Of a stretch of 64,000 bases of DNA, positions 1 through 64,000 are shown piece by piece. The notes under the pieces were generated by a model that made no database searches, was not told the origin of the DNA, and was given only the letters and a program-made list of their open reading frames with translations. The DNA is taken from NCBI RefSeq assembly GCF_900475675.1, contig NZ_LS483403.1, positions 682,001 through 746,000 of the forward strand, written 5' to 3'. The number at the start of each line of letters is the position of its first letter. Positions within the stretch are counted from its first letter, which is position 1. Both the position numbers and the translations under genes were made by a program. Origin of the DNA: Streptococcus lutetiensis. Its GTDB lineage: Bacteria; Bacillota; Bacilli; Lactobacillales; Streptococcaceae.

Positions 1-671
1 GAGAAGTCGTCGCTGATAGTAGCTTAAAAAAATCATATCAATTAAAAATTGGTGACAAAATTACTCTTGGAGATAGTACTAAAAAGCTAACTATTACTGG
101 TTTTACAGATAATGCGAGCTTTAATGTTCAGCCGGTCCTTTACATGACAAAAGAAACACTGGCAAGCGTCCTTGCGGATAATGCTCAAGTAAATACAATC
201 AGTGCTCTAGTGATTCGTGGCAAGGTAAATCAGGTTCCTAAAGAGCTTGAGAGCATGACCACATCAACGTTTATTGAAAATCTTCCAGGTTATAAAGCTC
301 AGAATCTGACTTTTTCCTTTATGATTGGCTTTTTGATTGTGATAGCAGCGATTGTCATTGGAATATTCATCTATATTTTGACACTGCAGAAAAAAGCAAT
401 CTTTGGTGTTTTAAAAGCGCAAGGCATTTCTAACGGCTATCTATCACAGATGGTTTTCGCACAGACCTTTATTTTAGCCATATTAGCGGTTAGTCTCGGC
501 TTAGCGTTAACCCTGCTCAGTGCCGTTTTTCTACCAACATCAGTTCCGTTTCAGGTAAATCCACTCTTTTTTGCAGGAATTAGTGTGCTGATGGTTCTTA
601 TTGCCGTTTTTGGTGCACTTTTCTCAGTGGTAAGCATTGTCAAAGTTGACCCTTTAAAGGCAATCGGTTAG
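1..671 (+). CDS. ABC transporter permease, FtsX/MacB type (5' truncated by window edge)
   Basis: The reading frame is open from base 3, so this is the C-terminal 222 residues of a longer protein cut by the window edge. The visible part has an extracellular segment followed by three hydrophobic stretches (around window residues 103-128, 152-175 and 190-214), the usual end of an FtsX-like permease. It ends in VDPLKAIG, the typical closing motif of MacB/FtsX permeases. The stop lies 9 bases before the start of an ABC ATPase, so the two form one export or lipoprotein-handling transporter. The substrate cannot be told from sequence. Confidence 0.85.
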   Translation, partial: EVVADSSLKKSYQLKIGDKITLGDSTKKLTITGFTDNASFNVQPVLYMTKETLASVLADNAQVNTISALVIRGKVNQVPKELESMTTSTFIENLPGYKAQNLTFSFMIGFLIVIAAIVIGIFIYILTLQKKAIFGVLKAQGISNGYLSQMVFAQTFILAILAVSLGLALTLLSAVFLPTSVPFQVNPLFFAGISVLMVLIAVFGALFSVVSIVKVDPLKAIG

Positions 672-680
672 GAGATAATT

Positions 681-1364
681 ATGACAGCAATTGAATTAAT
701 CAATATCAAAAAATATTTCAAAGATGGTCCAGATCAAATTGAAGCTCTGAAAGAGACAAATTTGACGATTAACAAAGGTGAATTTGTTGCCGTTATTGGC
801 CCGTCAGGTTCTGGAAAAAGTACTTTTTTGACCATTATTGGTGGCCTGCAATCACCGTCACAAGGTGAAGTGAGATTGAACGGCCAAGCTTTTAGCCAGA
901 AAAAAGAAAAAGCGCGTGCTAAGATGCGTTTTGACCAGATTGGCTTTATCTTGCAAGCTTCCAACCTAGTACCCTTTTTAAAAATCAAAGATCAGCTACG
1001 CTTGGTTGACAAGGTTGATAAGAAAAAACAGCGCGAATCGATTGACAGCCTTTTTGACCAGCTGGGTATTGCCAGTATCGCAGACAAATATCCTGAGGAA
1101 ATTTCTGGCGGGCAAAGGCAACGAGTGGCGATAGCCAGAGCCTTGTATAATGACCCAACGATTATCTTGGCTGATGAGCCAACAGCGAGTTTGGACACTG
1201 AAAAAGCCATGGAAGTTGTCAAAATTCTAGCCGACGAGGCCAAAGAAAAGAATAAAGCAGTCTTAATGGTTACGCACGACAGACGTTTAGTCTCTTATTG
1301 TGACCGATTGTTGGTCATGGAAGACGGCGTTTTACGAGAAGAAGAGATTGCTGCTTATCAGTAG
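681..1364 (+). CDS. ABC transporter ATP-binding protein (MacB/LolD type)
   Basis: This 227-residue ATPase carries Walker A (GPSGSGKST, about residue 41), the signature ISGGQRQRVAIARAL (about 142), Walker B (IILADEP, about 161) and the switch histidine in VTHD. Length and motifs fit the MacB/LolD subfamily that pairs with FtsX-like permeases. The permease gene ends 9 bases upstream, and GGAGATAATT supplies the ribosome binding site. It energises whatever the permease moves; similar streptococcal pairs export peptides or antimicrobial compounds, but the substrate is unknown here. Confidence 0.92.
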   Translation: MTAIELINIKKYFKDGPDQIEALKETNLTINKGEFVAVIGPSGSGKSTFLTIIGGLQSPSQGEVRLNGQAFSQKKEKARAKMRFDQIGFILQASNLVPFLKIKDQLRLVDKVDKKKQRESIDSLFDQLGIASIADKYPEEISGGQRQRVAIARALYNDPTIILADEPTASLDTEKAMEVVKILADEAKEKNKAVLMVTHDRRLVSYCDRLLVMEDGVLREEEIAAYQ

Positions 1365-1368
1365 TAAT

Positions 1369-1397
1369 TTGTCTTGAGATGCGATGTGTGATATAAT
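1369..1397 (+). promoter_or_regulatory. Sigma-A promoter for the potassium channel gene
   Basis: A -35 TTGTCT (1369-1374) and a perfect -10 TATAAT (1392-1397) are separated by 17 bases, 50 bases before the channel start codon. Confidence 0.7.
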
Positions 1398-1447
1398 GAG
1401 GTCAAATCTTACCGATTCAAAAAAGGGTCGTTAGTAAAGGAGACGTC

Positions 1448-1777
1448 ATGATTACTTTTTTCTTACAAATGCGTCGGACATTGCGTGTCTTGTGGTCAAT
1501 CTTTAAGGATGATGAAACCAGAGGAATTGCTGGTGTCACTGCTGTTTTATTGCTCAGTGGGACACTTTTTTATGCAAATGTAGAACATTTTACTTATTTG
1601 GATGCCCTTTATTTTTCATTTACAACTTTAACAACGATTGGCTACGGGGATATTTATCCCGTTACAGCAGCTGGAAAGATTTTTACCATGATGTATTCAG
1701 TTGTCGGATTAGGGGTTATGGGGAGTTTTCTAGCTGTTGTGGTTAAAAAATTGGGTCAATTGGATAAAAAAAAGTGA
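1448..1777 (+). CDS. Two-TM potassium channel family protein
   Basis: The 109-residue product has two hydrophobic segments (about residues 27-45 and 79-100) flanking a pore loop with the selectivity filter TTIGYGDI (about 63-70). This is the ion-channel 2 (KcsA-like pore) layout without a cytoplasmic RCK domain. It starts at ATG after AAAGGAGACGTC and has its own promoter. A HAD hydrolase gene begins 10 bases after the stop, so they are probably cotranscribed. The function is probably potassium flux; gating cannot be read from the sequence. Confidence 0.85.
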   Translation: MITFFLQMRRTLRVLWSIFKDDETRGIAGVTAVLLLSGTLFYANVEHFTYLDALYFSFTTLTTIGYGDIYPVTAAGKIFTMMYSVVGLGVMGSFLAVVVKKLGQLDKKK

Positions 1778-1787
1778 GAGAAGACCT

Positions 1788-2474
1788 GTGATTTATCGTG
1801 ATTTATTGTTTGATTTGGACCATACTTTGCTTGATTTTAACGCGGCAGAAGATGTTGCTCTGACAGAACTTTTGACAGAGGCGCACGTGGATGATGTTGA
1901 AACTTACAAAGAAGTTTATATTCCCATGAATCGTAAACTTTGGAATGATTTAAGTTTGAAAAAGATTACCAAAAAAGAATTGGTTGACACCCGTTTTTCT
2001 CGTTTATTTGCGCATTTTGGACATGAGGTTGATGGACATGCCTTTGCTATGCGCTATCAAGATTTTCTTAGCCAACAAGGTCAGACTCTTCCTGGGGCAG
2101 ATCAGTTGTTAGACCAGCTAAATCAAGAAGGTTACCGCATTTTTGGTGCAACAAATGGCATTACCAAGATTCAAACTGGTCGCATGGCTAATTCAGGGAT
2201 TAAAGATTATTTTGAACACGTCTTTATCTCTGACGAAGTTGGTTATCAAAAGCCAGATAAAGGCTTTTATGACGCCATTTCTGGAGCCATTTCACGATTT
2301 AATCAGGAAAAAGCTTTGATGATTGGTGATAATTTGCTGGCGGATATTCAAGGTGGCAATAATGCTGGCATCGATACTGTCTGGTATAACCCAGATAAAA
2401 AAATCAATCACACCGTAGCTAACCCAACCTACACCGTCCATAACTATCAAGAATTGCTAAAATTATTACGATAA
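1788..2474 (+). CDS. HAD-superfamily hydrolase, YjjG-like nucleotidase
   Basis: HAD motif I is FDLDHTLLDF near the N terminus, motif II is in FGATNG, and motif III/IV is QKPDKGFYD and IGDNLLADIQGG. Together with the helical cap this fits the YjjG family of noncanonical pyrimidine 5'-nucleotidases. I chose the GTG at 1788, preceded by GAGAGAAG. A longer in-frame start at 1737 would overlap the channel gene by 41 bases and add residues that do not belong to the fold. The product is 228 residues, and the asparagine-rich loop matches house-cleaning nucleotidases. Substrate is inferred from the family only. Confidence 0.85.
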   Translation: MIYRDLLFDLDHTLLDFNAAEDVALTELLTEAHVDDVETYKEVYIPMNRKLWNDLSLKKITKKELVDTRFSRLFAHFGHEVDGHAFAMRYQDFLSQQGQTLPGADQLLDQLNQEGYRIFGATNGITKIQTGRMANSGIKDYFEHVFISDEVGYQKPDKGFYDAISGAISRFNQEKALMIGDNLLADIQGGNNAGIDTVWYNPDKKINHTVANPTYTVHNYQELLKLLR

Positions 2475-2478
2475 AAAC

Positions 2479-2511
2479 CAAAGCTAGAAGTTTTAACTTC
2501 TAGCTTTTATC
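2479..2511. terminator. Bidirectional intrinsic terminator
   Basis: AAGCTAGAAG and CTTCTAGCTT form a 10-bp stem with a short TTTTAA loop. A run rich in T follows on the plus strand and A-rich sequence precedes it. It lies between the convergent HAD and Crp/Fnr genes and can serve both. Confidence 0.8.
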
Positions 2512-2512
2512 T

Positions 2513-3184
2513 TTAATAATCGATTTTACGTTCTTCTGTGATAAGTTTAGCCATTTGTTCGGGGTTAATAATTTGAATCTGATGGCCAGTTTTTTCAATC
2601 ATTTCTTCAGCGCGAAGTGCTTTTACCATTCGTGCAATAGTCACTGAGTGCATGCCTAGGTAGCAGGCGATTTCTTGATAGGTAAAGAAGGTATTTAAAG
2701 CTAAATGACCTGATTCACATGGCTCAGCTTGATCAAGTAAGAAGCGGCAGAATTGGACCAAAGCAGGTTCATTTTTACTGCTGTGAAAATGTTCCATGAG
2801 ATAAATATGATTTTCGGTCAATGTATTTAACATCAAGCTAACAACTGATGGAAATCCTAGCAAGTCTTGAAATTGACGATTAGAAATGCGGTAAGCCACG
2901 CAAGGCGTTTTGGCAACAATTGAAAATGATTTTTTCCCGTAATAGTTCAAATGCAGATTGTTCATCAATGGAACAAAGCCGACAAATTGTCGCTTTTTAA
3001 AGTATAGATAAGTTGTTTCTTTGCCATCACAAGAAATAGATGAAAGAGCACAGATGCCTGAAGATAGAATATAAATATCACCGCTTGTTTCGCCAGTGAC
3101 GGACTGTGCGAGATTATCTCCCTTTTTAAAGGTCACACGTTCGCCGTATTGATAAAGTTCTGTAATATCTAGTGTAGAGTGCAT
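2513..3184 (-). CDS. Crp/Fnr family transcriptional regulator
   Basis: The 223-residue protein has a cyclic-nucleotide-binding-type beta barrel (about residues 12-125) and a C-terminal Crp-type winged helix (about 145-215), with the recognition region ACYLGMHSVTIARMVKAL. I chose the start at 3184 because GAAAGGG precedes it at good spacing; a start 8 codons further upstream is possible. No cysteine cluster typical of an Fnr iron-sulfur sensor is visible. Streptococcal members of this group (Flp/ArcR-like) control catabolic genes such as the arginine deiminase operon, but no arc genes occur here. The targets are unknown. Confidence 0.85.
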   Translation of the reverse strand: MHSTLDITELYQYGERVTFKKGDNLAQSVTGETSGDIYILSSGICALSSISCDGKETTYLYFKKRQFVGFVPLMNNLHLNYYGKKSFSIVAKTPCVAYRISNRQFQDLLGFPSVVSLMLNTLTENHIYLMEHFHSSKNEPALVQFCRFLLDQAEPCESGHLALNTFFTYQEIACYLGMHSVTIARMVKALRAEEMIEKTGHQIQIINPEQMAKLITEERKIDY

Positions 3185-3263
3185 AATTACCCTTTCTAAA
3201 ATTAACATAGGCTATATAACTATATAGTTTACGTTAAAAAAGCGTTTTTATCAAGCCAAAAAA

Positions 3264-4130
3264 TTAGAAAAAGAGCTTAAAAATATCTTGATAATGATTT
3301 TTAAAATGACTATTTTTGCGCCAAATAAAGGTAAAATCATGACTTATGGCAGGAATATCCAAATTAATTTTTTGGAGTTTACCTGCAGAAATTTCTTTTT
3401 GAACCACGCTTTGATAAACAAAACTAATTCCCAGATTTTTTTGGACTAGCTCGCAAATGGTATTTAGATTACCAATTTCAGTGATTTTATGGAAATCAGA
3501 AATGGTTAGATTGGCCTCTTTGAGCATGATTTCAAGTATTTCACGGGTACCTGACCCTTGCTCGCGTACGATGATAGGATAGGCTAGTAGGTCTTCTAAA
3601 GAATAGCTTCCGCTTGCTAGGGGTGAGCCGGGAGAAGCGACCGCGATGAAAGATTCTGTGCGATAAGGCAGAAAATCGTATTTTTCTTTTGAAAAGAAAC
3701 CTTCGATCAAGGCAAAATCAATCTGTCCATTATCAATAGCTTTTAACAGTGTCTCGGTATTATCCACCAGCATTTTGACTTGGAAATTCGGGTGATTTGC
3801 CAAAATATCCACTAAAGAATCGGTCAAAACATACTCGCCAATGGTTAAAGTAGCCCCAAAATTTAGCGGCTGTAAATCTTGCTTGAGCTGTGTCTTGAAA
3901 TGCTTAATATCTGTGTCCATAGTCGTCAGCAAATCAAGCAATTCTTTGCCACTTTGTGTCAGCCGACATTGTTTGCCAGAAAAGGTAAAAAGCTTAGTTT
4001 GATACTCTGTCTCTAAAGTTTTGACATGCTTAGTGACTGCAGGTTGAGTGATATGCAATTCTTTAGCAGCTTGGGTAAAATTAAGCGTTTCGCAGACTTT
4101 CATAAAGGTAAAAACACGGTAATCAAGCAT
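3264..4130 (-). CDS. LysR-family transcriptional regulator, divergent from yeiH
   Basis: The 288-residue protein has an N-terminal winged HTH (residues 1-60, with LNFTQAAKELHITQPAVTKHVKTLE) and a periplasmic-binding-like effector domain (about 90-288). It is transcribed away from the YeiH-type transporter gene 100 bases to the right. This is the arrangement seen for YeiE/YeiH and CysB-type pairs, so it probably controls that transporter. An inverted repeat in the shared region overlaps the transporter -10 box and is the likely operator. The effector is not known. Confidence 0.88.
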   Translation of the reverse strand: MLDYRVFTFMKVCETLNFTQAAKELHITQPAVTKHVKTLETEYQTKLFTFSGKQCRLTQSGKELLDLLTTMDTDIKHFKTQLKQDLQPLNFGATLTIGEYVLTDSLVDILANHPNFQVKMLVDNTETLLKAIDNGQIDFALIEGFFSKEKYDFLPYRTESFIAVASPGSPLASGSYSLEDLLAYPIIVREQGSGTREILEIMLKEANLTISDFHKITEIGNLNTICELVQKNLGISFVYQSVVQKEISAGKLQKINLDIPAISHDFTFIWRKNSHFKNHYQDIFKLFF

Positions 4131-4177
4131 AATAATCTCCTATTATTTTTTTTTATTATATCATAATAAATCATAAT

Positions 4178-4206
4178 TTTACATTATAACTTGTCCAGGT
4201 TATAAT
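4178..4206 (+). promoter_or_regulatory. yeiH promoter with overlapping inverted-repeat operator
   Basis: TTTACA (4178-4183) and TATAAT (4201-4206) are 17 bases apart. A perfect 8-bp inverted repeat, ATTATAAC (4183-4190) and GTTATAAT (4199-4206) with an 8-base spacer, covers the spacer and the -10 box. It contains a LysR-style T-N11-A core, so the LysR protein encoded next door is the likely binder. Confidence 0.6.
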
Positions 4207-4230
4207 ATTTTGTGAAAAGGAGTTTTTATT

Positions 4231-5256
4231 ATGATGACAATTGAGAAAAAATTGCCGGGAATTATGTTTTGTGTGATTCTAGCTTTACCAGCCTGGTTTT
4301 TAGGGAATTTATTTCCACTTGTAGGAGCGCCAGTATTTGCAATTCTACTTGGGATGGTTATGGGGAATTTTCATAATAATCGCACCCAAACCACTGATGG
4401 TATTACTTTTACATCAAAATATATTTTACAAGCGGCGGTTGTTTTATTAGGTTTTGGTTTAAACTTAACACAAGTTTTTAAAGTTGGGACACAGTCATTG
4501 CCAATTATTATTTCAACCATTGCAGTCTCGTTGGTTGTAGCGTTTTTATTGCAAAAATGGCTAAAATTGGATAGTAATATAGCAATCTTGGTTGGTGTTG
4601 GGTCATCTATTTGTGGTGGCTCAGCTATTGCCGCAACAGCACCAGTTATTAAAGCAAAAGATGAAGAAGTCGCAAAGAGTATTTCGGTTATCTTTCTTTT
4701 CAATATCTTAGCGGCACTAATTTTTCCAACGTTGGGAGAATTACTTCACCTATCTAACCAAGGTTTTGCGCTTTTTGCGGGAACAGCTGTCAATGATACG
4801 TCATCCGTTACGGCGACCGCGACAGCTTGGGATGCTGTTCACGGGTCAAATACCTTAGACGGTGCAACAATTGTGAAATTAACGCGCACATTGGCCATTA
4901 TTCCGATTACTTTAGGACTGTCAATCTATAAAGCCTATCAAGATTCAAAAAATGGCAGAGCAAACCAAACGACTTTCCAATTGAAAAAAGCTTTTCCAAT
5001 GTTTATTCTTTATTTCTTATTGGCTTCGATTGTCACGACAATTGTCAGCGGTTTAGGAATTGATACGGTTATTTTTGATAATCTTAAGACACTTTCAAAA
5101 TTCTTTATTGTCATGGCAATGGGAGCTATTGGTCTTAACACGAATCCTATTAAACTTATTAAGACTGGTGGACAAGCTATTGGATTGGGAGCTACGTGTT
5201 GGATAGCTATCACCTGTGTCACTCTCTGGATGCAACATCTTCTAGGGATTTGGTAA
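4231..5256 (+). CDS. YeiH-family putative sulfate exporter, membrane protein
   Basis: This 341-residue protein is hydrophobic throughout, with about ten predicted membrane segments. It has the family hallmarks [17 protein letters not shown] (about residues 127-143) and [14 protein letters not shown] (about 184-197), which match the YeiH/Psb35 (PF03601) transporter family. It starts at ATG after AAAAGGAG. The neighbouring divergent LysR gene is the probable regulator. Sulfate export is the family label; the real substrate is not proven. Confidence 0.88.
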
Positions 5257-5267
5257 TGAAAATGTAG

Positions 5268-5308
5268 GAACAATGTTTGTGACTATTCAAGCATTGTTTT
5301 TCTTTTTT
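5268..5308 (+). terminator. Intrinsic terminator after yeiH
   Basis: AACAATG (5269-5275) pairs with CATTGTT (5292-5298), followed by TTTTCTTTTTT. The loop is long (16 bases), so strength is moderate. Confidence 0.55.
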
Positions 5309-5313
5309 AAAAA

Positions 5314-5355
5314 ATGATAGCGTTTACTTGAAATCGTTTCCTTAAGTGCTATAAT
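5314..5355 (+). promoter_or_regulatory. gabD promoter with overlapping cre-like site
   Basis: TTGAAA (5328-5333) and TATAAT (5350-5355) are 16 bases apart, with an extended TGC before the -10. A catabolite response element-like sequence, ATGATAGCGTTTACTT (5314-5329), differs at one position from the WTGNNARCGNWWWCAW consensus and overlaps the -35, which suggests CcpA repression. Confidence 0.6.
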
Positions 5356-5459
5356 GACCTTGAAAACCTTAGTTAAATTTTATAAATAAAGACTATTAAT
5401 CTAATGGTTAACAGTTGTAAGGCATGGAATTTAGCAACGATAAAGGAGGAAAAGGTACG

Positions 5460-6836
5460 ATGGCATATAAAACAACTTATCCTTATACAAACGAGATTCT
5501 TGCGACTTTTGACAATGCAACGGATGAAGCGTTAGAGGAAGCTTTGGCAAATGGGCATGCGCTTTATAAAAAGTGGCGTGCTGAAGGTAGCTTAGCAGAG
5601 CGAAAAGCTCAATTGCGTAAGATTGCTGAGCTGCTACGTCGTGACGTTGACAAATACGCTGAAGTCATGACAAAAGACATGGGAAAATTGTTCGTGGAAG
5701 CTAAAGGTGAAGTGGACCTCTGTGCAGAAATTGCTGATTACTATGCTGATAAGGCAGAAGAATTTTTGAAACCACGTCCACTTGAAAACATTAATGGTGA
5801 TGCTTATTACATCAAGCAAGCGACAGGTGTTTTGGTAGCCGTTGAACCATGGAATTTCCCATTCTATCAAGTCATGCGCGTCTTTGCGCCAAACTTTATG
5901 ATTGGAAATCCGATGATTTTGAAACATGCTTCAATCTGTCCAGCATCAGCACAAGCATTTGATGATTTGGTTTTGGAAGCAGGTGCACCAATTGGTGCAT
6001 TCAAAAATCTCTTCCTTTCTTATGACCAAGTTTCCAAGGCTATCGCAGACCCACGTGTTGTTGGGGTTTGCTTGACTGGTTCTGAACGTGGTGGTGCTTC
6101 TATTGCAGCAGAAGCGGGAGCAAATTTGAAAAAATCATCTATGGAACTTGGTGGTAACGATGCCTTTATTATCCTAGAAGATGCCGATTTTGATTTGCTT
6201 GATAAGACCATTTTCTTTGCTCGTCTCTACAATACTGGTCAAGTTTGTACCTCATCAAAACGTTTTGTCGTTGTTGGTCAAGAAAACTATGACAAATTCG
6301 TTGATATGGTGGTCAAACATTTCAAATCAGCCAAATGGGGTGACCCAATGGATCAAGCGACAACTTTAGCACCGTTGTCATCAGCAGCCGCAAAAGAAGA
6401 AGTGCTTGGTCAAATCAAATTAGCTAAGGAAAATGGTGCAACTGTGGTTTATGGTGATGAACCAATTGACCACCCAGGAAACTTTGTCATGCCAACTGTT
6501 TTGATAAATGTCACCAAAGAAAATCCAATCTACAATCAAGAAATCTTTGGTCCAGTTGCTTCTATCTATAAAGTTGATACTGAAGAAGAAGCTATCGCGC
6601 TTGCCAATGATTCTAGCTATGGTCTTGGTGGTACCGTCTTTTCAAAAAATCTTGATCATGCCAAAGAAGTAGCTGCCAAGATTGAGACAGGGATGTCATT
6701 TATCAATTCTGGTTGGACATCACACCCAGAAATCCCATTTGGAGGCGTTAAAAATTCAGGTTACGGTCGCGAATTAAGCGAACTCGGCTTTGACGCTTTT
6801 GTCAACGAACACCTGATTTTTGTCCCAAATGATTAA
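5460..6836 (+). CDS. gabD: NAD(P)-dependent succinate-semialdehyde dehydrogenase
   Basis: The 458-residue product belongs to the aldehyde dehydrogenase superfamily. The general base is in MELGGND and the nucleophilic cysteine in NTGQVCTS. PWNFPFYQVMR and EIPFGGVKNSGYGRE match the short SSADH group, which oxidises succinic semialdehyde to succinate. I chose the ATG at 5460, preceded by AAAGGAGG; the frame is open 12 codons further upstream. It has its own promoter and a cre-like site and is a single-gene unit ended by a strong hairpin. No GABA transaminase gene lies nearby, so its physiological aldehyde is uncertain. Confidence 0.85.
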   Translation: MAYKTTYPYTNEILATFDNATDEALEEALANGHALYKKWRAEGSLAERKAQLRKIAELLRRDVDKYAEVMTKDMGKLFVEAKGEVDLCAEIADYYADKAEEFLKPRPLENINGDAYYIKQATGVLVAVEPWNFPFYQVMRVFAPNFMIGNPMILKHASICPASAQAFDDLVLEAGAPIGAFKNLFLSYDQVSKAIADPRVVGVCLTGSERGGASIAAEAGANLKKSSMELGGNDAFIILEDADFDLLDKTIFFARLYNTGQVCTSSKRFVVVGQENYDKFVDMVVKHFKSAKWGDPMDQATTLAPLSSAAAKEEVLGQIKLAKENGATVVYGDEPIDHPGNFVMPTVLINVTKENPIYNQEIFGPVASIYKVDTEEEAIALANDSSYGLGGTVFSKNLDHAKEVAAKIETGMSFINSGWTSHPEIPFGGVKNSGYGRELSELGFDAFVNEHLIFVPND

Positions 6837-6866
6837 CCAGCTCTCCTTTTATTAAATCCCATACAC

Positions 6867-6906
6867 GAAAACCACTTCCTGAGCCTAGGGGGTGGTTTTT
6901 CTTTTC
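6867..6906 (+). terminator. Intrinsic terminator after gabD
   Basis: AAAACCACTTCC and GGGGGTGGTTTT form a stem with loop TGAGCCTA, followed by TTCTTTTCC. Confidence 0.8.
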
Positions 6907-6940
6907 CTAAACGTCCTAACAAGCAATGCAACAGCCTTTT

Positions 6941-6949
6941 TGCTATAAT
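6941..6949 (+). promoter_or_regulatory. Extended -10 promoter abutting the uvrC start codon
   Basis: TGCTATAAT gives an extended -10 whose last base is 6 bases before the uvrC ATG at 6956. A start site 7 bases after the -10 would fall on the ATG. No Shine-Dalgarno is seen between them and no good -35 is visible. Confidence 0.5.
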
Positions 6950-6955
6950 AAAACC

Positions 6956-8740
6956 ATGAATGAACTGATTAAACATAAATTGGAGTTGCTGCCAGACAGC
7001 CCTGGTTGTTATATCCATAAAGATAAAAACGGCAAGATTATCTATGTCGGAAAAGCCAAGAATCTCAAGAATCGTGTGCGCAGCTATTTTCATGGTAGCC
7101 ATAATACCAAGACCGAACTCTTGGTTTCTGAGATTGAAGATTTTGAATACATAGTTACTGGGTCAAATACAGAAGCCCTTCTTCTTGAAATCAATCTGAT
7201 TCAAGAAAACTTGCCAAAGTATAACATCAAGCTAAAAGATGACAAATCTTACCCATTTATCAAAATCACGGTGAATGAACAGTACCCACGCTTGATGATT
7301 ACCCGACAAATCAAAAAAGATGGTGCCATGTATTTTGGTCCCTACCCTGATTCAGGGGCAGCAACAGAAATCAAACGTCTGCTAGACCGCATTTTCCCAT
7401 TTAAAAAATGTACAAATCCTGCTAACAAGGTTTGCTTTTATTACCATTTAGGTCAGTGTAAAGCTCATACCATCTGTCATGTGGACCATGATTATTTTGT
7501 TGCCATGGCGCAAGATGTGAAGAATTTCTTGAATGGTCAAGATAACAAAATTGTTGATGGCTTAAAAGAAAAGATGCAAAAAGCTTCTGACATGCTGGAG
7601 TTTGAACGCGCAGCAGAATACCGTGATTTGCTGCAAGCCATCTCAACTCTTCGTACTAAACAACGTGTCATGAATCAAGACATGATGGACCGTGATATTT
7701 TTGGATATTATGTCGATAAAGGCTGGATGTGTGTGCAGGTTTTCTTTGTTCGCCAAGGAAAACTCATTCAGCGTGATGTCAACATGTTTCCTTACTACAA
7801 TGACCCAGAAGAGGATTTCTTGACTTACGTCGGACAATTTTACCGCGACAGCAAGCATTTTATTCCAAAAGAAGTCTTTATTCCTCAGGACATTGACGAA
7901 GAATTAGTTAAAGTAGTTGTTGATACCAAAGTCATCAAACCACAACGTGGTGAGAAGAAGCAGCTGGTAAATCTTGCGACAAAAAATGCGCGTGTCAGCC
8001 TGCAACAAAAATTTGACCTGCTAGAAAAAGATATCCGCAAAACACATGGCGCTATTGAAAATATCAGTGAATTACTCAATATTCCAAAACCAGTGCGCAT
8101 TGAAGCCTTTGATAACTCAAATATTCAAGGAACAAGCCCAGTTGCGGGGATGGTTGTCTTTGTAAATGGGAAACCAAGTAAGAAAGATTACCGTAAATTT
8201 AAAATTAAAACCGTTGTCGGCCCAGATGACTATGCCAGCATGCGTGAAGTCATTTATCGTAGATACAGTCGCGTGATGAAAGACGGATTGACTCCGCCAG
8301 ATTTGATCATCATCGATGGTGGACAAGGTCAGGTCAATGTGGCGCGCGATGTCATTGAAAATAAACTTGGACTCGATATTCCAATCGCTGGTCTGCAAAA
8401 AAATGACAAGCACCAAACGCACGAACTACTCTTTGGTGACCCATTAGAAGTGGTCGAATTGCCACGAAATTCTGAAGAGTTTTTCCTCTTACAGCGTATC
8501 CAAGACGAAGTTCACCGATTTGCCATTACTTTCCACCGTCAACTCCGTTCTAAAAATTCATTCTCATCAAAACTCGATGGCATTGCTGGGCTTGGCCCAA
8601 AGCGCAAGCAATTACTCATGAAACACTTCAAGAGCTTGCCAAGCATTCAAAAAGCAGACGTGGATGACATCATCAACTGTGGTGTCCCACGAAACGTTGC
8701 CATAGCTGTTAAGGAAAAATTGGCTGAGGAGAAGAAATAG
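6956..8740 (+). CDS. uvrC: Excinuclease ABC subunit C
   Basis: The 594-residue product makes the two incisions in UvrABC nucleotide excision repair. It has an N-terminal GIY-YIG nuclease (about residues 12-95, [24 protein letters not shown]), the UVR helical motif that binds UvrB (about 200-235, [14 protein letters not shown]), the RNase H-like nuclease (about 380-535, with [11 protein letters not shown] and [10 protein letters not shown]) and terminal helix-hairpin-helix repeats ([13 protein letters not shown]). I chose the ATG at 6956 because the family N terminus begins MNEL-like. It has no Shine-Dalgarno and may be leaderless. An AbiH-family gene follows 13 bases after the stop. Confidence 0.95.
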
Positions 8741-8753
8741 TAAGGAGATAATC

Positions 8754-10394
8754 GTGGTAGAAAATATTTTAATACTAGGGAATGGCTTTGATTTAGCGAT
8801 GGAACGAAAAACCAGTTATGGAGACTTTTTAAGATTTTTGAATTCATTATCTTTTTTACTTTCTTGTCAAGAAGTTTGCAATCAGCAGCTGGATGCTAAA
8901 AACTATGATTTTCTTCTAAAAGAGTATAATAACCTCAATATTGCAAGTTTGACAAAAGAAGAATTGCAGGAACAGATTAAACGTAAAAATATGCAAATTA
9001 AGAAGAAAGTTGATTCGCTGCAACGTAAAAATAGTTTTCAAGAAGCAGAAAATCTTGTAAAGCTTCTTGTTAGCACTAGTGAAGAAGATGATGCTATTAG
9101 CTGTTTTGATAACTTAAACTTTCAGGAAGAGTTTAAGTTTTATGAAAAATTACCTGATAAAGTTAAATTAGGGTTACTGTTAGAGTGTTTATCAAATTTC
9201 TGTAAAAATGAGCAATTAGGAACTTTTTTCGAAGAAAATAGAAATAATGAATCAGCTAAAGGTTTAGTTCGGAGTATTATCATTACGGGTGATGAGTTAT
9301 TAGAAGTAAGAAGTGTCTGTGAGAAGAAAGATGATATTGAATCAAAGTACCTTCTAGATGTTGATATTATTGACGATTTGATTCAAAAGACAGGTAAAGA
9401 ATATAAGTGGCTATTGAAAATTCGTGACAACCTTTTTTTGAAATATATAAATGAAAATAAATATAAAATTGGTGAAAAATGGTCAAGTATCGAGCTTGTA
9501 ATTTCTGATATTGCAGAAGCAATCTCATATTTTAAAGAACATTTGGAAGAATTTAGTCAAATCTTTAGCAATGGTGATATAGATTTGACTAAAATACAAG
9601 AGAAATTTATCACTAAGCCAAACTTTGATGCATTGTCATTTGTGACAAATTATCAACTTGGGCAAAGATTTGATTATGGGAGTATGGGTTTTCAAAAAGT
9701 TATGGATGTGTGTAATAAAAACTTTATTCAAGCACTGGAAGAGTTGACTGATTATCTAGAGTTTTACTTAACTTATCTTGATAAATTAGATTTTGAGAAA
9801 CAAAAAATAGAGAAAAAAAGAAGTAATCTAGATGCTATTGAGGGGCTTGAAAAAGCAAAAGTGTTAACGTTCAACTACACAGATACTGCAAATAAATTAT
9901 TTAATATTCCTGAAGAAAATACTCATTTTATTCATGGAAGAATTGATTTTGCTCGTAAGCAAAAATTGATTAATACTATGGTTTTTGGTATTGAGGATAA
10001 AGAGGAGAAAACTGAAAATATTAACCCTGATTTAATTTCCTATCAAAAATTTTATCAAAGAATAATAAAAGAGACAGGAAGTGACTATAGAAAATTCTTT
10101 GAAAAACCTAAAAATTCAGGTGAAACTGTTGATGATATGAATATTATTGTTTTTGGACACTCGGTCGACCCTTTAGATAAGGAAATCTTTATTAACTGTT
10201 TTGATTTAGCCCAAAAAAGAGGCGGAAAGTATAAGTTTATATTTAACTATTATGATGAAAAAGCTAAAAGAGAGATTGTTAAGAATTTAACTATAATTTT
10301 AGGAAAAGAAAGAATGATATCATTAACAGCTGAACAAAAAGTTGCATTTGTAAAATGTGATGATGTCCAAAGAATGGAAAGAGAACTTTTGTAG
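8754..10394 (+). CDS. AbiH-family protein (bacteriophage abortive infection)
   Basis: The N terminus LILGNGFDLAMERKTSYGDFL is the signature of the AbiH family (PF14253), first described from a lactococcal phage abortive-infection plasmid. Further family blocks are VLTFNYTDT (about residue 372) and IIVFGHSVDPLDKEIF (about 463). The length of 546 residues is long for the family; an extra charged, helical stretch occupies about residues 60-250. It begins at GTG after TAAGGAGATAATC, 13 bases behind uvrC, so it is probably cotranscribed with it. The base composition is more AT-rich than uvrC, which suggests acquisition. The antiphage role is inferred from the family; the mechanism is unknown. Confidence 0.85.
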   Translation: MVENILILGNGFDLAMERKTSYGDFLRFLNSLSFLLSCQEVCNQQLDAKNYDFLLKEYNNLNIASLTKEELQEQIKRKNMQIKKKVDSLQRKNSFQEAENLVKLLVSTSEEDDAISCFDNLNFQEEFKFYEKLPDKVKLGLLLECLSNFCKNEQLGTFFEENRNNESAKGLVRSIIITGDELLEVRSVCEKKDDIESKYLLDVDIIDDLIQKTGKEYKWLLKIRDNLFLKYINENKYKIGEKWSSIELVISDIAEAISYFKEHLEEFSQIFSNGDIDLTKIQEKFITKPNFDALSFVTNYQLGQRFDYGSMGFQKVMDVCNKNFIQALEELTDYLEFYLTYLDKLDFEKQKIEKKRSNLDAIEGLEKAKVLTFNYTDTANKLFNIPEENTHFIHGRIDFARKQKLINTMVFGIEDKEEKTENINPDLISYQKFYQRIIKETGSDYRKFFEKPKNSGETVDDMNIIVFGHSVDPLDKEIFINCFDLAQKRGGKYKFIFNYYDEKAKREIVKNLTIILGKERMISLTAEQKVAFVKCDDVQRMERELL

Positions 10395-10442
10395 TTGAAG
10401 TTAATACCATCTGAAAACATTCATGAAACTTTCTTTTTCTGA

Positions 10443-10471
10443 TTGTAATCTATTTTAAACTGTGCTAACAT
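10443..10471 (+). promoter_or_regulatory. Promoter for the large membrane protein gene
   Basis: TTGTAA (10443-10448) and TAACAT (10466-10471) are 17 bases apart, with an extended TGC before the -10. Confidence 0.55.
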
Positions 10472-10497
10472 GGATAGGGATTTTTAAGGAGATACGC

Positions 10498-12228
10498 ATG
10501 TTTAAAAAAATGAAGCAAGGCCTCTCTCAGTTAAGTCAAAAGAGCACTTGGCTTCCAAGCATTGTGATTGTTTTGGTCGCCGTGTTACTCTTGCTTCCCC
10601 AATTAACGTCTCGTGGAGTGATTGCGGGTAGTGATTTCCTATTTCACTACAATCGTTTTTATGAGACGGCTATGCAAATTAAGACGGGTAACTTTAGTTA
10701 TTTTATGTCACTGTATGGCTTTTACAGTTCAGGTCGAATTGTTAATGCTTTATATGGCCCGTATTTTGCTTATTTTCAAGGAATTTTGGTACTCATTAGC
10801 AAGAACTGGTATACCTATCAACTTTTGTCACGTTTCTTGTTGAGTGTGATTGCTGGTTTTTCGATGTATCGTTTGAATCGCAGAGCTTCTGTCAAAACGA
10901 AAATAGCCCTTGGTGTAGCAGTCTTTTACATGATGACCTTCTCGGTTCAATACTGGACGTTTAGACAAGGTTTTTCAAGCTGGGGTGCCGCTTTTATGCC
11001 GTGGTGCTTGATTCCAGCAGTTGATTTTGTTAGAACAAAAAGAGTTGAAGTGCTTCGTCTAGCAGTATCGGTTGCTGTTATGATGCAAGTCCACATGCTT
11101 AGCTGTTTCTTGTTAATCTTGGCTTATTTGCCATTTTACTTGTACGGCTTTTTCAAATCTGACAAGAAAAAAGAAGTCTTTTTCAAGGGTGTCCAATCAG
11201 TCTTGCTAAGCCTTTTATTAACAGCAAACGTCTGGGCAGCTTTGGTTGTTGTCGGTCAAAGTAATAACCTGGTTGAACCTTTCGTCAATTCAAAACTCTA
11301 TATTATGACAGTTAACCAGCGTAGCATTGAATGGCTACTAACACCAAAAGCATTGGTTTTTGTGGTCTTGTATCAATTGTACTTCTCATTTAGACACTGG
11401 CGTCATTACGACACACTCTTGCGAGTGGTGACAGGGGCATTCTTTATTTTCTTGGTTTTATCAAGTAGCATTTTCCCATGGTACACGGTCAATAAATTGA
11501 ATCTTCCTTTGGTAAATCTAATTCAATTTCCATTTAGATTCTTTGTGCCCGCAACGGTATTATTGTTGTTAGCGGCAGCTATGATTTTAGACAAATACTT
11601 CGATAAAAAATGGTCAAAATTTGTAGCTATTGGGCTAATCTTGGTGAATATCTTGAGCTTTGTGCAGTTGTCGCAATTGCAAGAAGAAAAGATTGATGAT
11701 TATTACAATACGAAGCACCCTATTCAACGTAAAAAACATACTTTTATCTGGGGTAACCCTGCAGATGTCAGAGCAAGTTTTTATGATTCAGATAAATTCA
11801 AGCTACTAGATATCGTTTCAAAATCAACCCCAGATTATCTGCCAGCTGATAAATCAAATAAAGATAACAAGTACGTCCTATATGAAGAGTTTGTCCTTGG
11901 ACATACGGATGCTTACAAAAAGACGCAAGGCGACAATGAGCTGGTATTTACTTGGACAGCTGATGCGAGTGGTTGGGCAATCATTCCAGTTGCAAAATAC
12001 GCTGACACTGAGCTCATGCTTAATGGTAAAAGGCTTAGTCATAAGGACTACACTTTGTCAGGAATTGGCACGCCTACTGTTCAACAAAAAGCTGGAAAAA
12101 ATACCTTGAAGATTACTTACCGCATTCGTACATGGTTTAAAGCTTTGATAGTGGTTAATATTTTATCTTGGCTTTCAGTTGTGATTTATCTCGGTATTAA
12201 AAAAATAACTTTAAGTAAGAAAGGCTAG
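10498..12228 (+). CDS. Polytopic membrane protein, GT-C/YfhO-like
   Basis: The 576-residue product has about 11 hydrophobic segments. After the first of these (about residues 18-35) comes an extracellular loop with GSDFLFHYNRFYE, and a C-terminal soluble domain (about 400-545) precedes a final membrane helix. The acidic/His loop after the first helix is the layout of GT-C glycosyltransferases and YfhO-like membrane proteins that modify surface polymers. I chose the ATG at 10498 after AAGGAGA; the frame is open 12 codons upstream. It is a single-gene unit. The enzymatic role is only suggested by topology. Confidence 0.7.
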   Translation: MFKKMKQGLSQLSQKSTWLPSIVIVLVAVLLLLPQLTSRGVIAGSDFLFHYNRFYETAMQIKTGNFSYFMSLYGFYSSGRIVNALYGPYFAYFQGILVLISKNWYTYQLLSRFLLSVIAGFSMYRLNRRASVKTKIALGVAVFYMMTFSVQYWTFRQGFSSWGAAFMPWCLIPAVDFVRTKRVEVLRLAVSVAVMMQVHMLSCFLLILAYLPFYLYGFFKSDKKKEVFFKGVQSVLLSLLLTANVWAALVVVGQSNNLVEPFVNSKLYIMTVNQRSIEWLLTPKALVFVVLYQLYFSFRHWRHYDTLLRVVTGAFFIFLVLSSSIFPWYTVNKLNLPLVNLIQFPFRFFVPATVLLLLAAAMILDKYFDKKWSKFVAIGLILVNILSFVQLSQLQEEKIDDYYNTKHPIQRKKHTFIWGNPADVRASFYDSDKFKLLDIVSKSTPDYLPADKSNKDNKYVLYEEFVLGHTDAYKKTQGDNELVFTWTADASGWAIIPVAKYADTELMLNGKRLSHKDYTLSGIGTPTVQQKAGKNTLKITYRIRTWFKALIVVNILSWLSVVIYLGIKKITLSKKG

Positions 12229-12247
12229 GAAAAATCCTAGTTTTTTC
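12225..12247 (+). terminator. Intrinsic terminator
   Basis: CTAGGA and TCCTAG form a stem with a four-base A loop, followed by TTTTTTCTTTTTT; the stem includes the stop codon of the membrane protein gene. Confidence 0.75.
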
Positions 12248-12350
12248 TTTTTTGTATTTGTGTATGCGCTTTCGTAGCAAATAGCTGTAAAGTCTTTTTA
12301 AAAATGATAAAATAAAAGAGCATAAAAAAATTAAAAAGGAGGGTCGCTTA

Positions 12351-12953
12351 ATGAAGTTTCTAGAATTGAACAAAAAGCGCCATGCCGTTAAAACATTCAA
12401 TAGTAAACCTGTAGAATATAAAGATTTACGCACTGCAATTGAAATTGCTATTTTAGCACCTAGTGCTAACAATATTCAACCATGGAAATTTGTCATCGTC
12501 GAAGATAAAAAAGCGGAACTTGCTAAAGATCTTCCAAGTTTGAACAAAAAACAAGTTGAAGAAGCTCAATATGTTGTGGCACTCTTTACAGATACTGATT
12601 TAGTGCAACGCTCTCGTAAGATCGCTCGTATTGGGGTTAAATCATTGGATAATTCAAAACTTGGTTACTATATGGAAACATTGCCTGCTAGATATGCAGA
12701 ATACGACGACAAGAGTAAAGGTGAATATCTTGCTTTAAACGCAGGACTTGTTGCAATGAACCTTGTGCTAGCTTTGACTGATCAAGATATTTCATCAAAT
12801 ATTCTTCTTGGATTTGACAAGTCTTTGACAAATGATATTCTAGATATTGATAAACGTTTTCGTCCAGAGCTCTTGATTACTGTTGGCTACAGTGATGATA
12901 AATCTGAACCAAGTTATCGTTTACCAGTCGACGAAATCATTGAGCGCCGCTAA
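12351..12953 (+). CDS. Nitroreductase family protein
   Basis: The 200-residue protein has the FMN-binding N-terminal pattern KKRHAVKTF and the family motif APSANNIQPWKFVIVED (about residues 40-55), followed by the C-terminal flavin contact region near ILLGFD. These match NfsB/YdjA-type flavin reductases that use NAD(P)H. It starts at ATG after AAAAGGAGGG. It is a single-gene unit and no substrate can be assigned. Confidence 0.85.
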   Translation: MKFLELNKKRHAVKTFNSKPVEYKDLRTAIEIAILAPSANNIQPWKFVIVEDKKAELAKDLPSLNKKQVEEAQYVVALFTDTDLVQRSRKIARIGVKSLDNSKLGYYMETLPARYAEYDDKSKGEYLALNAGLVAMNLVLALTDQDISSNILLGFDKSLTNDILDIDKRFRPELLITVGYSDDKSEPSYRLPVDEIIERR

Positions 12954-13116
12954 GAGATTTTTAACGTTTATGCACCAAATCTAGTTAAGAATTTTCGCAA
13001 AACTAGGTTTACAAATCTTAAAATATGAGTTACTATGGGTTAGTTGACTCAAATGATAAACAATATAGTAGTTTTTCTGGTAAGGAAGAGCTACATTTAT
13101 GGAGGAGTTATAAGAA

Positions 13117-14523
13117 ATGACAGTAGACTTTAAAGCAGAAGTTGAAAAACGTAAAGATGCCATGATGGAAGACCTCTTTGCACTTTTGCGTATCAACTCT
13201 GAACGTGATGACAGCAAAGCTGACAAAGAACACCCATTTGGACCTGGTCCAGCAAAAGCTTTGGAACACTTTCTTGCAATGGCTGAACGCGATGGCTACA
13301 AAACTCGTAATATCGATAACTATGCTGGTGACTTTGAATTTGGTGAAGGTGACGAAGTACTTGGTATCTTTGCTCACTTGGACGTTGTGCCAGCAGGTAG
13401 CGGTTGGGATACAGATCCTTACGAACCAGTTATCAAAGACGGACGTCTTTATGCGCGTGGATCATCAGATGATAAAGGTCCTACAATGGCATGTTACTAT
13501 GCCCTAAAAATCATCAAGGATCTTGGTCTTCCAGTATCTAAACGTGTTCGTTTCATCGTTGGTACTGACGAAGAATCAGGTTGGGGCGATATGGAATACT
13601 ATTTCGCACATAACGGTTTGAAAGATCCTGATTTTGGATTCTCTCCAGATGCTGAATTCCCAATCATCAACGGTGAAAAAGGTAACATTACTGAATACCT
13701 TCACTTCGCAGGTGAAAATAACGGTGCTTTCACTTTGAATACTTTTGAAGCTGGTCTTCGTGACAACATGGTTCCAGAATCAGCAACAGCAGTATTTACA
13801 GCAGACAGCACTTTAGCTGAACTCCAAGAAAAACTTGCTGCTTTTACGGCTGCTGAAAATCTTAAAGCTGAGCTTGTTCAAGAAGGTGACGCTTTCCGCG
13901 CTACAGTAATCGGTAAATCAGCTCACGGTTCAACTCCAGAACTTGGTCTTAACGCAGCAACTTACCTTGCTAAATTCTTGGATCAATTTGCTTTTGATGG
14001 TGCAGCTAAAGTTTACCTTGATGTAACAGCTAACGTTCTTCACAAAGATTTCGCTGGTGAAAACCTTGGTGTTGCTTACACTGATGCGAAAATGGGTGCA
14101 CTTAGCATGAACGCCGGTGTCTTCAAATTTGACCGCAACTCAGATGACAACACAATCACACTTAACTTCCGTTACCCACAAGGTACTGATTCTCAAACAA
14201 TCAAAGCTGAACTTGAAAAACTTAACGGCGTAACTAAAGTGACTCTTTCAGATCACGAACACACACCTCACTACGTTCCAGCTGATGATCCATTGGTATC
14301 AACACTTCTTTCAGTTTACGAAAAACAAACTGGTTTGAAAGGTTACGAACAAGTTATCGGTGGTGGTACATTCGGTCGTCTTCTTAAACGCGGTGTTGCC
14401 TTCGGTGCTATGTTCCCAGATTACGTAAATACAATGCACCAAGCAAACGAATTCACAGATGTTGAAGATCTTTACCGTGCAGCTGCTATCTACGCTGAAG
14501 CACTTTACGAATTGATCAAATAA
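13117..14523 (+). CDS. pepV: Xaa-His dipeptidase PepV (M20 family)
   Basis: The 468-residue product is a dinuclear zinc dipeptidase. It has metal-ligand blocks [10 protein letters not shown] (about residue 86), [11 protein letters not shown] (about 111) and [10 protein letters not shown] (about 149), and the late histidine in NTMHQANEF (about 440). The lid domain lies between residues 185 and 380. Strong codon bias and a GGAGGAG ribosome site suggest high expression. It completes the breakdown of small peptides in the cytoplasm. Confidence 0.93.
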
Positions 14524-14530
14524 TATAGAA

Positions 14531-14578
14531 AAAAGAAGAGGATTTTTGCGTTAGCAAAAGACTCTTCTTTATTTTTAG
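14531..14578 (+). terminator. Intrinsic terminator after pepV
   Basis: AAAGAAGAG and CTCTTCTTT pair around a loop that contains its own TTTTGC-GCAAAA hairpin, followed by ATTTTT. Confidence 0.75.
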
Positions 14579-14592
14579 AAAGAAGTGATTGT

Positions 14593-15177
14593 ATGGATAG
14601 CCTTGAACAATTAGTGGCTGATATTATGGCTGATGAGCAAAATGCTTCATACACCGAGCAAGGTATTAAGCCACTTTTTACTGTTCCAAAAAATGCTCGT
14701 ATCAATATTGTTGGCCAAGCTCCAGGTATTCGAGCGCAAGAATCGGGACTTTATTGGAATGACCCGAGTGGGGATAATTTACGAAAATGGTTAGGCGTTG
14801 ACCGTGAGACATTTTATAACTCTGGACTTTTTGCGGTGGTACCCATGGATTATTATTTCCCAGGTAAGGGAAAATCAGGTGATTTAGCGCCTCGAAAAGG
14901 TTTTGCGGATAAATGGCATAAGCGCACCCTAGCTTTAGCACCCAATATAGAGTTACATATTTTAGTTGGTTCTTATGCGCAGCGTTATTATCTTCATCAA
15001 AAATCCTCAGCTAAGCTTACGGATACCGTCAAACACTATAAAGACTATTTGCCAGAATTTTTCCCATTGGTGCACCCATCGCCACGAAATAACATTTGGC
15101 AGTGCAAGAATCCATGGTTTGAAGAAGAAGTCATCCCAGACCTTCAAAAGCGTGTCAAAGCTATTTTAGAAAAATAG
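14593..15177 (+). CDS. Uracil-DNA glycosylase superfamily protein
   Basis: The 194-residue protein has the UDG-superfamily motif GQAPGIRAQESGLYW (about residues 41-55) and the late motif HPSPRNNIW (about 160-168). The first motif lacks the catalytic Asp of Ung (GQDPYHG), so this resembles the family 4/5-like or UDG-fold proteins of unknown activity common in streptococci. A true ung gene lies elsewhere in this window at 53817. The start ATG follows GAAAGAAG. Enzymatic activity is uncertain. Confidence 0.8.
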   Translation: MDSLEQLVADIMADEQNASYTEQGIKPLFTVPKNARINIVGQAPGIRAQESGLYWNDPSGDNLRKWLGVDRETFYNSGLFAVVPMDYYFPGKGKSGDLAPRKGFADKWHKRTLALAPNIELHILVGSYAQRYYLHQKSSAKLTDTVKHYKDYLPEFFPLVHPSPRNNIWQCKNPWFEEEVIPDLQKRVKAILEK

Positions 15178-15182
15178 GTATT

Positions 15183-15213
15183 AAAAAACTCGCCATCGTC
15201 TGGCGAGTTTTTC
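15183..15213. terminator. Bidirectional intrinsic terminator
   Basis: AAAAACTCGCCA and TGGCGAGTTTTT form a strong stem with loop TCGTC. It lies between convergent genes, with T runs on both strands. Confidence 0.9.
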
Positions 15214-16587
15214 TTATTTCCCAAGACAGAATTGTGTGAAGAGTTTTGTGATTAATTCATCAGGTGCTGCATCACCTGTGACTTCACCGAGAATTTCCCA
15301 GCAACGTGTTAAATCAATTTGAAGAAGATCAACAGGCATTCCTAGTTCAAGCCCTTCATTGATGGCTTGCAAACTTTGCACCGCTTTTTCAATCAATGAA
15401 ATATGGCGAGCGTTTGAAAGGTATGTTGCATCTTTTTCAACGATACCAGCGTTGTCAAAGAAGAGTTGGTTGATACGTTCTTCAATCAAATCAATGTTTT
15501 GATTGTTAAGAACTGAAATGCGAATCACATCATCAGGCAATTCATCAGCTTCAATTTTTTCAGGTAAATCAGTTTTATTAAGCAAGATAATGCGGTTGCT
15601 ATCCTTACTGAGTTCAAGAAGAGCACGGTCTTGGTCAGTTAGCACTTCAGAGCTGTTAAGGACAAGAAGGACCAAATCAGCTTCCTCAAGAGCTTTTTTA
15701 GAACGTTCCACACCGATTTTTTCAACCACGTCATCTGTTTCACGAATACCAGCGGTATCAACCAATTTCAAAGGCACACCTTTGATGTTGACGTATTCTT
15801 CAATCACGTCACGGGTTGTTCCTTCGATGTCAGTAACAATGGCTTTGTCTTCACGGAGCAGATTGTTCAAAAGACTTGATTTCCCAACGTTTGGACGACC
15901 GATGATAGCAGTTGACAAACCTTCGCGAAGGATTTTACCACGTTTTGCAGTAGCCAAGAGATTTTCTAAAAGGCTTTGGAATTCTTGTGTTTTTTCACGA
16001 ATAAGAGCTGTTGTCATTTCTTCCACGTCGTCGTACTCAGGGTAATCGATGTTTACCTCAACTTGAGCAAGGGTATTTAGAATTTCTTGACGGGTATCAT
16101 TGATAAGTTTTGAAAGTGAACCATCTAGCTGTTTGACAGCAATATTCATAGCTTTGTCAGTCTTAGCACGGATGATATCCATAACGGCTTCCGCTTGAGT
16201 CAAGTCCACACGACCATTCAAAAAAGCACGTTTGGTAAATTCACCAGGTTCAGCCAGACGAGCACCTTGACGAAGAAGGAGTTGCAAGATTTCGTTAGTA
16301 ACGGCAACCCCACCGTGCGTATTAATCTCAATGACATTTTCACGTGTGAACGTTTTTGGTGCCAACATGACAGAGACCATAACCTCATCGAGAATTTCAT
16401 CATTATCAGGATCAACAATATGCCCGTAATTAATCGTATGTGAGGCAACTTTTGACAAATCTTTACCACGATAAACTTTTTGAGCAATAGCTAGCGCGTC
16501 AGTCCCAGAAAGTCGGACAATTCCGATAGCCCCTTCCCCTAGAGGTGTTGAAATCGCAGCAATTGTGTCGAATTCTTTTGTAATCAT
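15214..16587 (-). CDS. mnmE: tRNA uridine-5-carboxymethylaminomethyl modification GTPase MnmE
   Basis: The 457-residue product works with MnmG to modify U34 of certain tRNAs. The N-terminal folate-binding domain (residues 1-120) precedes a helical domain interrupted by the G domain (about 220-375). That domain carries [27 protein letters not shown] and NKTDL. The protein ends in FCLGK, which contains the conserved functional cysteine. It is the only minus-strand gene in this stretch. Confidence 0.96.
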
Positions 16588-16735
16588 TTATGTCATTCCA
16601 ATCTGTTATTTTCAAAAAAATATCTTATTTAATTGTAACGCAAAAAATTTTTTCAAGCAATAGAAGAGGGCTGAAAGTAAAGGAGCAGAAAAGCTACTTT
16701 TGAGTAATCCATTGTAGCGAAAACACCCTAAATCA

Positions 16736-16744
16736 TGATATAAT
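16736..16744 (+). promoter_or_regulatory. Extended -10 promoter for rpiA
   Basis: TGATATAAT (16736-16744) is an extended -10 box, 56 bases before the rpiA start. No convincing -35 is seen. Confidence 0.5.
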
Positions 16745-16799
16745 AGTTAGTTGGAAATAGGTAATTTTTGTTTTACATATAAATTTAGGTGAGGTTGTT

Positions 16800-17474
16800 A
16801 TGGAAAAACTTAAAAAAATGGCTGGTGTTACAGCTGCTCAGTATGTGAAAGACGGCATGGTTGTTGGACTTGGAACTGGTTCAACAGCATATTTCTTCGT
16901 TGAAGAAATCGGTCGTCGTATGAAAGAAGAAGGTCTTAAAGTTGTCGGTGTGACAACTTCAAGCCAAACAACAGCTCAAGCAGAAGGTCTTGGTATTCCT
17001 TTGAAAGCCGTTGATGATATCGATGATATCGATGTAACTGTCGACGGTGCTGATGAAGTGGATAAAAACTTCAACGGCATCAAAGGTGGCGGCGGTGCTC
17101 TTCTTATGGAAAAAATCGTTGCTACACCAAGCAAAGAATACATCTGGGTTGTTGACGAATCTAAAATGGTCGACACACTCGGTGCTTTCAAATTGCCTGT
17201 AGAAGTCGTACAATATGGTGCTGACCGCATTTTCCGTGAATTTGAGAAAAAAGGTTACAAACCATCATACCGTATGTCGGATGGCGAACGCTTTGTGACT
17301 GATATGAAAAACTACATCATTGACCTTGACCTTGGCGTGATTGAAAATCCAGTTGAATTTGGTAAAGAATTGAAAGCTATGGTTGGTGTCGTTGAGCACG
17401 GTCTTTTCAACGGTATGGTTAACAAAGTTATCGTTGCTGGCAAAGACGGCGTTAAAATTTTAGAAGCTAAATAA
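16800..17474 (+). CDS. rpiA: Ribose-5-phosphate isomerase A
   Basis: The 224-residue product interconverts ribose 5-phosphate and ribulose 5-phosphate. Phosphate and active-site motifs are GLGTGSTA (about residue 20), DGADEVD (about 82) and KGGGGALL (about 95), with the catalytic glutamate after the glycine-rich loop. It leads a nucleoside-salvage gene group: DeoB, PunA and DeoD feed ribose phosphates into this step. It starts at ATG after GGTGAGGTTG. Confidence 0.96.
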
Positions 17475-17483
17475 AGAAAGTTT

Positions 17484-17600
17484 ACAGGAGATGGTTTGAC
17501 TGGTTCAGCCGATATCTCCTGTTTGCATGTTATCGTCATTATGATTTCTAATCGATTTGATTAGGAGGTTTTGGGTGCCAACCGTAACCACCCTAGAGTA
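17484..17600 (+). promoter_or_regulatory. Structured intergenic segment between rpiA and deoB
   Basis: The 134-base gap holds a long inverted repeat, ACAGGAGAT (17484-17492) and ATCTCCTGT (17514-17522). About 40 bases later comes a smaller hairpin, GGGTG/CACCC. No T run follows the first stem, so it is not a typical terminator. The segment may act as an mRNA processing or regulatory element. No known riboswitch consensus was recognised. Confidence 0.4.
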
Positions 17601-17608
17601 GGAAAACT

Positions 17609-18820
17609 ATGTCAACTTTTAATCGTATTCACCTTGTCGTACTTGATTCAGTCGGAATTGGTGCAGCACCAGATGCCAATAACTTTGTCAATGCTGGTGT
17701 GCCAGACGGTGCATCAGATACACTTGGTCACATTTCAAAAACTGTAGGACTTAATGTTCCAAACATGGCTAAAGTTGGTCTTGGAAATATTCCTCGTGAA
17801 ACTCCTCTAAAAACAGTTCCAGCTGAAGCTCAACCAACAGGTTATGCAACTAAACTTGAAGAAGTTTCTCTTGGTAAAGACACAATGACTGGTCACTGGG
17901 AAATCATGGGTCTTAACATTACAGAACCATTTGATACATTCCTTGGTGGATTTCCAGAAGAAATTTTAACTAAAATCGAAGAATTTTCAGGACGTAAAGT
18001 CATTCGTGAAGCTAACAAACCTTACTCAGGTACAGCAGTTATCGATGACTTTGGTCCACATCAAATGGAAACTGGCGAGTTAATCATCTACACATCAGCT
18101 GACCCAGTACTTCAAATCGCTGCTCACGAAGATGTCATCCCAGTAGAAGAGCTTTACAAAATCTGTGAATACGCTCGTTCAATCACACTAGAACGTCCAG
18201 CTCTTCTTGGTCGTATCATTGCACGTCCATACGTTGGTGAGCCTGGTAACTTCACACGTACAGCAAACCGTCGTGACTATGCCTTGTCACCATTTGGTCC
18301 AACAGTTTTGAATAAATTGGCTGACGCTGGTATTCCAACATACGGTGTTGGTAAAATCAATGATATCTTCAACGGTTCAGGTATTACAAATGACATGGGA
18401 CACAACAAATCAAACATGCACGGTGTTGACACTCTTCTTAAAACAATGCAATTGCCTGAATTCACAAAAGGCTTGTCATTTACAAACTTAGTTGACTTTG
18501 ATGCCATGTACGGTCACCGTCGTAATGCTCAAGGTTACCGTGATTGCCTTGAAGATTTCGACAAACGTGTGCCTGAAATCTTGGAAAGCATGAAAGAAGA
18601 TGACCTTCTTCTAATCACTGCTGACCACGGTAATGACCCAACTTACACTGGTACAGACCACACTCGTGAATACGTTCCATTATTGGCATACAGCCCAGCA
18701 TTTAAAGGAAACGGTGTCTTGCCAGTTGGTCATTTTGCAGATATCTCAGCAACAATTGCTGAAAACTTTGGTGTTGAAAAAGCAATGATTGGTGAATCAT
18801 TCTTAGATAAATTAGTATAA
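17609..18820 (+). CDS. deoB: Phosphopentomutase
   Basis: The 403-residue product moves the phosphate between C1 and C5 of (deoxy)ribose. It belongs to the alkaline-phosphatase fold, with metal and substrate motifs DSVGIG near the N terminus, KDTMTGHWE (about residue 90; the phosphorylated Thr), NDMGHNKSN and ADHGNDPT (about 335). The N-terminal and late metal sites are all present. It is followed 9 bases later by punA in a salvage operon. Confidence 0.96.
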
Positions 18821-18829
18821 GAGGTAATT

Positions 18830-19642
18830 ATGTCTACAATTATTGAAAAAATTGAAGAAGCACGTCAGTTTTTAGTGTCACAAGCGTGTGACGCCCCAGA
18901 ATTTGGACTTATTCTTGGTTCAGGTCTTGGTGAATTGGCTGAAGAAATCGAAAATGCTGTTGTTATTCCTTACGAAAAAATCCCAAACTGGGGTAAATCA
19001 ACAGTAGCAGGTCACGCAGGCCAATTGGTTTATGGTGACCTTGGTGGTCACAAAGTTCTTGCTCTTCAAGGACGTTTCCATTTTTACGAAGGAAATCCAA
19101 TGGAATTGGTGACTTTCCCAGTGCGCGTGATGAAAGCTCTTGGTTGTAAAGGTCTTATCGTAACAAATGCTGCTGGTGGTATCGGCTTTGGTCCTGGTAC
19201 ATTGATGGCAATTTCTGACCACATCAACATGACTGGTCAAAATCCATTGATTGGTGCTAACCTTGATGACTTCGGACCTCGTTTCCCAGATATGTCAGAT
19301 GCTTACACTGCTGAATACCGAGCAATCGCTCACAAAGTTGCTGAAAAAATCGGTATTAAACTTGACGAAGGTGTTTACCTTGGTGTGTCAGGTCCATGTT
19401 ACGAAACACCTGCTGAAATTCGTGCCTTCCAAACTCTTGGTGCGGATGCTGTAGGTATGTCAACTGTTCCAGAAGTTATCGTTGCCGCTCACTCAGGCTT
19501 GAAAGTTCTTGGAATCTCAGCTATTACAAACCATGCTGCAGGTTTCCAAAGCTCACTTAACCACGAAGAAGTTGTTGCTGTTACACAACAAATTAAAGAA
19601 GACTTCAAAACACTTGTCAAATCAGTTTTGGCAGAACTATAA
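18830..19642 (+). CDS. punA: Purine nucleoside phosphorylase I (inosine/guanosine type)
   Basis: The 270-residue product cleaves inosine and guanosine with phosphate. It has the trimeric PNP family blocks GSGLGELAEE (about residue 26), FHFYEGN (about 85), VTNAAGGIG (about 112), GPCYETPAEIR (about 192) and MSTVPEV. It sits between deoB and a ClC gene, with GAGGTAATT as ribosome site. This trimeric enzyme is a different family from the hexameric DeoD encoded 1.3 kb downstream, so the operon has two complementary phosphorylases. Confidence 0.94.
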   Translation: MSTIIEKIEEARQFLVSQACDAPEFGLILGSGLGELAEEIENAVVIPYEKIPNWGKSTVAGHAGQLVYGDLGGHKVLALQGRFHFYEGNPMELVTFPVRVMKALGCKGLIVTNAAGGIGFGPGTLMAISDHINMTGQNPLIGANLDDFGPRFPDMSDAYTAEYRAIAHKVAEKIGIKLDEGVYLGVSGPCYETPAEIRAFQTLGADAVGMSTVPEVIVAAHSGLKVLGISAITNHAAGFQSSLNHEEVVAVTQQIKEDFKTLVKSVLAEL

Positions 19643-19686
19643 TTTAGGAAATTTACCTTAAAACGTATTTAAAAAGTATTTTTTAG

Positions 19687-20979
19687 ATGCATTTACAAAA
19701 TAATCGATTTAAACATTTTAGCTACTGTTTACGTTTTGGAGGAGTGCTGATTTTAACAGCTTTGATAGCTGGTTTAGGTGGCATCTTACTTCATGAATTT
19801 TTAGACTTAATTGAGTACCTGGTTTTTGGTCACGGCGAGACATCGACCACTCAAGCAGTTTCGTCCAAGCAGTTCATTTTGATTGTCCTTGCAGGGATTA
19901 TCTCAGCGATTCTCTGGTGTTTTTTACAACGAAAAAATCGTCAGATTATTTCTGTCAAATCTCAGATGAAAGCTGAAAATCCAGCATCGAGAATACCAAA
20001 ACTTTGGATTCACTTGACCAATATTTTCTTGCAAGTGGCCTCTGTTGGTGCAGGCTCACCAATCGGAAAAGAAGGAGCGCCTCGCGAACTTGGTGCCTTG
20101 GGAGCTGGACGTGTATCTGACTACTTGAAACTAACCTTACAAGATAGAAAGCTCGCAATTGCTTGTGGGGCTTCGGCTGGTCTAGCGGCAGTTTATCAAG
20201 TACCAGTTGCCAGTATCTTTTTCGCCTTTGAAACGCTTGGGTTGGGAATTTCAGTTCTTAATCTGATTTCCGTCTCAGTAACGACGATTTTAGCAAGCAT
20301 CGTAGCAGGAGTGGTCATCTCAGATGCGCCACTTTATGAGACTGCTCAAGTAACGCTGGATGTAAAGACTACTCTTTTAGCAATGTTTCTTGTGGTTCTC
20401 ATCTCACCAATAGCACAGCTATTTCGCAGACTTACCCAAAAAGCACAAGCCCAAAAAACGACTGACCACACCATTTTATGGCGCTTACCACTGACTTTTC
20501 TACTATTAGCTAGTTTATCGCTTATTTTTCCTGAGATTTTGGGAAATGGCGGAGCTTTGGCGCAAGGTGTATTTGATGGTATGACTGTTCAGTATGCTGC
20601 TGTGATTGTTGTCGTTAAGGCGTTTGTGGTCTTGCTGACGCTAAAAAATGGCGCATACGGTGGAACCTTGACTCCCTCATTTTCAATGGGAGCAGTTCTG
20701 GGATTTCTTGGTGCTGTGCTTTGTAGCCAAATCTTTCCAACTATTTCACTAGCCTCAGCTATGCTCATCGGCTCAAGTGTATTCTTAGCAATCACAATGA
20801 ATGCACCGCTGACAGCAGTAGGCTTAGTTGTCTCATTTACAGGACAAAAGCTTCAAGCCCTGCCAGTCTTATTAATCGCAGTAGCGCTAGCTATTGTCAT
20901 CAAAAAAATTATTGAATATATTGAAAGGAAAATTTATGTCAATCCATATCGAAGCCAAACAAGGCGAAATCGCAGATAA
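19687..20979 (+). CDS. ClC-family chloride channel/antiporter
   Basis: The 430-residue membrane protein has the ClC anion-path motifs [12 protein letters not shown] (about residues 119-130, with the gating glutamate) and [12 protein letters not shown] (about 325-336). About ten to twelve hydrophobic helices are visible. The start ATG lacks a strong ribosome site. The 3' end overlaps the deoD start by 44 bases. ClC genes often sit inside this salvage gene group in streptococci; a metabolic reason is not known. Chloride-proton exchange is the family inference. Confidence 0.88.
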
Positions 20980-21643
20980 AATCTTACTTCCGGGAGACCC
21001 ACTCCGTGCAAAATTCATTGCTGAAAACTTCCTAGAAGATGCTGTTTGCTTTAACAATGTCCGTGGCATGCTTGGTTTCACAGGTACTTACAAAGGTGAA
21101 CGTGTCAGTGTTATGGGAACAGGTATGGGTATGCCATCAATTTCTATCTACGCGACTGAACTTATCCAATCATACGGCGTTAAAAAATTAATCCGTGTCG
21201 GAACAGCTGGCTCACTTAATAAAGACGTTCACGTTCGCGAACTTGTTTTGGCACAAGCAGCAGCAACAACATCAAGCATGATTAAAAATGAATGGCCACA
21301 ATATGATTTTCCACAAATTGCTGATTTTACCTTGCTTGACAAAGCCTACCATATTGCTAAAGACCTTGGTATGACAACTCACGTTGGTAGCGTGTTATCT
21401 GTTGACGCTTTTTATTCAGATTTTGCTGAAAACAATGTCAAACTCGGGCAACTTGGTGTGAAAGCTGTTGAGATGGAAGCCGCTGCACTTTACTATCTCG
21501 CAGCAAAACACGGCGTTCAAGCACTCGGTATCATGACGATTTCTGATAGCCTTGTTGCTGACGAAGATACAACCGCTCAAGAACGCCAAACCACTTTCAC
21601 AGACATGATGAAAGTTGGTCTTGAGACTCTTATTGCTGATTAA
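20936..21643 (+). CDS. deoD: Purine nucleoside phosphorylase DeoD-type
   Basis: The 235-residue product is the hexameric, broad-specificity PNP, with the family blocks [13 protein letters not shown] (about residue 17), GTGMGMPS (about 64), RVGTAGS (about 87), VEMEAAALY (about 178) and ISDSL (about 202, catalytic Asp). I chose the ATG at 20936, after GAAAGGAAAATTT, rather than the earlier in-frame codon at 20894 that would extend into the ClC gene. The stop overlaps the next start (TAATG), showing translational coupling to the HEPN-motif gene. Confidence 0.94.
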
Positions 21644-22419
21644 TGCAAGAAATATACGAGACGATAGACATCCTTTTGGATGTCTATGCTTATAATCACG
21701 CTTGGAAAATAGCAGAGCAGCACAGTGATTTTCCAGCACAGAGCCGTTATCTTTTAGAAATGTTAAAAGAGCGTAGGGAACTTAACGTTGACTTTGCTTT
21801 TTCACATGCAGCAGAAAATCAAGCGATTTTAGTCAATTATGGCGTTTCAATCATTAGCAATGCGTATGAAGAAGAACAATTAGCAAATTATATTATGGAT
21901 TTGGAAGCTAAGGTGAAAAATGGCAATATCATTGATTTTGTCCGCTCTGTTAGTCCAATTCTATATCGGCTCTTTCAACGTCTTGCCAAACGCGAAATTC
22001 CAAATTTGGAAAACTATATCCACGATGCTAAAAATGACCAGTATGATACTTGGCTGTTTACAAAAATGAAGCAGAGCGACTATGCTATTTTTCATAGATA
22101 CCTTAAGATTCGTCGTGATGGCAAAGTGACTTCAAAAGCTTTGGCAGAACTCTTACAATACGGACAACTTCCTAAGGAAATTAAACAGTTAATCAGCGAA
22201 CTTCGTAATTTTGAAAAATCCGTTCGGAATCCCCTAGCCCACCTCATTAAGCCTTTTGACGAAGAAGAACTGCACCGAACAACAAATTTCTCATCCCAAG
22301 CCTTTCTAGATAAAATCATTGCCCTTGCTACCTATGCAGGTGTCAAATATAACAAAGAAAAATTCTATTTAGACCAAGTTAATGACATTATCAAAAGTGA
22401 GTTGAAGAGAAATGGATAG
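21643..22419 (+). CDS. Helical protein with HEPN-type RxxxxH motif (Csm6-like region)
   Basis: The 258-residue protein looks all-helical and has no membrane segment. Near residue 195 it contains SVRNPLAH, in which R195 and H200 form the R-x4-H motif of HEPN ribonucleases such as Csm6/Csx1 and many toxin RNases. The helical region before it may match the 6H/HEPN half of Csm6. No CARF sensor domain and no CRISPR array or cas gene occur in this window. It overlaps the deoD stop codon by one base (TAATG) and so is translated with the purine salvage genes. RNase function is inferred from the motif alone. Confidence 0.65.
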   Translation: MQEIYETIDILLDVYAYNHAWKIAEQHSDFPAQSRYLLEMLKERRELNVDFAFSHAAENQAILVNYGVSIISNAYEEEQLANYIMDLEAKVKNGNIIDFVRSVSPILYRLFQRLAKREIPNLENYIHDAKNDQYDTWLFTKMKQSDYAIFHRYLKIRRDGKVTSKALAELLQYGQLPKEIKQLISELRNFEKSVRNPLAHLIKPFDEEELHRTTNFSSQAFLDKIIALATYAGVKYNKEKFYLDQVNDIIKSELKRNG

Positions 22420-22423
22420 AATA

Positions 22424-22457
22424 TAAAAACTCTTGGACAATGTCCAAGAGTTTTTAG
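22424..22457. terminator. Bidirectional terminator between salvage operon and cpsY
   Basis: AAAAACTCTTGGAC and GTCCAAGAGTTTTT form a perfect long stem with loop AAT. T runs on both sides allow termination on both strands. Confidence 0.9.
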
Positions 22458-23362
22458 TTATCAAATTGTACTTCTTCAAGTAGATAATCGATAAAACGTT
22501 CGCCCATTTTTGAAAGATTAGACTTTTCGTGGCGAATGTAGACAATATCAATCATATCTTCAACGTCAAGCGGAATTGATACGATGTCATCACCATTAAG
22601 GTTGCTATTTAAGATACCTGTTGCAATAGTGTAGCCGTCAAGACCAATCAAGAGATTGAAAAGCGTCGCACGGTCACTGACAACGATTGATTTTTTGTGT
22701 GGGATTTGTGACAAGATTTCTTCAGAGAAGTAAAAAGAGTTGTGAATTCCTTGATCGTAGCTAAGATAAGGAAATTCTTCCAAATCTTCCATAGTTACCA
22801 GTGTCTTTTCAGCTAGCGGATTATTTTTGCTGACAAAAATGTGCGGACGAGTTTTGAAAAGACTGGTATAAGTCAAATGATTGTCATCAAACATCTTTGT
22901 CAAGACATCACGGTTGTAGCTATTTAGAAAAAGCACCCCGATTTCAGAACGAAAATTTTTGACGTCATCAATGATTTCGTATGTTCGGGTTTCACGAAGG
23001 AAAAGCTCATAGCGTGTCATGTCTGTCTTTTTCAGAAGTGAAACAAAAGCATTCACCACAAAAGCATAGTGCTGCGCAGAGACGCTAAAGAGCTCACGGT
23101 TGGTGTTTTTGCTCTTGTAACGTTCCTCTAAAAGCGCTGTTTGTTCAAGTATTTGGCGCGCATAAGAAAGAAACTCAACCCCGTCTTTTGTCAGAGTGAT
23201 TCCCTTAGGATTACGAATAAAAATCTCAATCCCCATCTCGTGTTCCAGGTCACGAACGGCATTTGACAAACTTGGCTGAGTGATGAAGAGTTGTTTTGCA
23301 GCCTCGTTCATACTGCCCGTTTCCACGATTTTAACGATGTAGTGTAATTGTTGTATTCTCAT
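22454..23362 (-). CDS. cpsY: LysR-family regulator CpsY/MtaR
   Basis: The 302-residue protein has an N-terminal winged HTH (residues 1-60, with GSMNEAAKQLFITQPSLSNAV) and a LysR effector domain (about 90-300). Its position, divergent from cpsA at the head of a capsule locus, matches CpsY of S. iniae and MtaR of S. agalactiae. Those regulators control methionine uptake and neutrophil survival genes and not mainly capsule. That role is family knowledge; no binding site was proven here. The 453-base gap to cpsA should contain its promoter. Confidence 0.88.
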   Translation of the reverse strand: MRIQQLHYIVKIVETGSMNEAAKQLFITQPSLSNAVRDLEHEMGIEIFIRNPKGITLTKDGVEFLSYARQILEQTALLEERYKSKNTNRELFSVSAQHYAFVVNAFVSLLKKTDMTRYELFLRETRTYEIIDDVKNFRSEIGVLFLNSYNRDVLTKMFDDNHLTYTSLFKTRPHIFVSKNNPLAEKTLVTMEDLEEFPYLSYDQGIHNSFYFSEEILSQIPHKKSIVVSDRATLFNLLIGLDGYTIATGILNSNLNGDDIVSIPLDVEDMIDIVYIRHEKSNLSKMGERFIDYLLEEVQFDN

Positions 23363-23815
23363 AGCCTTAGTTTAGCTCAAAATCGTAAATCCCGCAAGTA
23401 GTGGAAATACTATTGATGTGAAAGCGATAAAAAGACAAACTTTTGGATTAAAAGTCTAAAAATAAAAGGAAGAAGCTTTTCTAATGATAGCGCTTCCAAT
23501 TTTTATACTTAAAAGATCATTTTGTTTGGAATTTACATCTAAAAATGGATAAAACTTGAAAAATGCACAAAAACTTACAATAAAAAGCGAATGATTACAT
23601 TATGGTAACTTCCTTTCCAAAAACATAACAAAAAAGTAACAAATCCATAAAAAAAACAGTATTTTTAAAAGAAGTAAAACGTTGTCAAAACTAATATTTA
23701 TAAAAAGTATAAGAATTATCATGTAAAGTTACAGTTTTTTAGAAATTGCAATAACCCTTAAAAAATGGTAAAATAAGAACGTTAATAATCAATTAGGAAG
23801 CGGAGATTTATTAAA
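23363..23815. promoter_or_regulatory. cpsY-cpsA divergent intergenic region with cps promoter
   Basis: This AT-rich 453-base stretch has no supported gene. The cps promoter is TTGCAA (23746-23751) and TAAAAT (23769-23774), 17 bases apart with an extended TGG, 42 bases before the cpsA ATG. A cre-like sequence, ATGATAGCGCTTCCAA (23484-23499), has one mismatch to the catabolite response consensus and shares its first nine bases with the gabD cre-like site. A clear cpsY promoter was not found. Confidence 0.6.
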
Positions 23816-25330
23816 ATGCCGACTCACTCACATCATCATAATAGTTACCATGGTTACCATCACAGTAGTCATCATAAGCACCATAAGAGCTCACGGCGGC
23901 GCTCTCGATTTGCTGATTTGAAGATTGTAAATGCGATGCTTTTACTCCTGTATGCTGTACTTGCTGGTCTTGCCACATATATGATGTATGCTCATCATAT
24001 CTTGGCATTTAGGCATCTTAACGTTGTTTATAGTATTATATTGGTAGCTATTTTTGCTTTGTGTTTAACATTGAGCATTCTTAAAAAGAGCAGGGTTCTA
24101 ACAACAGTGCTTTTGATTGTCTTTTCTATCATTGCTGCAGTTTCCCTCTTTGCCTTTAAGTCATTGGTCGATGTAGCACATAATATGAATGAAACAGCCT
24201 CTTACTCAGAGATTGAGATGAGTGTGGTTGTTCCAAGCAATAGCTCAGTTAATGATGTATCTGATCTCACAAGTGTTCAAGCACCGACAGATGCTGACGG
24301 TAGCAATATCAATGAACTGTTGTCTCATATTAAGTCAGAAAAGGGAGTAGATTTAGCGACAGAAAAAGTTGATTCTTATCAAGCTGCTTATGAGAACTTA
24401 GTTAACGGATCAAGTCAAGCTATGGTCTTTAACAATGCTTATTCAAGCTTGCTTGAAATGTCTTATGAGAATTTTCAATCAAATCTTAAGACCATCTACT
24501 CTTATAAGATTAAGACAAGTATTAAAGACGAAGCTAAAGCACATGATTCAAATGTCTTTAACATTTACATCAGTGGTATTGATACCTATGGTTCAATTTC
24601 AACGGTTTCACGTTCAGATGTCAACTTAATCTTAACAGTCAATATGAATACTCATAAGATTTTGATGACGGAGACGCCTCGAGATGCTTATGTTAAGATT
24701 CCAGATGGTGGCGCTGATCAATATGATAAATTAACCCACGCTGGTATCTATGGTGTTGAAACCTCAGAGAAGACTCTTGAAAACCTCTATGGCATCACCA
24801 TTGACTACTATGCTCGTCTTAACTTTGATTCATTCTTGAAGTTGATTGATGCACTAGGTGGTGTAACGGTTTATAATAGTCAGGCATTTACAAGTCTTCA
24901 TGGTAACTATGATTTTCCAGTTGGAAATGTGACTCTTGATTCTGATAAAGCTCTCGGTTTTGTTCGTGAACGTTATAGCCTCGAACATGGTGATTATGAC
25001 CGCGGTAATAACCAAATGAAAGTCATTCAAGCAATCCTCAATAAAATGACTTCGTTAAAATCAGTTTCTAATTATTCAACGATTATTTCAAATGTACAAG
25101 ATTCAATTCAGACAGATATGAAACTTGACACTGTGATGAAATTGGTCAACAGTCAATTGGATTCAGGTAAGAAATTTACAATTACATCACAAGAAGTAAC
25201 AGGTACAGGTTCTACTGGTGAGTTGACTTCGTATGCCATGCCAACTGCAAGTCTTTATATGATTCAGTTGGATGATGCTAGTGTTGCTAAAGCTTCGCAA
25301 GCCATTAAAGATGTTATGGAAGGTAAGTAA
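23816..25330 (+). CDS. cpsA: LytR-CpsA-Psr phosphotransferase with His-rich N terminus
   Basis: The 504-residue LCP protein is expected to attach capsule polymer to peptidoglycan outside the membrane. The cytoplasmic N terminus (residues 1-24) carries 11 histidines, followed by a basic patch RRRSR. Three hydrophobic segments (about 40-125) precede an accessory domain (about 130-235). The LCP domain (about 245-395) has the arginines of the family in SRSDVNLIL, TPRDAYV and FVRERYSLEHGDYDRGNNQ. It is the first gene after the cps promoter, with GGAAGCGGAG upstream. Confidence 0.92.
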   Translation: MPTHSHHHNSYHGYHHSSHHKHHKSSRRRSRFADLKIVNAMLLLLYAVLAGLATYMMYAHHILAFRHLNVVYSIILVAIFALCLTLSILKKSRVLTTVLLIVFSIIAAVSLFAFKSLVDVAHNMNETASYSEIEMSVVVPSNSSVNDVSDLTSVQAPTDADGSNINELLSHIKSEKGVDLATEKVDSYQAAYENLVNGSSQAMVFNNAYSSLLEMSYENFQSNLKTIYSYKIKTSIKDEAKAHDSNVFNIYISGIDTYGSISTVSRSDVNLILTVNMNTHKILMTETPRDAYVKIPDGGADQYDKLTHAGIYGVETSEKTLENLYGITIDYYARLNFDSFLKLIDALGGVTVYNSQAFTSLHGNYDFPVGNVTLDSDKALGFVRERYSLEHGDYDRGNNQMKVIQAILNKMTSLKSVSNYSTIISNVQDSIQTDMKLDTVMKLVNSQLDSGKKFTITSQEVTGTGSTGELTSYAMPTASLYMIQLDDASVAKASQAIKDVMEGK

Positions 25331-25335
25331 GTTAG

Positions 25336-26067
25336 ATGATAGATATTCACTCACATATCGTTTTTGACGTGGATGATGGACCATCTACTATAGAAGAAAG
25401 TTTAGCTTTGATTGGGGAAAGTTACCGTCAGGGCGTACGCACCATCGTCTCAACGTCACACAGACGACGCGATTTGTTTAAGACACCAGAGGAAAAGATC
25501 TGGGAAAACTTTAAGCAAGTCAAGGAAGCGGCAGAAGCTAAGTTTGAAGGACTTGAGATTTTATATGGTGGAGAACTCTACTATAATAATGCGCTTCTTG
25601 AGAAGTTAGAAAATCACCAAGTGCCTCGCATGAACGATACACAGTTTGCTTTGATTGAGTTTAGCATGAAGACTCCGTGGAAGGAGATTCATGACGGACT
25701 AACAAAAGTCCTCATGCTTGGGGTCACACCAATCATTGCTCACATCGAACGTTACGATGCACTCGAAAATCAAGAAGAGCGCGTGCGTGAGCTGATTAAC
25801 ATGGGGTGCTACACACAGATTAATAGCGCACATGTTTTAAAAGCAAAACTCTTTGGTGATAAATACCGTAAGTTCAAAAAGCGCGCACGTTATTTCTTAG
25901 AAAAGAACGTAGTTCATATCGTTGCTAGCGATATGCATAATCTAGATGCTCGTCCGCCATATATGGATGTGGCGCGTGACATCATTGCCCAAGAGTTTGG
26001 CACAAGCCGTGCTTCTCGACTCTTTGAAGAAAATGCTAAAACCTTATTAGAAAATAAAGATTTATAG
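25336..26067 (+). CDS. cpsB: Capsule Tyr-phosphatase CpsB (PHP family)
   Basis: The 243-residue product is a metal-dependent phosphotyrosine phosphatase that removes phosphate from CpsD. PHP-fold motifs are IDIHSHIVFDVDDGP at the N terminus, GGELYYN, IAHIERYD and ASDMHNLDARPP. It starts 5 bases after cpsA and ends 8 bases before cpsC in the conserved cpsABCD order. Confidence 0.94.
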   Translation: MIDIHSHIVFDVDDGPSTIEESLALIGESYRQGVRTIVSTSHRRRDLFKTPEEKIWENFKQVKEAAEAKFEGLEILYGGELYYNNALLEKLENHQVPRMNDTQFALIEFSMKTPWKEIHDGLTKVLMLGVTPIIAHIERYDALENQEERVRELINMGCYTQINSAHVLKAKLFGDKYRKFKKRARYFLEKNVVHIVASDMHNLDARPPYMDVARDIIAQEFGTSRASRLFEENAKTLLENKDL

Positions 26068-26075
26068 GAGTATGT

Positions 26076-26765
26076 ATGAATACAAATGACAATGCAAGTA
26101 TCGAAATTGACGTTTTGTACTTGCTAAGAAAGTTATGGAGTAAAAAATTCTTTATCATATTTGTTGGTCTTCTTGTTGGGACAATTGCTTTACTAGGTAG
26201 TGTTTTCTTCATTAAACCTAAGTATACCTCTACGACACGTATCTACGTTGTTAGCCGTAGCAGCGATACAAGTCTTACTAACCAAGACCTTCAAGCAGGG
26301 TCTTACTTGGTTAACGACTACAAGGAAGTTATCACATCAAGTGAAGTCTTGTCATCAGTTATTGACCAAGAAAAACTCTCAATGTCTACTGGTGAACTTT
26401 CTAAAGAAATTGCGGTAACTATCCCAACAGATACTCGTGTCATTTCAATTGCTGTTACAGATACAGATGCGCAAAGAGCTTGTGATATCGCAAATACTGT
26501 TCGCCAAGTAGCTGCTGAAAAGATCAAAGCTGTTACAAAAGTTGATGATGTAACAACACTTGAATCTGCGACAAAACCAAGCCACCCATCATCACCAAAT
26601 GTTAAGAAAAATGCTGCTATTGGTGCTCTTGCTGGGGTATTCTTAGCTATCGTAGGAATCTTGGTAGCAGAAGTGCTTGATGATCGTGTTCGTCGTCCAG
26701 AAGACGTCGAAGAAGTGCTTGGTATGACACTTTTAGGAGTTGTACCAGATATTGATAAATTATAA
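26076..26765 (+). CDS. cpsC: Capsule chain-length/kinase adaptor CpsC (Wzd)
   Basis: The 229-residue Wzz-family protein has two membrane segments (about residues 24-47 and 178-200) around an extracellular domain. The first half has the Wzz pattern, with PSHPSSPN just before the second helix. The short cytoplasmic tail (DDRVRRPEDVEEVLG) should activate the CpsD kinase. It has no ATPase domain, which is supplied by cpsD 14 bases downstream. Confidence 0.94.
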   Translation: MNTNDNASIEIDVLYLLRKLWSKKFFIIFVGLLVGTIALLGSVFFIKPKYTSTTRIYVVSRSSDTSLTNQDLQAGSYLVNDYKEVITSSEVLSSVIDQEKLSMSTGELSKEIAVTIPTDTRVISIAVTDTDAQRACDIANTVRQVAAEKIKAVTKVDDVTTLESATKPSHPSSPNVKKNAAIGALAGVFLAIVGILVAEVLDDRVRRPEDVEEVLGMTLLGVVPDIDKL

Positions 26766-26779
26766 GGAGAAAAATTGTA

Positions 26780-27520
26780 ATGCCACAGTTAGAATTAGTG
26801 AGAGCTAAAGCTCAAATGGTTAAATCTATGGAGGAATATTACAATTCTATCCGTACCAATATTCAATTTAGTGGACGTGATTTAAAAGTAATTACGTTAA
26901 CTTCGGCTCAACCTGGCGAAGGAAAATCAACAACGTCTGTTAACCTTGCAATTTCTTTTGCGCGTGCAGGTTTCCGTACACTTTTGATTGATGCGGATAC
27001 ACGTAATTCAGTCATGTCAGGAACGTTTAAATCTAATGAACGTTATCAGGGGTTGACAAGTTTCTTATCTGGAAATGCAGAGTTGTCAGATGTTATTTGT
27101 GACACAAGTATTGATAATTTGATGATTATTCCTGCTGGGCAAGTTCCACCAAATCCAACATCGTTGATTCAAAATGATAACTTCAAAGCGATGATTGAAA
27201 CTGTTCGTGGACTTTACGACTATGTTATCATTGATACACCACCGCTTGGTTTGGTTATTGATGCTGCTATCCTAGCACACCATTCAGATGCTAGCTTGCT
27301 TGTGACAAAAGCAGGAGAAGATAGACGTCGTACAGTTACGAAACTAAAGGAACAATTGGAACAAAGTGGTTCAGTTTTCCTTGGTATTATTTTGAATAAA
27401 TATGATATTAACTTAGATAAGTATGGTTCATATGGTAGTTACGGTGGGTACGGTGTTTATGGCAATTACGGAAAAAGTGAAGAAAAAACAAAAATTGGTA
27501 GAGGTAAACGAAAAAAATAG
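26780..27520 (+). CDS. cpsD: Capsule tyrosine autokinase CpsD (Wze)
   Basis: The 246-residue BY-kinase has Walker A (SAQPGEGKSTTSVN, about residue 45), Walker A' (LLIDADTRNS, about 72) and Walker B (VIIDTPPLG). A C-terminal tyrosine cluster (about residues 213-234: KYGSYGSYGGYGVYGNYGK) is the autophosphorylation tail. With CpsC and the CpsB phosphatase it controls polymer length. A basic tail RGKRKK ends the protein. Confidence 0.95.
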   Translation: MPQLELVRAKAQMVKSMEEYYNSIRTNIQFSGRDLKVITLTSAQPGEGKSTTSVNLAISFARAGFRTLLIDADTRNSVMSGTFKSNERYQGLTSFLSGNAELSDVICDTSIDNLMIIPAGQVPPNPTSLIQNDNFKAMIETVRGLYDYVIIDTPPLGLVIDAAILAHHSDASLLVTKAGEDRRRTVTKLKEQLEQSGSVFLGIILNKYDINLDKYGSYGSYGGYGVYGNYGKSEEKTKIGRGKRKK

Positions 27521-27558
27521 CTGATACCTTTACCTTAGAATAGGGAACAGGGAGTTAT

Positions 27559-28935
27559 ATGTATAGCGAAGATTCGAAAAAGAAAGTTTATTACCTTTTG
27601 TCGGATATTATAGCATTAGTGGTAAGTTACCTCATCTTAGCACAATTTTATCCTTATCATCTTTTTGATAGTAAATTCTTTGCAGTTGTTTTTGGGATTT
27701 TAATTGTGATTGTTGGTGTTTTGAGCGATGAATACTCTTCAATTACAAATCGTGGTTATTTAAAAGAATTAAAGGCATCTGTGATTTATGGTATGAAAGT
27801 TTTAGTTTTATTTACTTTTGTACTGATACTTGGAAAAATTCGTTTTATCCATGACATTTCACAGATGTCTTATTTCTTCTTGGGGCAAATTTTTATTTTA
27901 GTAAGCCTTTTTGTCTTCATTGGACGTATTTTAGTTAAGAATCTTTTCAAAAGTCATGCAAGAGACATTAAGCAGGTATTGTTTGTCACGGATTTTACGA
28001 ATGGTCAGGAAGTCATTAAAGAGCTTAAACATTCCAATTACCATATCGCTGCTTACATCAGTCGCCGTGATAATCCTGACATTTCACAGCCTATCTTAAA
28101 AAGTACTAAAGAAATTAGAGATTTTGTAGCAAATCACCAAGTTGACGAGATATTTGTTTCCAGAAATTACAAAGATGATTTTATAGAATTTGCTCATTGC
28201 TTAAAATTGTTAGGAATTCCAACGACAGTAGCTGTTGGGAATTGTTCGGACTTCTATGTTGGAAATAGTGTTCTAAAAAAAGTAGGTGATACGACCTTCA
28301 TAACGACAGCATTCAATATTGTAAAATTCCGTCAGGTTGCTTTAAAACGTCTTATGGATATTGCGATGGCTTTAGTTGGCTTAGTGATTACTGGGATTGT
28401 AGCTATTATTATTGCACCGATAGTCAAGAAACAATCACCAGGACCGTTGATTTTCAAGCAAAAACGTGTCGGTAAAAATGGTAAAATCTTTAATATTTAC
28501 AAGTTCAGAAGCATGTATACAGATGCGGAAGAACGTAAAAAAGAACTGTTAGCGCAAAACGATTTGGATACTAATTTGATGTTTAAAATGGAAGATGACC
28601 CTCGAATCTTTCCATTTGGACACAAGCTTCGCGATTGGTCCCTTGATGAGCTACCTCAGTTTATCAATGTCCTAAAAGGAGATATGTCTCTTGTCGGGAC
28701 ACGTCCACCAACGCTTGATGAGTATCGCCATTATGAATTACATCATTTCAAACGAATGACAACAAAACCTGGTATCACAGGACTTTGGCAAGTCAGTGGT
28801 CGTAGTGATATCACCGACTTTGAAGAAGTTGTCGCTCTTGATATGAAATACATTCAAAACTGGAGTATCAGCAATGATATCAAAATCATTGCAAAAACAG
28901 TAAAAGTAGTATTGAAGAGAGAGGGGAGCAGATAA
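27559..28935 (+). CDS. cpsE: Undecaprenyl-phosphate glucose-1-phosphate transferase
   Basis: The 458-residue membrane enzyme is the initiating transferase of the capsule repeat (WchA/CpsE type). Four N-terminal membrane segments lead into a soluble domain. A fifth hydrophobic segment (about residue 280) precedes the catalytic domain, with KRLMDIA, PGPLIFKQKRVGKNGK, FKMEDDPRI, LDELPQFINVLKGDMS and TRPPT. Glucose is expected from the type; a galactose version cannot be excluded. A possible attenuator hairpin overlaps the stop codon. Confidence 0.9.
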   Translation: MYSEDSKKKVYYLLSDIIALVVSYLILAQFYPYHLFDSKFFAVVFGILIVIVGVLSDEYSSITNRGYLKELKASVIYGMKVLVLFTFVLILGKIRFIHDISQMSYFFLGQIFILVSLFVFIGRILVKNLFKSHARDIKQVLFVTDFTNGQEVIKELKHSNYHIAAYISRRDNPDISQPILKSTKEIRDFVANHQVDEIFVSRNYKDDFIEFAHCLKLLGIPTTVAVGNCSDFYVGNSVLKKVGDTTFITTAFNIVKFRQVALKRLMDIAMALVGLVITGIVAIIIAPIVKKQSPGPLIFKQKRVGKNGKIFNIYKFRSMYTDAEERKKELLAQNDLDTNLMFKMEDDPRIFPFGHKLRDWSLDELPQFINVLKGDMSLVGTRPPTLDEYRHYELHHFKRMTTKPGITGLWQVSGRSDITDFEEVVALDMKYIQNWSISNDIKIIAKTVKVVLKREGSR

Positions 28936-28957
28936 AATCTGCAACTCTCTTTTTGTT
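28917..28957 (+). terminator. Possible intrinsic terminator/attenuator inside the cps operon
   Basis: AGAGAG (28918-28923) pairs with CTCTCT (28945-28950) and GCAGAT (28928-28933) with ATCTGC (28937-28942) around an AAA loop, followed by TTTTTG. It sits at the end of cpsE, before the serotype-specific genes, and may lower downstream expression. Confidence 0.55.
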
Positions 28958-28973
28958 TAGTTTAGGAGAAAAA

Positions 28974-30146
28974 ATGAAAAGCGTTTATATCATTGGTTCA
29001 AAAGGAATCCCAGCTAAATATGGTGGATTTGAAACCTTTGTTGAAAAGTTAACTGAAAACCAAAAAAATAAGAATATTAAATATTATGTAGCATGTATGC
29101 GTGAAAACTCAGCTAAGTCAAATATTACAGCAGATGTTTTTGAGCATAATGGTGCAACTTGTTTTAACATTGATGTTCCAAATATCGGTCCAGCAAGAGC
29201 AATCGCATATGACATTGAAGCACTAAAAAAAGCTATTGAGATTTCTAAAAGCAATAAAGATGTAGAACCTATTTTTTATGTTCTTGCATGTCGCATCGGT
29301 CCTTTTATTGGTAAGTATAGAAAACAGATTCATGCACTTGGTGGCCAGTTATTTGTTAATCCAGATGGACATGAGTGGATGCGTGAAAAATGGAGTGCTC
29401 CAGTTCGTCGCTACTGGAAAATCTCGGAATCTCTAATGGTAAAAAATTCTGATTTGTTAGTTTGTGATAGTAAGAATATTGAAAAATATATTCAAGAAGA
29501 TTATCAAAAATACTCACCTAAAACAACATATATCGCTTATGGTACCGATCTTCACAAATCATCACTAACACCAAAAAATAGAATTGTTCGTGAATGGTTT
29601 TCAGAGAAGGGGGTTTCTGAAAATAATTATTACTTGGTAGTTGGTCGCTTTGTTCCAGAAAATAACTATGAAGCAATGATTCGTGAATTCATGAAATCTA
29701 ACACTAAAAAAGATTTTGTCTTAATCACTAACGTTGAACAAAATGCTTTTTACGAAAAACTTCGAAAAGAAACGGGCTTTGATAAAGATTCTCGAATCAA
29801 ATTTGTAGGAACAGTTTATAACCAAGAATTGTTGAAATACATTCGTGAAAATGCATTTGCTTATTTCCATGGCCATGAAGTTGGAGGAACAAATCCGTCA
29901 TTATTGGAAGCTCTGTTTTCTACAAAATTAAATCTTTTGCTTAATGTTGGATTTAATAAAGAAGTTGGTGAAAATGGTGCAATTTATTGGGATAAAGATA
30001 ATCTTCATGATGTTATTGAAAAATCAGAAACTTTATCTCAAGAACAAATTGATGAATTAGATAGATTGTCAACAAAACAAGTTCAAGAGCGCTTTAGCTG
30101 GAATTTTGTTGTTGATGAGTATGAAGGATTGTTCAAAAGAAATTAA
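28974..30146 (+). CDS. wchF: Rhamnosyltransferase WchF-like (DUF1972, GT4)
   Basis: The 390-residue product starts KSVYIIGSKGIPAKYGGFE, the DUF1972 block of WchF/Cps2T. WchF is the beta-1,4-rhamnosyltransferase that adds the second sugar onto Glc-PP-undecaprenol. The C-terminal GT-B half has VVGRFVPENNY (about residue 225) and EVGGTNPSLLEAL (about 302). I chose the ATG at 28974 after TTAGGAG. Rhamnose use fits the rmlACBD genes in this locus. Confidence 0.86.
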   Translation: MKSVYIIGSKGIPAKYGGFETFVEKLTENQKNKNIKYYVACMRENSAKSNITADVFEHNGATCFNIDVPNIGPARAIAYDIEALKKAIEISKSNKDVEPIFYVLACRIGPFIGKYRKQIHALGGQLFVNPDGHEWMREKWSAPVRRYWKISESLMVKNSDLLVCDSKNIEKYIQEDYQKYSPKTTYIAYGTDLHKSSLTPKNRIVREWFSEKGVSENNYYLVVGRFVPENNYEAMIREFMKSNTKKDFVLITNVEQNAFYEKLRKETGFDKDSRIKFVGTVYNQELLKYIRENAFAYFHGHEVGGTNPSLLEALFSTKLNLLLNVGFNKEVGENGAIYWDKDNLHDVIEKSETLSQEQIDELDRLSTKQVQERFSWNFVVDEYEGLFKRN

Positions 30147-30170
30147 TTTTTTTGTAATTAGGAGAGAACT

Positions 30171-31112
30171 GTGACAAAAATAATCTTATTTGGAGGCGCT
30201 GGTTTTATTGGGACAAACTTAGCAATAGAACTTTCACAAGATGAGAATAATGATATCACTTTAGTTGACAGAGATATTAATTTTTTTGAAGATTTAAGAA
30301 AGTTAAATCTTCAAAAGTTTTCATATGTAGAATCAGATTTCAGTGAAAATACAAATTTTGATGAATTGTTAGAAGGACAAGAAGTTGTTTACCATCTTGT
30401 GAGCACAACTGTCCCAACTACTTCAAATCAACAGATTCCTCAAGAACTTTCTGCAAATATTATTGTGACTTCAAAATTATTAGAAGCATGTGTGAGACAA
30501 AATGTAAAAAAAGTAATTTTTATTTCATCTGGCGGTACAGTTTACGGGAAAGAAGTGTGCTGCCCCTTAAAGGAAGAAACACCGACTTATCCAATCTCTT
30601 CGTATGGTTTACAAAAAATAACTATAGAAAAGCTCCTTTATTTATATCATTATATGTATAATCTTGATTACAGAATTGTTAGATTATCCAATCCTTATGG
30701 CCCATACCAAAGGCCAAATGGTATTTTAGGTGCAGTTACAACTTTTACATATAAAGCATTAAATGATGAAGAAATCACTGTTTTTGGAGATGGTTCTGTA
30801 GTTAGAGATTTTATTTATATCGATGATGCAGTAGACGCAATTATAAAAATCGCTACCCAGAATGTTGAGCAAAAGACTTTTAATCTTGGGTGTGGTTATG
30901 GAACTAGTATAAAACAGTTACTTGATATCATTTCTTCTACGTTGAATATACATTTAAAAATAAAATACGTAGAAGGAAGAAGTGTAGATGTTCCAGTAAA
31001 TTATTTAGATATACAAAGGTATGAAAAGTATTTTGGAACTTTAAGTCCGATTTCTCTTGAAGAAGGGATCAAGAAGACTGCTGAATTTATGCAGAAGAAT
31101 TTTTTAAGTTAA
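30171..31112 (+). CDS. NAD-dependent sugar epimerase/dehydratase
   Basis: The 313-residue SDR protein has a Rossmann motif GGAGFIGTNL at the N terminus, the catalytic region SSGGTVYG and the SYGLQK active-site pair (about residue 144), plus RLSNPYGPYQRP. This matches GalE-like UDP-sugar 4-epimerases of capsule loci. It begins at GTG after TAGGAGAGAACT. The sugar epimerised cannot be decided; UDP-Glc/UDP-Gal or a GlcNAc/GalNAc pair are the candidates. Confidence 0.82.
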   Translation: MTKIILFGGAGFIGTNLAIELSQDENNDITLVDRDINFFEDLRKLNLQKFSYVESDFSENTNFDELLEGQEVVYHLVSTTVPTTSNQQIPQELSANIIVTSKLLEACVRQNVKKVIFISSGGTVYGKEVCCPLKEETPTYPISSYGLQKITIEKLLYLYHYMYNLDYRIVRLSNPYGPYQRPNGILGAVTTFTYKALNDEEITVFGDGSVVRDFIYIDDAVDAIIKIATQNVEQKTFNLGCGYGTSIKQLLDIISSTLNIHLKIKYVEGRSVDVPVNYLDIQRYEKYFGTLSPISLEEGIKKTAEFMQKNFLS

Positions 31113-31128
31113 GGGTTAAAATTAGAAT

Positions 31129-32292
31129 ATGACAAATATATTATTTTTACATGCTGGTGCAGAAATGTACGGCGCTGATAAGGTTATGTTAGATTTGATA
31201 AAAAGACTGGACAAAAGTAAGTATACTCCTTTTGTTATTTTACCAACTTCAGGAGTACTAGTCGATGCTTTAAAAGACGCTGGGGTTTCGGTTACAGTGA
31301 TGCCGTATCCAATCATGAGGAGAAAATATTTTAATTCAAAAGGTGTGATTCAATATGGAATTAATTTCGTAAAATATACAAATAAAATAGTAAAATTTGC
31401 TAAAGAACATAATATTAAATTGATTCATACAAATACTGCTGCAACACTTGAGGGATGTTTTGTGAGTAGACGTTTGAAGATTCCTCAATTGTGGAGTATA
31501 CATGAGATTATTATCAATCCAAAAATAATGTACCGATTTACAAGTAAATTAATTGCAAAATACTCTAAGATCACAATCACTGATTCAAATGCTGTAAAAA
31601 AACATTTAGATGCTTCTGGTTATTTTAGAAATGGTGATGTTAAGGTTATTTACAATGGTGTTGATAGTGAACGATTTACACCTGATATTTCTTGTGACTA
31701 CTTATATGATGAATGGAAGATTCCTCGAAATTCTAAAGTCATTGGTATGATGGGACGTGTCAATAGTTGGAAAGGACAAGCTGATTTTCTGAAAGCAGCA
31801 AATATTATTATGGATCAAAATCCAAATGTATATACTGTTTTTGTTGGTTCAGCATTTGAGGGAGAAGAGTGGCGTGAGAAGGAATTGGCTAAGGCTATTT
31901 CTGAATCTCCACATAAAGATAGAATCATTAATAAAGGTTATAGAACTGATAGTGAAGCTATCTATAAATTGTATGATGTTTTTGTTTTACCAAGTACGAA
32001 TCCGGATCCGCTTCCAACTGTTGTGCTAGAAGCAATGTCTACTGGTAAACCTATTGTTGGTTATAAACACGGTGGTGTTTGTGAGATGGTTAAGGAAGAT
32101 TATAATGGTTTATTAGCAGAAGTATGTAATCCATCAGATTTAGCTGCTAAAATTGAAAAACTACTTAGTAATGATGCATTAAGGATGGAAATGAGTAATA
32201 ATTCAAGAAAGAGACTTTTAGAAAAATTCTCCATTGATTCATATGTGCAAAATTATAGCAATGAATATGAAAAATTACTTAAGGGTATTTAA
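31129..32292 (+). CDS. GT4-family glycosyltransferase
   Basis: The 387-residue GT-B protein has an N-terminal acceptor domain with LHAGAEMYGADKVMLDL (about residues 5-21). The C-terminal donor domain has MMGRVNSWKGQADFLKA, a serine/asparagine loop and LPTVVLEAMSTGKPIVGYKHGG (about 300-321), the GT4 donor-site signature. It is one of the repeat-unit transferases. The donor and linkage are unknown. Low GC and rare codons mark it as part of the variable block. Confidence 0.85.
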   Translation: MTNILFLHAGAEMYGADKVMLDLIKRLDKSKYTPFVILPTSGVLVDALKDAGVSVTVMPYPIMRRKYFNSKGVIQYGINFVKYTNKIVKFAKEHNIKLIHTNTAATLEGCFVSRRLKIPQLWSIHEIIINPKIMYRFTSKLIAKYSKITITDSNAVKKHLDASGYFRNGDVKVIYNGVDSERFTPDISCDYLYDEWKIPRNSKVIGMMGRVNSWKGQADFLKAANIIMDQNPNVYTVFVGSAFEGEEWREKELAKAISESPHKDRIINKGYRTDSEAIYKLYDVFVLPSTNPDPLPTVVLEAMSTGKPIVGYKHGGVCEMVKEDYNGLLAEVCNPSDLAAKIEKLLSNDALRMEMSNNSRKRLLEKFSIDSYVQNYSNEYEKLLKGI

Positions 32293-32293
32293 T

Positions 32294-32935
32294 ATGGATA
32301 GTAGAATTGGAATACAGGATAAAATAATTATTCTTAGTCAAGTTGGGAAAAAATTATTTAGAGGATTTTTTAAGCGTTTTTATTTAAAAAAAACGTCTGG
32401 TTTGTTTTTAGTTGGAAAATCTGTACAGATTACACACGGAAGACATATTTATTGTGGAAAAAACGTGAAATTCGAAGATTATTCAGAAATTCATGGCCTG
32501 AGTTCCCAAGGATTGCATTTTGGTGATCATGTGACTATTAGTCGAGGAGTCATGATTCGTCCTTCGTCATATTACGGTGGCGATCTTGGTGTTGGTTTAC
32601 AAATTGGAGATAATTCTTCAATTGGGCCTTATGGCTACGTTGGATGTTCAGGAAAAGTGACGATAGGTAAGAATGTCATGTTTGGACCTAAATGTAGCCT
32701 TTTTGCAGAAAATCATGTTTTTTCGGATACAAATAGTAGTATAAAGAGTCAAGGTGTAAAACAAAAAGGAATTGTTGTTGAGGATGACTGTTGGATTGGT
32801 AGTAATGTTACCATACTTGATGGAGTTACAATTGGAAAGGGATCTGTTATAGGAGCCGGTACCTTAGTCAGTAAGAATATCCCTGCCGGTAGTATTGTAA
32901 TTGATAAACGTAATAGGTTTGTTAGAAATAGGTAG
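32294..32935 (+). CDS. Hexapeptide-repeat acyltransferase (WcaF/CatB type)
   Basis: The 213-residue product has left-handed beta-helix repeats (IGDNSSIGP, VTIGKNVMFGP, CWIGSNVTILDGVTIGKGSVIGAGTLVSKNIPAG), with the conserved ENHVFSD region carrying the acetyl-CoA histidine. It probably O-acetylates a sugar of the repeat. The start at 32294 lies directly after the stop of the preceding transferase; a 20-codon upstream extension in the same frame was rejected as overlap. Acceptor unknown. Confidence 0.82.
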   Translation: MDSRIGIQDKIIILSQVGKKLFRGFFKRFYLKKTSGLFLVGKSVQITHGRHIYCGKNVKFEDYSEIHGLSSQGLHFGDHVTISRGVMIRPSSYYGGDLGVGLQIGDNSSIGPYGYVGCSGKVTIGKNVMFGPKCSLFAENHVFSDTNSSIKSQGVKQKGIVVEDDCWIGSNVTILDGVTIGKGSVIGAGTLVSKNIPAGSIVIDKRNRFVRNR

Positions 32936-32991
32936 TAGCAGAAAATTATTTTTCAGTTTATATTATATATGAGATATTAGTGAGGAATTAT

Positions 32992-34134
32992 ATGAAAAAA
33001 ATGGCATTTGTTGATTTGACAAATTTTTATGATTGGCCCATGGGAGGTATGTTAGAGTATGAACTTTCTATTTTAAAACACCTAGTCAAGGAGTATGATG
33101 TTGATATTTGGGGGATGGCTGTTGATGGTAAGGTTAATTCTTCAATTGACATAGATGGAAAAAAATATCCAATCCATATTTTTGGAAATGTAAAAAATAA
33201 AAGAAAATTAATTCCGAACTATTGGAGAGGATTGTGTATATTTAATCAAAAAGAATTTTTTGATTCAAATTATGATGTTGTTTATGCACACACAGGGAGT
33301 TGTTTAATTGCTGCTAGAAGTTTAAAAAAAGCTGGAACAAAATTGGTATATCATCAACATGGATTAAATCATCGTTCAGATTATTCTTTGATGTCTTTAA
33401 TTCAGAGACCAGCTCTAAAGTTAGCTCAAAAATATGCAGATTTGGTTTTTGTTGTTTCTGATACTGAGTCTGTTAATTTATATTCTCAAGAGATGAAAGA
33501 CAAAACAGATGCCAAATATGTTTCTATAGGTAGTCCAGTAGATTTATCTTGTTTTGATAGAAAAGTTATTCAAAAAGAATTAGATTTTAAAAAGAATTTA
33601 CCAACAAAAACATACATATATACAGGACGTTTATCTGCATTTAAAAATGTCAAAACGCTTATTGATGCAGTTTATATGTATAAGAACAAGGTAAATGAGA
33701 ATGTGACACTTGTGGTTGCAGGTTCAGGAGACGAATGGGATGCGATAAATAAACAAATTATTGAGCTGAACCTGCAAAATAACGTGAAGATGTTAGGCTC
33801 TGTTTCACATAATGAAATTTATAGCTTACTTGAAAAAGCTGATGTGTTTTTGACTGCATCCGGTGGAGAAGGAGTTTCAGTCTCTGTTATTGAGGCTTAT
33901 GCTGCGGGGTTACCAGTTGTTTGCTTTAATGTTCCTGGTTTAGAAAAGCAAGTACTTAACAATGTAACTGGAGTAATTGCTGAAGAAAGGAATGCTGAGT
34001 CTTTCTTTAAAGCTATGTTGGAAGTAGATAGAAAACGTTTTGAACTTTCGCTTAATTGTTTAGTGGAGGCTCAAAAGTATGAAGCAGGAAAAATATCTAA
34101 AAAAATAATTTCTGAAATTAATTCTTTATTTTGA
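32992..34134 (+). CDS. GT4-family glycosyltransferase
   Basis: The 380-residue GT-B protein has YTGRLSAFKNVKTLIDA (about residue 206) and GGEGVSVSVIEAYAAGLPVVCF (about 292-313), both GT4 donor-site motifs. The N-terminal half holds the YHQHGLNHR acceptor loop. It starts at ATG after GAGGAATTAT. The short gap upstream has no terminator, so it belongs to the same operon. Donor sugar unknown. Confidence 0.83.
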   Translation: MKKMAFVDLTNFYDWPMGGMLEYELSILKHLVKEYDVDIWGMAVDGKVNSSIDIDGKKYPIHIFGNVKNKRKLIPNYWRGLCIFNQKEFFDSNYDVVYAHTGSCLIAARSLKKAGTKLVYHQHGLNHRSDYSLMSLIQRPALKLAQKYADLVFVVSDTESVNLYSQEMKDKTDAKYVSIGSPVDLSCFDRKVIQKELDFKKNLPTKTYIYTGRLSAFKNVKTLIDAVYMYKNKVNENVTLVVAGSGDEWDAINKQIIELNLQNNVKMLGSVSHNEIYSLLEKADVFLTASGGEGVSVSVIEAYAAGLPVVCFNVPGLEKQVLNNVTGVIAEERNAESFFKAMLEVDRKRFELSLNCLVEAQKYEAGKISKKIISEINSLF

Positions 34135-34145
34135 AAGGAAAAAAA

Positions 34146-35054
34146 TTGCGTGTATTAGTTCTGATGTCAACATATAATGGTGAGCAGTATTTAGAGCAAC
34201 AGATAGTTAGTGTATTAAATCAAGAGAACTGTGAGGTTGAATTATTGATTAGAGATGATGGTTCAACTGATAAAACTATGGATATTATTCGAAAGTACTC
34301 ATCTCTCTACAATGTTGATTACTATTGTGATTATAATTTGAAATCGGCAAAATCGTTTATGCATCTTTTGAATAATTGTGATAAAAAATATGATTATTAT
34401 GCATTTTGTGATCAAGATGATGTATGGGATAAGGATAAATTAAGCATAGCAATACAAAAGCTAAAAAAAATTGATATTCCTGCTCTTTACTGTAGCAATT
34501 CTGAGTTGGTCGATTCAAGATTAAAGCCACTTGGAAGAACTTTGTATAGCAGTAATATTCCTATTAATTTTAAAAGAGTACTACTTGCAGGAGAAGTACA
34601 AGGTGCAACTATGGTGATGAATAGTGCTCTTATAAATTATTTCAATAATAAGCCTATTCCTAAATATTTACCTATGCATGATTATTACGTTGCTGCTGTC
34701 TGTGGTGCAATTGGAGGAGAGTACATTTTTGATTTTAATAGTCATATGAAATATAGACAACATGAATTGAATGTTTTAGGTGTATCCACTTCTTTTAAGG
34801 ATAGAGTAAAAAGAAATTTGAATAGGATGTTAAAAAAGAATAACTTTAGTGATTTAGAAAGATTTAGCCAACAAATTTTAGCTGATTACATAAATGTTAT
34901 TCCTAAGGAAAATGTTATTTTTTTAGAACAGGTGTCGACTTATAAAACAAGTTTTTATAAAAGATTTAAACTAGCTTGTTTATCTCAATTAAAATTTGGA
35001 AAACTAAGCCAAGAGATAACTTATCGACTATCTATTTTGCTTGGAAAATTATAG
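34146..35054 (+). CDS. GT2-family glycosyltransferase, rhamnosyltransferase-like
   Basis: The 302-residue GT-A protein starts RVLVLMSTYNGEQYLEQQI, with RDDGSTDKT at about residue 38 and FCDQDDVWDKDK at about 87. This pattern is typical of streptococcal rhamnosyltransferases such as RgpB. I chose TTG at 34146 because AAAGGAAAAA sits at good spacing; TTG at 34131 overlaps the previous stop and has no site. Rhamnose specificity is inferred from similarity and from the rml genes. Confidence 0.82.
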   Translation: MRVLVLMSTYNGEQYLEQQIVSVLNQENCEVELLIRDDGSTDKTMDIIRKYSSLYNVDYYCDYNLKSAKSFMHLLNNCDKKYDYYAFCDQDDVWDKDKLSIAIQKLKKIDIPALYCSNSELVDSRLKPLGRTLYSSNIPINFKRVLLAGEVQGATMVMNSALINYFNNKPIPKYLPMHDYYVAAVCGAIGGEYIFDFNSHMKYRQHELNVLGVSTSFKDRVKRNLNRMLKKNNFSDLERFSQQILADYINVIPKENVIFLEQVSTYKTSFYKRFKLACLSQLKFGKLSQEITYRLSILLGKL

Positions 35055-35065
35055 TGGAGGAAAAG

Positions 35066-36382
35066 ATGAGTATCTTATTATTTATTACTGCAATACTATT
35101 TAGTATCTTGTCGGTAGTATCTGTCAAAATAGAAAAATCAATTTTTAATCCTCTAACTATTTTTTGTGCGGAGTGGTCCATCATTATCCTGCTATCTGCA
35201 ACAGCACAAAAATTATACAGATGCTCTTTTGAGACATATTTTTATATCATTGTTGGAGTATTGTTTTTTGTATTCGGTTACTATTTTAAGTCTAAGTTTT
35301 TTAGAAGTATAATCAATTTTTCTGTAACAGGAAAACGAAATTATAGCTGTAATGAAGTAGAGTATATTCCTAGATATAGTCTATTAAATTTTCTATTATT
35401 TATTTGTATTATAATATATGCAAAAGATGTTTTATTTGTTACTTCTCGTGTAGGACTGTTCCAACTTGGCACTCTTCAAAGAATGTTACAATTGGGAACT
35501 TTAGTTATACAACGTTCTTCTATTGAGAATTTCTTATTTATATTTTTAGTCGAACCGCTGACTTTTTCAGCACCAGCGATCATTGCTGCAGATTTTTGGT
35601 TTGGAAAAAGAAATAAGACTTCAATTATTTTTACATTCATTATGCTATTATTGAGAATGTTATCTACTGCTAATAGATCGGCTTTCATAATTTTTTTTAT
35701 TTTTATTATTATATCTGGTGAAATTGCTTTAAATAAAAATGGTAAACTTTTAGAACATATAATTTCAAAATCCCAAAATTATAAGCTGAGAATTATGGGA
35801 GCTTCTATTATTCTCATATTTGCATTTATTTTTATGACAATGGCCCGAGGATCTTCAGTATTTTTTAATATTACTCAAAATTTTTCTATACCGCCTCAGA
35901 TGTTTGAAATTTGGAAAGAAAAAGTTGATGATTTAGAAATATTCGGATATGGATCCGCTTCATTAATGGGAGTATGCTTTCCACTCTTTTATATTTTAGG
36001 TAATATTTTAAAAATAATTTATCCTAATAACATATTGAGTGTTTATAATTTAATTAATTTAACAGATACTCAATGGGTATGGGTAGGAAAGAAAATTACT
36101 GCCAATGCGTATGTGTCAGTATTTTGGTTTTTATACACTGACTTTCGTTTGCCTGGTATAATTTTGGGAATGTTTATTTATGGCTATATAGCATCTAGTC
36201 TATATAATAAAACTTTAAAATATAAAGATGCTAAACATGTTAGTTTATATTGCATAATGTTCTATTCTATCTTATATTCGTTTGTACGAATGCAGTTTTC
36301 ACAAGCTAGAATAATTTTAGGTTTAATTTTTATTTCTTTGTTTGCCTATCGAAGGGGTAATCTTAAAAAGGAGAAATTATAA
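35066..36382 (+). CDS. wzy: Oligosaccharide repeat unit polymerase (Wzy)
   Basis: The 438-residue protein is almost entirely hydrophobic, with about ten to twelve membrane helices and a large extracellular loop around residues 265-355. This is the usual layout of Wzy capsule polymerases, which have little sequence conservation. It starts at ATG after TGGAGGAAAAG. Position between transferases and Wzx supports the call. Confidence 0.8.
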   Translation: MSILLFITAILFSILSVVSVKIEKSIFNPLTIFCAEWSIIILLSATAQKLYRCSFETYFYIIVGVLFFVFGYYFKSKFFRSIINFSVTGKRNYSCNEVEYIPRYSLLNFLLFICIIIYAKDVLFVTSRVGLFQLGTLQRMLQLGTLVIQRSSIENFLFIFLVEPLTFSAPAIIAADFWFGKRNKTSIIFTFIMLLLRMLSTANRSAFIIFFIFIIISGEIALNKNGKLLEHIISKSQNYKLRIMGASIILIFAFIFMTMARGSSVFFNITQNFSIPPQMFEIWKEKVDDLEIFGYGSASLMGVCFPLFYILGNILKIIYPNNILSVYNLINLTDTQWVWVGKKITANAYVSVFWFLYTDFRLPGIILGMFIYGYIASSLYNKTLKYKDAKHVSLYCIMFYSILYSFVRMQFSQARIILGLIFISLFAYRRGNLKKEKL

Positions 36383-37522
36383 ATGAAAGTTCTTTTTATT
36401 GAAAATGCTGGTCTGTTATCAGCAGGTGCTTTTAGAAGTCTTGTTACATTAATCACTGAATTGAGAAAACTTGGAGTTGAGGGGCACGTCGCATTACCTG
36501 TTACAGCAGATGCTGTTTATTTATTAGAGAAAGAAAATATTCCTTATATTCAATTACAAAGTTGTGCATATACGAGAATGATTAGTGATAGTATATCGTC
36601 AAAAGAAAAATTTAAGATGGTTTTTAAGGATATTGCGGTTAAAATAACTGCACATAAGCTGGCAAAGTATGTTAAAGAAAATAGGATTGACATTGTCCAT
36701 GATAATACCTCAGTAAGTTATATTGGTTACTATGTCGCTCAAATAGCAAATATAAAGCATGTTTGGCATTTTAGAGAATTCATGGAGGAGGATTTTAATT
36801 GTCATTATTGGAAAAAAGAACAATTGTTAAAACTCTTTAATAAATCTGATGCAAACATTGCAATTTCTAAGGCTATATATGATAAATATAAGGATGTTAT
36901 TGATAATTTACAAATTATTTACAATGGGATAGATATTGAAAAATATTATTCTAAAAGAAAAATATTATTTGATAAAGAAACAGTTCGAGCTTTATGTGTG
37001 GGGAGAGTATGTGATGGAAAGGGACAGAAGGATTTAGTGAAAGCTGCTGGTGTTTTATATAAAAAATATGGTGAAAAAATTAAGATTTCGTTAGCTGGCA
37101 CTTATACGGACATAGAATATCAAAAGATTATAAAAATTGCAAAAGAATATGGCATAGAAGAAAGCGTTATCTTTTTGGGACAATGTACAAATATGACGGA
37201 TGTTTATGCTGATAATGATTTAATTTGTATGGTTTCAAAATGCGAAGCTTTTGGAAGGGTGACTGTTGAAGCTATGCTATCAGGATGTCTAGCATTAGGA
37301 GCGGATAGTGGAGGTACGAAAGAGATTATAACTCCTGAGACTGGAATTAAGTTTTTAGCTGGTGCCAATGATGATTTAGTCGAAAAATTGCATTATATTG
37401 TGAATAATAAAAATCAGGTTTCTTATTTAGCTTTAGCAGGTCAAGAAGATGTAAAAAAAAGATTTTCTTCAATACAGAACGCTATGCAAGTTCAGAAAGT
37501 TTATAAGACATTAACTGATTAA
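36383..37522 (+). CDS. GT4-family glycosyltransferase
   Basis: The 379-residue GT-B protein has ENAGLLSAGAFRSLVTL at the N terminus, VGRVCDGKGQKDLVKA (about residue 209) and CEAFGRVTVEAMLSGCLALG (about 285). The EX7E pair of GT4 is intact. It begins at the base after the wzy stop with AAGGAG upstream, so coupling is likely. Donor sugar unknown. Confidence 0.84.
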   Translation: MKVLFIENAGLLSAGAFRSLVTLITELRKLGVEGHVALPVTADAVYLLEKENIPYIQLQSCAYTRMISDSISSKEKFKMVFKDIAVKITAHKLAKYVKENRIDIVHDNTSVSYIGYYVAQIANIKHVWHFREFMEEDFNCHYWKKEQLLKLFNKSDANIAISKAIYDKYKDVIDNLQIIYNGIDIEKYYSKRKILFDKETVRALCVGRVCDGKGQKDLVKAAGVLYKKYGEKIKISLAGTYTDIEYQKIIKIAKEYGIEESVIFLGQCTNMTDVYADNDLICMVSKCEAFGRVTVEAMLSGCLALGADSGGTKEIITPETGIKFLAGANDDLVEKLHYIVNNKNQVSYLALAGQEDVKKRFSSIQNAMQVQKVYKTLTD

Positions 37523-37627
37523 TTTATCTGTGTAAGGATTTATTTATCATAAAGAAAACGATAAAGTAGAGAGGTTTTACTGATAAAAACTAAAATTTTT
37601 AATACAAAAAGGAAGAGATAGTTAATA

Positions 37628-39097
37628 ATGAAAAAAAATAAGTCAATGGGACTTAATGCTATTTTAAACAGTTTACAGAGTCTTTTGAATTTAGTATTCC
37701 CTCTTGTAACATTTCCGTACATATCAAGAACATTATCAGTTGATGGTGTAGGTAAATATAATTTTGCAAACTCGATTATAAGTTACTTTATCTTATTAGC
37801 AGGACTGGGAATTAGTGTATTCGCAGTTAGGGAAGGGGCAAAATTAAGAGATAATCGGAAAGAATTCAGTTTATTTGCCAGTCGTATTTTTACAATTAAT
37901 ATTGTTTCTACTGCTATTTCTTACTTAGCACTTTTTTTGATTCTTATTTTAAGTACAAGTTTACAAAAATATAATACAGCTATTTTAATTTTTAGTATTC
38001 AAATCTTTTTTACTACTTTAGGTGTGGATTGGATTTATACCATTTTTGAAGAATACGGTTATATAACAGCTAGAAACATTATTTTTAAAATTATTTCAGC
38101 CTTGCTTCTATTTATTTTTGTAAGACACCGTGATGATTATCTTAACTACATCATCATTTCGGTTGTTGCGTCAACAGGATCATACTTACTTAATTTTTTT
38201 CACTCCAAGAAGTTTTGTGATATTAAGTTAGTATTTAATTTTAATTGGAAAAATTATTTAACACCTATTTTGACAATCTTTGCTTCTACAGTTGCAATTA
38301 AAATTTATTTAGCTTCTGATGTGACAATGATTGGTTTTTTAAAGAATGAGTACACTGTTGGTATTTATAGTACTGCTACAAAGATATACGGTATAGTAAG
38401 TGTTATGCTATCGGCTGTGACTGCAGTAACTATTCCAAGATTAGCTATGTTGATGGGGCAAGAGCGTATGGATGAATACCGTCAACTATTAAAACGATTG
38501 ATTAATATGCTGTTGGTTATTATTCTTCCAGGTATTATTGGATTATTCATGGTTAGTAAAGATGTCATTCTTATTATTGCTGGTGAGAAATATTTACGCG
38601 CAACTGTAGCGTTACAAATAACATGTTTTGCGATGTTGGGGAGTGCAATGAGTACGATTTTTAACCAGTGTGCTTTGATGCCTGCAAAACGAGAGAAAAA
38701 AACATTGCTATCGTCAAGTACCAGTGCACTATTAAATATTGGCTTGAATTTTATTTTAATTCCTATCTTTGCTGAAAAAGGAGCAGCTTTTACAACGGTT
38801 TTAGCTGAGTTTACAATGATGACAATGAACTTCTATTTCAGTAGAGATATTACTGGTTTTGTTTTTAAAGATAAACAAACTTGGAAGAATATTTTTTCAG
38901 CGATAGCAGGCTGTGTAGGTATTTTTCTGGCATGTAGAGTAAGTTCAGTGTTACCTAATATGTTTATTAGATTAATGGTTTCAATAAGCTGTTCAGGTGT
39001 TGTATATGCAATTATTTTATTAGTACTGAAAAATGAAGTTGCTCTAAGAATGTTTGATCAACTAATATCAAAAAGAGTAAAAAATAATAGGGAGTAA
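37628..39097 (+). CDS. wzx: Polysaccharide flippase Wzx
   Basis: The 489-residue protein has about 14 membrane helices of the MATE/PST superfamily. The N terminus has VFPLVTFPYISRTLSVDGVG, the streptococcal Wzx block. It moves the lipid-linked repeat across the membrane for Wzy. A ribosome site AGGAAGAG is 12 bases upstream, and 105 bases without a gene separate it from the preceding transferase. Confidence 0.9.
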   Translation: MKKNKSMGLNAILNSLQSLLNLVFPLVTFPYISRTLSVDGVGKYNFANSIISYFILLAGLGISVFAVREGAKLRDNRKEFSLFASRIFTINIVSTAISYLALFLILILSTSLQKYNTAILIFSIQIFFTTLGVDWIYTIFEEYGYITARNIIFKIISALLLFIFVRHRDDYLNYIIISVVASTGSYLLNFFHSKKFCDIKLVFNFNWKNYLTPILTIFASTVAIKIYLASDVTMIGFLKNEYTVGIYSTATKIYGIVSVMLSAVTAVTIPRLAMLMGQERMDEYRQLLKRLINMLLVIILPGIIGLFMVSKDVILIIAGEKYLRATVALQITCFAMLGSAMSTIFNQCALMPAKREKKTLLSSSTSALLNIGLNFILIPIFAEKGAAFTTVLAEFTMMTMNFYFSRDITGFVFKDKQTWKNIFSAIAGCVGIFLACRVSSVLPNMFIRLMVSISCSGVVYAIILLVLKNEVALRMFDQLISKRVKNNRE

Positions 39098-39099
39098 AA

Positions 39100-40081
39100 G
39101 TAAAAAGAAAGCAGTATATTGATATCTTAAAAGTTATTGGCTTACTTGGAATTGTTTTAGCTCATGTTACCCCACCAGCAGTGGTGTTTCAGCTAAGAAA
39201 TTTTGATGTTGTTTTGATGATTCTAGTTTCAGCTTATTTAGGTTTGAAATCTAGAAAATCAGAAGAGTTAATGCCGTATTTGATAAAACGATTTAAACGA
39301 TTGGTTCTTCCTACCTGGATCTTTGTCTCATTTTTTCTTTTATTAAAATTGTGTTTAGGAAATTTTGATCTAGGATTTAAGGGAGTGTTGGCAACATTCG
39401 CTTTATCAAATTATGGTATTGGGTATGTTTGGATTATTAGAATTTATTTTGTTGTTGCAATTTTAATTCCATTATATATATAAAGCTTTGAAGTTATATT
39501 TGAATGAAGTCCATGTTTTATTAATTTCATTGTTACTATTTGTAGGATATGAGTTCTTATGTCATGCAGGAGTGTTTAACAATAAATTATTAGATTATCT
39601 GATAGCCTATTTTATTCCATGTTTCTTATTGTTAGTGTTGGCTAAAATAATTTTTGAAAGCGAAAAATGGAATAATATTACTATAATGGTAAGTTTTCTA
39701 ATTTTTGTTGCATATGCAGTTTATTTGTATAGAGAGAATGGATACTTTATTCAGACTCAAGAATATAAATATCCATTTCAACTATATTATTTAAGTTATG
39801 GTATCCTCGTATCCGGTATTTTGATAAAATTGACAAAGAGAGTAACGCTTGCTGGATTTTTGTATGACAAAGTAATATTGTTTATATCAAGTCATTCACT
39901 TTGGATTTATTTATGGCACATTATTCCTGTAACCTTGTTGAATCATTTTGCTTTAGCATAGTATATTAAATATGTATTAGTTCTTATTATTGCTTCAGCT
40001 TTAACGGTTTGCCAGAGCAAAATTGTAGAAAAACTTCAAGGAAAAGTAAATCCTGAGCTTTTAAATATTTTTAGAGGGTAA
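39100..40081 (+). pseudogene. Broken acyltransferase-3 family gene (capsule O-acyltransferase)
   Basis: The conceptual product begins KRKQYIDILKVIGLLGIVLAHV, the usual N terminus of acyltransferase-3 membrane proteins, and ends near residue 327. Three lesions are seen. A GTA stands where the start codon should be, 5 bases after GGAG. The frame breaks at a TA microsatellite (TATATATATA, 39473-39482), where one more TA unit would restore it. An amber stop lies at 39959-39961, after which the same frame continues to a natural TAA. The total of 982 bases plus 2 is exactly 328 codons. Confidence 0.8.
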
Positions 40082-40138
40082 AAAAAGAATATATTGAATT
40101 CTTAAGTGATTATTTTTAATAAAGAGGGAGACCTAACT

Positions 40139-41008
40139 ATGAAAGGTATTATTCTTGCAGGAGGTTCAGGAACACGTCTGTATCCTTTGACTCGTGCGGC
40201 TTCAAAACAACTTATGCCAGTGTATGATAAACCAATGATTTATTATCCACTATCAACATTGATGTTAGCAGGTATCCGAGATATCTTGATTATCTCAACA
40301 CCAACTGATATTCATCGTTTTGAAGAACTACTTGGCGACGGTTCAGAATTTGGTATTTCACTTTCTTACGCTGTTCAACCAAGTCCAGATGGATTGGCAC
40401 AAGCCTTTATCATCGGTGAAGAATTTATCGGAGATGACAATGTTGCTCTTGTTTTGGGAGATAACATTTACCATGGAGCAGGTCTAAGTAAAATGCTTCA
40501 AAAAGCAGCAAGCAAAGAAAAAGGTGCTACTGTCTTTGGTTACCAAGTAAAAGACCCAGAACGTTTTGGTGTTGTTGAATTCGACGAAGATTTCAACGCT
40601 CTTTCAATCGAAGAAAAGCCAGAACATCCAAAATCACACTACGCTGTAACAGGTCTTTACTTCTACGATAACGACGTTGTGGAAATTGCTAAAAACATCA
40701 AACCAAGTGCACGTGGTGAACTTGAAATCACAGATGTTAATAAAGCCTATCTAGAACGTGGCGACCTTTCTGTGGAAGTTATGGGACGTGGCTTTGCATG
40801 GCTTGATACAGGAACACACGAAAGCCTTCTGGAAGCAGCTCAGTACATTGAAACAGTGCAACGTATGCAAAACCTTCAAGTGGCAAACTTGGAAGAAATT
40901 GCATACCGCATGGGTTACATCACAAAAGAAGATGTTTACAACCTTGCACAACCACTTAAGAAAAACGAATACGGAAAATACTTGCTCCGTTTGGTTGGAG
41001 AAGAATAA
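40139..41008 (+). CDS. rmlA: Glucose-1-phosphate thymidylyltransferase
   Basis: The 289-residue product makes dTDP-glucose, the first step to dTDP-rhamnose. It starts [17 protein letters not shown] with the signature loop, then VLGDNIYHG (about residue 105) and the metal Asp. I chose ATG at 40139 after GAGGGAGACC. The end overlaps rmlC by one base (TAATG). Codon use is strongly biased here, unlike the AT-rich genes just upstream, marking the end of the variable block. Confidence 0.96.
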
Positions 41009-41601
41009 TGACAGAACAGTTTTTTGGTAAAGAATTAGCAGCACGTAAAATCGAAGCTATCCCAGGAATGATTGAATTTGATATTCCTGTTCACGGTGAC
41101 AGCCGCGGATGGTTTAAAGAAAATTTCCAAAAAGAAAAAATGCTTCCTCTTGGTTTCCCAGAATCATTCTTTGCAGAAGGAAAATTACAAAATAACGTTA
41201 GCTTTTCACATAAAAACGTTTTGCGTGGACTTCATGCAGAACCTTGGGACAAATACATCTCAGTTGCCGACGAAGGTAAAGTTCTAGGTTCATGGGTTGA
41301 TTTACGTGAAGGTGACAGCTTTGGTCATGTTTACCAAACAGTTATCGATGCTTCAAAAGGTATCTTTGTCCCACGTGGTGTCGCTAACGGTTTCCAAGTA
41401 TTGTCTGATAAAGTATCATACAGCTACTTGGTTAATGACTATTGGGCACTTGAACTTAAACCAAAATACGCTTTTGTAAACTATGCTGACCCAACTCTTG
41501 GTATCAAATGGGAAAACTTGGAAGAAGCAGAGGTTTCTGAAGCAGATAAAAATCACCCATTGCTTAAAGATGTAAAACCATTACGTAAAGAAGATTTGTA
41601 A
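41008..41601 (+). CDS. rmlC: dTDP-4-dehydrorhamnose 3,5-epimerase
   Basis: The 197-residue cupin product has NNVSFSHKNVLRGLHAEPWDKY (about residues 58-79, active His) and FVPRGVANGFQVL. It follows the shorter streptococcal RmlC form. Immediately after the stop a perfect 12-base tandem duplication (41589-41600 and 41601-41612) repeats its last codons and stop. Confidence 0.94.
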   Translation: MTEQFFGKELAARKIEAIPGMIEFDIPVHGDSRGWFKENFQKEKMLPLGFPESFFAEGKLQNNVSFSHKNVLRGLHAEPWDKYISVADEGKVLGSWVDLREGDSFGHVYQTVIDASKGIFVPRGVANGFQVLSDKVSYSYLVNDYWALELKPKYAFVNYADPTLGIKWENLEEAEVSEADKNHPLLKDVKPLRKEDL

Positions 41602-41642
41602 GAAGATTTGTAATAAAAATAAAAAAATAATCAGAAAGGAGT

Positions 41643-42828
<1,186 letters not shown>

Positions 42829-42840
42829 GATTTATATATA

Positions 42841-42880
42841 AAGGCTGTACAGGGATAGTATGTTCTCGGACAGCTTTTTT
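42841..42880 (+). terminator. Intrinsic terminator after rmlB
   Basis: GCTGT and ACAGC pair around a 20-base loop, followed by a T-rich run (TTTTTT). The stem is short, so strength is moderate. Confidence 0.5.
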
Positions 42881-42921
42881 ATTACCTGACTTTAGTCAGT
42901 CTCACTACCAAAGGAGTTAGA

Positions 42922-42949
42922 TAAAAACCACCCGTTTTCACGGGTGGTT
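42922..42949 (-). terminator. Intrinsic terminator for the minus-strand acyltransferase
   Basis: AACCACCCG and CGGGTGGTT form a 9-bp stem. On the minus strand it is followed by a T run (TTTTTAT), fitting the convergent gene that ends at 42972. Confidence 0.8.
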
Positions 42950-42971
42950 ATGACTAATTGAACAATTAATA

Positions 42972-44018
42972 TTAAATTTTTTTAGAATTTTTAGGTAATT
43001 TATTACTGTATAAACTTTCAAAAAAGTATTGTCTTATAAATTCAATAAATGAGCAAACGATAAAAACTAGTAAAATTACAGAAATAGAATATGGAATTAG
43101 AAACTTATCTTGTTCGTGTGATGAGTTTTTAAAGAATGAAATCCATAAAAAATTTCTTACATAGCTATTATCGTGAATTAGATATATTCCAAATGTTGTT
43201 GATGAAATGATGTTTATTAATTTGTTGTATTGCAGATCAATTTTTGAAAAGCCTAAAAATAATAATACGGATAAAACCAATATTGGTATTCTTTGTTTAT
43301 CATAAAAGTAAGTAGAGTGCTCTGCAAAAATTTTGTATTTCATACCAATAATGTCAAAAATTATAACAGTTAAAAAGGTTAGGAGAGTTATTGAAAGTGA
43401 ATATAGAAGATACTTTTTAGCATTATATCTAAAATTATAGTGTAATCTTAAGTATCCAGACAGTGAATAGAGATAAATAAACCACAATAAGTTATCAGAA
43501 AGAAATTTCTGTCCTGTTAATGTAGGAATAACACTCCAAAAAATTGTTAGTATTAGAATAAAAAGTTTATAATCTTTTTTTGATAATGAAAGTAATAATT
43601 TGTTTAAAAATGGGGAAAGAATATATAGAACAAAATATGTACTTGCAAACCACCATTCACCGAACGTTATTGGAAGAAGATGTTTTACCAATTCTTTGAT
43701 TGAGAACTGGTAAAATCCTATTGTGGTAAAAATTCCATATAATACAATAGAATATATAAAAATTTGTAGCCAAAATTTTATAATTTTATCTATTTTAATA
43801 TTTTGAGATTTGATTAAAAAGTATCCGGATATTAAAACAAATAAATTAATTCCGATGGTTCCGCCCATTTTAATAAACTGAATCCAAAGTCTATTAGGAG
43901 TGATTAAAGATGTTGGAAATGTGAACTTACCATGTAACGCAAAATGATGCGCAATAATTAGAATCATCGCAATAATGCGTAGTAGTTCAATATTTGATTT
44001 ACGTTTGCTTTTAGTCAC
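42972..44018 (-). CDS. Acyltransferase-3 family membrane protein
   Basis: The 348-residue product has an N-terminal KSNIELLRIIAMILIIAHHFALH block with the catalytic-type histidine pair and about ten membrane helices, typical of sugar O-acyltransferases. It is transcribed opposite to the main cps operon and lies 15 bases downstream of the ugd fusion gene, so it is likely in that transcript. It could replace the broken acyltransferase at 39100. Low GC and rare codons suggest recent acquisition. Confidence 0.83.
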   Translation of the reverse strand: MTKSKRKSNIELLRIIAMILIIAHHFALHGKFTFPTSLITPNRLWIQFIKMGGTIGINLFVLISGYFLIKSQNIKIDKIIKFWLQIFIYSIVLYGIFTTIGFYQFSIKELVKHLLPITFGEWWFASTYFVLYILSPFLNKLLLSLSKKDYKLFILILTIFWSVIPTLTGQKFLSDNLLWFIYLYSLSGYLRLHYNFRYNAKKYLLYSLSITLLTFLTVIIFDIIGMKYKIFAEHSTYFYDKQRIPILVLSVLLFLGFSKIDLQYNKLINIISSTTFGIYLIHDNSYVRNFLWISFFKNSSHEQDKFLIPYSISVILLVFIVCSFIEFIRQYFFESLYSNKLPKNSKKI

Positions 44019-44033
44019 TTTATCTCACCTTCA

Positions 44034-45515
44034 TTAATCTCTTCTAAAGATATCGCGTGTGTAAACTTTTTCTTTGACATCGTCCAGTTCGGTGTTGTAG
44101 CGATTAGCGACGATGCTTTGACTAAGTTTTTTGAATTGTTTAAGGTTGTTCACAACTTTTGAACCAAAGAAGGTTGTACCATTTTCTAGAGTTGGTTCGT
44201 AGATGATAACAGTAGCACCTTTGGCTTTGATACGTTTCATGACACCTTGGATAGAGCTTTGACGGAAGTTATCAGAGTTACTCTTCATAGTTAGTCGGTA
44301 AACACCGATAACAGTTTCTTTTTCTTGTTGTGGTGAGTAGTTATCGTTATTTGTATAAGCGTAATACCCTGCAAGTTTTAGAACTTGGTCAGCGATAAAG
44401 TCTTTACGTGTACGGTTTGATTCAACGATGGCAGTCATCATATTTTGAGGGATATCATTGTAGTTAGCCAAAAGTTGTTTTGTATCTTTTGGCAAGCAGT
44501 AACCGCCATAACCAAATGATGGGTTATTGTAATGTGTACCGATACGTGGATCCAGACCAACACCGTTAATAATTGCTTGTGTATCAAGTCCTTTTAACTC
44601 GGCATATGTATCAAGTTCGTTAAAGTAAGAAACACGAAGGGCGAGATAAGTATTTGCGAAAAGTTTAACGGCTTCGGCTTCAGTGAATCCCATAAAGAGA
44701 GTATCGATATTTTCTTTTTCAGCACCGTCTTGAAGAAGTTGGGCAAAAAGTTTAGCAGATTTTGTGAGTTCTTCGTCTTCTTTGTCGGTTGATACGATGA
44801 TACGACTTGGATAAAGGTTGTCATACAACGCTTTTGATTCACGTAAAAATTCTGGACTGAAGATGATATTTTTTGTATTGAACTTTTGACGTACAGAGTC
44901 AGTAAATCCTACAGGAATTGTAGACTTGATGACCATAATGGCATCTTTATTAACAGAAAGAACTTGTTCGATAACTGATTCAACAGCACTAGTATCGAAA
45001 TAGTTCTTTTCACTGTCATAGTTAGTAGGAGCAGCTATGATAACAAAGTCAGCATCTTTATAAGCAGTATCACCGTCAAGAGTAGCAACTAAGTCAAGCT
45101 CTTTTTCAGCAAGGTATTTTTCAATATAATCATCTTGAATAGGTGATTTTTTGTTATTGATAAGTTCAACTTTTTCAGGAATAATATCAACTGCAGTGAC
45201 ATGGTTGTGCTGAGCAAGTAGAGTCGCGATTGACAAACCTACATAGCCAGTACCTGCAACAGCAATATTATAAGCATGGTTAAGTTTTTGTGTTTTTTCT
45301 TTTTTAATAGTAAACAAATCTGTGATGTCAAATCTAATAATATTAGCAAGAGTTTCAATCTGGCTAATTGATGGAATGTGTTCACCTTGCTCGATCTTAC
45401 TTAAGATAGAACGATTAATGCCACTCTCAGTAGCCAAAGCTTCCTGAGACACTTTATTATCTTTACGATAATCCAAAATTAACTTAGCTAAAATAGCTGA
45501 TGAAAATAATTTCAT
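44034..45515 (-). CDS. XRE-type HTH / UDP-glucose 6-dehydrogenase fusion
   Basis: One open frame of 493 residues joins two domains. Residues about 10-67 are a Cro/CI-type HTH ([20 protein letters not shown], then [13 protein letters not shown]). Residues about 82-493 are a HasB-like UDP-glucose dehydrogenase with [12 protein letters not shown] (NAD), [30 protein letters not shown] and [10 protein letters not shown] (nucleophile Cys340). Catalytic motifs look intact, so it should make UDP-glucuronate. Streptococcal HasB lacks the HTH. There is no stop or start signal between the parts, and GTCAGGAGG precedes the fused start. DNA binding and autoregulation are inferred. Confidence 0.9.
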
Positions 45516-45536
45516 TTAAAAAACCTCCTGACTAAA

Positions 45537-45565
45537 ATTATACCGCTTTCTGAATTTTAAAACAA
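45537..45565 (-). promoter_or_regulatory. Promoter of the HTH-ugd gene
   Basis: On the minus strand TTGTTT (45565-45560) and TATAAT (45542-45537) are 17 bases apart, 22 bases before the start codon. Confidence 0.65.
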
Positions 45566-45636
45566 CTAAAAACCCTAATTTTTTTTAAAGATATCAGTAA
45601 ACTGTTTTTTTAAAAAACAACAAGTGCTTTGAAATT

Positions 45637-45670
45637 GATTTAATTAAAAAATTCTAAATTTAATTGAATC
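45637..45670. promoter_or_regulatory. Inverted repeat in the ugd-rmlD divergent region (candidate operator)
   Basis: GATTTAATTAAA (45637-45648) and TTTAATTGAATC (45659-45670) are 12-base arms with one mismatch and a 10-base gap; arm centres are 22 bases apart, two helical turns. It is a candidate site for the HTH of the fused dehydrogenase. The region is very AT-rich, so chance is possible. Confidence 0.35.
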
Positions 45671-45771
45671 TTTGCTTCTGATTACTGCTTTTTCTGAAAA
45701 AATAGTGTAAAATAGTAGGGAATGATTTAAAAGGTTTGAAAGCCTTTAGATATGATAAAAGGAGTGCTAAA

Positions 45772-46626
45772 ATGATTTTAGTTACAGGTGCCAATGGGCA
45801 ACTAGGAACAGAATTACGTTATCTTTTGGATGAACGTGGTGAGGAGTATGTAGCGGTTGACGTTGCAGAAATGGATATCACTAATGCTGAGAAAGTTGAT
45901 GAAGTGTTTGCGCAAGTTAAACCAACACTTGTTTACCACTGTGCGGCTTACACTGCGGTTGATGCGGCTGAAGATGAAGGTAAAGAACTTGACTACGCCA
46001 TCAACGTGACAGGTACTGAAATCGTAGCTAAAGTTGCAGCAAAATATGGTGCAACTCTTGTTTACATTTCAACTGACTATGTTTTTGATGGTGAAAAACC
46101 AGTTGGTCAAGAATGGGAAGTTGATGATACTCCAGATCCTCAAACTGAATACGGTCGTACAAAACGTTTGGGTGAAGAAGCAGTTGAAAAATATACTAAA
46201 AACTTCTACATTATCCGTACTGCTTGGGTATTTGGTAACTACGGTAAAAACTTTGTCTTCACAATGCAAAACCTTGCCAAAACTCATGACACATTAACTG
46301 TTGTTAATGACCAACACGGTCGTCCAACATGGACTCGTACATTGGCAGAATTCATGACTTATTTGACAGAAAACCAAAAAGAATTTGGTTACTATCACTT
46401 GTCAAATGATGCTACTGAAGATACAACTTGGTTTGATTTTGCGGTTGAAATCTTGAAAGATACTGATGTCGTGGTTAAACCAGTTGATTCAAGCCAATTC
46501 CCAGCAAAAGCAAAACGTCCATTTAACTCAACAATGAGTCTTAAAAAAGCAAAAGCTACTGGTTTTGTCATTCCAACTTGGCAAGAAGCTTTGCAAGAAT
46601 TCTACAAACAAGACGTTAAAAAATAA
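45772..46626 (+). CDS. rmlD: dTDP-4-dehydrorhamnose reductase
   Basis: The 284-residue SDR product makes dTDP-L-rhamnose. It starts MILVTGANGQLGTELRYLL, with YISTDYVFDGEKP and EYGRTKRLGEEAV (YxxxK). I chose the ATG at 45772 after AAAAGGAG; the frame is open 12 codons upstream. It is separated from rmlACB by two minus-strand genes, so it has its own transcript; TAAAAT (45708-45713) is a likely -10. Confidence 0.95.
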   Translation: MILVTGANGQLGTELRYLLDERGEEYVAVDVAEMDITNAEKVDEVFAQVKPTLVYHCAAYTAVDAAEDEGKELDYAINVTGTEIVAKVAAKYGATLVYISTDYVFDGEKPVGQEWEVDDTPDPQTEYGRTKRLGEEAVEKYTKNFYIIRTAWVFGNYGKNFVFTMQNLAKTHDTLTVVNDQHGRPTWTRTLAEFMTYLTENQKEFGYYHLSNDATEDTTWFDFAVEILKDTDVVVKPVDSSQFPAKAKRPFNSTMSLKKAKATGFVIPTWQEALQEFYKQDVKK

Positions 46627-46631
46627 TGATT

Positions 46632-46660
46632 AGAAACGAGGGTGTAAGCCTTCGTTTTTT
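46632..46660 (+). terminator. Intrinsic terminator after rmlD
   Basis: AAACGAGGG and CCTTCGTTT pair with a short loop, followed by a T run. Confidence 0.7.
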
Positions 46661-46702
46661 ATGCGTAAAAGCAGTAATAATTTTAGTATAACAAGAAAAA
46701 AA

Positions 46703-46711
46703 TGGTATAAT
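46703..46711 (+). promoter_or_regulatory. Extended -10 of the toxin-antitoxin operon
   Basis: TGGTATAAT (46703-46711) lies 26 bases before the antitoxin start. A second ATGGTATAAT copy (46729-46738) overlaps the start codon. The repeated block could be part of an operator bound by the antitoxin. Confidence 0.4.
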
Positions 46712-46736
46712 AGGGCCATAAAAAATAGATGGTATA

Positions 46737-47030
46737 ATGATGGTTGCTATTATTGAAAGAAATCGAGATTTCAAGTTTTTGACTAATAAGGAATTGTTAG
46801 AGCAGGCAAAGATTAATTCGAAAAAACAGGGAACTACTTTGTCGAGGGCACTTGATTTATTTGTTAAGCAAGTGGCTATTACCAGAGAAATTAACCTGAT
46901 GAGTGAAGAAGAGCTTGAAAAAGAAAGATTGTTTAGACAACTTCAGACAGAGGTAAATGAAAGCATAGCAGAATATAAAACTGGAAAATATTATACTGAG
47001 GAAGATTTAAATGAACGATACGGTTTATGA
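46737..47030 (+). CDS. RelB/ParD-type antitoxin
   Basis: The 97-residue protein has a charged N-terminal region, TTLSRALDLFVKQVAI (a ribbon-helix-helix-like segment, about residues 34-49) and an acidic, helical C terminus (MSEEELEKERLFRQL). Size, charge and position before a RelE/ParE-type toxin gene identify an antitoxin. The start may be ATG at 46737 or the next codon. The 3' end overlaps the toxin start by 20 bases. Confidence 0.75.
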   Translation: MMVAIIERNRDFKFLTNKELLEQAKINSKKQGTTLSRALDLFVKQVAITREINLMSEEELEKERLFRQLQTEVNESIAEYKTGKYYTEEDLNERYGL

Positions 47031-47349
47031 GATTGTTTTCCAAAGTAATATGATTACAAAACTAGATGAAATATATGACTATATAGCTAAAGAGCTTTCT
47101 GCTCCGATTACTGCAAAGAAAAAAATTAAAGAAATTCGAGATAATATATCTATATTGAAAATGTTTCCTAAATCTGGTTTTGATGCAGATGAGAAATTTG
47201 GAAAGGTAATAGATTCCAATAACAAAAGGAGGGAAATCACTTTAAAAAGAGATTATATTGTTTTATATTTTATTGATGGTAATCAAAGACGTGTAGCTGT
47301 TACAAATTTATTTTCAATAAAAAGCGATTATGTGAAACTTTTTAAGTAG
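47011..47349 (+). CDS. RelE/ParE-family toxin
   Basis: The 112-residue protein has the RelE/ParE plasmid-stabilisation pattern: YEIVFQSNMITKLDEIYDYI, FPKSGF and a C-terminal RREITLKRDYIVLYFIDGN with IKSDYVKLF. It overlaps the antitoxin gene by 20 bases, as is usual for type II pairs. Whether it is an mRNA interferase or a gyrase poison cannot be told. Confidence 0.8.
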   Translation: MNDTVYEIVFQSNMITKLDEIYDYIAKELSAPITAKKKIKEIRDNISILKMFPKSGFDADEKFGKVIDSNNKRREITLKRDYIVLYFIDGNQRRVAVTNLFSIKSDYVKLFK

Positions 47350-47363
47350 ACTAAGAAAAGAAA

Positions 47364-47399
47364 CCTCCTTTTGAATTTTTGGTACTTCAGGAGGAGGTC
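47364..47399. terminator. Hairpin after the toxin gene
   Basis: ACCTCCT and AGGAGGT form a 7-bp stem with a long loop. T-rich sequence follows on the minus strand (TTTCTTTTCTTAG), so it could also close the decayed minus-strand gene. Confidence 0.45.
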
Positions 47400-47423
47400 T
47401 TTGCTATATTTTTCAAAGGTTAA

Positions 47424-47682
47424 CTATTCGTGATTTAGGATTGTTGCGCCTTCAAAATCATCCATCATATGTAAGTTACTTTTTTCCTTGAAAGGGTTAG
47501 ATAGTTCAGTTGTTAACAATTTAGAATTGTTTTGCTCTTATTAATCTTTATTGGTTTTACTGTAAAAGCCATTAAAAAACCTTCCTTCTCATTAGGTATA
47601 GAGTGTGAGAAGAATCTTTTCCTGTCAATTAATATATCGTTCGGTTTTTCTTTTTATTTTCAGGCTTCTTATCTTTTTTCAT
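47424..47682 (-). pseudogene. Decayed minus-strand gene, unrecognised
   Basis: On the minus strand AAAGGA and ATG begin KKDKKPENKKKNRTIY and then a stop. Other frames continue with DRKRFFSHSIPNEKEGF and FTVKPIKINKSK, then NNSKLLTTELSNPF and MMDDFEGATILNHE before a stop at 47424. Shifts between frames and in-frame stops indicate decay of a roughly 85-residue charged protein. No family was recognised. A plus-strand reading frame here (47532-47744) has no ribosome site and was rejected. Confidence 0.4.
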
Positions 47683-47761
47683 TGTCCTTTCATCTATTAT
47701 GTGATATATTAGTAGTAACGTACTGTAATAGAAATGTAATATAAGTTATAAGGTGAGTGTG

Positions 47762-49069
47762 GTGGTAGCGATGAAAGATACAAATTCAAATGGGCATCGT
47801 TTATTAATTCAAAAATTACTTGTCAGCATTCATTACCTAACACTTTTCAGAGATGAAATTGTTTTGGTTGAGAAGACCCCATCTTTATTGGGGGCTTCTT
47901 TTTCGCCAAATATTGTGCAATCAGAGTTAGGTGAAATTTTGGCAGCAGTGGATGCGCTTTCTAAGCAAAAAAAGTTGATTAAGTCAACTTTCTGGTATGA
48001 TGAAGCGTCATTCAGATTGATGAATCACTCTTTGGATATTGTCGGTACTTGGATTCGTGGGATTGATAATGTCTTGGAAATTTGTGAGTCTAAGTCTGTT
48101 TTCCATGCGATTTTGGGTGATAATCGTCAACGCGTTTTTGGTGTTTTGATTGATGTCTTTACCTCTCTTCGTGTAACAAATTTATCAATCAAAGAAGAAT
48201 CTGAATACCCTCTTTTGGTTGATCCGCTACAAGTTGTGGAATACAAGAAAAGAGAAGTCAAAAAAGCAGAGCTAATGGCTAAGATTGATGCCTTGACGCC
48301 AAGAAAATCTGAAGAAGTTTATGATGACAGTAAAGACGAAAAAGTTGAGTCTATCCCAGAATTAGTAGAAAAAGAATTAGCTAAAGAAAAAGCAGCTAAG
48401 TCCGAAAAAGTTCTTGGACCAGATGAATTAAAAGAAGTTGTTAAAGGAAATGACGAAGTAGCCGATAACAAAGAAGACGCTGAGGAAGTCCTTGAATCTG
48501 TCGTTGCTGACGAAGCAGAAACTGTTGAAACTACTGATGCTGAAGAAGATACTCCTCAAACTGAAGTAAGCCCAGAAGAAGTAAGTGAGTCAGTTGATGA
48601 AGAACCAGCTGTTGAGGTAGAGGTGGAAACTTCTGACGAGGAGAATGAAGAGCAAGAATCAAAAGAGTCTGATTTTCCAGTAATCAGTCGTGATGAGGCT
48701 GTTAAGCAGTTCCGCCACTTCCTTTTCGACCATAAAGGCTTGGTATGTGTCTTGGATGCTGGAGATGATTTGAAGCGCGAGATTAACTTCTACAATGCGT
48801 TTGATCGTTTTTATGGTGCAGTAGATAATATCTCAGATTGCTTGGTTATCCTTGAAAATGTTTTAAATGAATTACGTCGCCGCAAGAAAGAAGTCTTTGA
48901 TGAAGAAGGTAATTTGATTAGCGAACCGACTGAACCAATCAATCTATTGATTTATGGTCAAAATATCTTGCTAAAAGATAGTCGCTTTGAAACCTTGATG
49001 TCAGAAATCACCCCATTTACTGGACGCTCTGATTTACAAATCTATTCTTATGCAGCATATCCAGATTAA
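47762..49069 (+). CDS. Hypothetical protein with acidic linker between two helical domains
   Basis: The product of about 435 residues has a soluble N-terminal domain (about 1-160), a long linker (about 190-305) dominated by Glu, Asp, Val and Ser, and a C-terminal domain (about 310-435) with FRHFLFDHKGLVCVLDAGDD and INLLIYGQNILLKDSRFE. No signal peptide or membrane helix is seen, so it is probably cytoplasmic. The start is uncertain: GTG at 47762 has AAGGTGA at good spacing, while GTG at 47753 or 47759 and ATG at 47771 are alternatives. No family was recognised. It is closed by the repeated terminator array. Confidence 0.7.
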   Translation: MVAMKDTNSNGHRLLIQKLLVSIHYLTLFRDEIVLVEKTPSLLGASFSPNIVQSELGEILAAVDALSKQKKLIKSTFWYDEASFRLMNHSLDIVGTWIRGIDNVLEICESKSVFHAILGDNRQRVFGVLIDVFTSLRVTNLSIKEESEYPLLVDPLQVVEYKKREVKKAELMAKIDALTPRKSEEVYDDSKDEKVESIPELVEKELAKEKAAKSEKVLGPDELKEVVKGNDEVADNKEDAEEVLESVVADEAETVETTDAEEDTPQTEVSPEEVSESVDEEPAVEVEVETSDEENEEQESKESDFPVISRDEAVKQFRHFLFDHKGLVCVLDAGDDLKREINFYNAFDRFYGAVDNISDCLVILENVLNELRRRKKEVFDEEGNLISEPTEPINLLIYGQNILLKDSRFETLMSEITPFTGRSDLQIYSYAAYPD

Positions 49070-49070
49070 A

Positions 49071-49205
49071 AAAAACAGTCCAGTGGACTGTTTTTTCATG
49101 AGCCTGAAAACGGAAAAGCGAATAAGTCCAGTGGACTGTTTTTTCATGAGCCTGAAAACAGAAAAGCGAATAAGTCCAGTGGACTGTTTTTTCATGAGCC
49201 TGGAA
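49071..49205 (+). repeat. 48-bp tandem repeat array, each unit with a terminator hairpin
   Basis: Units start at 49077, 49125 and 49173 (period 48, nearly three copies, one mismatch between the first two). Each unit holds the palindrome AGTCCA-G-TGGACT followed by GTTTTTTC. The first copy is a full bidirectional terminator with A's before it. The array follows the hypothetical gene, so it is a serial terminator. Confidence 0.85.
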
Positions 49206-49251
49206 TTAAGAAAAATTGGCTTGCTTAAGGGACTAAATCAGATTTTCTTTT

Positions 49252-49278
49252 TTGAAATAGAACCATTTTCGGTATAAT
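49252..49278 (+). promoter_or_regulatory. Promoter of the Fst-like toxin RNA
   Basis: TTGAAA (49252-49257) and TATAAT (49273-49278) are 15 bases apart, slightly short. A start near 49285 and the terminator at 49500 give an RNA of about 215 nt. Confidence 0.55.
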
Positions 49279-49334
49279 GTTAGGGTCGCGACAATATTTA
49301 AGCAAGTTACGAACTTAGTTTGGAGGTAAGCGTT

Positions 49335-49445
49335 GTGAATGTTATCTTCGAACTTGTTTTGATACCTTTTGTAGTTGGTATTGCTGCAGAAGTAGTTGCT
49401 GAGTGGTTGATTCAGTACATTCAAAACAAACGTGACAACCATTAA
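49335..49445 (+). CDS. Fst/par-like type I toxin, small membrane peptide
   Basis: The 36-residue peptide begins at GTG after TGGAGGTAAGC and has one hydrophobic segment (about residues 4-26: FELVLIPFVVGIAAEVVAEW) with a charged tail QNKRDNH. The pattern LxxPxxVGxxxEvxxxWL fits Fst-family toxins (pAD1 par and chromosomal relatives), which damage the membrane. The start region and the region beyond the terminator share direct repeats, as in par. The toxin activity is inferred from this layout. Confidence 0.75.
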   Translation: MNVIFELVLIPFVVGIAAEVVAEWLIQYIQNKRDNH

Positions 49446-49465
49446 CCTGAGTTTTCTCTGAAAAC

Positions 49466-49500
49466 AAAAAAAGACAGTAGTTGTAGCTACTGTCTTTTTT
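49466..49500. terminator. Bidirectional terminator shared by toxin RNA and antisense RNA
   Basis: AGACAGTAG and CTACTGTCT form a 9-bp stem with loop TTGTAG, flanked by A's on one side and T's on the other, so both strands can terminate. Confidence 0.9.
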
Positions 49501-49535
49501 GCGTTGTGCTAAGTTTATCTTCGAACTTTAGCGTT
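49466..49535 (-). ncRNA. Predicted antisense antitoxin RNA (RNA II-like)
   Basis: On the minus strand an extended -10 TGTTATGAT (49550-49542) should start an RNA near 49535 that ends at the shared terminator, about 65-70 nt. It covers the second copies of GCGTTGTG (49501-49508) and TTATCTTCGAACTT (49515-49528), so it is complementary to the toxin start region (49330-49337 and 49342-49355). This matches the par RNA I/RNA II design. Confidence 0.55.
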
Positions 49536-49676
49536 GACCATATCATAACATGTCATAAGGAAGGATATTAAAGGATAGTGTGTTTAGCATGTTTCTAAGC
49601 TACTTTAAACTCCTCTTGTCATGGTTTGATTTAATTATCTGCGGACAAGAGAAGTATCAGAAACTTACAAAAATAA

Positions 49677-49705
49677 TTGACAAGCAAATGAAAACGCGTT
49701 ATAAT
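49677..49705 (+). promoter_or_regulatory. pyrK promoter
   Basis: A perfect TTGACA (49677-49682) and TATAAT (49700-49705) are 17 bases apart, just before a PyrR leader. Confidence 0.85.
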
Positions 49706-49724
49706 AGTGAAAATTTGAAAACCT

Positions 49725-49852
49725 TTAATTAAGTCCAGAGAGACTTTCAAGGTTACTGTAAAAAAGAGTGTTATCTCTGATAAAGGGTATGAGTGTACTT
49801 TGGTGTGCTCTGCTTATTTTGCTGTAACCTTGCCTTCTGGCGAGGTTTTTTT
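49725..49852 (+). promoter_or_regulatory. PyrR-controlled attenuator upstream of pyrK
   Basis: AGTCCAGAGAGACT (49732-49745) is the PyrR anti-antiterminator binding motif. A terminator (AACCTTGCC/GGCGAGGTT with a T run, 49826-49852) follows about 80 bases later. UMP-bound PyrR should favour termination before pyrK. Confidence 0.85.
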
Positions 49853-49868
49853 GTGTGAAAGGAACACT

Positions 49869-50675
49869 ATGAATTCAAGTTGTAAAGACAAAACTTCTGT
49901 GTTAAAAGAAGATTTGCTGATTGTTAGTCAACGTGAGATTGCCCCACGCATTTTTGAGATGAAGCTTTCTGGTGAGATGGTCTTGGACATGGCACCTGGT
50001 CAATTTTTGCACTTGCGTGTGCCGGACCCTAGCAAACTTTTACGACGTCCGATTTCGATTTGTCAGATTGATAAGGTCAATAAAGTGGCAACAATTGTTT
50101 ACCGAGTAGAACGTGCTGGGACGACTATTTTATCTCAGCTAAAAGCTGGTGATCGCGTTGATACCATGGGACCTCAGGGTAATAGCTTTGATTTGTCAGT
50201 CATCTCAGCTGGGCAAACAGCTCTTCTCATTGGTGGGGGTATTGGTGTTCCGCCTTTGGTTGAAACAGCTAAGCAGCTTGCTGCTAAAGGTGTTAAAGTC
50301 GTTTCTGTGCTTGGATTTGCGACTAAAGATGCTGTGATTCTAGAAGAGGCATTATCAGCTTACGGTAAGGTTTATGTGACAACAGATGATGGCTCATATG
50401 GTATTAAGGGTTATGTGTCAACGGTTGTCGATGATTTGGTTGAAAAGCAGTCATTTGATGCCATTTATTCATGTGGTGCGCCTGGCATGCTGAAATATGT
50501 GGACAAGAAATTTGAAAATCACCCACATGCTTATCTGTCAATGGAATCACGTATGGCTTGTGGCATGGGTGCTTGCTACGCTTGTGTGGTGCATTTGCGA
50601 AATGCCAAAGAAGCAGCCAACAAGCGTGTGTGTGAAGATGGTCCAGTCTTTGAAACTGGTCAAATCATTTTGTAA
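49869..50675 (+). CDS. pyrK: Dihydroorotate dehydrogenase electron transfer subunit
   Basis: The 268-residue flavoprotein has an FAD site (LLRRPISICQ, about residue 54), the NAD region GGGIGVPPLVE and a 2Fe-2S cluster (MACGMGACYACVVH, about 224-237, plus VCEDGP). It passes electrons from type 1B PyrD to NAD. I chose the ATG at 49869, after GAAAGGAAC, because the upstream open frame is part of the attenuator. pyrD starts 12 bases downstream. Confidence 0.94.
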   Translation: MNSSCKDKTSVLKEDLLIVSQREIAPRIFEMKLSGEMVLDMAPGQFLHLRVPDPSKLLRRPISICQIDKVNKVATIVYRVERAGTTILSQLKAGDRVDTMGPQGNSFDLSVISAGQTALLIGGGIGVPPLVETAKQLAAKGVKVVSVLGFATKDAVILEEALSAYGKVYVTTDDGSYGIKGYVSTVVDDLVEKQSFDAIYSCGAPGMLKYVDKKFENHPHAYLSMESRMACGMGACYACVVHLRNAKEAANKRVCEDGPVFETGQIIL

Positions 50676-51632
<957 letters not shown>

Positions 51633-51665
51633 GCTATGCTATTTGATTAAAAAGTCAGTAAATTT

Positions 51666-51694
51666 TTGACTTTGATTGTAAAAAAAGATATAAT
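51666..51694 (+). promoter_or_regulatory. pyrF promoter
   Basis: TTGACT (51666-51671) and TATAAT (51689-51694) are 17 bases apart, ahead of a second PyrR leader. Confidence 0.8.
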
Positions 51695-51712
51695 ATTAAC
51701 AACTGAATAACC

Positions 51713-51830
51713 TTTAATTGAGTCCAGAGAGGCGAGAAAGGTTCGTGAAAAAAGAAGATATAATCTTTGATAATGGGGTGTTTGCTACCCTGCTTTTCGT
51801 GTAACCTCGCCCTCTGGCGGGGTTTTCTTT
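51713..51830 (+). promoter_or_regulatory. PyrR-controlled attenuator upstream of pyrF
   Basis: AGTCCAGAGAGGCG (51721-51734) is the PyrR binding motif and AACCTCGCC/GGCGGGGTT with a T run (51803-51830) is the terminator. The layout copies the pyrK leader, so uracil nucleotides control pyrFE independently. Confidence 0.85.
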
Positions 51831-51848
51831 ATAGAAAAAGGAGAAAAA

Positions 51849-52541
51849 ATGCACGAAAGTCGTCCGATTATTGCTCTTGATTTTCCATCATTTGATGATG
51901 TGAAATCATTTCTTGCTTTGTTCCCTGCAGATGAGAAGCTCTATGTCAAGATTGGTATGGAACTTTATTATGCTGAAGGACCAGAGATTGTTCGTTATGT
52001 GAAATCTCTTGGACACTCAGTTTTCCTAGATTTGAAATTGCATGACATTCCGAATACGGTTAAATCAGCAATGCGTGTGCTTTCAAATCTAGGTGTGGAC
52101 ATGACCAATGTTCACGCAGCTGGTGGTGTTGAGATGATGAAAGCGGCGCGTGAAGGGCTTGGACAAGGTCCAAAACTGATCGCAGTAACTCAATTAACCT
52201 CAACATCAGCTGAACAGATGAAAGCAGATCAAAATATTCAGACAAGCTTGGTTGATTCTGTGCTTCATTATGCGAAAAAAGCAGAAGAAGCTGGTCTTAA
52301 TGGCGTTGTCTGCTCAGCTTGTGAAGTTGCTGTTATCAAAGAGGAAACGTCAGATGATTTTGTCTGCTTGACGCCAGGTATTCGCCCAGCAGGAGCTGTG
52401 GTTGGTGACCAAAAACGCGTCATGACGCCAAGTCAAGCATCAGCTATCGGATCAAGTTATATCGTTGTTGGACGACCAATTACTAAAGCTGAGGATCCAG
52501 TGGCAGCTTACAAAGCCATTTACAACGAATGGAACGCTTAG
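51849..52541 (+). CDS. pyrF: Orotidine 5'-phosphate decarboxylase
   Basis: The 230-residue TIM-barrel product makes UMP from OMP. It has IALDFPS, the catalytic [13 protein letters not shown] (Asp-Lys-Asp, about residues 58-70) and TPGIRP and VGRPIT. It is the first gene after the second attenuator, with AAAGGAG upstream. Confidence 0.96.
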
Positions 52542-52594
52542 TATTTTAATACTAAGACGACAATTGATTTTTGAGTTTAGAAAAGAGGAATAAA

Positions 52595-53224
52595 ATGACT
52601 TTAGCATCACAAATTGCATCAGATTTGCTTGATATTCAAGCAGTTTACTTGAAACCAAATGATCCATTTACTTGGGCATCTGGGATTAAATCACCAATCT
52701 ACACAGATAATCGTGTAACTTTGTCTTACCCAGAAACACGTACTTTGATTGAAAATGGGTTTGTTGACAAAATCAAAGAAGAATTCCCAGAAGTTGAAGT
52801 AATTGCCGGAACTGCAACAGCTGGTATCCCACATGGTGCCATTATCGCTGATAAAATGAATCTTCCATTTGCTTACATTCGTAGTAAACCAAAAGATCAT
52901 GGTGCTGGAAATCAAATCGAAGGTCGTGTAACAAAAGGACAAAAAATGGTTGTCGTTGAAGACCTTATCTCAACTGGTGGTTCAGTTCTTGAAGCTGTAG
53001 CAGCTGCCGAACGTGAAGGAGCTGATGTTATCGGTGTGGTAGCCATCTTCACTTATGAATTGCCAAAAGCAACTGAAAACTTTGAAAAAGCAGGTGTAAA
53101 ACTTGTAACACTTTCTAACTACACAGAGCTTATCAAAGTGGCTAAAGTACAAGGTTACATCACTGCTGATGATTTGACATTGTTACGCAAGTTTAAAGAA
53201 AATCAAGAAACTTGGCGTGACTAA
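52595..53224 (+). CDS. pyrE: Orotate phosphoribosyltransferase
   Basis: The 209-residue product makes OMP from orotate and PRPP. It has [23 protein letters not shown] and the PRPP loop [12 protein letters not shown] (about residues 115-126). I chose the ATG at 52595 after AGAGGAATAA; the frame is open 8 codons upstream. It follows pyrF by 53 bases without a terminator. Confidence 0.96.
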
Positions 53225-53297
53225 ATGAGTTAGTATTTGGCTACTAAGGTGAAAAACTTTGGTGGCCTTCTTGGTTTAAACATGGAAAGGGGTTATA

Positions 53298-53798
53298 ATG
53301 AAACTATCATCACCATTTAAAGATAATGTTTTACCAGATACCTATGCTAAAGGGGCTAGTGTTCAAGTGAGAGGAAACGCTGTAATTTCTTTTCCTTTTA
53401 CGATTGAGGATGTTCCCAAAGGAACAAAGACATTTGCTTGGACCTTTGTCGACTATGATTCTATTCCAGTTTGTGGCTTTGCTTACATTCACTGGGTAGT
53501 GGCTAATGTTCCTAATGATATGACAGCTATCTCAGAGGATTTTTCTCGTCTAGATGCTAAGCACACTCATGGTAAAAATAGCTTGGTTAGCAAGTTTTTA
53601 AATGAGGATAACTCAGATATTTATGATGGTTATATGGGACCATATCCACCGGATAAAGACCATGTTTATACCCTTACGGTCTATGCTTTGGATTGTGAAG
53701 TGCCACTTGAAAATGGTTTTTACATGAATGATTTGCTACATGCTATGGATGGTCATATCTTGGCAAAAGAAAAGCTAGATTTAGTAGGGAAATACTAA
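53298..53798 (+). CDS. YbhB/YbcL-like PEBP family protein
   Basis: The 166-residue product matches the phosphatidylethanolamine-binding (Raf-kinase inhibitor-like) family: FAWTFVDYDSIPVCGFAYIHWVVAN, then GYMGPYPPDKDHVYTLTVYALD. No signal peptide is seen, so it is cytoplasmic. It sits between pyrE and ung. The function is unknown in bacteria. Confidence 0.85.
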   Translation: MKLSSPFKDNVLPDTYAKGASVQVRGNAVISFPFTIEDVPKGTKTFAWTFVDYDSIPVCGFAYIHWVVANVPNDMTAISEDFSRLDAKHTHGKNSLVSKFLNEDNSDIYDGYMGPYPPDKDHVYTLTVYALDCEVPLENGFYMNDLLHAMDGHILAKEKLDLVGKY

Positions 53799-53816
53799 AA
53801 CTAACGAGGAGTGAAC

Positions 53817-54470
53817 ATGCAACATTCAACTTGGCATGAATTAATTAAAAAGGAATTACCAGAGTATTATTTTGGGCAAATCAATCAGTTTATGGACTTG
53901 GTCTATCAACAAGAATTGGTTTACCCACCACGTGAAAAAGTCTTTAACGCGATTCAGACAACAGCACTAGAAAATGTAAAAGTTGTCATCATTGGTCAGG
54001 ATCCTTACCATGGTCCGAATCAAGCACAAGGCTTGTCATTTTCAGTGCCAGAAGACATTCCAGCTCCGCCATCTTTGCAAAATATTTTGAAAGAATTGGC
54101 AGATGATTTGGGGCAACGTGATCACCACGATTTAACACCATGGGCACAGCAAGGAGTGCTTCTTTTAAATGCTTGCTTGACAGTTCCAGCTGGTCGTGCA
54201 AATGGTCATGCGGGGCAAATCTGGGAACCTTTCACAGATGCGATTATCAAGGTGGTTAATCAAAAAGAAACACCTGTTGTCTTTATCCTGTGGGGTGGCT
54301 TTGCACGTAAGAAAAAAGTTCTCATTACCAATCCTATCCATCATGTCATTGAAAGTGCGCACCCAAGTCCACTCTCGGCTTATCGAGGATTTTTTGGCAG
54401 CCACCCTTTCTCAAAAGCTAACGCATATTTGACAGAGGATGGCCTTGAACCAATTGATTGGTTGAAATAA
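53817..54470 (+). CDS. ung: Uracil-DNA glycosylase
   Basis: The 217-residue family 1 enzyme has [19 protein letters not shown] (Asp water activator, about residues 60-78), LLLNACLTV and [13 protein letters not shown] (His, about 182). I chose the ATG at 53817 with GAGGAG upstream; GTG at 53811 is too close. It removes uracil from DNA. pyrC starts 12 bases after. Confidence 0.96.
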
Positions 54471-54482
54471 TAGGAGTTTAAC

Positions 54483-55751
54483 ATGTTACTTATTAAAAAT
54501 GGTCGTGTTGTTGATCCGAAATCTGGTTTTGATCAGGTAGCGGATGTACTTGTTGATGGTAAAAAAGTTGTTAAAATTGCGGATGCAATTGAAGAAGCTG
54601 ATGCTGAAGTGATTGACGCTACTGGTCTTGTTGTGGCACCAGGTTTGGTGGATATTCATGTACACTTCCGTGAACCAGGTCAAACGCATAAAGAAGACAT
54701 TCACACAGGTGCATTAGCAGCGGCAGCTGGTGGCTTCACATCAGTTGTGATGATGGCAAATACCAACCCTACCATTTCTGACGTTGAGACTTTGAAAGAA
54801 GTTTTAGTAAGTGCAGCTAAGGAGAACGTTCACGTTTACACTAATGCAACCGTAACGAAAAACTTTGACGGCAAGACTTTGACTGATTTTAAGGCTTTGC
54901 TTGAAAATGGTGCTCTTAGCTTTTCTGATGATGGTATTCCGCTTCAAAGCACAAAAGTGTTAAAAGAAGCCTTGGATTTGGCTAAAGCAAACAACACATT
55001 TGTGGCTGTGCACGAAGAAGACCCAGAATTAAACGGCATCCTTGGATTTAACGAAGGTATCGCACGTGATAAATTCCATTTCTGCGGAGCAACAGGTGTG
55101 GCAGAATACAGCATGATTGCGCGTGATGTTATGATTGCCTATGACCGCGGAGCTCATTTGCATATCCAACACTTGTCAAAAGCTGAATCAGTGAAAGTGG
55201 TTGAATTTGCTCAACAATTGGGGGCAAACGTCACTGCAGAAGCAGCACCGCAACATTTCTCAAAAACAGAGGATTTGCTTTTGATCAAAGGTTCTGCAGC
55301 TAAGATGAACCCACCACTTCGTACAGAAAAGGATCGCTTAGCGGTTATTGAAGGCTTGAAATCTGGCGTCATTTCTGTGATTGCGACTGACCACGCGCCA
55401 CACCACGCCGATGAAAAGAATGTTGAAGACATCACAAAATCCCCATCAGGCATGACAGGGCTTGAAACGTCGTTATCACTTGGTTTGACAAACTTGGTAG
55501 CGACAGGCGACTTGACGCTTTCAGAATTGCTTGCTAAGATGACCATCAATCCGTCATCTATGTATGATTTCGATGCAGGTTATTTGGCTGAAAATGGCCC
55601 AGCTGACATCGTGATTTTCGCTGACAAAGAAGAACGTGTTGTCTCTGACCATTTTGCTTCTAAAGCTTCAAATTCACCATTTATCGGTGAAAAACTCCAA
55701 GGTGTTGTCAAATACACTATCTGTGATGGTAACATTGTTTATAAAGCATAA
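54483..55751 (+). CDS. pyrC: Dihydroorotase
   Basis: The 422-residue amidohydrolase is the class I type, with zinc ligands [10 protein letters not shown] (about residues 57-66), the later His residues in VAVHEEDPE and IQHLS, and ATDHAPHH (about 301-308). It closes carbamoyl aspartate to dihydroorotate. The ung-pyrC pairing is common in streptococci. Confidence 0.95.
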
Positions 55752-55785
55752 AAAAAGAATTAGCATTTTGCTAATTTCTTTTTTG
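55750..55785. terminator. Bidirectional terminator between pyrC and plsY
   Basis: GAATTAGC and GCTAATTTC form a stem with loop ATTTT, with A's before and T's after, serving both convergent genes. Confidence 0.85.
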
Positions 55786-56415
55786 TTCTTGATGACTTAA
55801 ATTCATTCCCCAAGGAACGAGGTTTTCTTCATGATTTTTAATACGAGTAATATTGTCTTTGTGTCGTACAATGATGATGCCTGCAATAATGATAATCAAT
55901 AATGTAAAGAGCAAATCATAGTGATTAAGCAAGAAACCAAATGCTGGAAAGACAAGCACACTAACCACAGCAGCGCTTGCAGCAACAACACTAGACAATG
56001 AAATCATGCTATAGAGGTAAAGGGTGATGACAAAGATAAGGGCAAGGAAAAGAAGAAATAGCGGTGCGTATCCAAGAAGAACACCAGCACTTGTCGCAAC
56101 TGCCTTACCACCTTTAAACTGTGCAAATAGCGGGAAGGTATGACCAATAATGGCAAATAAACCAATAAGAACAGGTGACACACCATTAACGCTAAAGATA
56201 AGAGGAAGGAGTGCTGCCAGGGTTCCTTTTAGCATATCAATCACAAATGTTACAATTCCTGCTTTGACACCTAAAACTCGAAAAGTATTGGTTGTCCCAG
56301 TATTACCGCTACCATGTTCTCTGAGGTTGACATGATAGAAGAATTTTCCAATCCATAGACCAGTTGGGATTGACCCCAACAAGTATGCAATCACAATCAT
56401 AACTAAAATTTTCAT
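55771..56415 (-). CDS. plsY: Glycerol-3-phosphate acyltransferase
   Basis: The 214-residue membrane enzyme moves the acyl group from acyl phosphate to G3P. It has the PlsY motifs [51 protein letters not shown] and five membrane helices. It is divergent from parE. Confidence 0.95.
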
Positions 56416-56580
56416 GTTTTCATTATAACATAATCAGTTCTTATGAAAAGGTAAAATTTGAAAAATAAATAACTTGAAGAATCAAGTTAAATTTGTGATA
56501 ACGCTTTAAATTTGTTATACTATTTCATGAAAAAATTAGTGATTTTCCTTGTAAAATCCTTATTCGATTTGATTTTTTTT

Positions 56581-56609
56581 TTGCAAAAATTTGAAAAAAC
56601 TTGTAAGAT
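56581..56609 (+). promoter_or_regulatory. parE promoter
   Basis: TTGCAA (56581-56586) and TAAGAT (56604-56609) are 17 bases apart, 29 bases before the TTG start codon. Confidence 0.65.
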
Positions 56610-56638
56610 AAAAAAGATGAATTATTTGGAGGTCGCTT

Positions 56639-58588
56639 TTGGCTAAAAAAGAAATTAATATAAATAATTATAATGACGATGCCATTCAAGTGTTAGAGGG
56701 GCTAGATGCCGTACGTAAACGCCCCGGAATGTACATCGGTTCAACAGATGCGACAGGACTACATCATTTAGTTTGGGAGATTGTTGACAATGCCGTCGAT
56801 GAAGCTCTTTCTGGCTTTGGTACTCAGATTGATGTTATTCTTAATCAAGATGGTAGTGTGACCGTAAAAGACCAAGGACGTGGGATGCCAACTGGTAAGC
56901 ACGCTATGGGGATTCCAACTGTAGAAGTTATCTTCACTGTGCTTCATGCAGGTGGTAAATTCGGTCAAGGTGGTTATAAAACATCTGGTGGGCTTCACGG
57001 TGTGGGGTCTTCAGTTGTTAATGCCCTCTCAAGATGGCTTGAAGTCGAAATTACTCGTGATGGTGTGGTTTACAAACAACGTTTTGAAAATGGTGGTAAA
57101 CCCGTGACAACCCTTAAAAAGATTGGAACAGCATCAAAATCTAAGTCAGGTACTATGGTAACATTCATGCCTGATGATACGATTTTCTCAACGACTGACT
57201 TTAAATTTAACACCATTGCTGAGCGCTTAAAAGAATCTGCCTTTTTGCTTAAGAATGTTACATTGACGTTGACGGATAATCGTCCAGAAGAAGCAGAACA
57301 TCTGGAATTCCATTATGAAAATGGAGTTCAGGACTTTGTTGAATACCTTAACGAAGACAAAGAAACATTAACACCTGTGATTTGGGTGACTGGTGAAGAC
57401 CAAGGTTTCCAAGTTGAAGTTGCACTTCAATACAATGACGGATTCTCAGATAATATCCTTTCTTTTGTTAACAATGTTCGTACTAAAGATGGTGGAACAC
57501 ACGAGACAGGATTGAAATCTGCCATTACTAAGGCGATGAATGACTACGCTCGCAAGTCAGGCCTTTTGAAAGAAAAAGATAAGAACCTTGAAGGGTCAGA
57601 TTACCGTGAAGGGCTATCTGCAGTGCTTTCAATCTTGGTTCCAGAAGAACACTTGCAATTCGAAGGACAAACTAAAGATAAACTCGGTAGTCCTCTAGCA
57701 CGTCCGATTGTAGACAGTATTGTCTCTGAAAAACTCACTTTCTTCCTTTTGGAAAATGGTGAAGTGGCGTCTAACCTTGTTCGTAAGGCGATTAAAGCGC
57801 GTGATGCCAGAGAAGCAGCTCGTAAAGCGCGTGACGAATCTCGTAATGGTAAGAAGAACAAGAAAGACAAAGGACTCCTTTCTGGTAAATTGACACCAGC
57901 ACAGTCTAAGAATCCTAAGAAAAATGAGCTTTATCTGGTCGAAGGGGATTCTGCCGGCGGTTCAGCTAAACAAGGACGTGACCGTAAATTCCAAGCTATT
58001 TTGCCATTGCGTGGTAAAGTCTTAAATACAGCAAAAGCTAAGATGTCTGACATTGTGAAAAACGAAGAAATCAATACCATGATTTACACAATTGGTGCAG
58101 GCGTCGGTGCAGATTTTAAAGTTGAAAATTCAAACTACGATAAGATTATTATCATGACCGATGCGGATACCGATGGTGCTCACATTCAGACATTGTTACT
58201 AACTTTCTTTTACCGTTACATGCGTCCGCTTGTGGAAACAGGTCATGTCTATATCGCTTTGCCACCTTTGTATAAAATGTCTAAAGGTAAAGGCAAGAAA
58301 GAGCAAGTTGAGTACGCTTGGACAGATGGTGAGTTAGAAGAATTACGTCAAAAATTTGGTAAAGGAGCTCAACTCCAACGTTACAAAGGTCTTGGTGAGA
58401 TGAACGCTGACCAATTGTGGGAAACAACCATGAACCCTGAAACACGTACGCTTATTCGTGTGACTATTGATGATTTGGCGCGTGCCGAACGCCGTGTCAA
58501 TGTCCTTATGGGTGACAAAGTTGAACCACGCCGCAAATGGATTGAAGACAATGTTAAATTCACCTTGGAAGAAAATACAGTGTTTTAA
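56639..58588 (+). CDS. parE: DNA topoisomerase IV subunit B
   Basis: The 649-residue product is the ATPase half of topoisomerase IV. It has a GHKL ATP site (WEIVDNAVDEALSGFG; GGLHGVGSSVVNALS), a transducer domain, and the TOPRIM VEGDSAGGSAKQGRDRKFQAI with PLRGKVLN, and ends in the C-terminal KRKWIEDN-like motif. The start is TTG at 56639 with GGAGG 6 bases upstream. parC follows 54 bases later. Confidence 0.96.
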   Translation: MAKKEININNYNDDAIQVLEGLDAVRKRPGMYIGSTDATGLHHLVWEIVDNAVDEALSGFGTQIDVILNQDGSVTVKDQGRGMPTGKHAMGIPTVEVIFTVLHAGGKFGQGGYKTSGGLHGVGSSVVNALSRWLEVEITRDGVVYKQRFENGGKPVTTLKKIGTASKSKSGTMVTFMPDDTIFSTTDFKFNTIAERLKESAFLLKNVTLTLTDNRPEEAEHLEFHYENGVQDFVEYLNEDKETLTPVIWVTGEDQGFQVEVALQYNDGFSDNILSFVNNVRTKDGGTHETGLKSAITKAMNDYARKSGLLKEKDKNLEGSDYREGLSAVLSILVPEEHLQFEGQTKDKLGSPLARPIVDSIVSEKLTFFLLENGEVASNLVRKAIKARDAREAARKARDESRNGKKNKKDKGLLSGKLTPAQSKNPKKNELYLVEGDSAGGSAKQGRDRKFQAILPLRGKVLNTAKAKMSDIVKNEEINTMIYTIGAGVGADFKVENSNYDKIIIMTDADTDGAHIQTLLLTFFYRYMRPLVETGHVYIALPPLYKMSKGKGKKEQVEYAWTDGELEELRQKFGKGAQLQRYKGLGEMNADQLWETTMNPETRTLIRVTIDDLARAERRVNVLMGDKVEPRRKWIEDNVKFTLEENTVF

Positions 58589-58642
58589 TTGCTTGTGATG
58601 AATCCATAAATTTTTTGACGTGAAAAGTAAAGGATAATAATT

Positions 58643-61102
58643 ATGTCAAATGTTCAAAATATGTCTCTTGAAGACATTATGGGGGATCGTTTCGGACGAT
58701 ATTCCAAATATATTATTCAAGAGCGGGCTTTGCCAGATATTCGTGATGGTTTGAAGCCTGTTCAACGTCGTATCCTTTATTCGATGAACAAGGACGGCAA
58801 TACTTTTGATAAGGGTTTTCGTAAATCGGCAAAATCTGTCGGTAACGTTATGGGTAATTTCCACCCACACGGTGATTCCTCTATTTATGACGCTATGGTG
58901 CGAATGAGTCAGGATTGGAAAAATCGTGAAACCTTGATTGAAATGCATGGTAACAATGGTTCTATGGACGGTGATCCACCGGCAGCCATGCGTTACACTG
59001 AAGCACGTTTGTCAGAGATTGCTGGCTACTTGCTTCACGATATTGAAAAAAATACTGTTCCGTTTGCTTGGAACTTTGATGATACCGAAAAAGAACCAAC
59101 GGTTTTGCCAGCTGCCTTTCCTAACCTTTTAGTTAATGGTGCAACAGGTATTTCAGCTGGATATGCAACTGATATTCCGCCACACAACTTGGCTGAAGTC
59201 ATTGATGCAGTTGTTTACCTTATCGACCATCCAAATGCAAAATTAGATAAATTGATGGAATTCTTGCCAGGACCTGATTTCCCTACTGGGGCGATTATCC
59301 AAGGTAAGGATGGTATTCGTAAGGCTTACGAAACTGGTAAAGGACGTGTTGTTGTTCGTTCACGAACGGACATTGAAAGTCTTCGTGGCGGCAAAAAACA
59401 AATCGTCGTCACTGAAATTCCTTATGAAGTCAATAAAGCCGTACTCGTTAAGAAAATTGACGATGTTCGTGTCAACAATAAAGTCCCTGGCATTGCAGAA
59501 GTTCGTGATGAGTCAGACCGTGATGGACTTCGTATTGCTATCGAACTTAAAAAAGATGCAGACGAGCAAACGATTCTCAACTATTTGTTGAAATACACTG
59601 ACTTGCAAGTCAACTATAACTTCAACATGGTTGCTATTGACAACTATACACCACGCCAAGTGGGTATCATTCCGATGTTGACAAGTTACATTGCTCACCG
59701 TAAGGAAATCATCGTTGCCCGTTCAAAATTTGACAAGGAAAAAGCTGAAAAACGTCTTCACATCGTGGAAGGCTTGATTCGTGTTATTTCAATTCTGGAT
59801 GAGGTTATTGCGCTTATTCGTGCGTCTGAAAATAAAGCTGACGCTAAAGAAAACCTCAAAGTCAGCTATGAATTTTCAGAAGAACAAGCTGAAGCTATTG
59901 TGACTTTGCAATTGTACCGTTTGACAAATACTGATATTGTGACGCTTGAAAATGAAGAAGCAGAGCTTCGTGAACGCATCACTATGCTTAAAGCAATTAT
60001 CGGTGACGAACGTACTATGTACAATGTCATGAAACGTGAACTACGTGAAGTTAAGAAGAAATTCGCTAACCCACGTTTGACAGAATTGCAAGCCGAAGCA
60101 CAAACGATTGAAATCGATGTGGCAAGCTTGATTGTCGAAGAAGATACTTATGTCAGTGTGACAAAAGGTGGTTACATCAAACGTACAAGTCCGCGTTCTT
60201 ACAATGCTTCTACGGTTGAAGAAATTGGTAAACGTGATGATGATGAACTGGTCTTCGTCTCACAAGCTAAGACAACTCAACATTTGTTGATTTTTACAAA
60301 TCTTGGCAATGTCATCTATCGTCCAGTCCATGAATTGACAGATATTCGCTGGAAAGATATTGGGGAACATTTATCACAAACCATCACTGATTTTGCGACA
60401 GACGAGTATGTCTTGTATGCTGAAATTGTCGATGACTTTGGACCGCAAACTTATTTTGCAGCCACAAAATATGGTCAAATCAAACGCTTTGAACGCAAAG
60501 AATTCACGCCATGGCGCACCTACAAATCAAAAGCTGTTAAGTATGCTAAGTTGAAAAAAGACGATGATATGGTCGTGACTATTGCGCCAATTGCACTTGA
60601 TGATGTCATGATCATTACGCATAATGGCTATGCCTTGCATTTCAATATTGACGAAGTGCCAGTAGTTGGTGCCAAAGCGGCAGGGGTTAAATCAATTAAC
60701 CTTAAGGATGAGGATTTTGTCGTGTCAGCCTTTATCGCCAATACAGAAAGCTTCTTTATCTTGACACAACGTGGTAGCCTTAAACGTATGACAACTGAGC
60801 TAATTCCAGCAACAAGTCGTGCTAATCGAGGCTTGCAAGTCCTTCGTGAACTCAAATCAAAACCACATCGCGTCTTTATGGCAGGACCAGTCCATGCCTC
60901 AAATGACGTGCAAAATATTGATTTATTCACTATTGAGACGTTAGATTCAGATAAAATCGAAACCTTAGAAGTTTATTCAAATAAAGGCAATCATTATCAA
61001 GCCATTCTTGAAGATTTGACCTTGTCAGAACGCACAAGTAATGGTTCCTTTATCTCAGATAAAATTTCAGATGAAGGTGTCTTTAGCGCAAGAATTAAAT
61101 AG
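58643..61102 (+). CDS. parC: DNA topoisomerase IV subunit A
   Basis: The 819-residue product is the breakage-reunion subunit that decatenates chromosomes. The catalytic Tyr lies in AAMRYTEARLS. The quinolone-resistance region HPHGDSSIYDA has Ser79 and Asp83, the wild-type residues in S. pneumoniae numbering, so target mutations are not seen there. The C-terminal beta-propeller starts about residue 500. It is cotranscribed with parE. Confidence 0.96.
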   Translation: MSNVQNMSLEDIMGDRFGRYSKYIIQERALPDIRDGLKPVQRRILYSMNKDGNTFDKGFRKSAKSVGNVMGNFHPHGDSSIYDAMVRMSQDWKNRETLIEMHGNNGSMDGDPPAAMRYTEARLSEIAGYLLHDIEKNTVPFAWNFDDTEKEPTVLPAAFPNLLVNGATGISAGYATDIPPHNLAEVIDAVVYLIDHPNAKLDKLMEFLPGPDFPTGAIIQGKDGIRKAYETGKGRVVVRSRTDIESLRGGKKQIVVTEIPYEVNKAVLVKKIDDVRVNNKVPGIAEVRDESDRDGLRIAIELKKDADEQTILNYLLKYTDLQVNYNFNMVAIDNYTPRQVGIIPMLTSYIAHRKEIIVARSKFDKEKAEKRLHIVEGLIRVISILDEVIALIRASENKADAKENLKVSYEFSEEQAEAIVTLQLYRLTNTDIVTLENEEAELRERITMLKAIIGDERTMYNVMKRELREVKKKFANPRLTELQAEAQTIEIDVASLIVEEDTYVSVTKGGYIKRTSPRSYNASTVEEIGKRDDDELVFVSQAKTTQHLLIFTNLGNVIYRPVHELTDIRWKDIGEHLSQTITDFATDEYVLYAEIVDDFGPQTYFAATKYGQIKRFERKEFTPWRTYKSKAVKYAKLKKDDDMVVTIAPIALDDVMIITHNGYALHFNIDEVPVVGAKAAGVKSINLKDEDFVVSAFIANTESFFILTQRGSLKRMTTELIPATSRANRGLQVLRELKSKPHRVFMAGPVHASNDVQNIDLFTIETLDSDKIETLEVYSNKGNHYQAILEDLTLSERTSNGSFISDKISDEGVFSARIK

Positions 61103-61106
61103 CGAT

Positions 61107-61139
61107 AATAAATCGGAGATTTTCTCCGATTTATTTTTT
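61107..61139 (+). terminator. Intrinsic terminator after parC
   Basis: AATAAATCGGAGA and TCTCCGATTTATT form a 13-bp stem with loop TTT, followed by a T run. Confidence 0.9.
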
Positions 61140-61171
61140 GAACAAATTTTCAGAATTTTATGAAAAAGTAC

Positions 61172-61199
61172 TTGAAAAAAGATTTAAAAAGCGTACAAT
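61172..61199 (+). promoter_or_regulatory. ilvE promoter
   Basis: TTGAAA (61172-61177) and TACAAT (61194-61199) are 16 bases apart, 29 bases before the ilvE start. Confidence 0.6.
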
Positions 61200-61228
61200 A
61201 GGATAAAAACAAAGAAAGAGGAATAGTT

Positions 61229-62251
61229 ATGACAGTAGATTTAGACTGGGATAATCTAGGCTTTGCCTATCGTAAATTACCATTTCGTTACATCTCTTAC
61301 TACAAAGATGGTAAATGGGATGAAGGAAAATTAACAGAAGATTCAATGCTCCACATTTCTGAAGCATCACCAGCTTTGCACTATGGTCAACAAGCCTTTG
61401 AAGGGTTGAAAGCCTATCGTACAAAAGATGGTTCAGTACAATTGTTCCGCCCAAATATGAACGCTGAACGTTTGCAACGCACTGCAGATCGTCTTCTTAT
61501 GCCACAAGTGCCTACAGAAAAATTTATTGATGCTGCAAAACAAGTCGTTCGTGCTAATGAAGAATTTGTACCACCATACGGCACTGGTGCAACACTTTAT
61601 CTACGTCCTCTTTTGATTGGTGTTGGTGACATTATTGGTGTTCACCCTGCAGATGAATACATTTTCACTATTTTCGCAATGCCTGTTGGTAACTACTTCA
61701 AAGGTGGTTTGGTACCAACTAATTTCTTGATTCAAGACGAATATGACCGTGCTGCTCCACATGGTACAGGTGCTGCAAAAGTAGGTGGTAACTATGCCTC
61801 AAGTCTTCTTCCAGGTAAAATGGCTCACGACCGTAAGTTCTCTGATGTTATTTACCTAGATCCTGCGACACACACTAAGATTGAAGAAGTCGGCTCTGCA
61901 AACTTCTTTGGTATTACAGCTGATAATGAGTTTATCACACCACTTAGTCCATCAATCTTGCCATCTATCACAAAATACTCACTTCTTTATTTGGCAGAAC
62001 ACCGTTTTGGCATGAAAGCTATCCAAGGTGATGTTAGACTTGATGAATTGGATAAATTCGTTGAAGCAGGTGCCTGTGGTACAGCAGCTGTTATTTCACC
62101 AATCGGTGGTGTTCAACACGGTGATGACTTCCATATCTTCTACAGTGAAACAGAAGTAGGACCTGTTACTCGTAAATTGTACGACGAGCTTGTCGGTATC
62201 CAATTCGGTGACATTGAAGCTCCAGAAGGCTGGATTTACAAAGTTGACTAA
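61229..62251 (+). CDS. ilvE: Branched-chain amino acid aminotransferase
   Basis: The 340-residue class IV PLP enzyme has ASPALHYGQQAFEGLKAYR (about residues 47-65), PHGTGAAKVGGNYASSLL (Lys Schiff base, about 187) and EVGSANFFG. It makes Leu, Ile and Val from keto acids. It lies behind parEC, as is usual in streptococci, but has its own promoter and terminator. Confidence 0.95.
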   Translation: MTVDLDWDNLGFAYRKLPFRYISYYKDGKWDEGKLTEDSMLHISEASPALHYGQQAFEGLKAYRTKDGSVQLFRPNMNAERLQRTADRLLMPQVPTEKFIDAAKQVVRANEEFVPPYGTGATLYLRPLLIGVGDIIGVHPADEYIFTIFAMPVGNYFKGGLVPTNFLIQDEYDRAAPHGTGAAKVGGNYASSLLPGKMAHDRKFSDVIYLDPATHTKIEEVGSANFFGITADNEFITPLSPSILPSITKYSLLYLAEHRFGMKAIQGDVRLDELDKFVEAGACGTAAVISPIGGVQHGDDFHIFYSETEVGPVTRKLYDELVGIQFGDIEAPEGWIYKVD

Positions 62252-62257
62252 TAAATT

Positions 62258-62284
62258 AAAGCTTGCTCTTGCAAGCTTTTTTGT
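62258..62284 (+). terminator. Intrinsic terminator after ilvE
   Basis: AAAGCTTGC and GCAAGCTTT form a 9-bp stem with loop TCTT, followed by TTTTGTTTTT. Confidence 0.9.
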
Positions 62285-62317
62285 TTTTCGGTAAAATGAA
62301 TAGCGTGAGGTGGAAAA

Positions 62318-62548
62318 ATGAGCAAAAAAGATAAAAAAATCGAAATTCAACTTGCTGACGCCAAAGTTGCCATCAATAATGCTAATGTCGATGGTTATAA
62401 TTTGACTGCTGGAAAAAAAGTTATCGGTGAAATTGCTGAGCTTGATAACAAATTTGCCGTTGTCAAAAATGGAGAAGTGGAAGCACTTTTCAAAACTTTA
62501 GAGCAAGCAATTGAAAGTATTATTGAAAATTACAACTTAAATCGCTAA
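62318..62548 (+). CDS. DUF2969 family small protein
   Basis: The 76-residue protein matches the DUF2969 family of Lactobacillales: KKIEIQLADAKVAINNA at the start and NKFAVVKNGEVEALFKTLEQAIESIIENYNL at the end. It has no membrane segment or signal peptide. GTGAGGTGG is the ribosome site. The function is unknown. Confidence 0.8.
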   Translation: MSKKDKKIEIQLADAKVAINNANVDGYNLTAGKKVIGEIAELDNKFAVVKNGEVEALFKTLEQAIESIIENYNLNR

Positions 62549-62565
62549 AAAATAGCGAAAAGTAC

Positions 62566-62594
62566 TTGTCAGAGAACAAAAACTATGCTAGAAT
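62566..62594 (+). promoter_or_regulatory. tRNA promoter
   Basis: TTGTCA (62566-62571) and TAGAAT (62589-62594) are 17 bases apart with an extended TGC, 15 bases before tRNA-Tyr. Confidence 0.65.
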
Positions 62595-62609
62595 AGTTTT
62601 TGTCGTAAC

Positions 62610-62690
62610 GGAAGGGTAGCGAAGAGGCTAAACGCGGCGGACTGTAAATCCGCTCCTTCGGGTTCGGGGGTTCGAATCCCTCCCCTTCCA
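62610..62690 (+). tRNA. tRNA-Tyr (anticodon GTA)
   Basis: The 81-base gene has acceptor strands GGAAGGG/CCCTTCC, an anticodon loop with GTA, a long variable arm (class II) and T loop GTTCGAATC. The discriminator base is A; CCA is not encoded. Confidence 0.95.
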
Positions 62691-62730
62691 TTCCTAAGAT
62701 CTTATCTTAGAATTAATTGAACCTTGTTTT

Positions 62731-62802
62731 TGGGGTATAGCCAAGCGGTAAGGCAAGGGACTTTGACTCCCTCATGCGTTGGTTCGAATCCAGCTACCCC
62801 AG
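62731..62802 (+). tRNA. tRNA-Gln (anticodon TTG)
   Basis: The 72-base gene has acceptor strands TGGGGTA/TACCCCA, anticodon TTG and T loop GTTCGAATC, with discriminator G. It is cotranscribed with the Tyr tRNA gene 40 bases upstream. Confidence 0.95.
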
Positions 62803-62886
62803 TCAAAGGTATCGAGTTTCGGCTTGACACCGTCAAAGATAAAAGTTGTTGTCGTTGCGGGTTACCTTGAGAAATATTATTGTTGT

Positions 62887-62911
62887 CAAAAGCTAGCTTA
62901 AGCTAGCTTTT
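62887..62911 (+). terminator. Hairpin in the rpsA leader
   Basis: AAAAGCTAGC and GCTAGCTTTT form a 10-bp stem with loop TTAA. It lies 19 bases before the rpsA start. It may end the tRNA transcript or serve in control of rpsA; the following T run is short. Confidence 0.55.
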
Positions 62912-62929
62912 GTTGGAGGATTTTTTAGA

Positions 62930-64000
62930 ATGAATGAATTTGAAGATTTGCTAAACAGTGTTAGCGAAGTAAACCCTGGTGATGTTGTCACTGCGGAAGT
63001 TTTAACTGTTGATAATGATCAAGCAAACGTTGTTATCGAAGGAACAGGTGTTGAAGGTGTTCTTACACTTCGTGAATTAACTAACGATCGCGATGCTGAT
63101 ATTAACGATTTTGTTAAAACTGGCGACACAGTTGAAGTACTTGTTCTTCGTCAAGTAGTAGGTAAAGATACTGATACAGTTACTTTCCTTGTCTCTAAAA
63201 AACGCTTGGAAGCTCGCAAAGCTTGGGATAAACTTGTTGGTCGCGAAGGCGAAGTTGTTACTGTTAAAGGTACACGCGCTGTTAAAGGTGGTCTTTCAGT
63301 TGAATTTGAAGGACTTCGCGGATTCATCCCTGCTTCAATGATTGATACACGTTTCGTACGTAACACTGAAAAATTCGTTGGTCAAGAATTCGAAGCTAAA
63401 ATCAAAGAAGTTGTTCCAGCTGAAAACCGCTTCATCCTTTCACGTCGTGAAGTTGTTGAAGAAAAAGCTGCTGCAGCTCGTAAAGAAGTCTTCTCTAAAC
63501 TTGAAGAAGGCGCAATCGTTAAAGGTAAAGTTGCTCGCTTGACAAGCTTCGGTGCTTTCATCGATCTTGGTGGTGTTGACGGACTTGTTCACGTAACTGA
63601 ATTGTCACACGAACGCAACGTTTCACCTAAATCAGTTGTTTCTGTTGGTGAAGAAGTTGAAGTTAAAGTTCTTTCAATCGACGAAGAAGCAGGTCGTGTA
63701 TCACTTTCACTTAAAGCTACAACACCTGGACCATGGGATGGTGTAGAACAAAAACTTGCTGCTGGTGATGTTGTTGAAGGTAAAGTTAAACGTTTGACTG
63801 ACTTTGGTGCTTTCGTTGAAGTATTGCCTGGTATCGATGGACTTGTTCATATCTCACAAATCTCACACAAACGTGTTGAAAATCCAAAAGATGTTCTTTC
63901 AGTAGGTCAAGAAGTTAACGTTAAAGTTCTTGATGTTAACGCTGCTGCAGAACGTGTATCACTTTCAATCAAAGCTCTTGAAGAACGTCCAGCACAAGCT
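62930..64000 (+). CDS. rpsA: 30S ribosomal protein S1 (3' truncated by window edge)
   Basis: The frame is open from ATG at 62930, after TTGGAGGA, to the window edge (357 codons). Four S1 repeats are visible at about residues 15-90, 105-175, 190-260 and 280-350, with typical cores such as [38 protein letters not shown] and [27 protein letters not shown]. It binds mRNA on the 30S subunit. High codon bias fits strong expression. Confidence 0.95.

Follow-up and report, generated by a model that had tools for sequence, protein, structure and literature searches.

A helix-turn-helix domain fused to UDP-glucose 6-dehydrogenase, with a candidate operator at the promoter of the fused gene

Introduction

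Two reports (PMC5293562; PMC6978683) describe trifunctional PutA (proline utilization A) as a metabolic dehydrogenase that carries an N-terminal DNA-binding domain and represses its own genes, and PMC6391492 and PMC6978683 describe BirA (biotin protein ligase) as a single protein that is both an enzyme and a transcriptional repressor of its pathway. The protein examined here, a fusion of a helix-turn-helix (HTH) domain with UDP-glucose 6-dehydrogenase (HTH-UGD), resembles PutA in joining a DNA-binding domain to the N-terminus of a metabolic dehydrogenase, and repression of its own gene is proposed. Whereas PutA has a ribbon-helix-helix domain and degrades proline, HTH-UGD carries an XRE-type HTH on a biosynthetic nucleotide-sugar dehydrogenase. 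With BirA, whose control by a ligand is known, it shares the combination of enzyme and repressor in one protein, repression by HTH-UGD being predicted, but the domains of the two are not homologous. Among the Pfam and NCBIfam families found in the fusion, none was homologous to a domain of PutA or BirA. By analogy, HTH-UGD would work like these two proteins, as an autorepressor enzyme, while being homologous to neither.

The enzyme part of the fusion corresponds over the whole domain, catalytic residues included, to the UDP-glucose 6-dehydrogenase (UGD) of Streptococcus pyogenes (structure 1dli), which we take to be HasB and which forms a dimer; the S. pyogenes enzyme has no HTH, and the match to it begins at residue 83 of the fusion. 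In a profile search, the nearest solved HTH domains were those of SinR and of restriction-modification control proteins, which unlike HTH-UGD are free-standing regulators with no enzyme part. Among the open-licence papers listed in literature searches, no title or opening part of an abstract described the HTH-UGD fusion or its operator. The principle of an enzyme that is also an autorepressor is already known from PutA and BirA; the new result here is a matching operator-like site at the enzyme's own promoter. With regard to the features that characterize a trigger enzyme, HTH-UGD combines an enzyme and a DNA-binding domain in one chain, and a putative own-promoter operator is found in the family and, in a weak form, at the locus from which this analysis started.

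Architecture of the fusion gene

We analyzed a 64,000-nucleotide stretch of the Streptococcus lutetiensis genome (NZ_LS483403.1, positions 682,001 to 746,000), hereafter the window. The features of the locus discussed below are as follows, in window coordinates.

42972..44018, minus strand: acyltransferase-3 gene, 15 bp downstream of the fusion gene; presumed co-transcribed
44034..45515, minus strand: HTH-UGD fusion gene, 493 amino acids, ATG start (translation and Pfam)
44037..45269, minus strand: UDP-glucose 6-dehydrogenase, residues 83-493 (Pfam, NCBIfam, 1dli alignment)
44496..44498, minus strand: codon of Cys340, equivalent to Cys260 of S. pyogenes UGD (1dli alignment; presumably catalytic)
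45270..45305, minus strand: linker, residues 71-82, poorly conserved (homologue comparison and structure model)
45318..45473, minus strand: XRE/HTH_3 DNA-binding domain, residues 15-66 (Pfam, 38.7 bits; confidence of the structure model 92-94 over most of the domain)
45390..45413, minus strand: recognition helix, residues 35-42, with Ser at residue 36, a position that co-varies with the putative operator in relatives
45524..45529, minus strand: Shine-Dalgarno sequence AGGAGG (from the sequence)
45537..45542, minus strand: predicted -10 hexamer TATAAT (consensus match; absent from the list of a separate promoter scan)
45560..45565, minus strand: predicted -35 hexamer TTGTTT (consensus match; absent from the list of the same scan)
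45603..45619, no strand assigned: palindrome TGTTTTTTAAAAAAACA, as read on the minus strand, that resembles an operator; centred 96 bp ahead of the ATG, and a weak form of the site seen across the family

A preliminary description of this DNA had claimed a single uninterrupted frame across the junction of HTH and enzyme, a Cro/CI-type HTH at about residues 10-67 and a complete HasB-like dehydrogenase with Cys340, all of which held. The minus strand of 44034-45515 is one open frame that translates into 493 amino acids without a stop codon. Pfam HTH_3 matched residues 15-66 at the N-terminus (38.7 bits against a cut-off of 23), followed in order by the N-terminal, central and C-terminal UDPG_MGDP_dh domains at residues 83-249, 279-368 and 404-482, each above its cut-off, and the dehydrogenase part aligned to S. 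pyogenes UGD, its nearest neighbor among solved structures, along the entire length. In this alignment T199, E222, E226 and K284 of the fusion correspond to T118, E141, E145 and K204 of 1dli, and N288, C340, K343 and D344 to N208, C260, K263 and D264; we take these Thr, Glu, Lys, Asn, Cys and Asp residues to be the catalytic residues of UGD. The score for the NCBIfam subfamily TIGR03026 was 309 bits, above the cut-off of 189.8, and that for the equivalog NF011631 was 552, below the cut-off of 757. The fusion is the sole strong PF03721 match in this genome, two others being marginal (27.3 and 25.8 bits, cut-off 27). Comparison thus establishes an intact fusion with an intact active site, and the enzyme part is, as judged from its sequence, a complete UDP-glucose 6-dehydrogenase with predicted activity. 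A structure model of the fusion had a mean pLDDT of 79 and a pTM of 0.58; its quality was good for the HTH but low in some regions of the enzyme, and a fold search with this model repeated the sequence-based result.

The preliminary description would have been overturned if close relatives lacked the fusion; the same frame was found in relatives. This frame, with a near-equal distance between HTH and NAD site, was met again both in separate clusters and in named genomes that represent many families; the junction is thus no assembly artefact and the HTH-UGD fusion is real.

Distribution and origin of the fusion

Of the 120 best matches listed, 117 carry the HTH domain; the others are a fragment of the window's own protein (P0076) and two HTH-less or truncated relatives (P0073 and P0074). 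With the HTH part alone as query, 76 proteins were retrieved, all with a UGD domain, although this search was confined to proteins of roughly 270 to 860 residues, a range above the size of small free-standing HTH proteins. An HTH-only profile run over species-level genomes gave 135 matches. Among the best 80 of these 135 loci, 76 are fusions, many in gut Bacillota: 73 are complete, two are cut by a contig end (L105 and L136) and one has a degenerate enzyme (L113). The remainder consists of L131, unassigned to fusion or free HTH, and three free-standing HTH proteins (L092, L094 and L121). The hosts include Streptococcus, Enterococcus, Lactobacillus ruminis, Lachnospiraceae, Oscillospiraceae and Anaerococcus, as well as Erysipelotrichaceae, Christensenellaceae and one Coriobacteriaceae assembly. 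Within Streptococcus, the fusion is present in at least 16 of 284 genomes (E <= 1e-190, match starting by residue 16, at most five candidates scored per genome). Two Streptococcus genomes, G109 and G784, each hold two HTH-UGD fusion genes, which are 69-73% identical to that of the window. A phylum-wide sample of 398 genomes, with at most three candidates scored per genome, yielded at least one full-length match, the window's own alone. HTH-UGD is therefore an old and widespread, albeit patchy, architecture.

In a tree of the enzyme part, the 68 fused rows formed a single group (support 91), inside which 18 unfused rows were nested. Seven changes between the fused and unfused states are needed, of which the starred branches force at least three. 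One fusion followed by several losses of the HTH is the simplest reading of this tree, and since bacterial families are mixed on it, horizontal transfer of the fusion is suggested as well. Fused genes also occur on Butyrivibrio and Enterococcus plasmids, adjoining polysaccharide genes (L216, L217 and L218), so the architecture can travel. At six loci (L089, L123, L146, L153, L157 and L161), a further UGD gene without an HTH lies close to the fused gene or diverges from it. Source annotations name the fused proteins nucleotide sugar dehydrogenase or UDP-glucose 6-dehydrogenase and give no hint of regulation, save for one partial entry named for its helix-turn-helix.

A palindrome upstream of fused genes

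Comparison across the family revealed a 17-bp palindrome, TGTTRYTNNNARYAACA, upstream of fused genes. The exact dyad TGTT-N9-AACA is present in 38 of 77 upstream regions, some of them closely related, against 0.5 expected, and a palindromic matrix derived from these dyads reads wTGTTRYTnnnARYAACAw. Dropping genes that were more than 90% identical or had less than 80 bp upstream reduced 82 fused genes to 69, and unfused UGD genes were thinned by the same criteria to 51. A matrix score of at least 12 bits was reached by 59 of the 69 fused genes, 1 of the 51 unfused genes and 0.3% of shuffled regions; kinship among the genomes inflates such raw counts, and many of the unfused controls are internal genes of operons, with upstream DNA of a different kind. 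The lone unfused gene with a site (L153) faces a fused gene across a common intergenic region. In 688 kb of loci, 63 of the 69 sites scoring at least 15 bits lie within 350 bp upstream of a fused gene, and 2 of the 6 others are just inside the start of one (L112 and L138).

Since the matrix was built from these very upstream regions, it was also tested out of sample. When random halves were held out, 12 bits were reached by 72% of the real regions, compared to 0.3% of the shuffled ones. Three of three plasmid-borne fused genes outside the training set, from Butyrivibrio fibrisolvens, Enterococcus faecalis and E. hirae, had two sites each, one near the start codon and the other 124-149 bp before the start, the two Enterococcus promoters being much alike; no palindrome site was found at an unfused Lactococcus gene outside the training set. 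These genes come from the 10 plasmid records listed of 823, and comprise three of the four full-length matches among those 10 (H1, H2 and H4) plus one unfused gene (H5). Likewise, L105, L113, L131 and L136, which the first filter had excluded, scored 17.6, 19.0, 16.6 and 20.5 bits, respectively.

The fit was uneven across the family. When Lactobacillales were left out of the training, the matrix reached 12 bits in 5 of their 12 rows. With the full matrix, this score was attained at 7 of 19 streptococcal loci, some of which are near-identical; by this measure, streptococci fit the site less well than Clostridia. No site was found upstream of L008, L010, L021 and L083, and L005 and L013 have weak sites only. 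In four fusions of the S. suis type whose site is weak or missing (L005, L006, L222 and L224), inspection by eye revealed TTGTT/AACAA half-sites on the promoter, 12 rather than 9 bases apart, possibly an operator spacing variant. Comparison establishes the presence of sites at fused genes, and the family-wide case that they are operators, built on sequence, is strong.

The site at the S. lutetiensis promoter

The site in the window lies 37 bp upstream of the predicted -35 hexamer. It scored 12.3 bits with the full matrix and 10.3 bits with the matrix trained without Lactobacillales, a value that shuffling of this AT-rich region yields in 1% of cases. Its position 5 is T despite Ser36 in the protein, which goes with G elsewhere. 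A loose pattern, chosen after the matrix, had 10 matches in the 1.79 Mb genome, compared to 5 for the reversed control, so that a match in the 256-bp gap is unlikely to arise by chance; another match in this genome, inside an open frame, scores higher (15.5 bits). The closest named relative, S. alactolyticus, has two sites 51 bp apart, which score 18.2 and 11.8 bits, and the place in the window that aligns by eye with the second of these scored 0.1 bits. For this single promoter we therefore consider the case for an operator to be moderate.

The weakness of the window site raises the question of whether the fusion is a relic in this species, its HTH having lost any regulatory role so that the enzyme alone matters. 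Such a loss would accord with the several HTH-less rows nested in the fused group and with residue 61, just before the conserved F62, which is Arg in the window and Gly, Ser or once Glu in its closest relatives (P0002-P0072). However, HTH residues R17, Q24, R35, S39, E42 and Q52, invariant in 70 sequences, are all kept in the window protein, and both the pair of sites in S. alactolyticus and the low chance of a loose-pattern match in the gap argue against decay. We regard a relic as unlikely.

Predicted recognition of the palindrome by the HTH domain

Unfused genes nested in the fused group separate the contribution of the HTH from that of the enzyme. None of 18 such genes (18 of the 19 loci, L014 being absent) had a site of at least 10 bits, the best scoring 9.5. 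Moreover, the recognition helix co-varies with the site. Across 64 loci, with sites picked blind to half-site position 5, Ser at residue 36 goes with G at that position in 75 of 110 half-sites, and Ala with A in 71 of 96. The association held in independent contrasts (r=0.38, p=0.002), and the enzyme tree requires at least 15 changes between Ser and Ala; the contrast between residue 36 and C at half-site position 6 was not significant (p=0.11).

The free-standing HTH proteins L121:4275, L092:5679 and L094:12 (118-122 amino acids) have nearly the same recognition helix as the fusions. The promoter of L121 itself carries sites of 22.7 and 11.2 bits and that of L092 one of 11.5 bits, while L094 has only 11 bases of upstream sequence. 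Comparison thus establishes that the helix and the site co-vary and that the site is absent without the HTH; as read from these sequences, the site tracks the presence of the HTH rather than that of the enzyme. Taken together, the distribution of sites, the co-variation and the L121 site point to the HTH as the reader of the palindrome.

These three results also bear on the possibility that the palindrome belongs to a separate regulator of UDP-glucuronate synthesis, the HTH being a passenger or binding elsewhere. Binding by the HTH is a prediction, and 10 of the 69 fused genes have no site of at least 12 bits, as a separate regulator would allow. However, such a regulator would leave unexplained why sites track the HTH (59/69 against 1/51, and 0/18 among nested unfused genes), why residue 36 of the recognition helix co-varies with the site and why the promoter of L121, a free-standing protein with this type of HTH, carries a 22.7-bit site, and we consider it quite unlikely.

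One further locus combines an HTH with an altered enzyme. L113 (6001-7482), from an uncultured Clostridiales metagenome assembly, has kept the HTH, a 19-bit site at -165 and the equivalent of Cys340, and has other residues in place of T199, E222, K343 and D344. If real, this single metagenome case may represent a regulator that outlived its enzyme, that is, a pseudo-enzyme regulator.

Scope of the predicted control

The preliminary description had proposed that the enzyme regulates capsule genes directly and, being divergent from rmlD, controls its own gene jointly with the rhamnose pathway. As regards the fused gene itself, the palindrome and the helix co-variation are in favor of direct regulation; as regards capsule genes, the sites found elsewhere do not support it. 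Joint control of rmlD is not supported by the sequence comparison. The rmlD gene is divergent from the fusion gene in the window, where the site is ~150 bp from the rmlD start, and, by the look of the sequence, in L098, but the upstream neighbor is another gene in S. alactolyticus (L082) and at most other loci. In 50 genomes with a fusion (those of 50 of the 80 best loci among the 135), a strict pattern had 45 matches, of which 22, in 17 genomes, were upstream of the fused gene and 23 elsewhere, compared to 13 in all for the reversed pattern. Of the 23, 18 were examined, and 17 of these lie inside open frames. The lone intergenic one, at position 1508 of L212, is 69 bp before a gene that looks glmM-like.

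Control of rhamnose and capsule genes in common is thus very unlikely, even though the window gene lies divergent from rmlD within an exopolysaccharide locus: neighbors vary among genomes, and the 23 off-gene sites compare with 13 for the control. A wider capsule or rmlD regulon, sought with the strict pattern in the 50 genomes and with the loose one in the genome of the window, was set aside on these counts. Since 17 of the 18 strict sites examined away from the fused gene lie in open frames, HTH-UGD appears to be a dedicated autoregulator and not a master regulator of the capsule.

Promoter layout and proposed mechanism

Two or three sites of at least 8.5 bits occur within 400 bp in 45 of the 69 loci. 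Relative to the promoters chosen by a simple predictor, which are consensus matches only, a site lies on or downstream of the promoter in 54 of 68 loci and upstream of the -35 hexamer in 46, with both sides occupied in 31. Sites on both sides of a promoter form a layout of repression, possibly by looping. Spacings of up to 120 bp between paired sites share a significant 10.4 bp period, the cut having been set after the data were seen; over all spacings the phasing had p=0.06, or 0.2 when clustered, and is suggestive only. That the palindrome acts instead as a leader RNA hairpin controlling translation or termination is scarcely credible and was set aside: many sites are foldable and lie between the -10 hexamer and the ribosome site, but those upstream of the -35 hexamer in the 46 loci would be untranscribed from the predicted promoter, and the outer bases (TGTT/AACA) are fixed, with no free pairwise change.

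We therefore favor, for the family, control by HTH-UGD of its own gene through DNA binding, to which we assign a probability of about 0.8 on the strength of the sequence comparisons; that this control is repression and not activation is a little less sure. Binding itself, the choice of repression, the dimer geometry and looping are what we infer from the results above. HTH-UGD would be both a UDP-glucose 6-dehydrogenase and the repressor of its own gene. The UGD dimer would set two N-terminal HTHs on the 17-bp palindrome, and at most promoters of the family there are two such sites, often one upstream of the -35 hexamer and one between the -10 hexamer and the Shine-Dalgarno sequence. Protein bound there would obstruct the promoter, possibly through a loop, such that the gene and any partner on its transcript would be transcribed less once enough enzyme, or enzyme in a particular ligand state, is present. 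Candidate signals for the switch are UDP-glucose, UDP-glucuronate, NAD(H) or the protein level alone, and the odds that HTH-UGD senses a ligand are about even. In the window the same scheme would operate through the weaker site upstream of the -35 hexamer.

A more specific version is tentative, and we think it somewhat more apt to be wrong than right. HTH-UGD would be a widespread nucleotide-sugar homeostat that senses whether UDP-glucose, UDP-glucuronate or NADH is bound, as a measure of the enzyme's catalytic state, and accordingly opens or closes a repression loop between operators that flank the promoter; its regulatory half would then be seen free-standing in L121 and kept on a degenerate enzyme in L113. 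UDP-glucuronate feeds capsules and exopolysaccharides. If autorepression is true, this enzyme family has a built-in repressor, a recognizable operator and a natural helix-to-base code; it would offer a ready system for asking how a catalytic state becomes DNA binding, and control of UDP-glucuronate supply would be predictable from sequence in many gut Bacillota.

Neighboring genes

Upstream gaps of fused genes measure at least 82 bp in 55 of 57 cases, so the fused gene nearly always has room for a promoter of its own. Downstream, 18 of 56 loci have a same-strand gene within 60 bp, and half of these (9/18) belong to one epimerase-type family, presumably UDP-glucuronate 4-epimerase, for which no NCBIfam model reached its cut-off. 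In the window, the acyltransferase-3 gene at 42972..44018 probably shares the transcript of the fusion gene, which it follows after 15 bp, and would thus come under the same control. At 39181-39961, two adjoining frames match successive parts of one acyltransferase-3 domain and are probably a broken gene. A pair of small genes follows rmlD at 46737-47349; the first had no Pfam match and may encode an antitoxin, and the second is a ParE-type toxin by Pfam.
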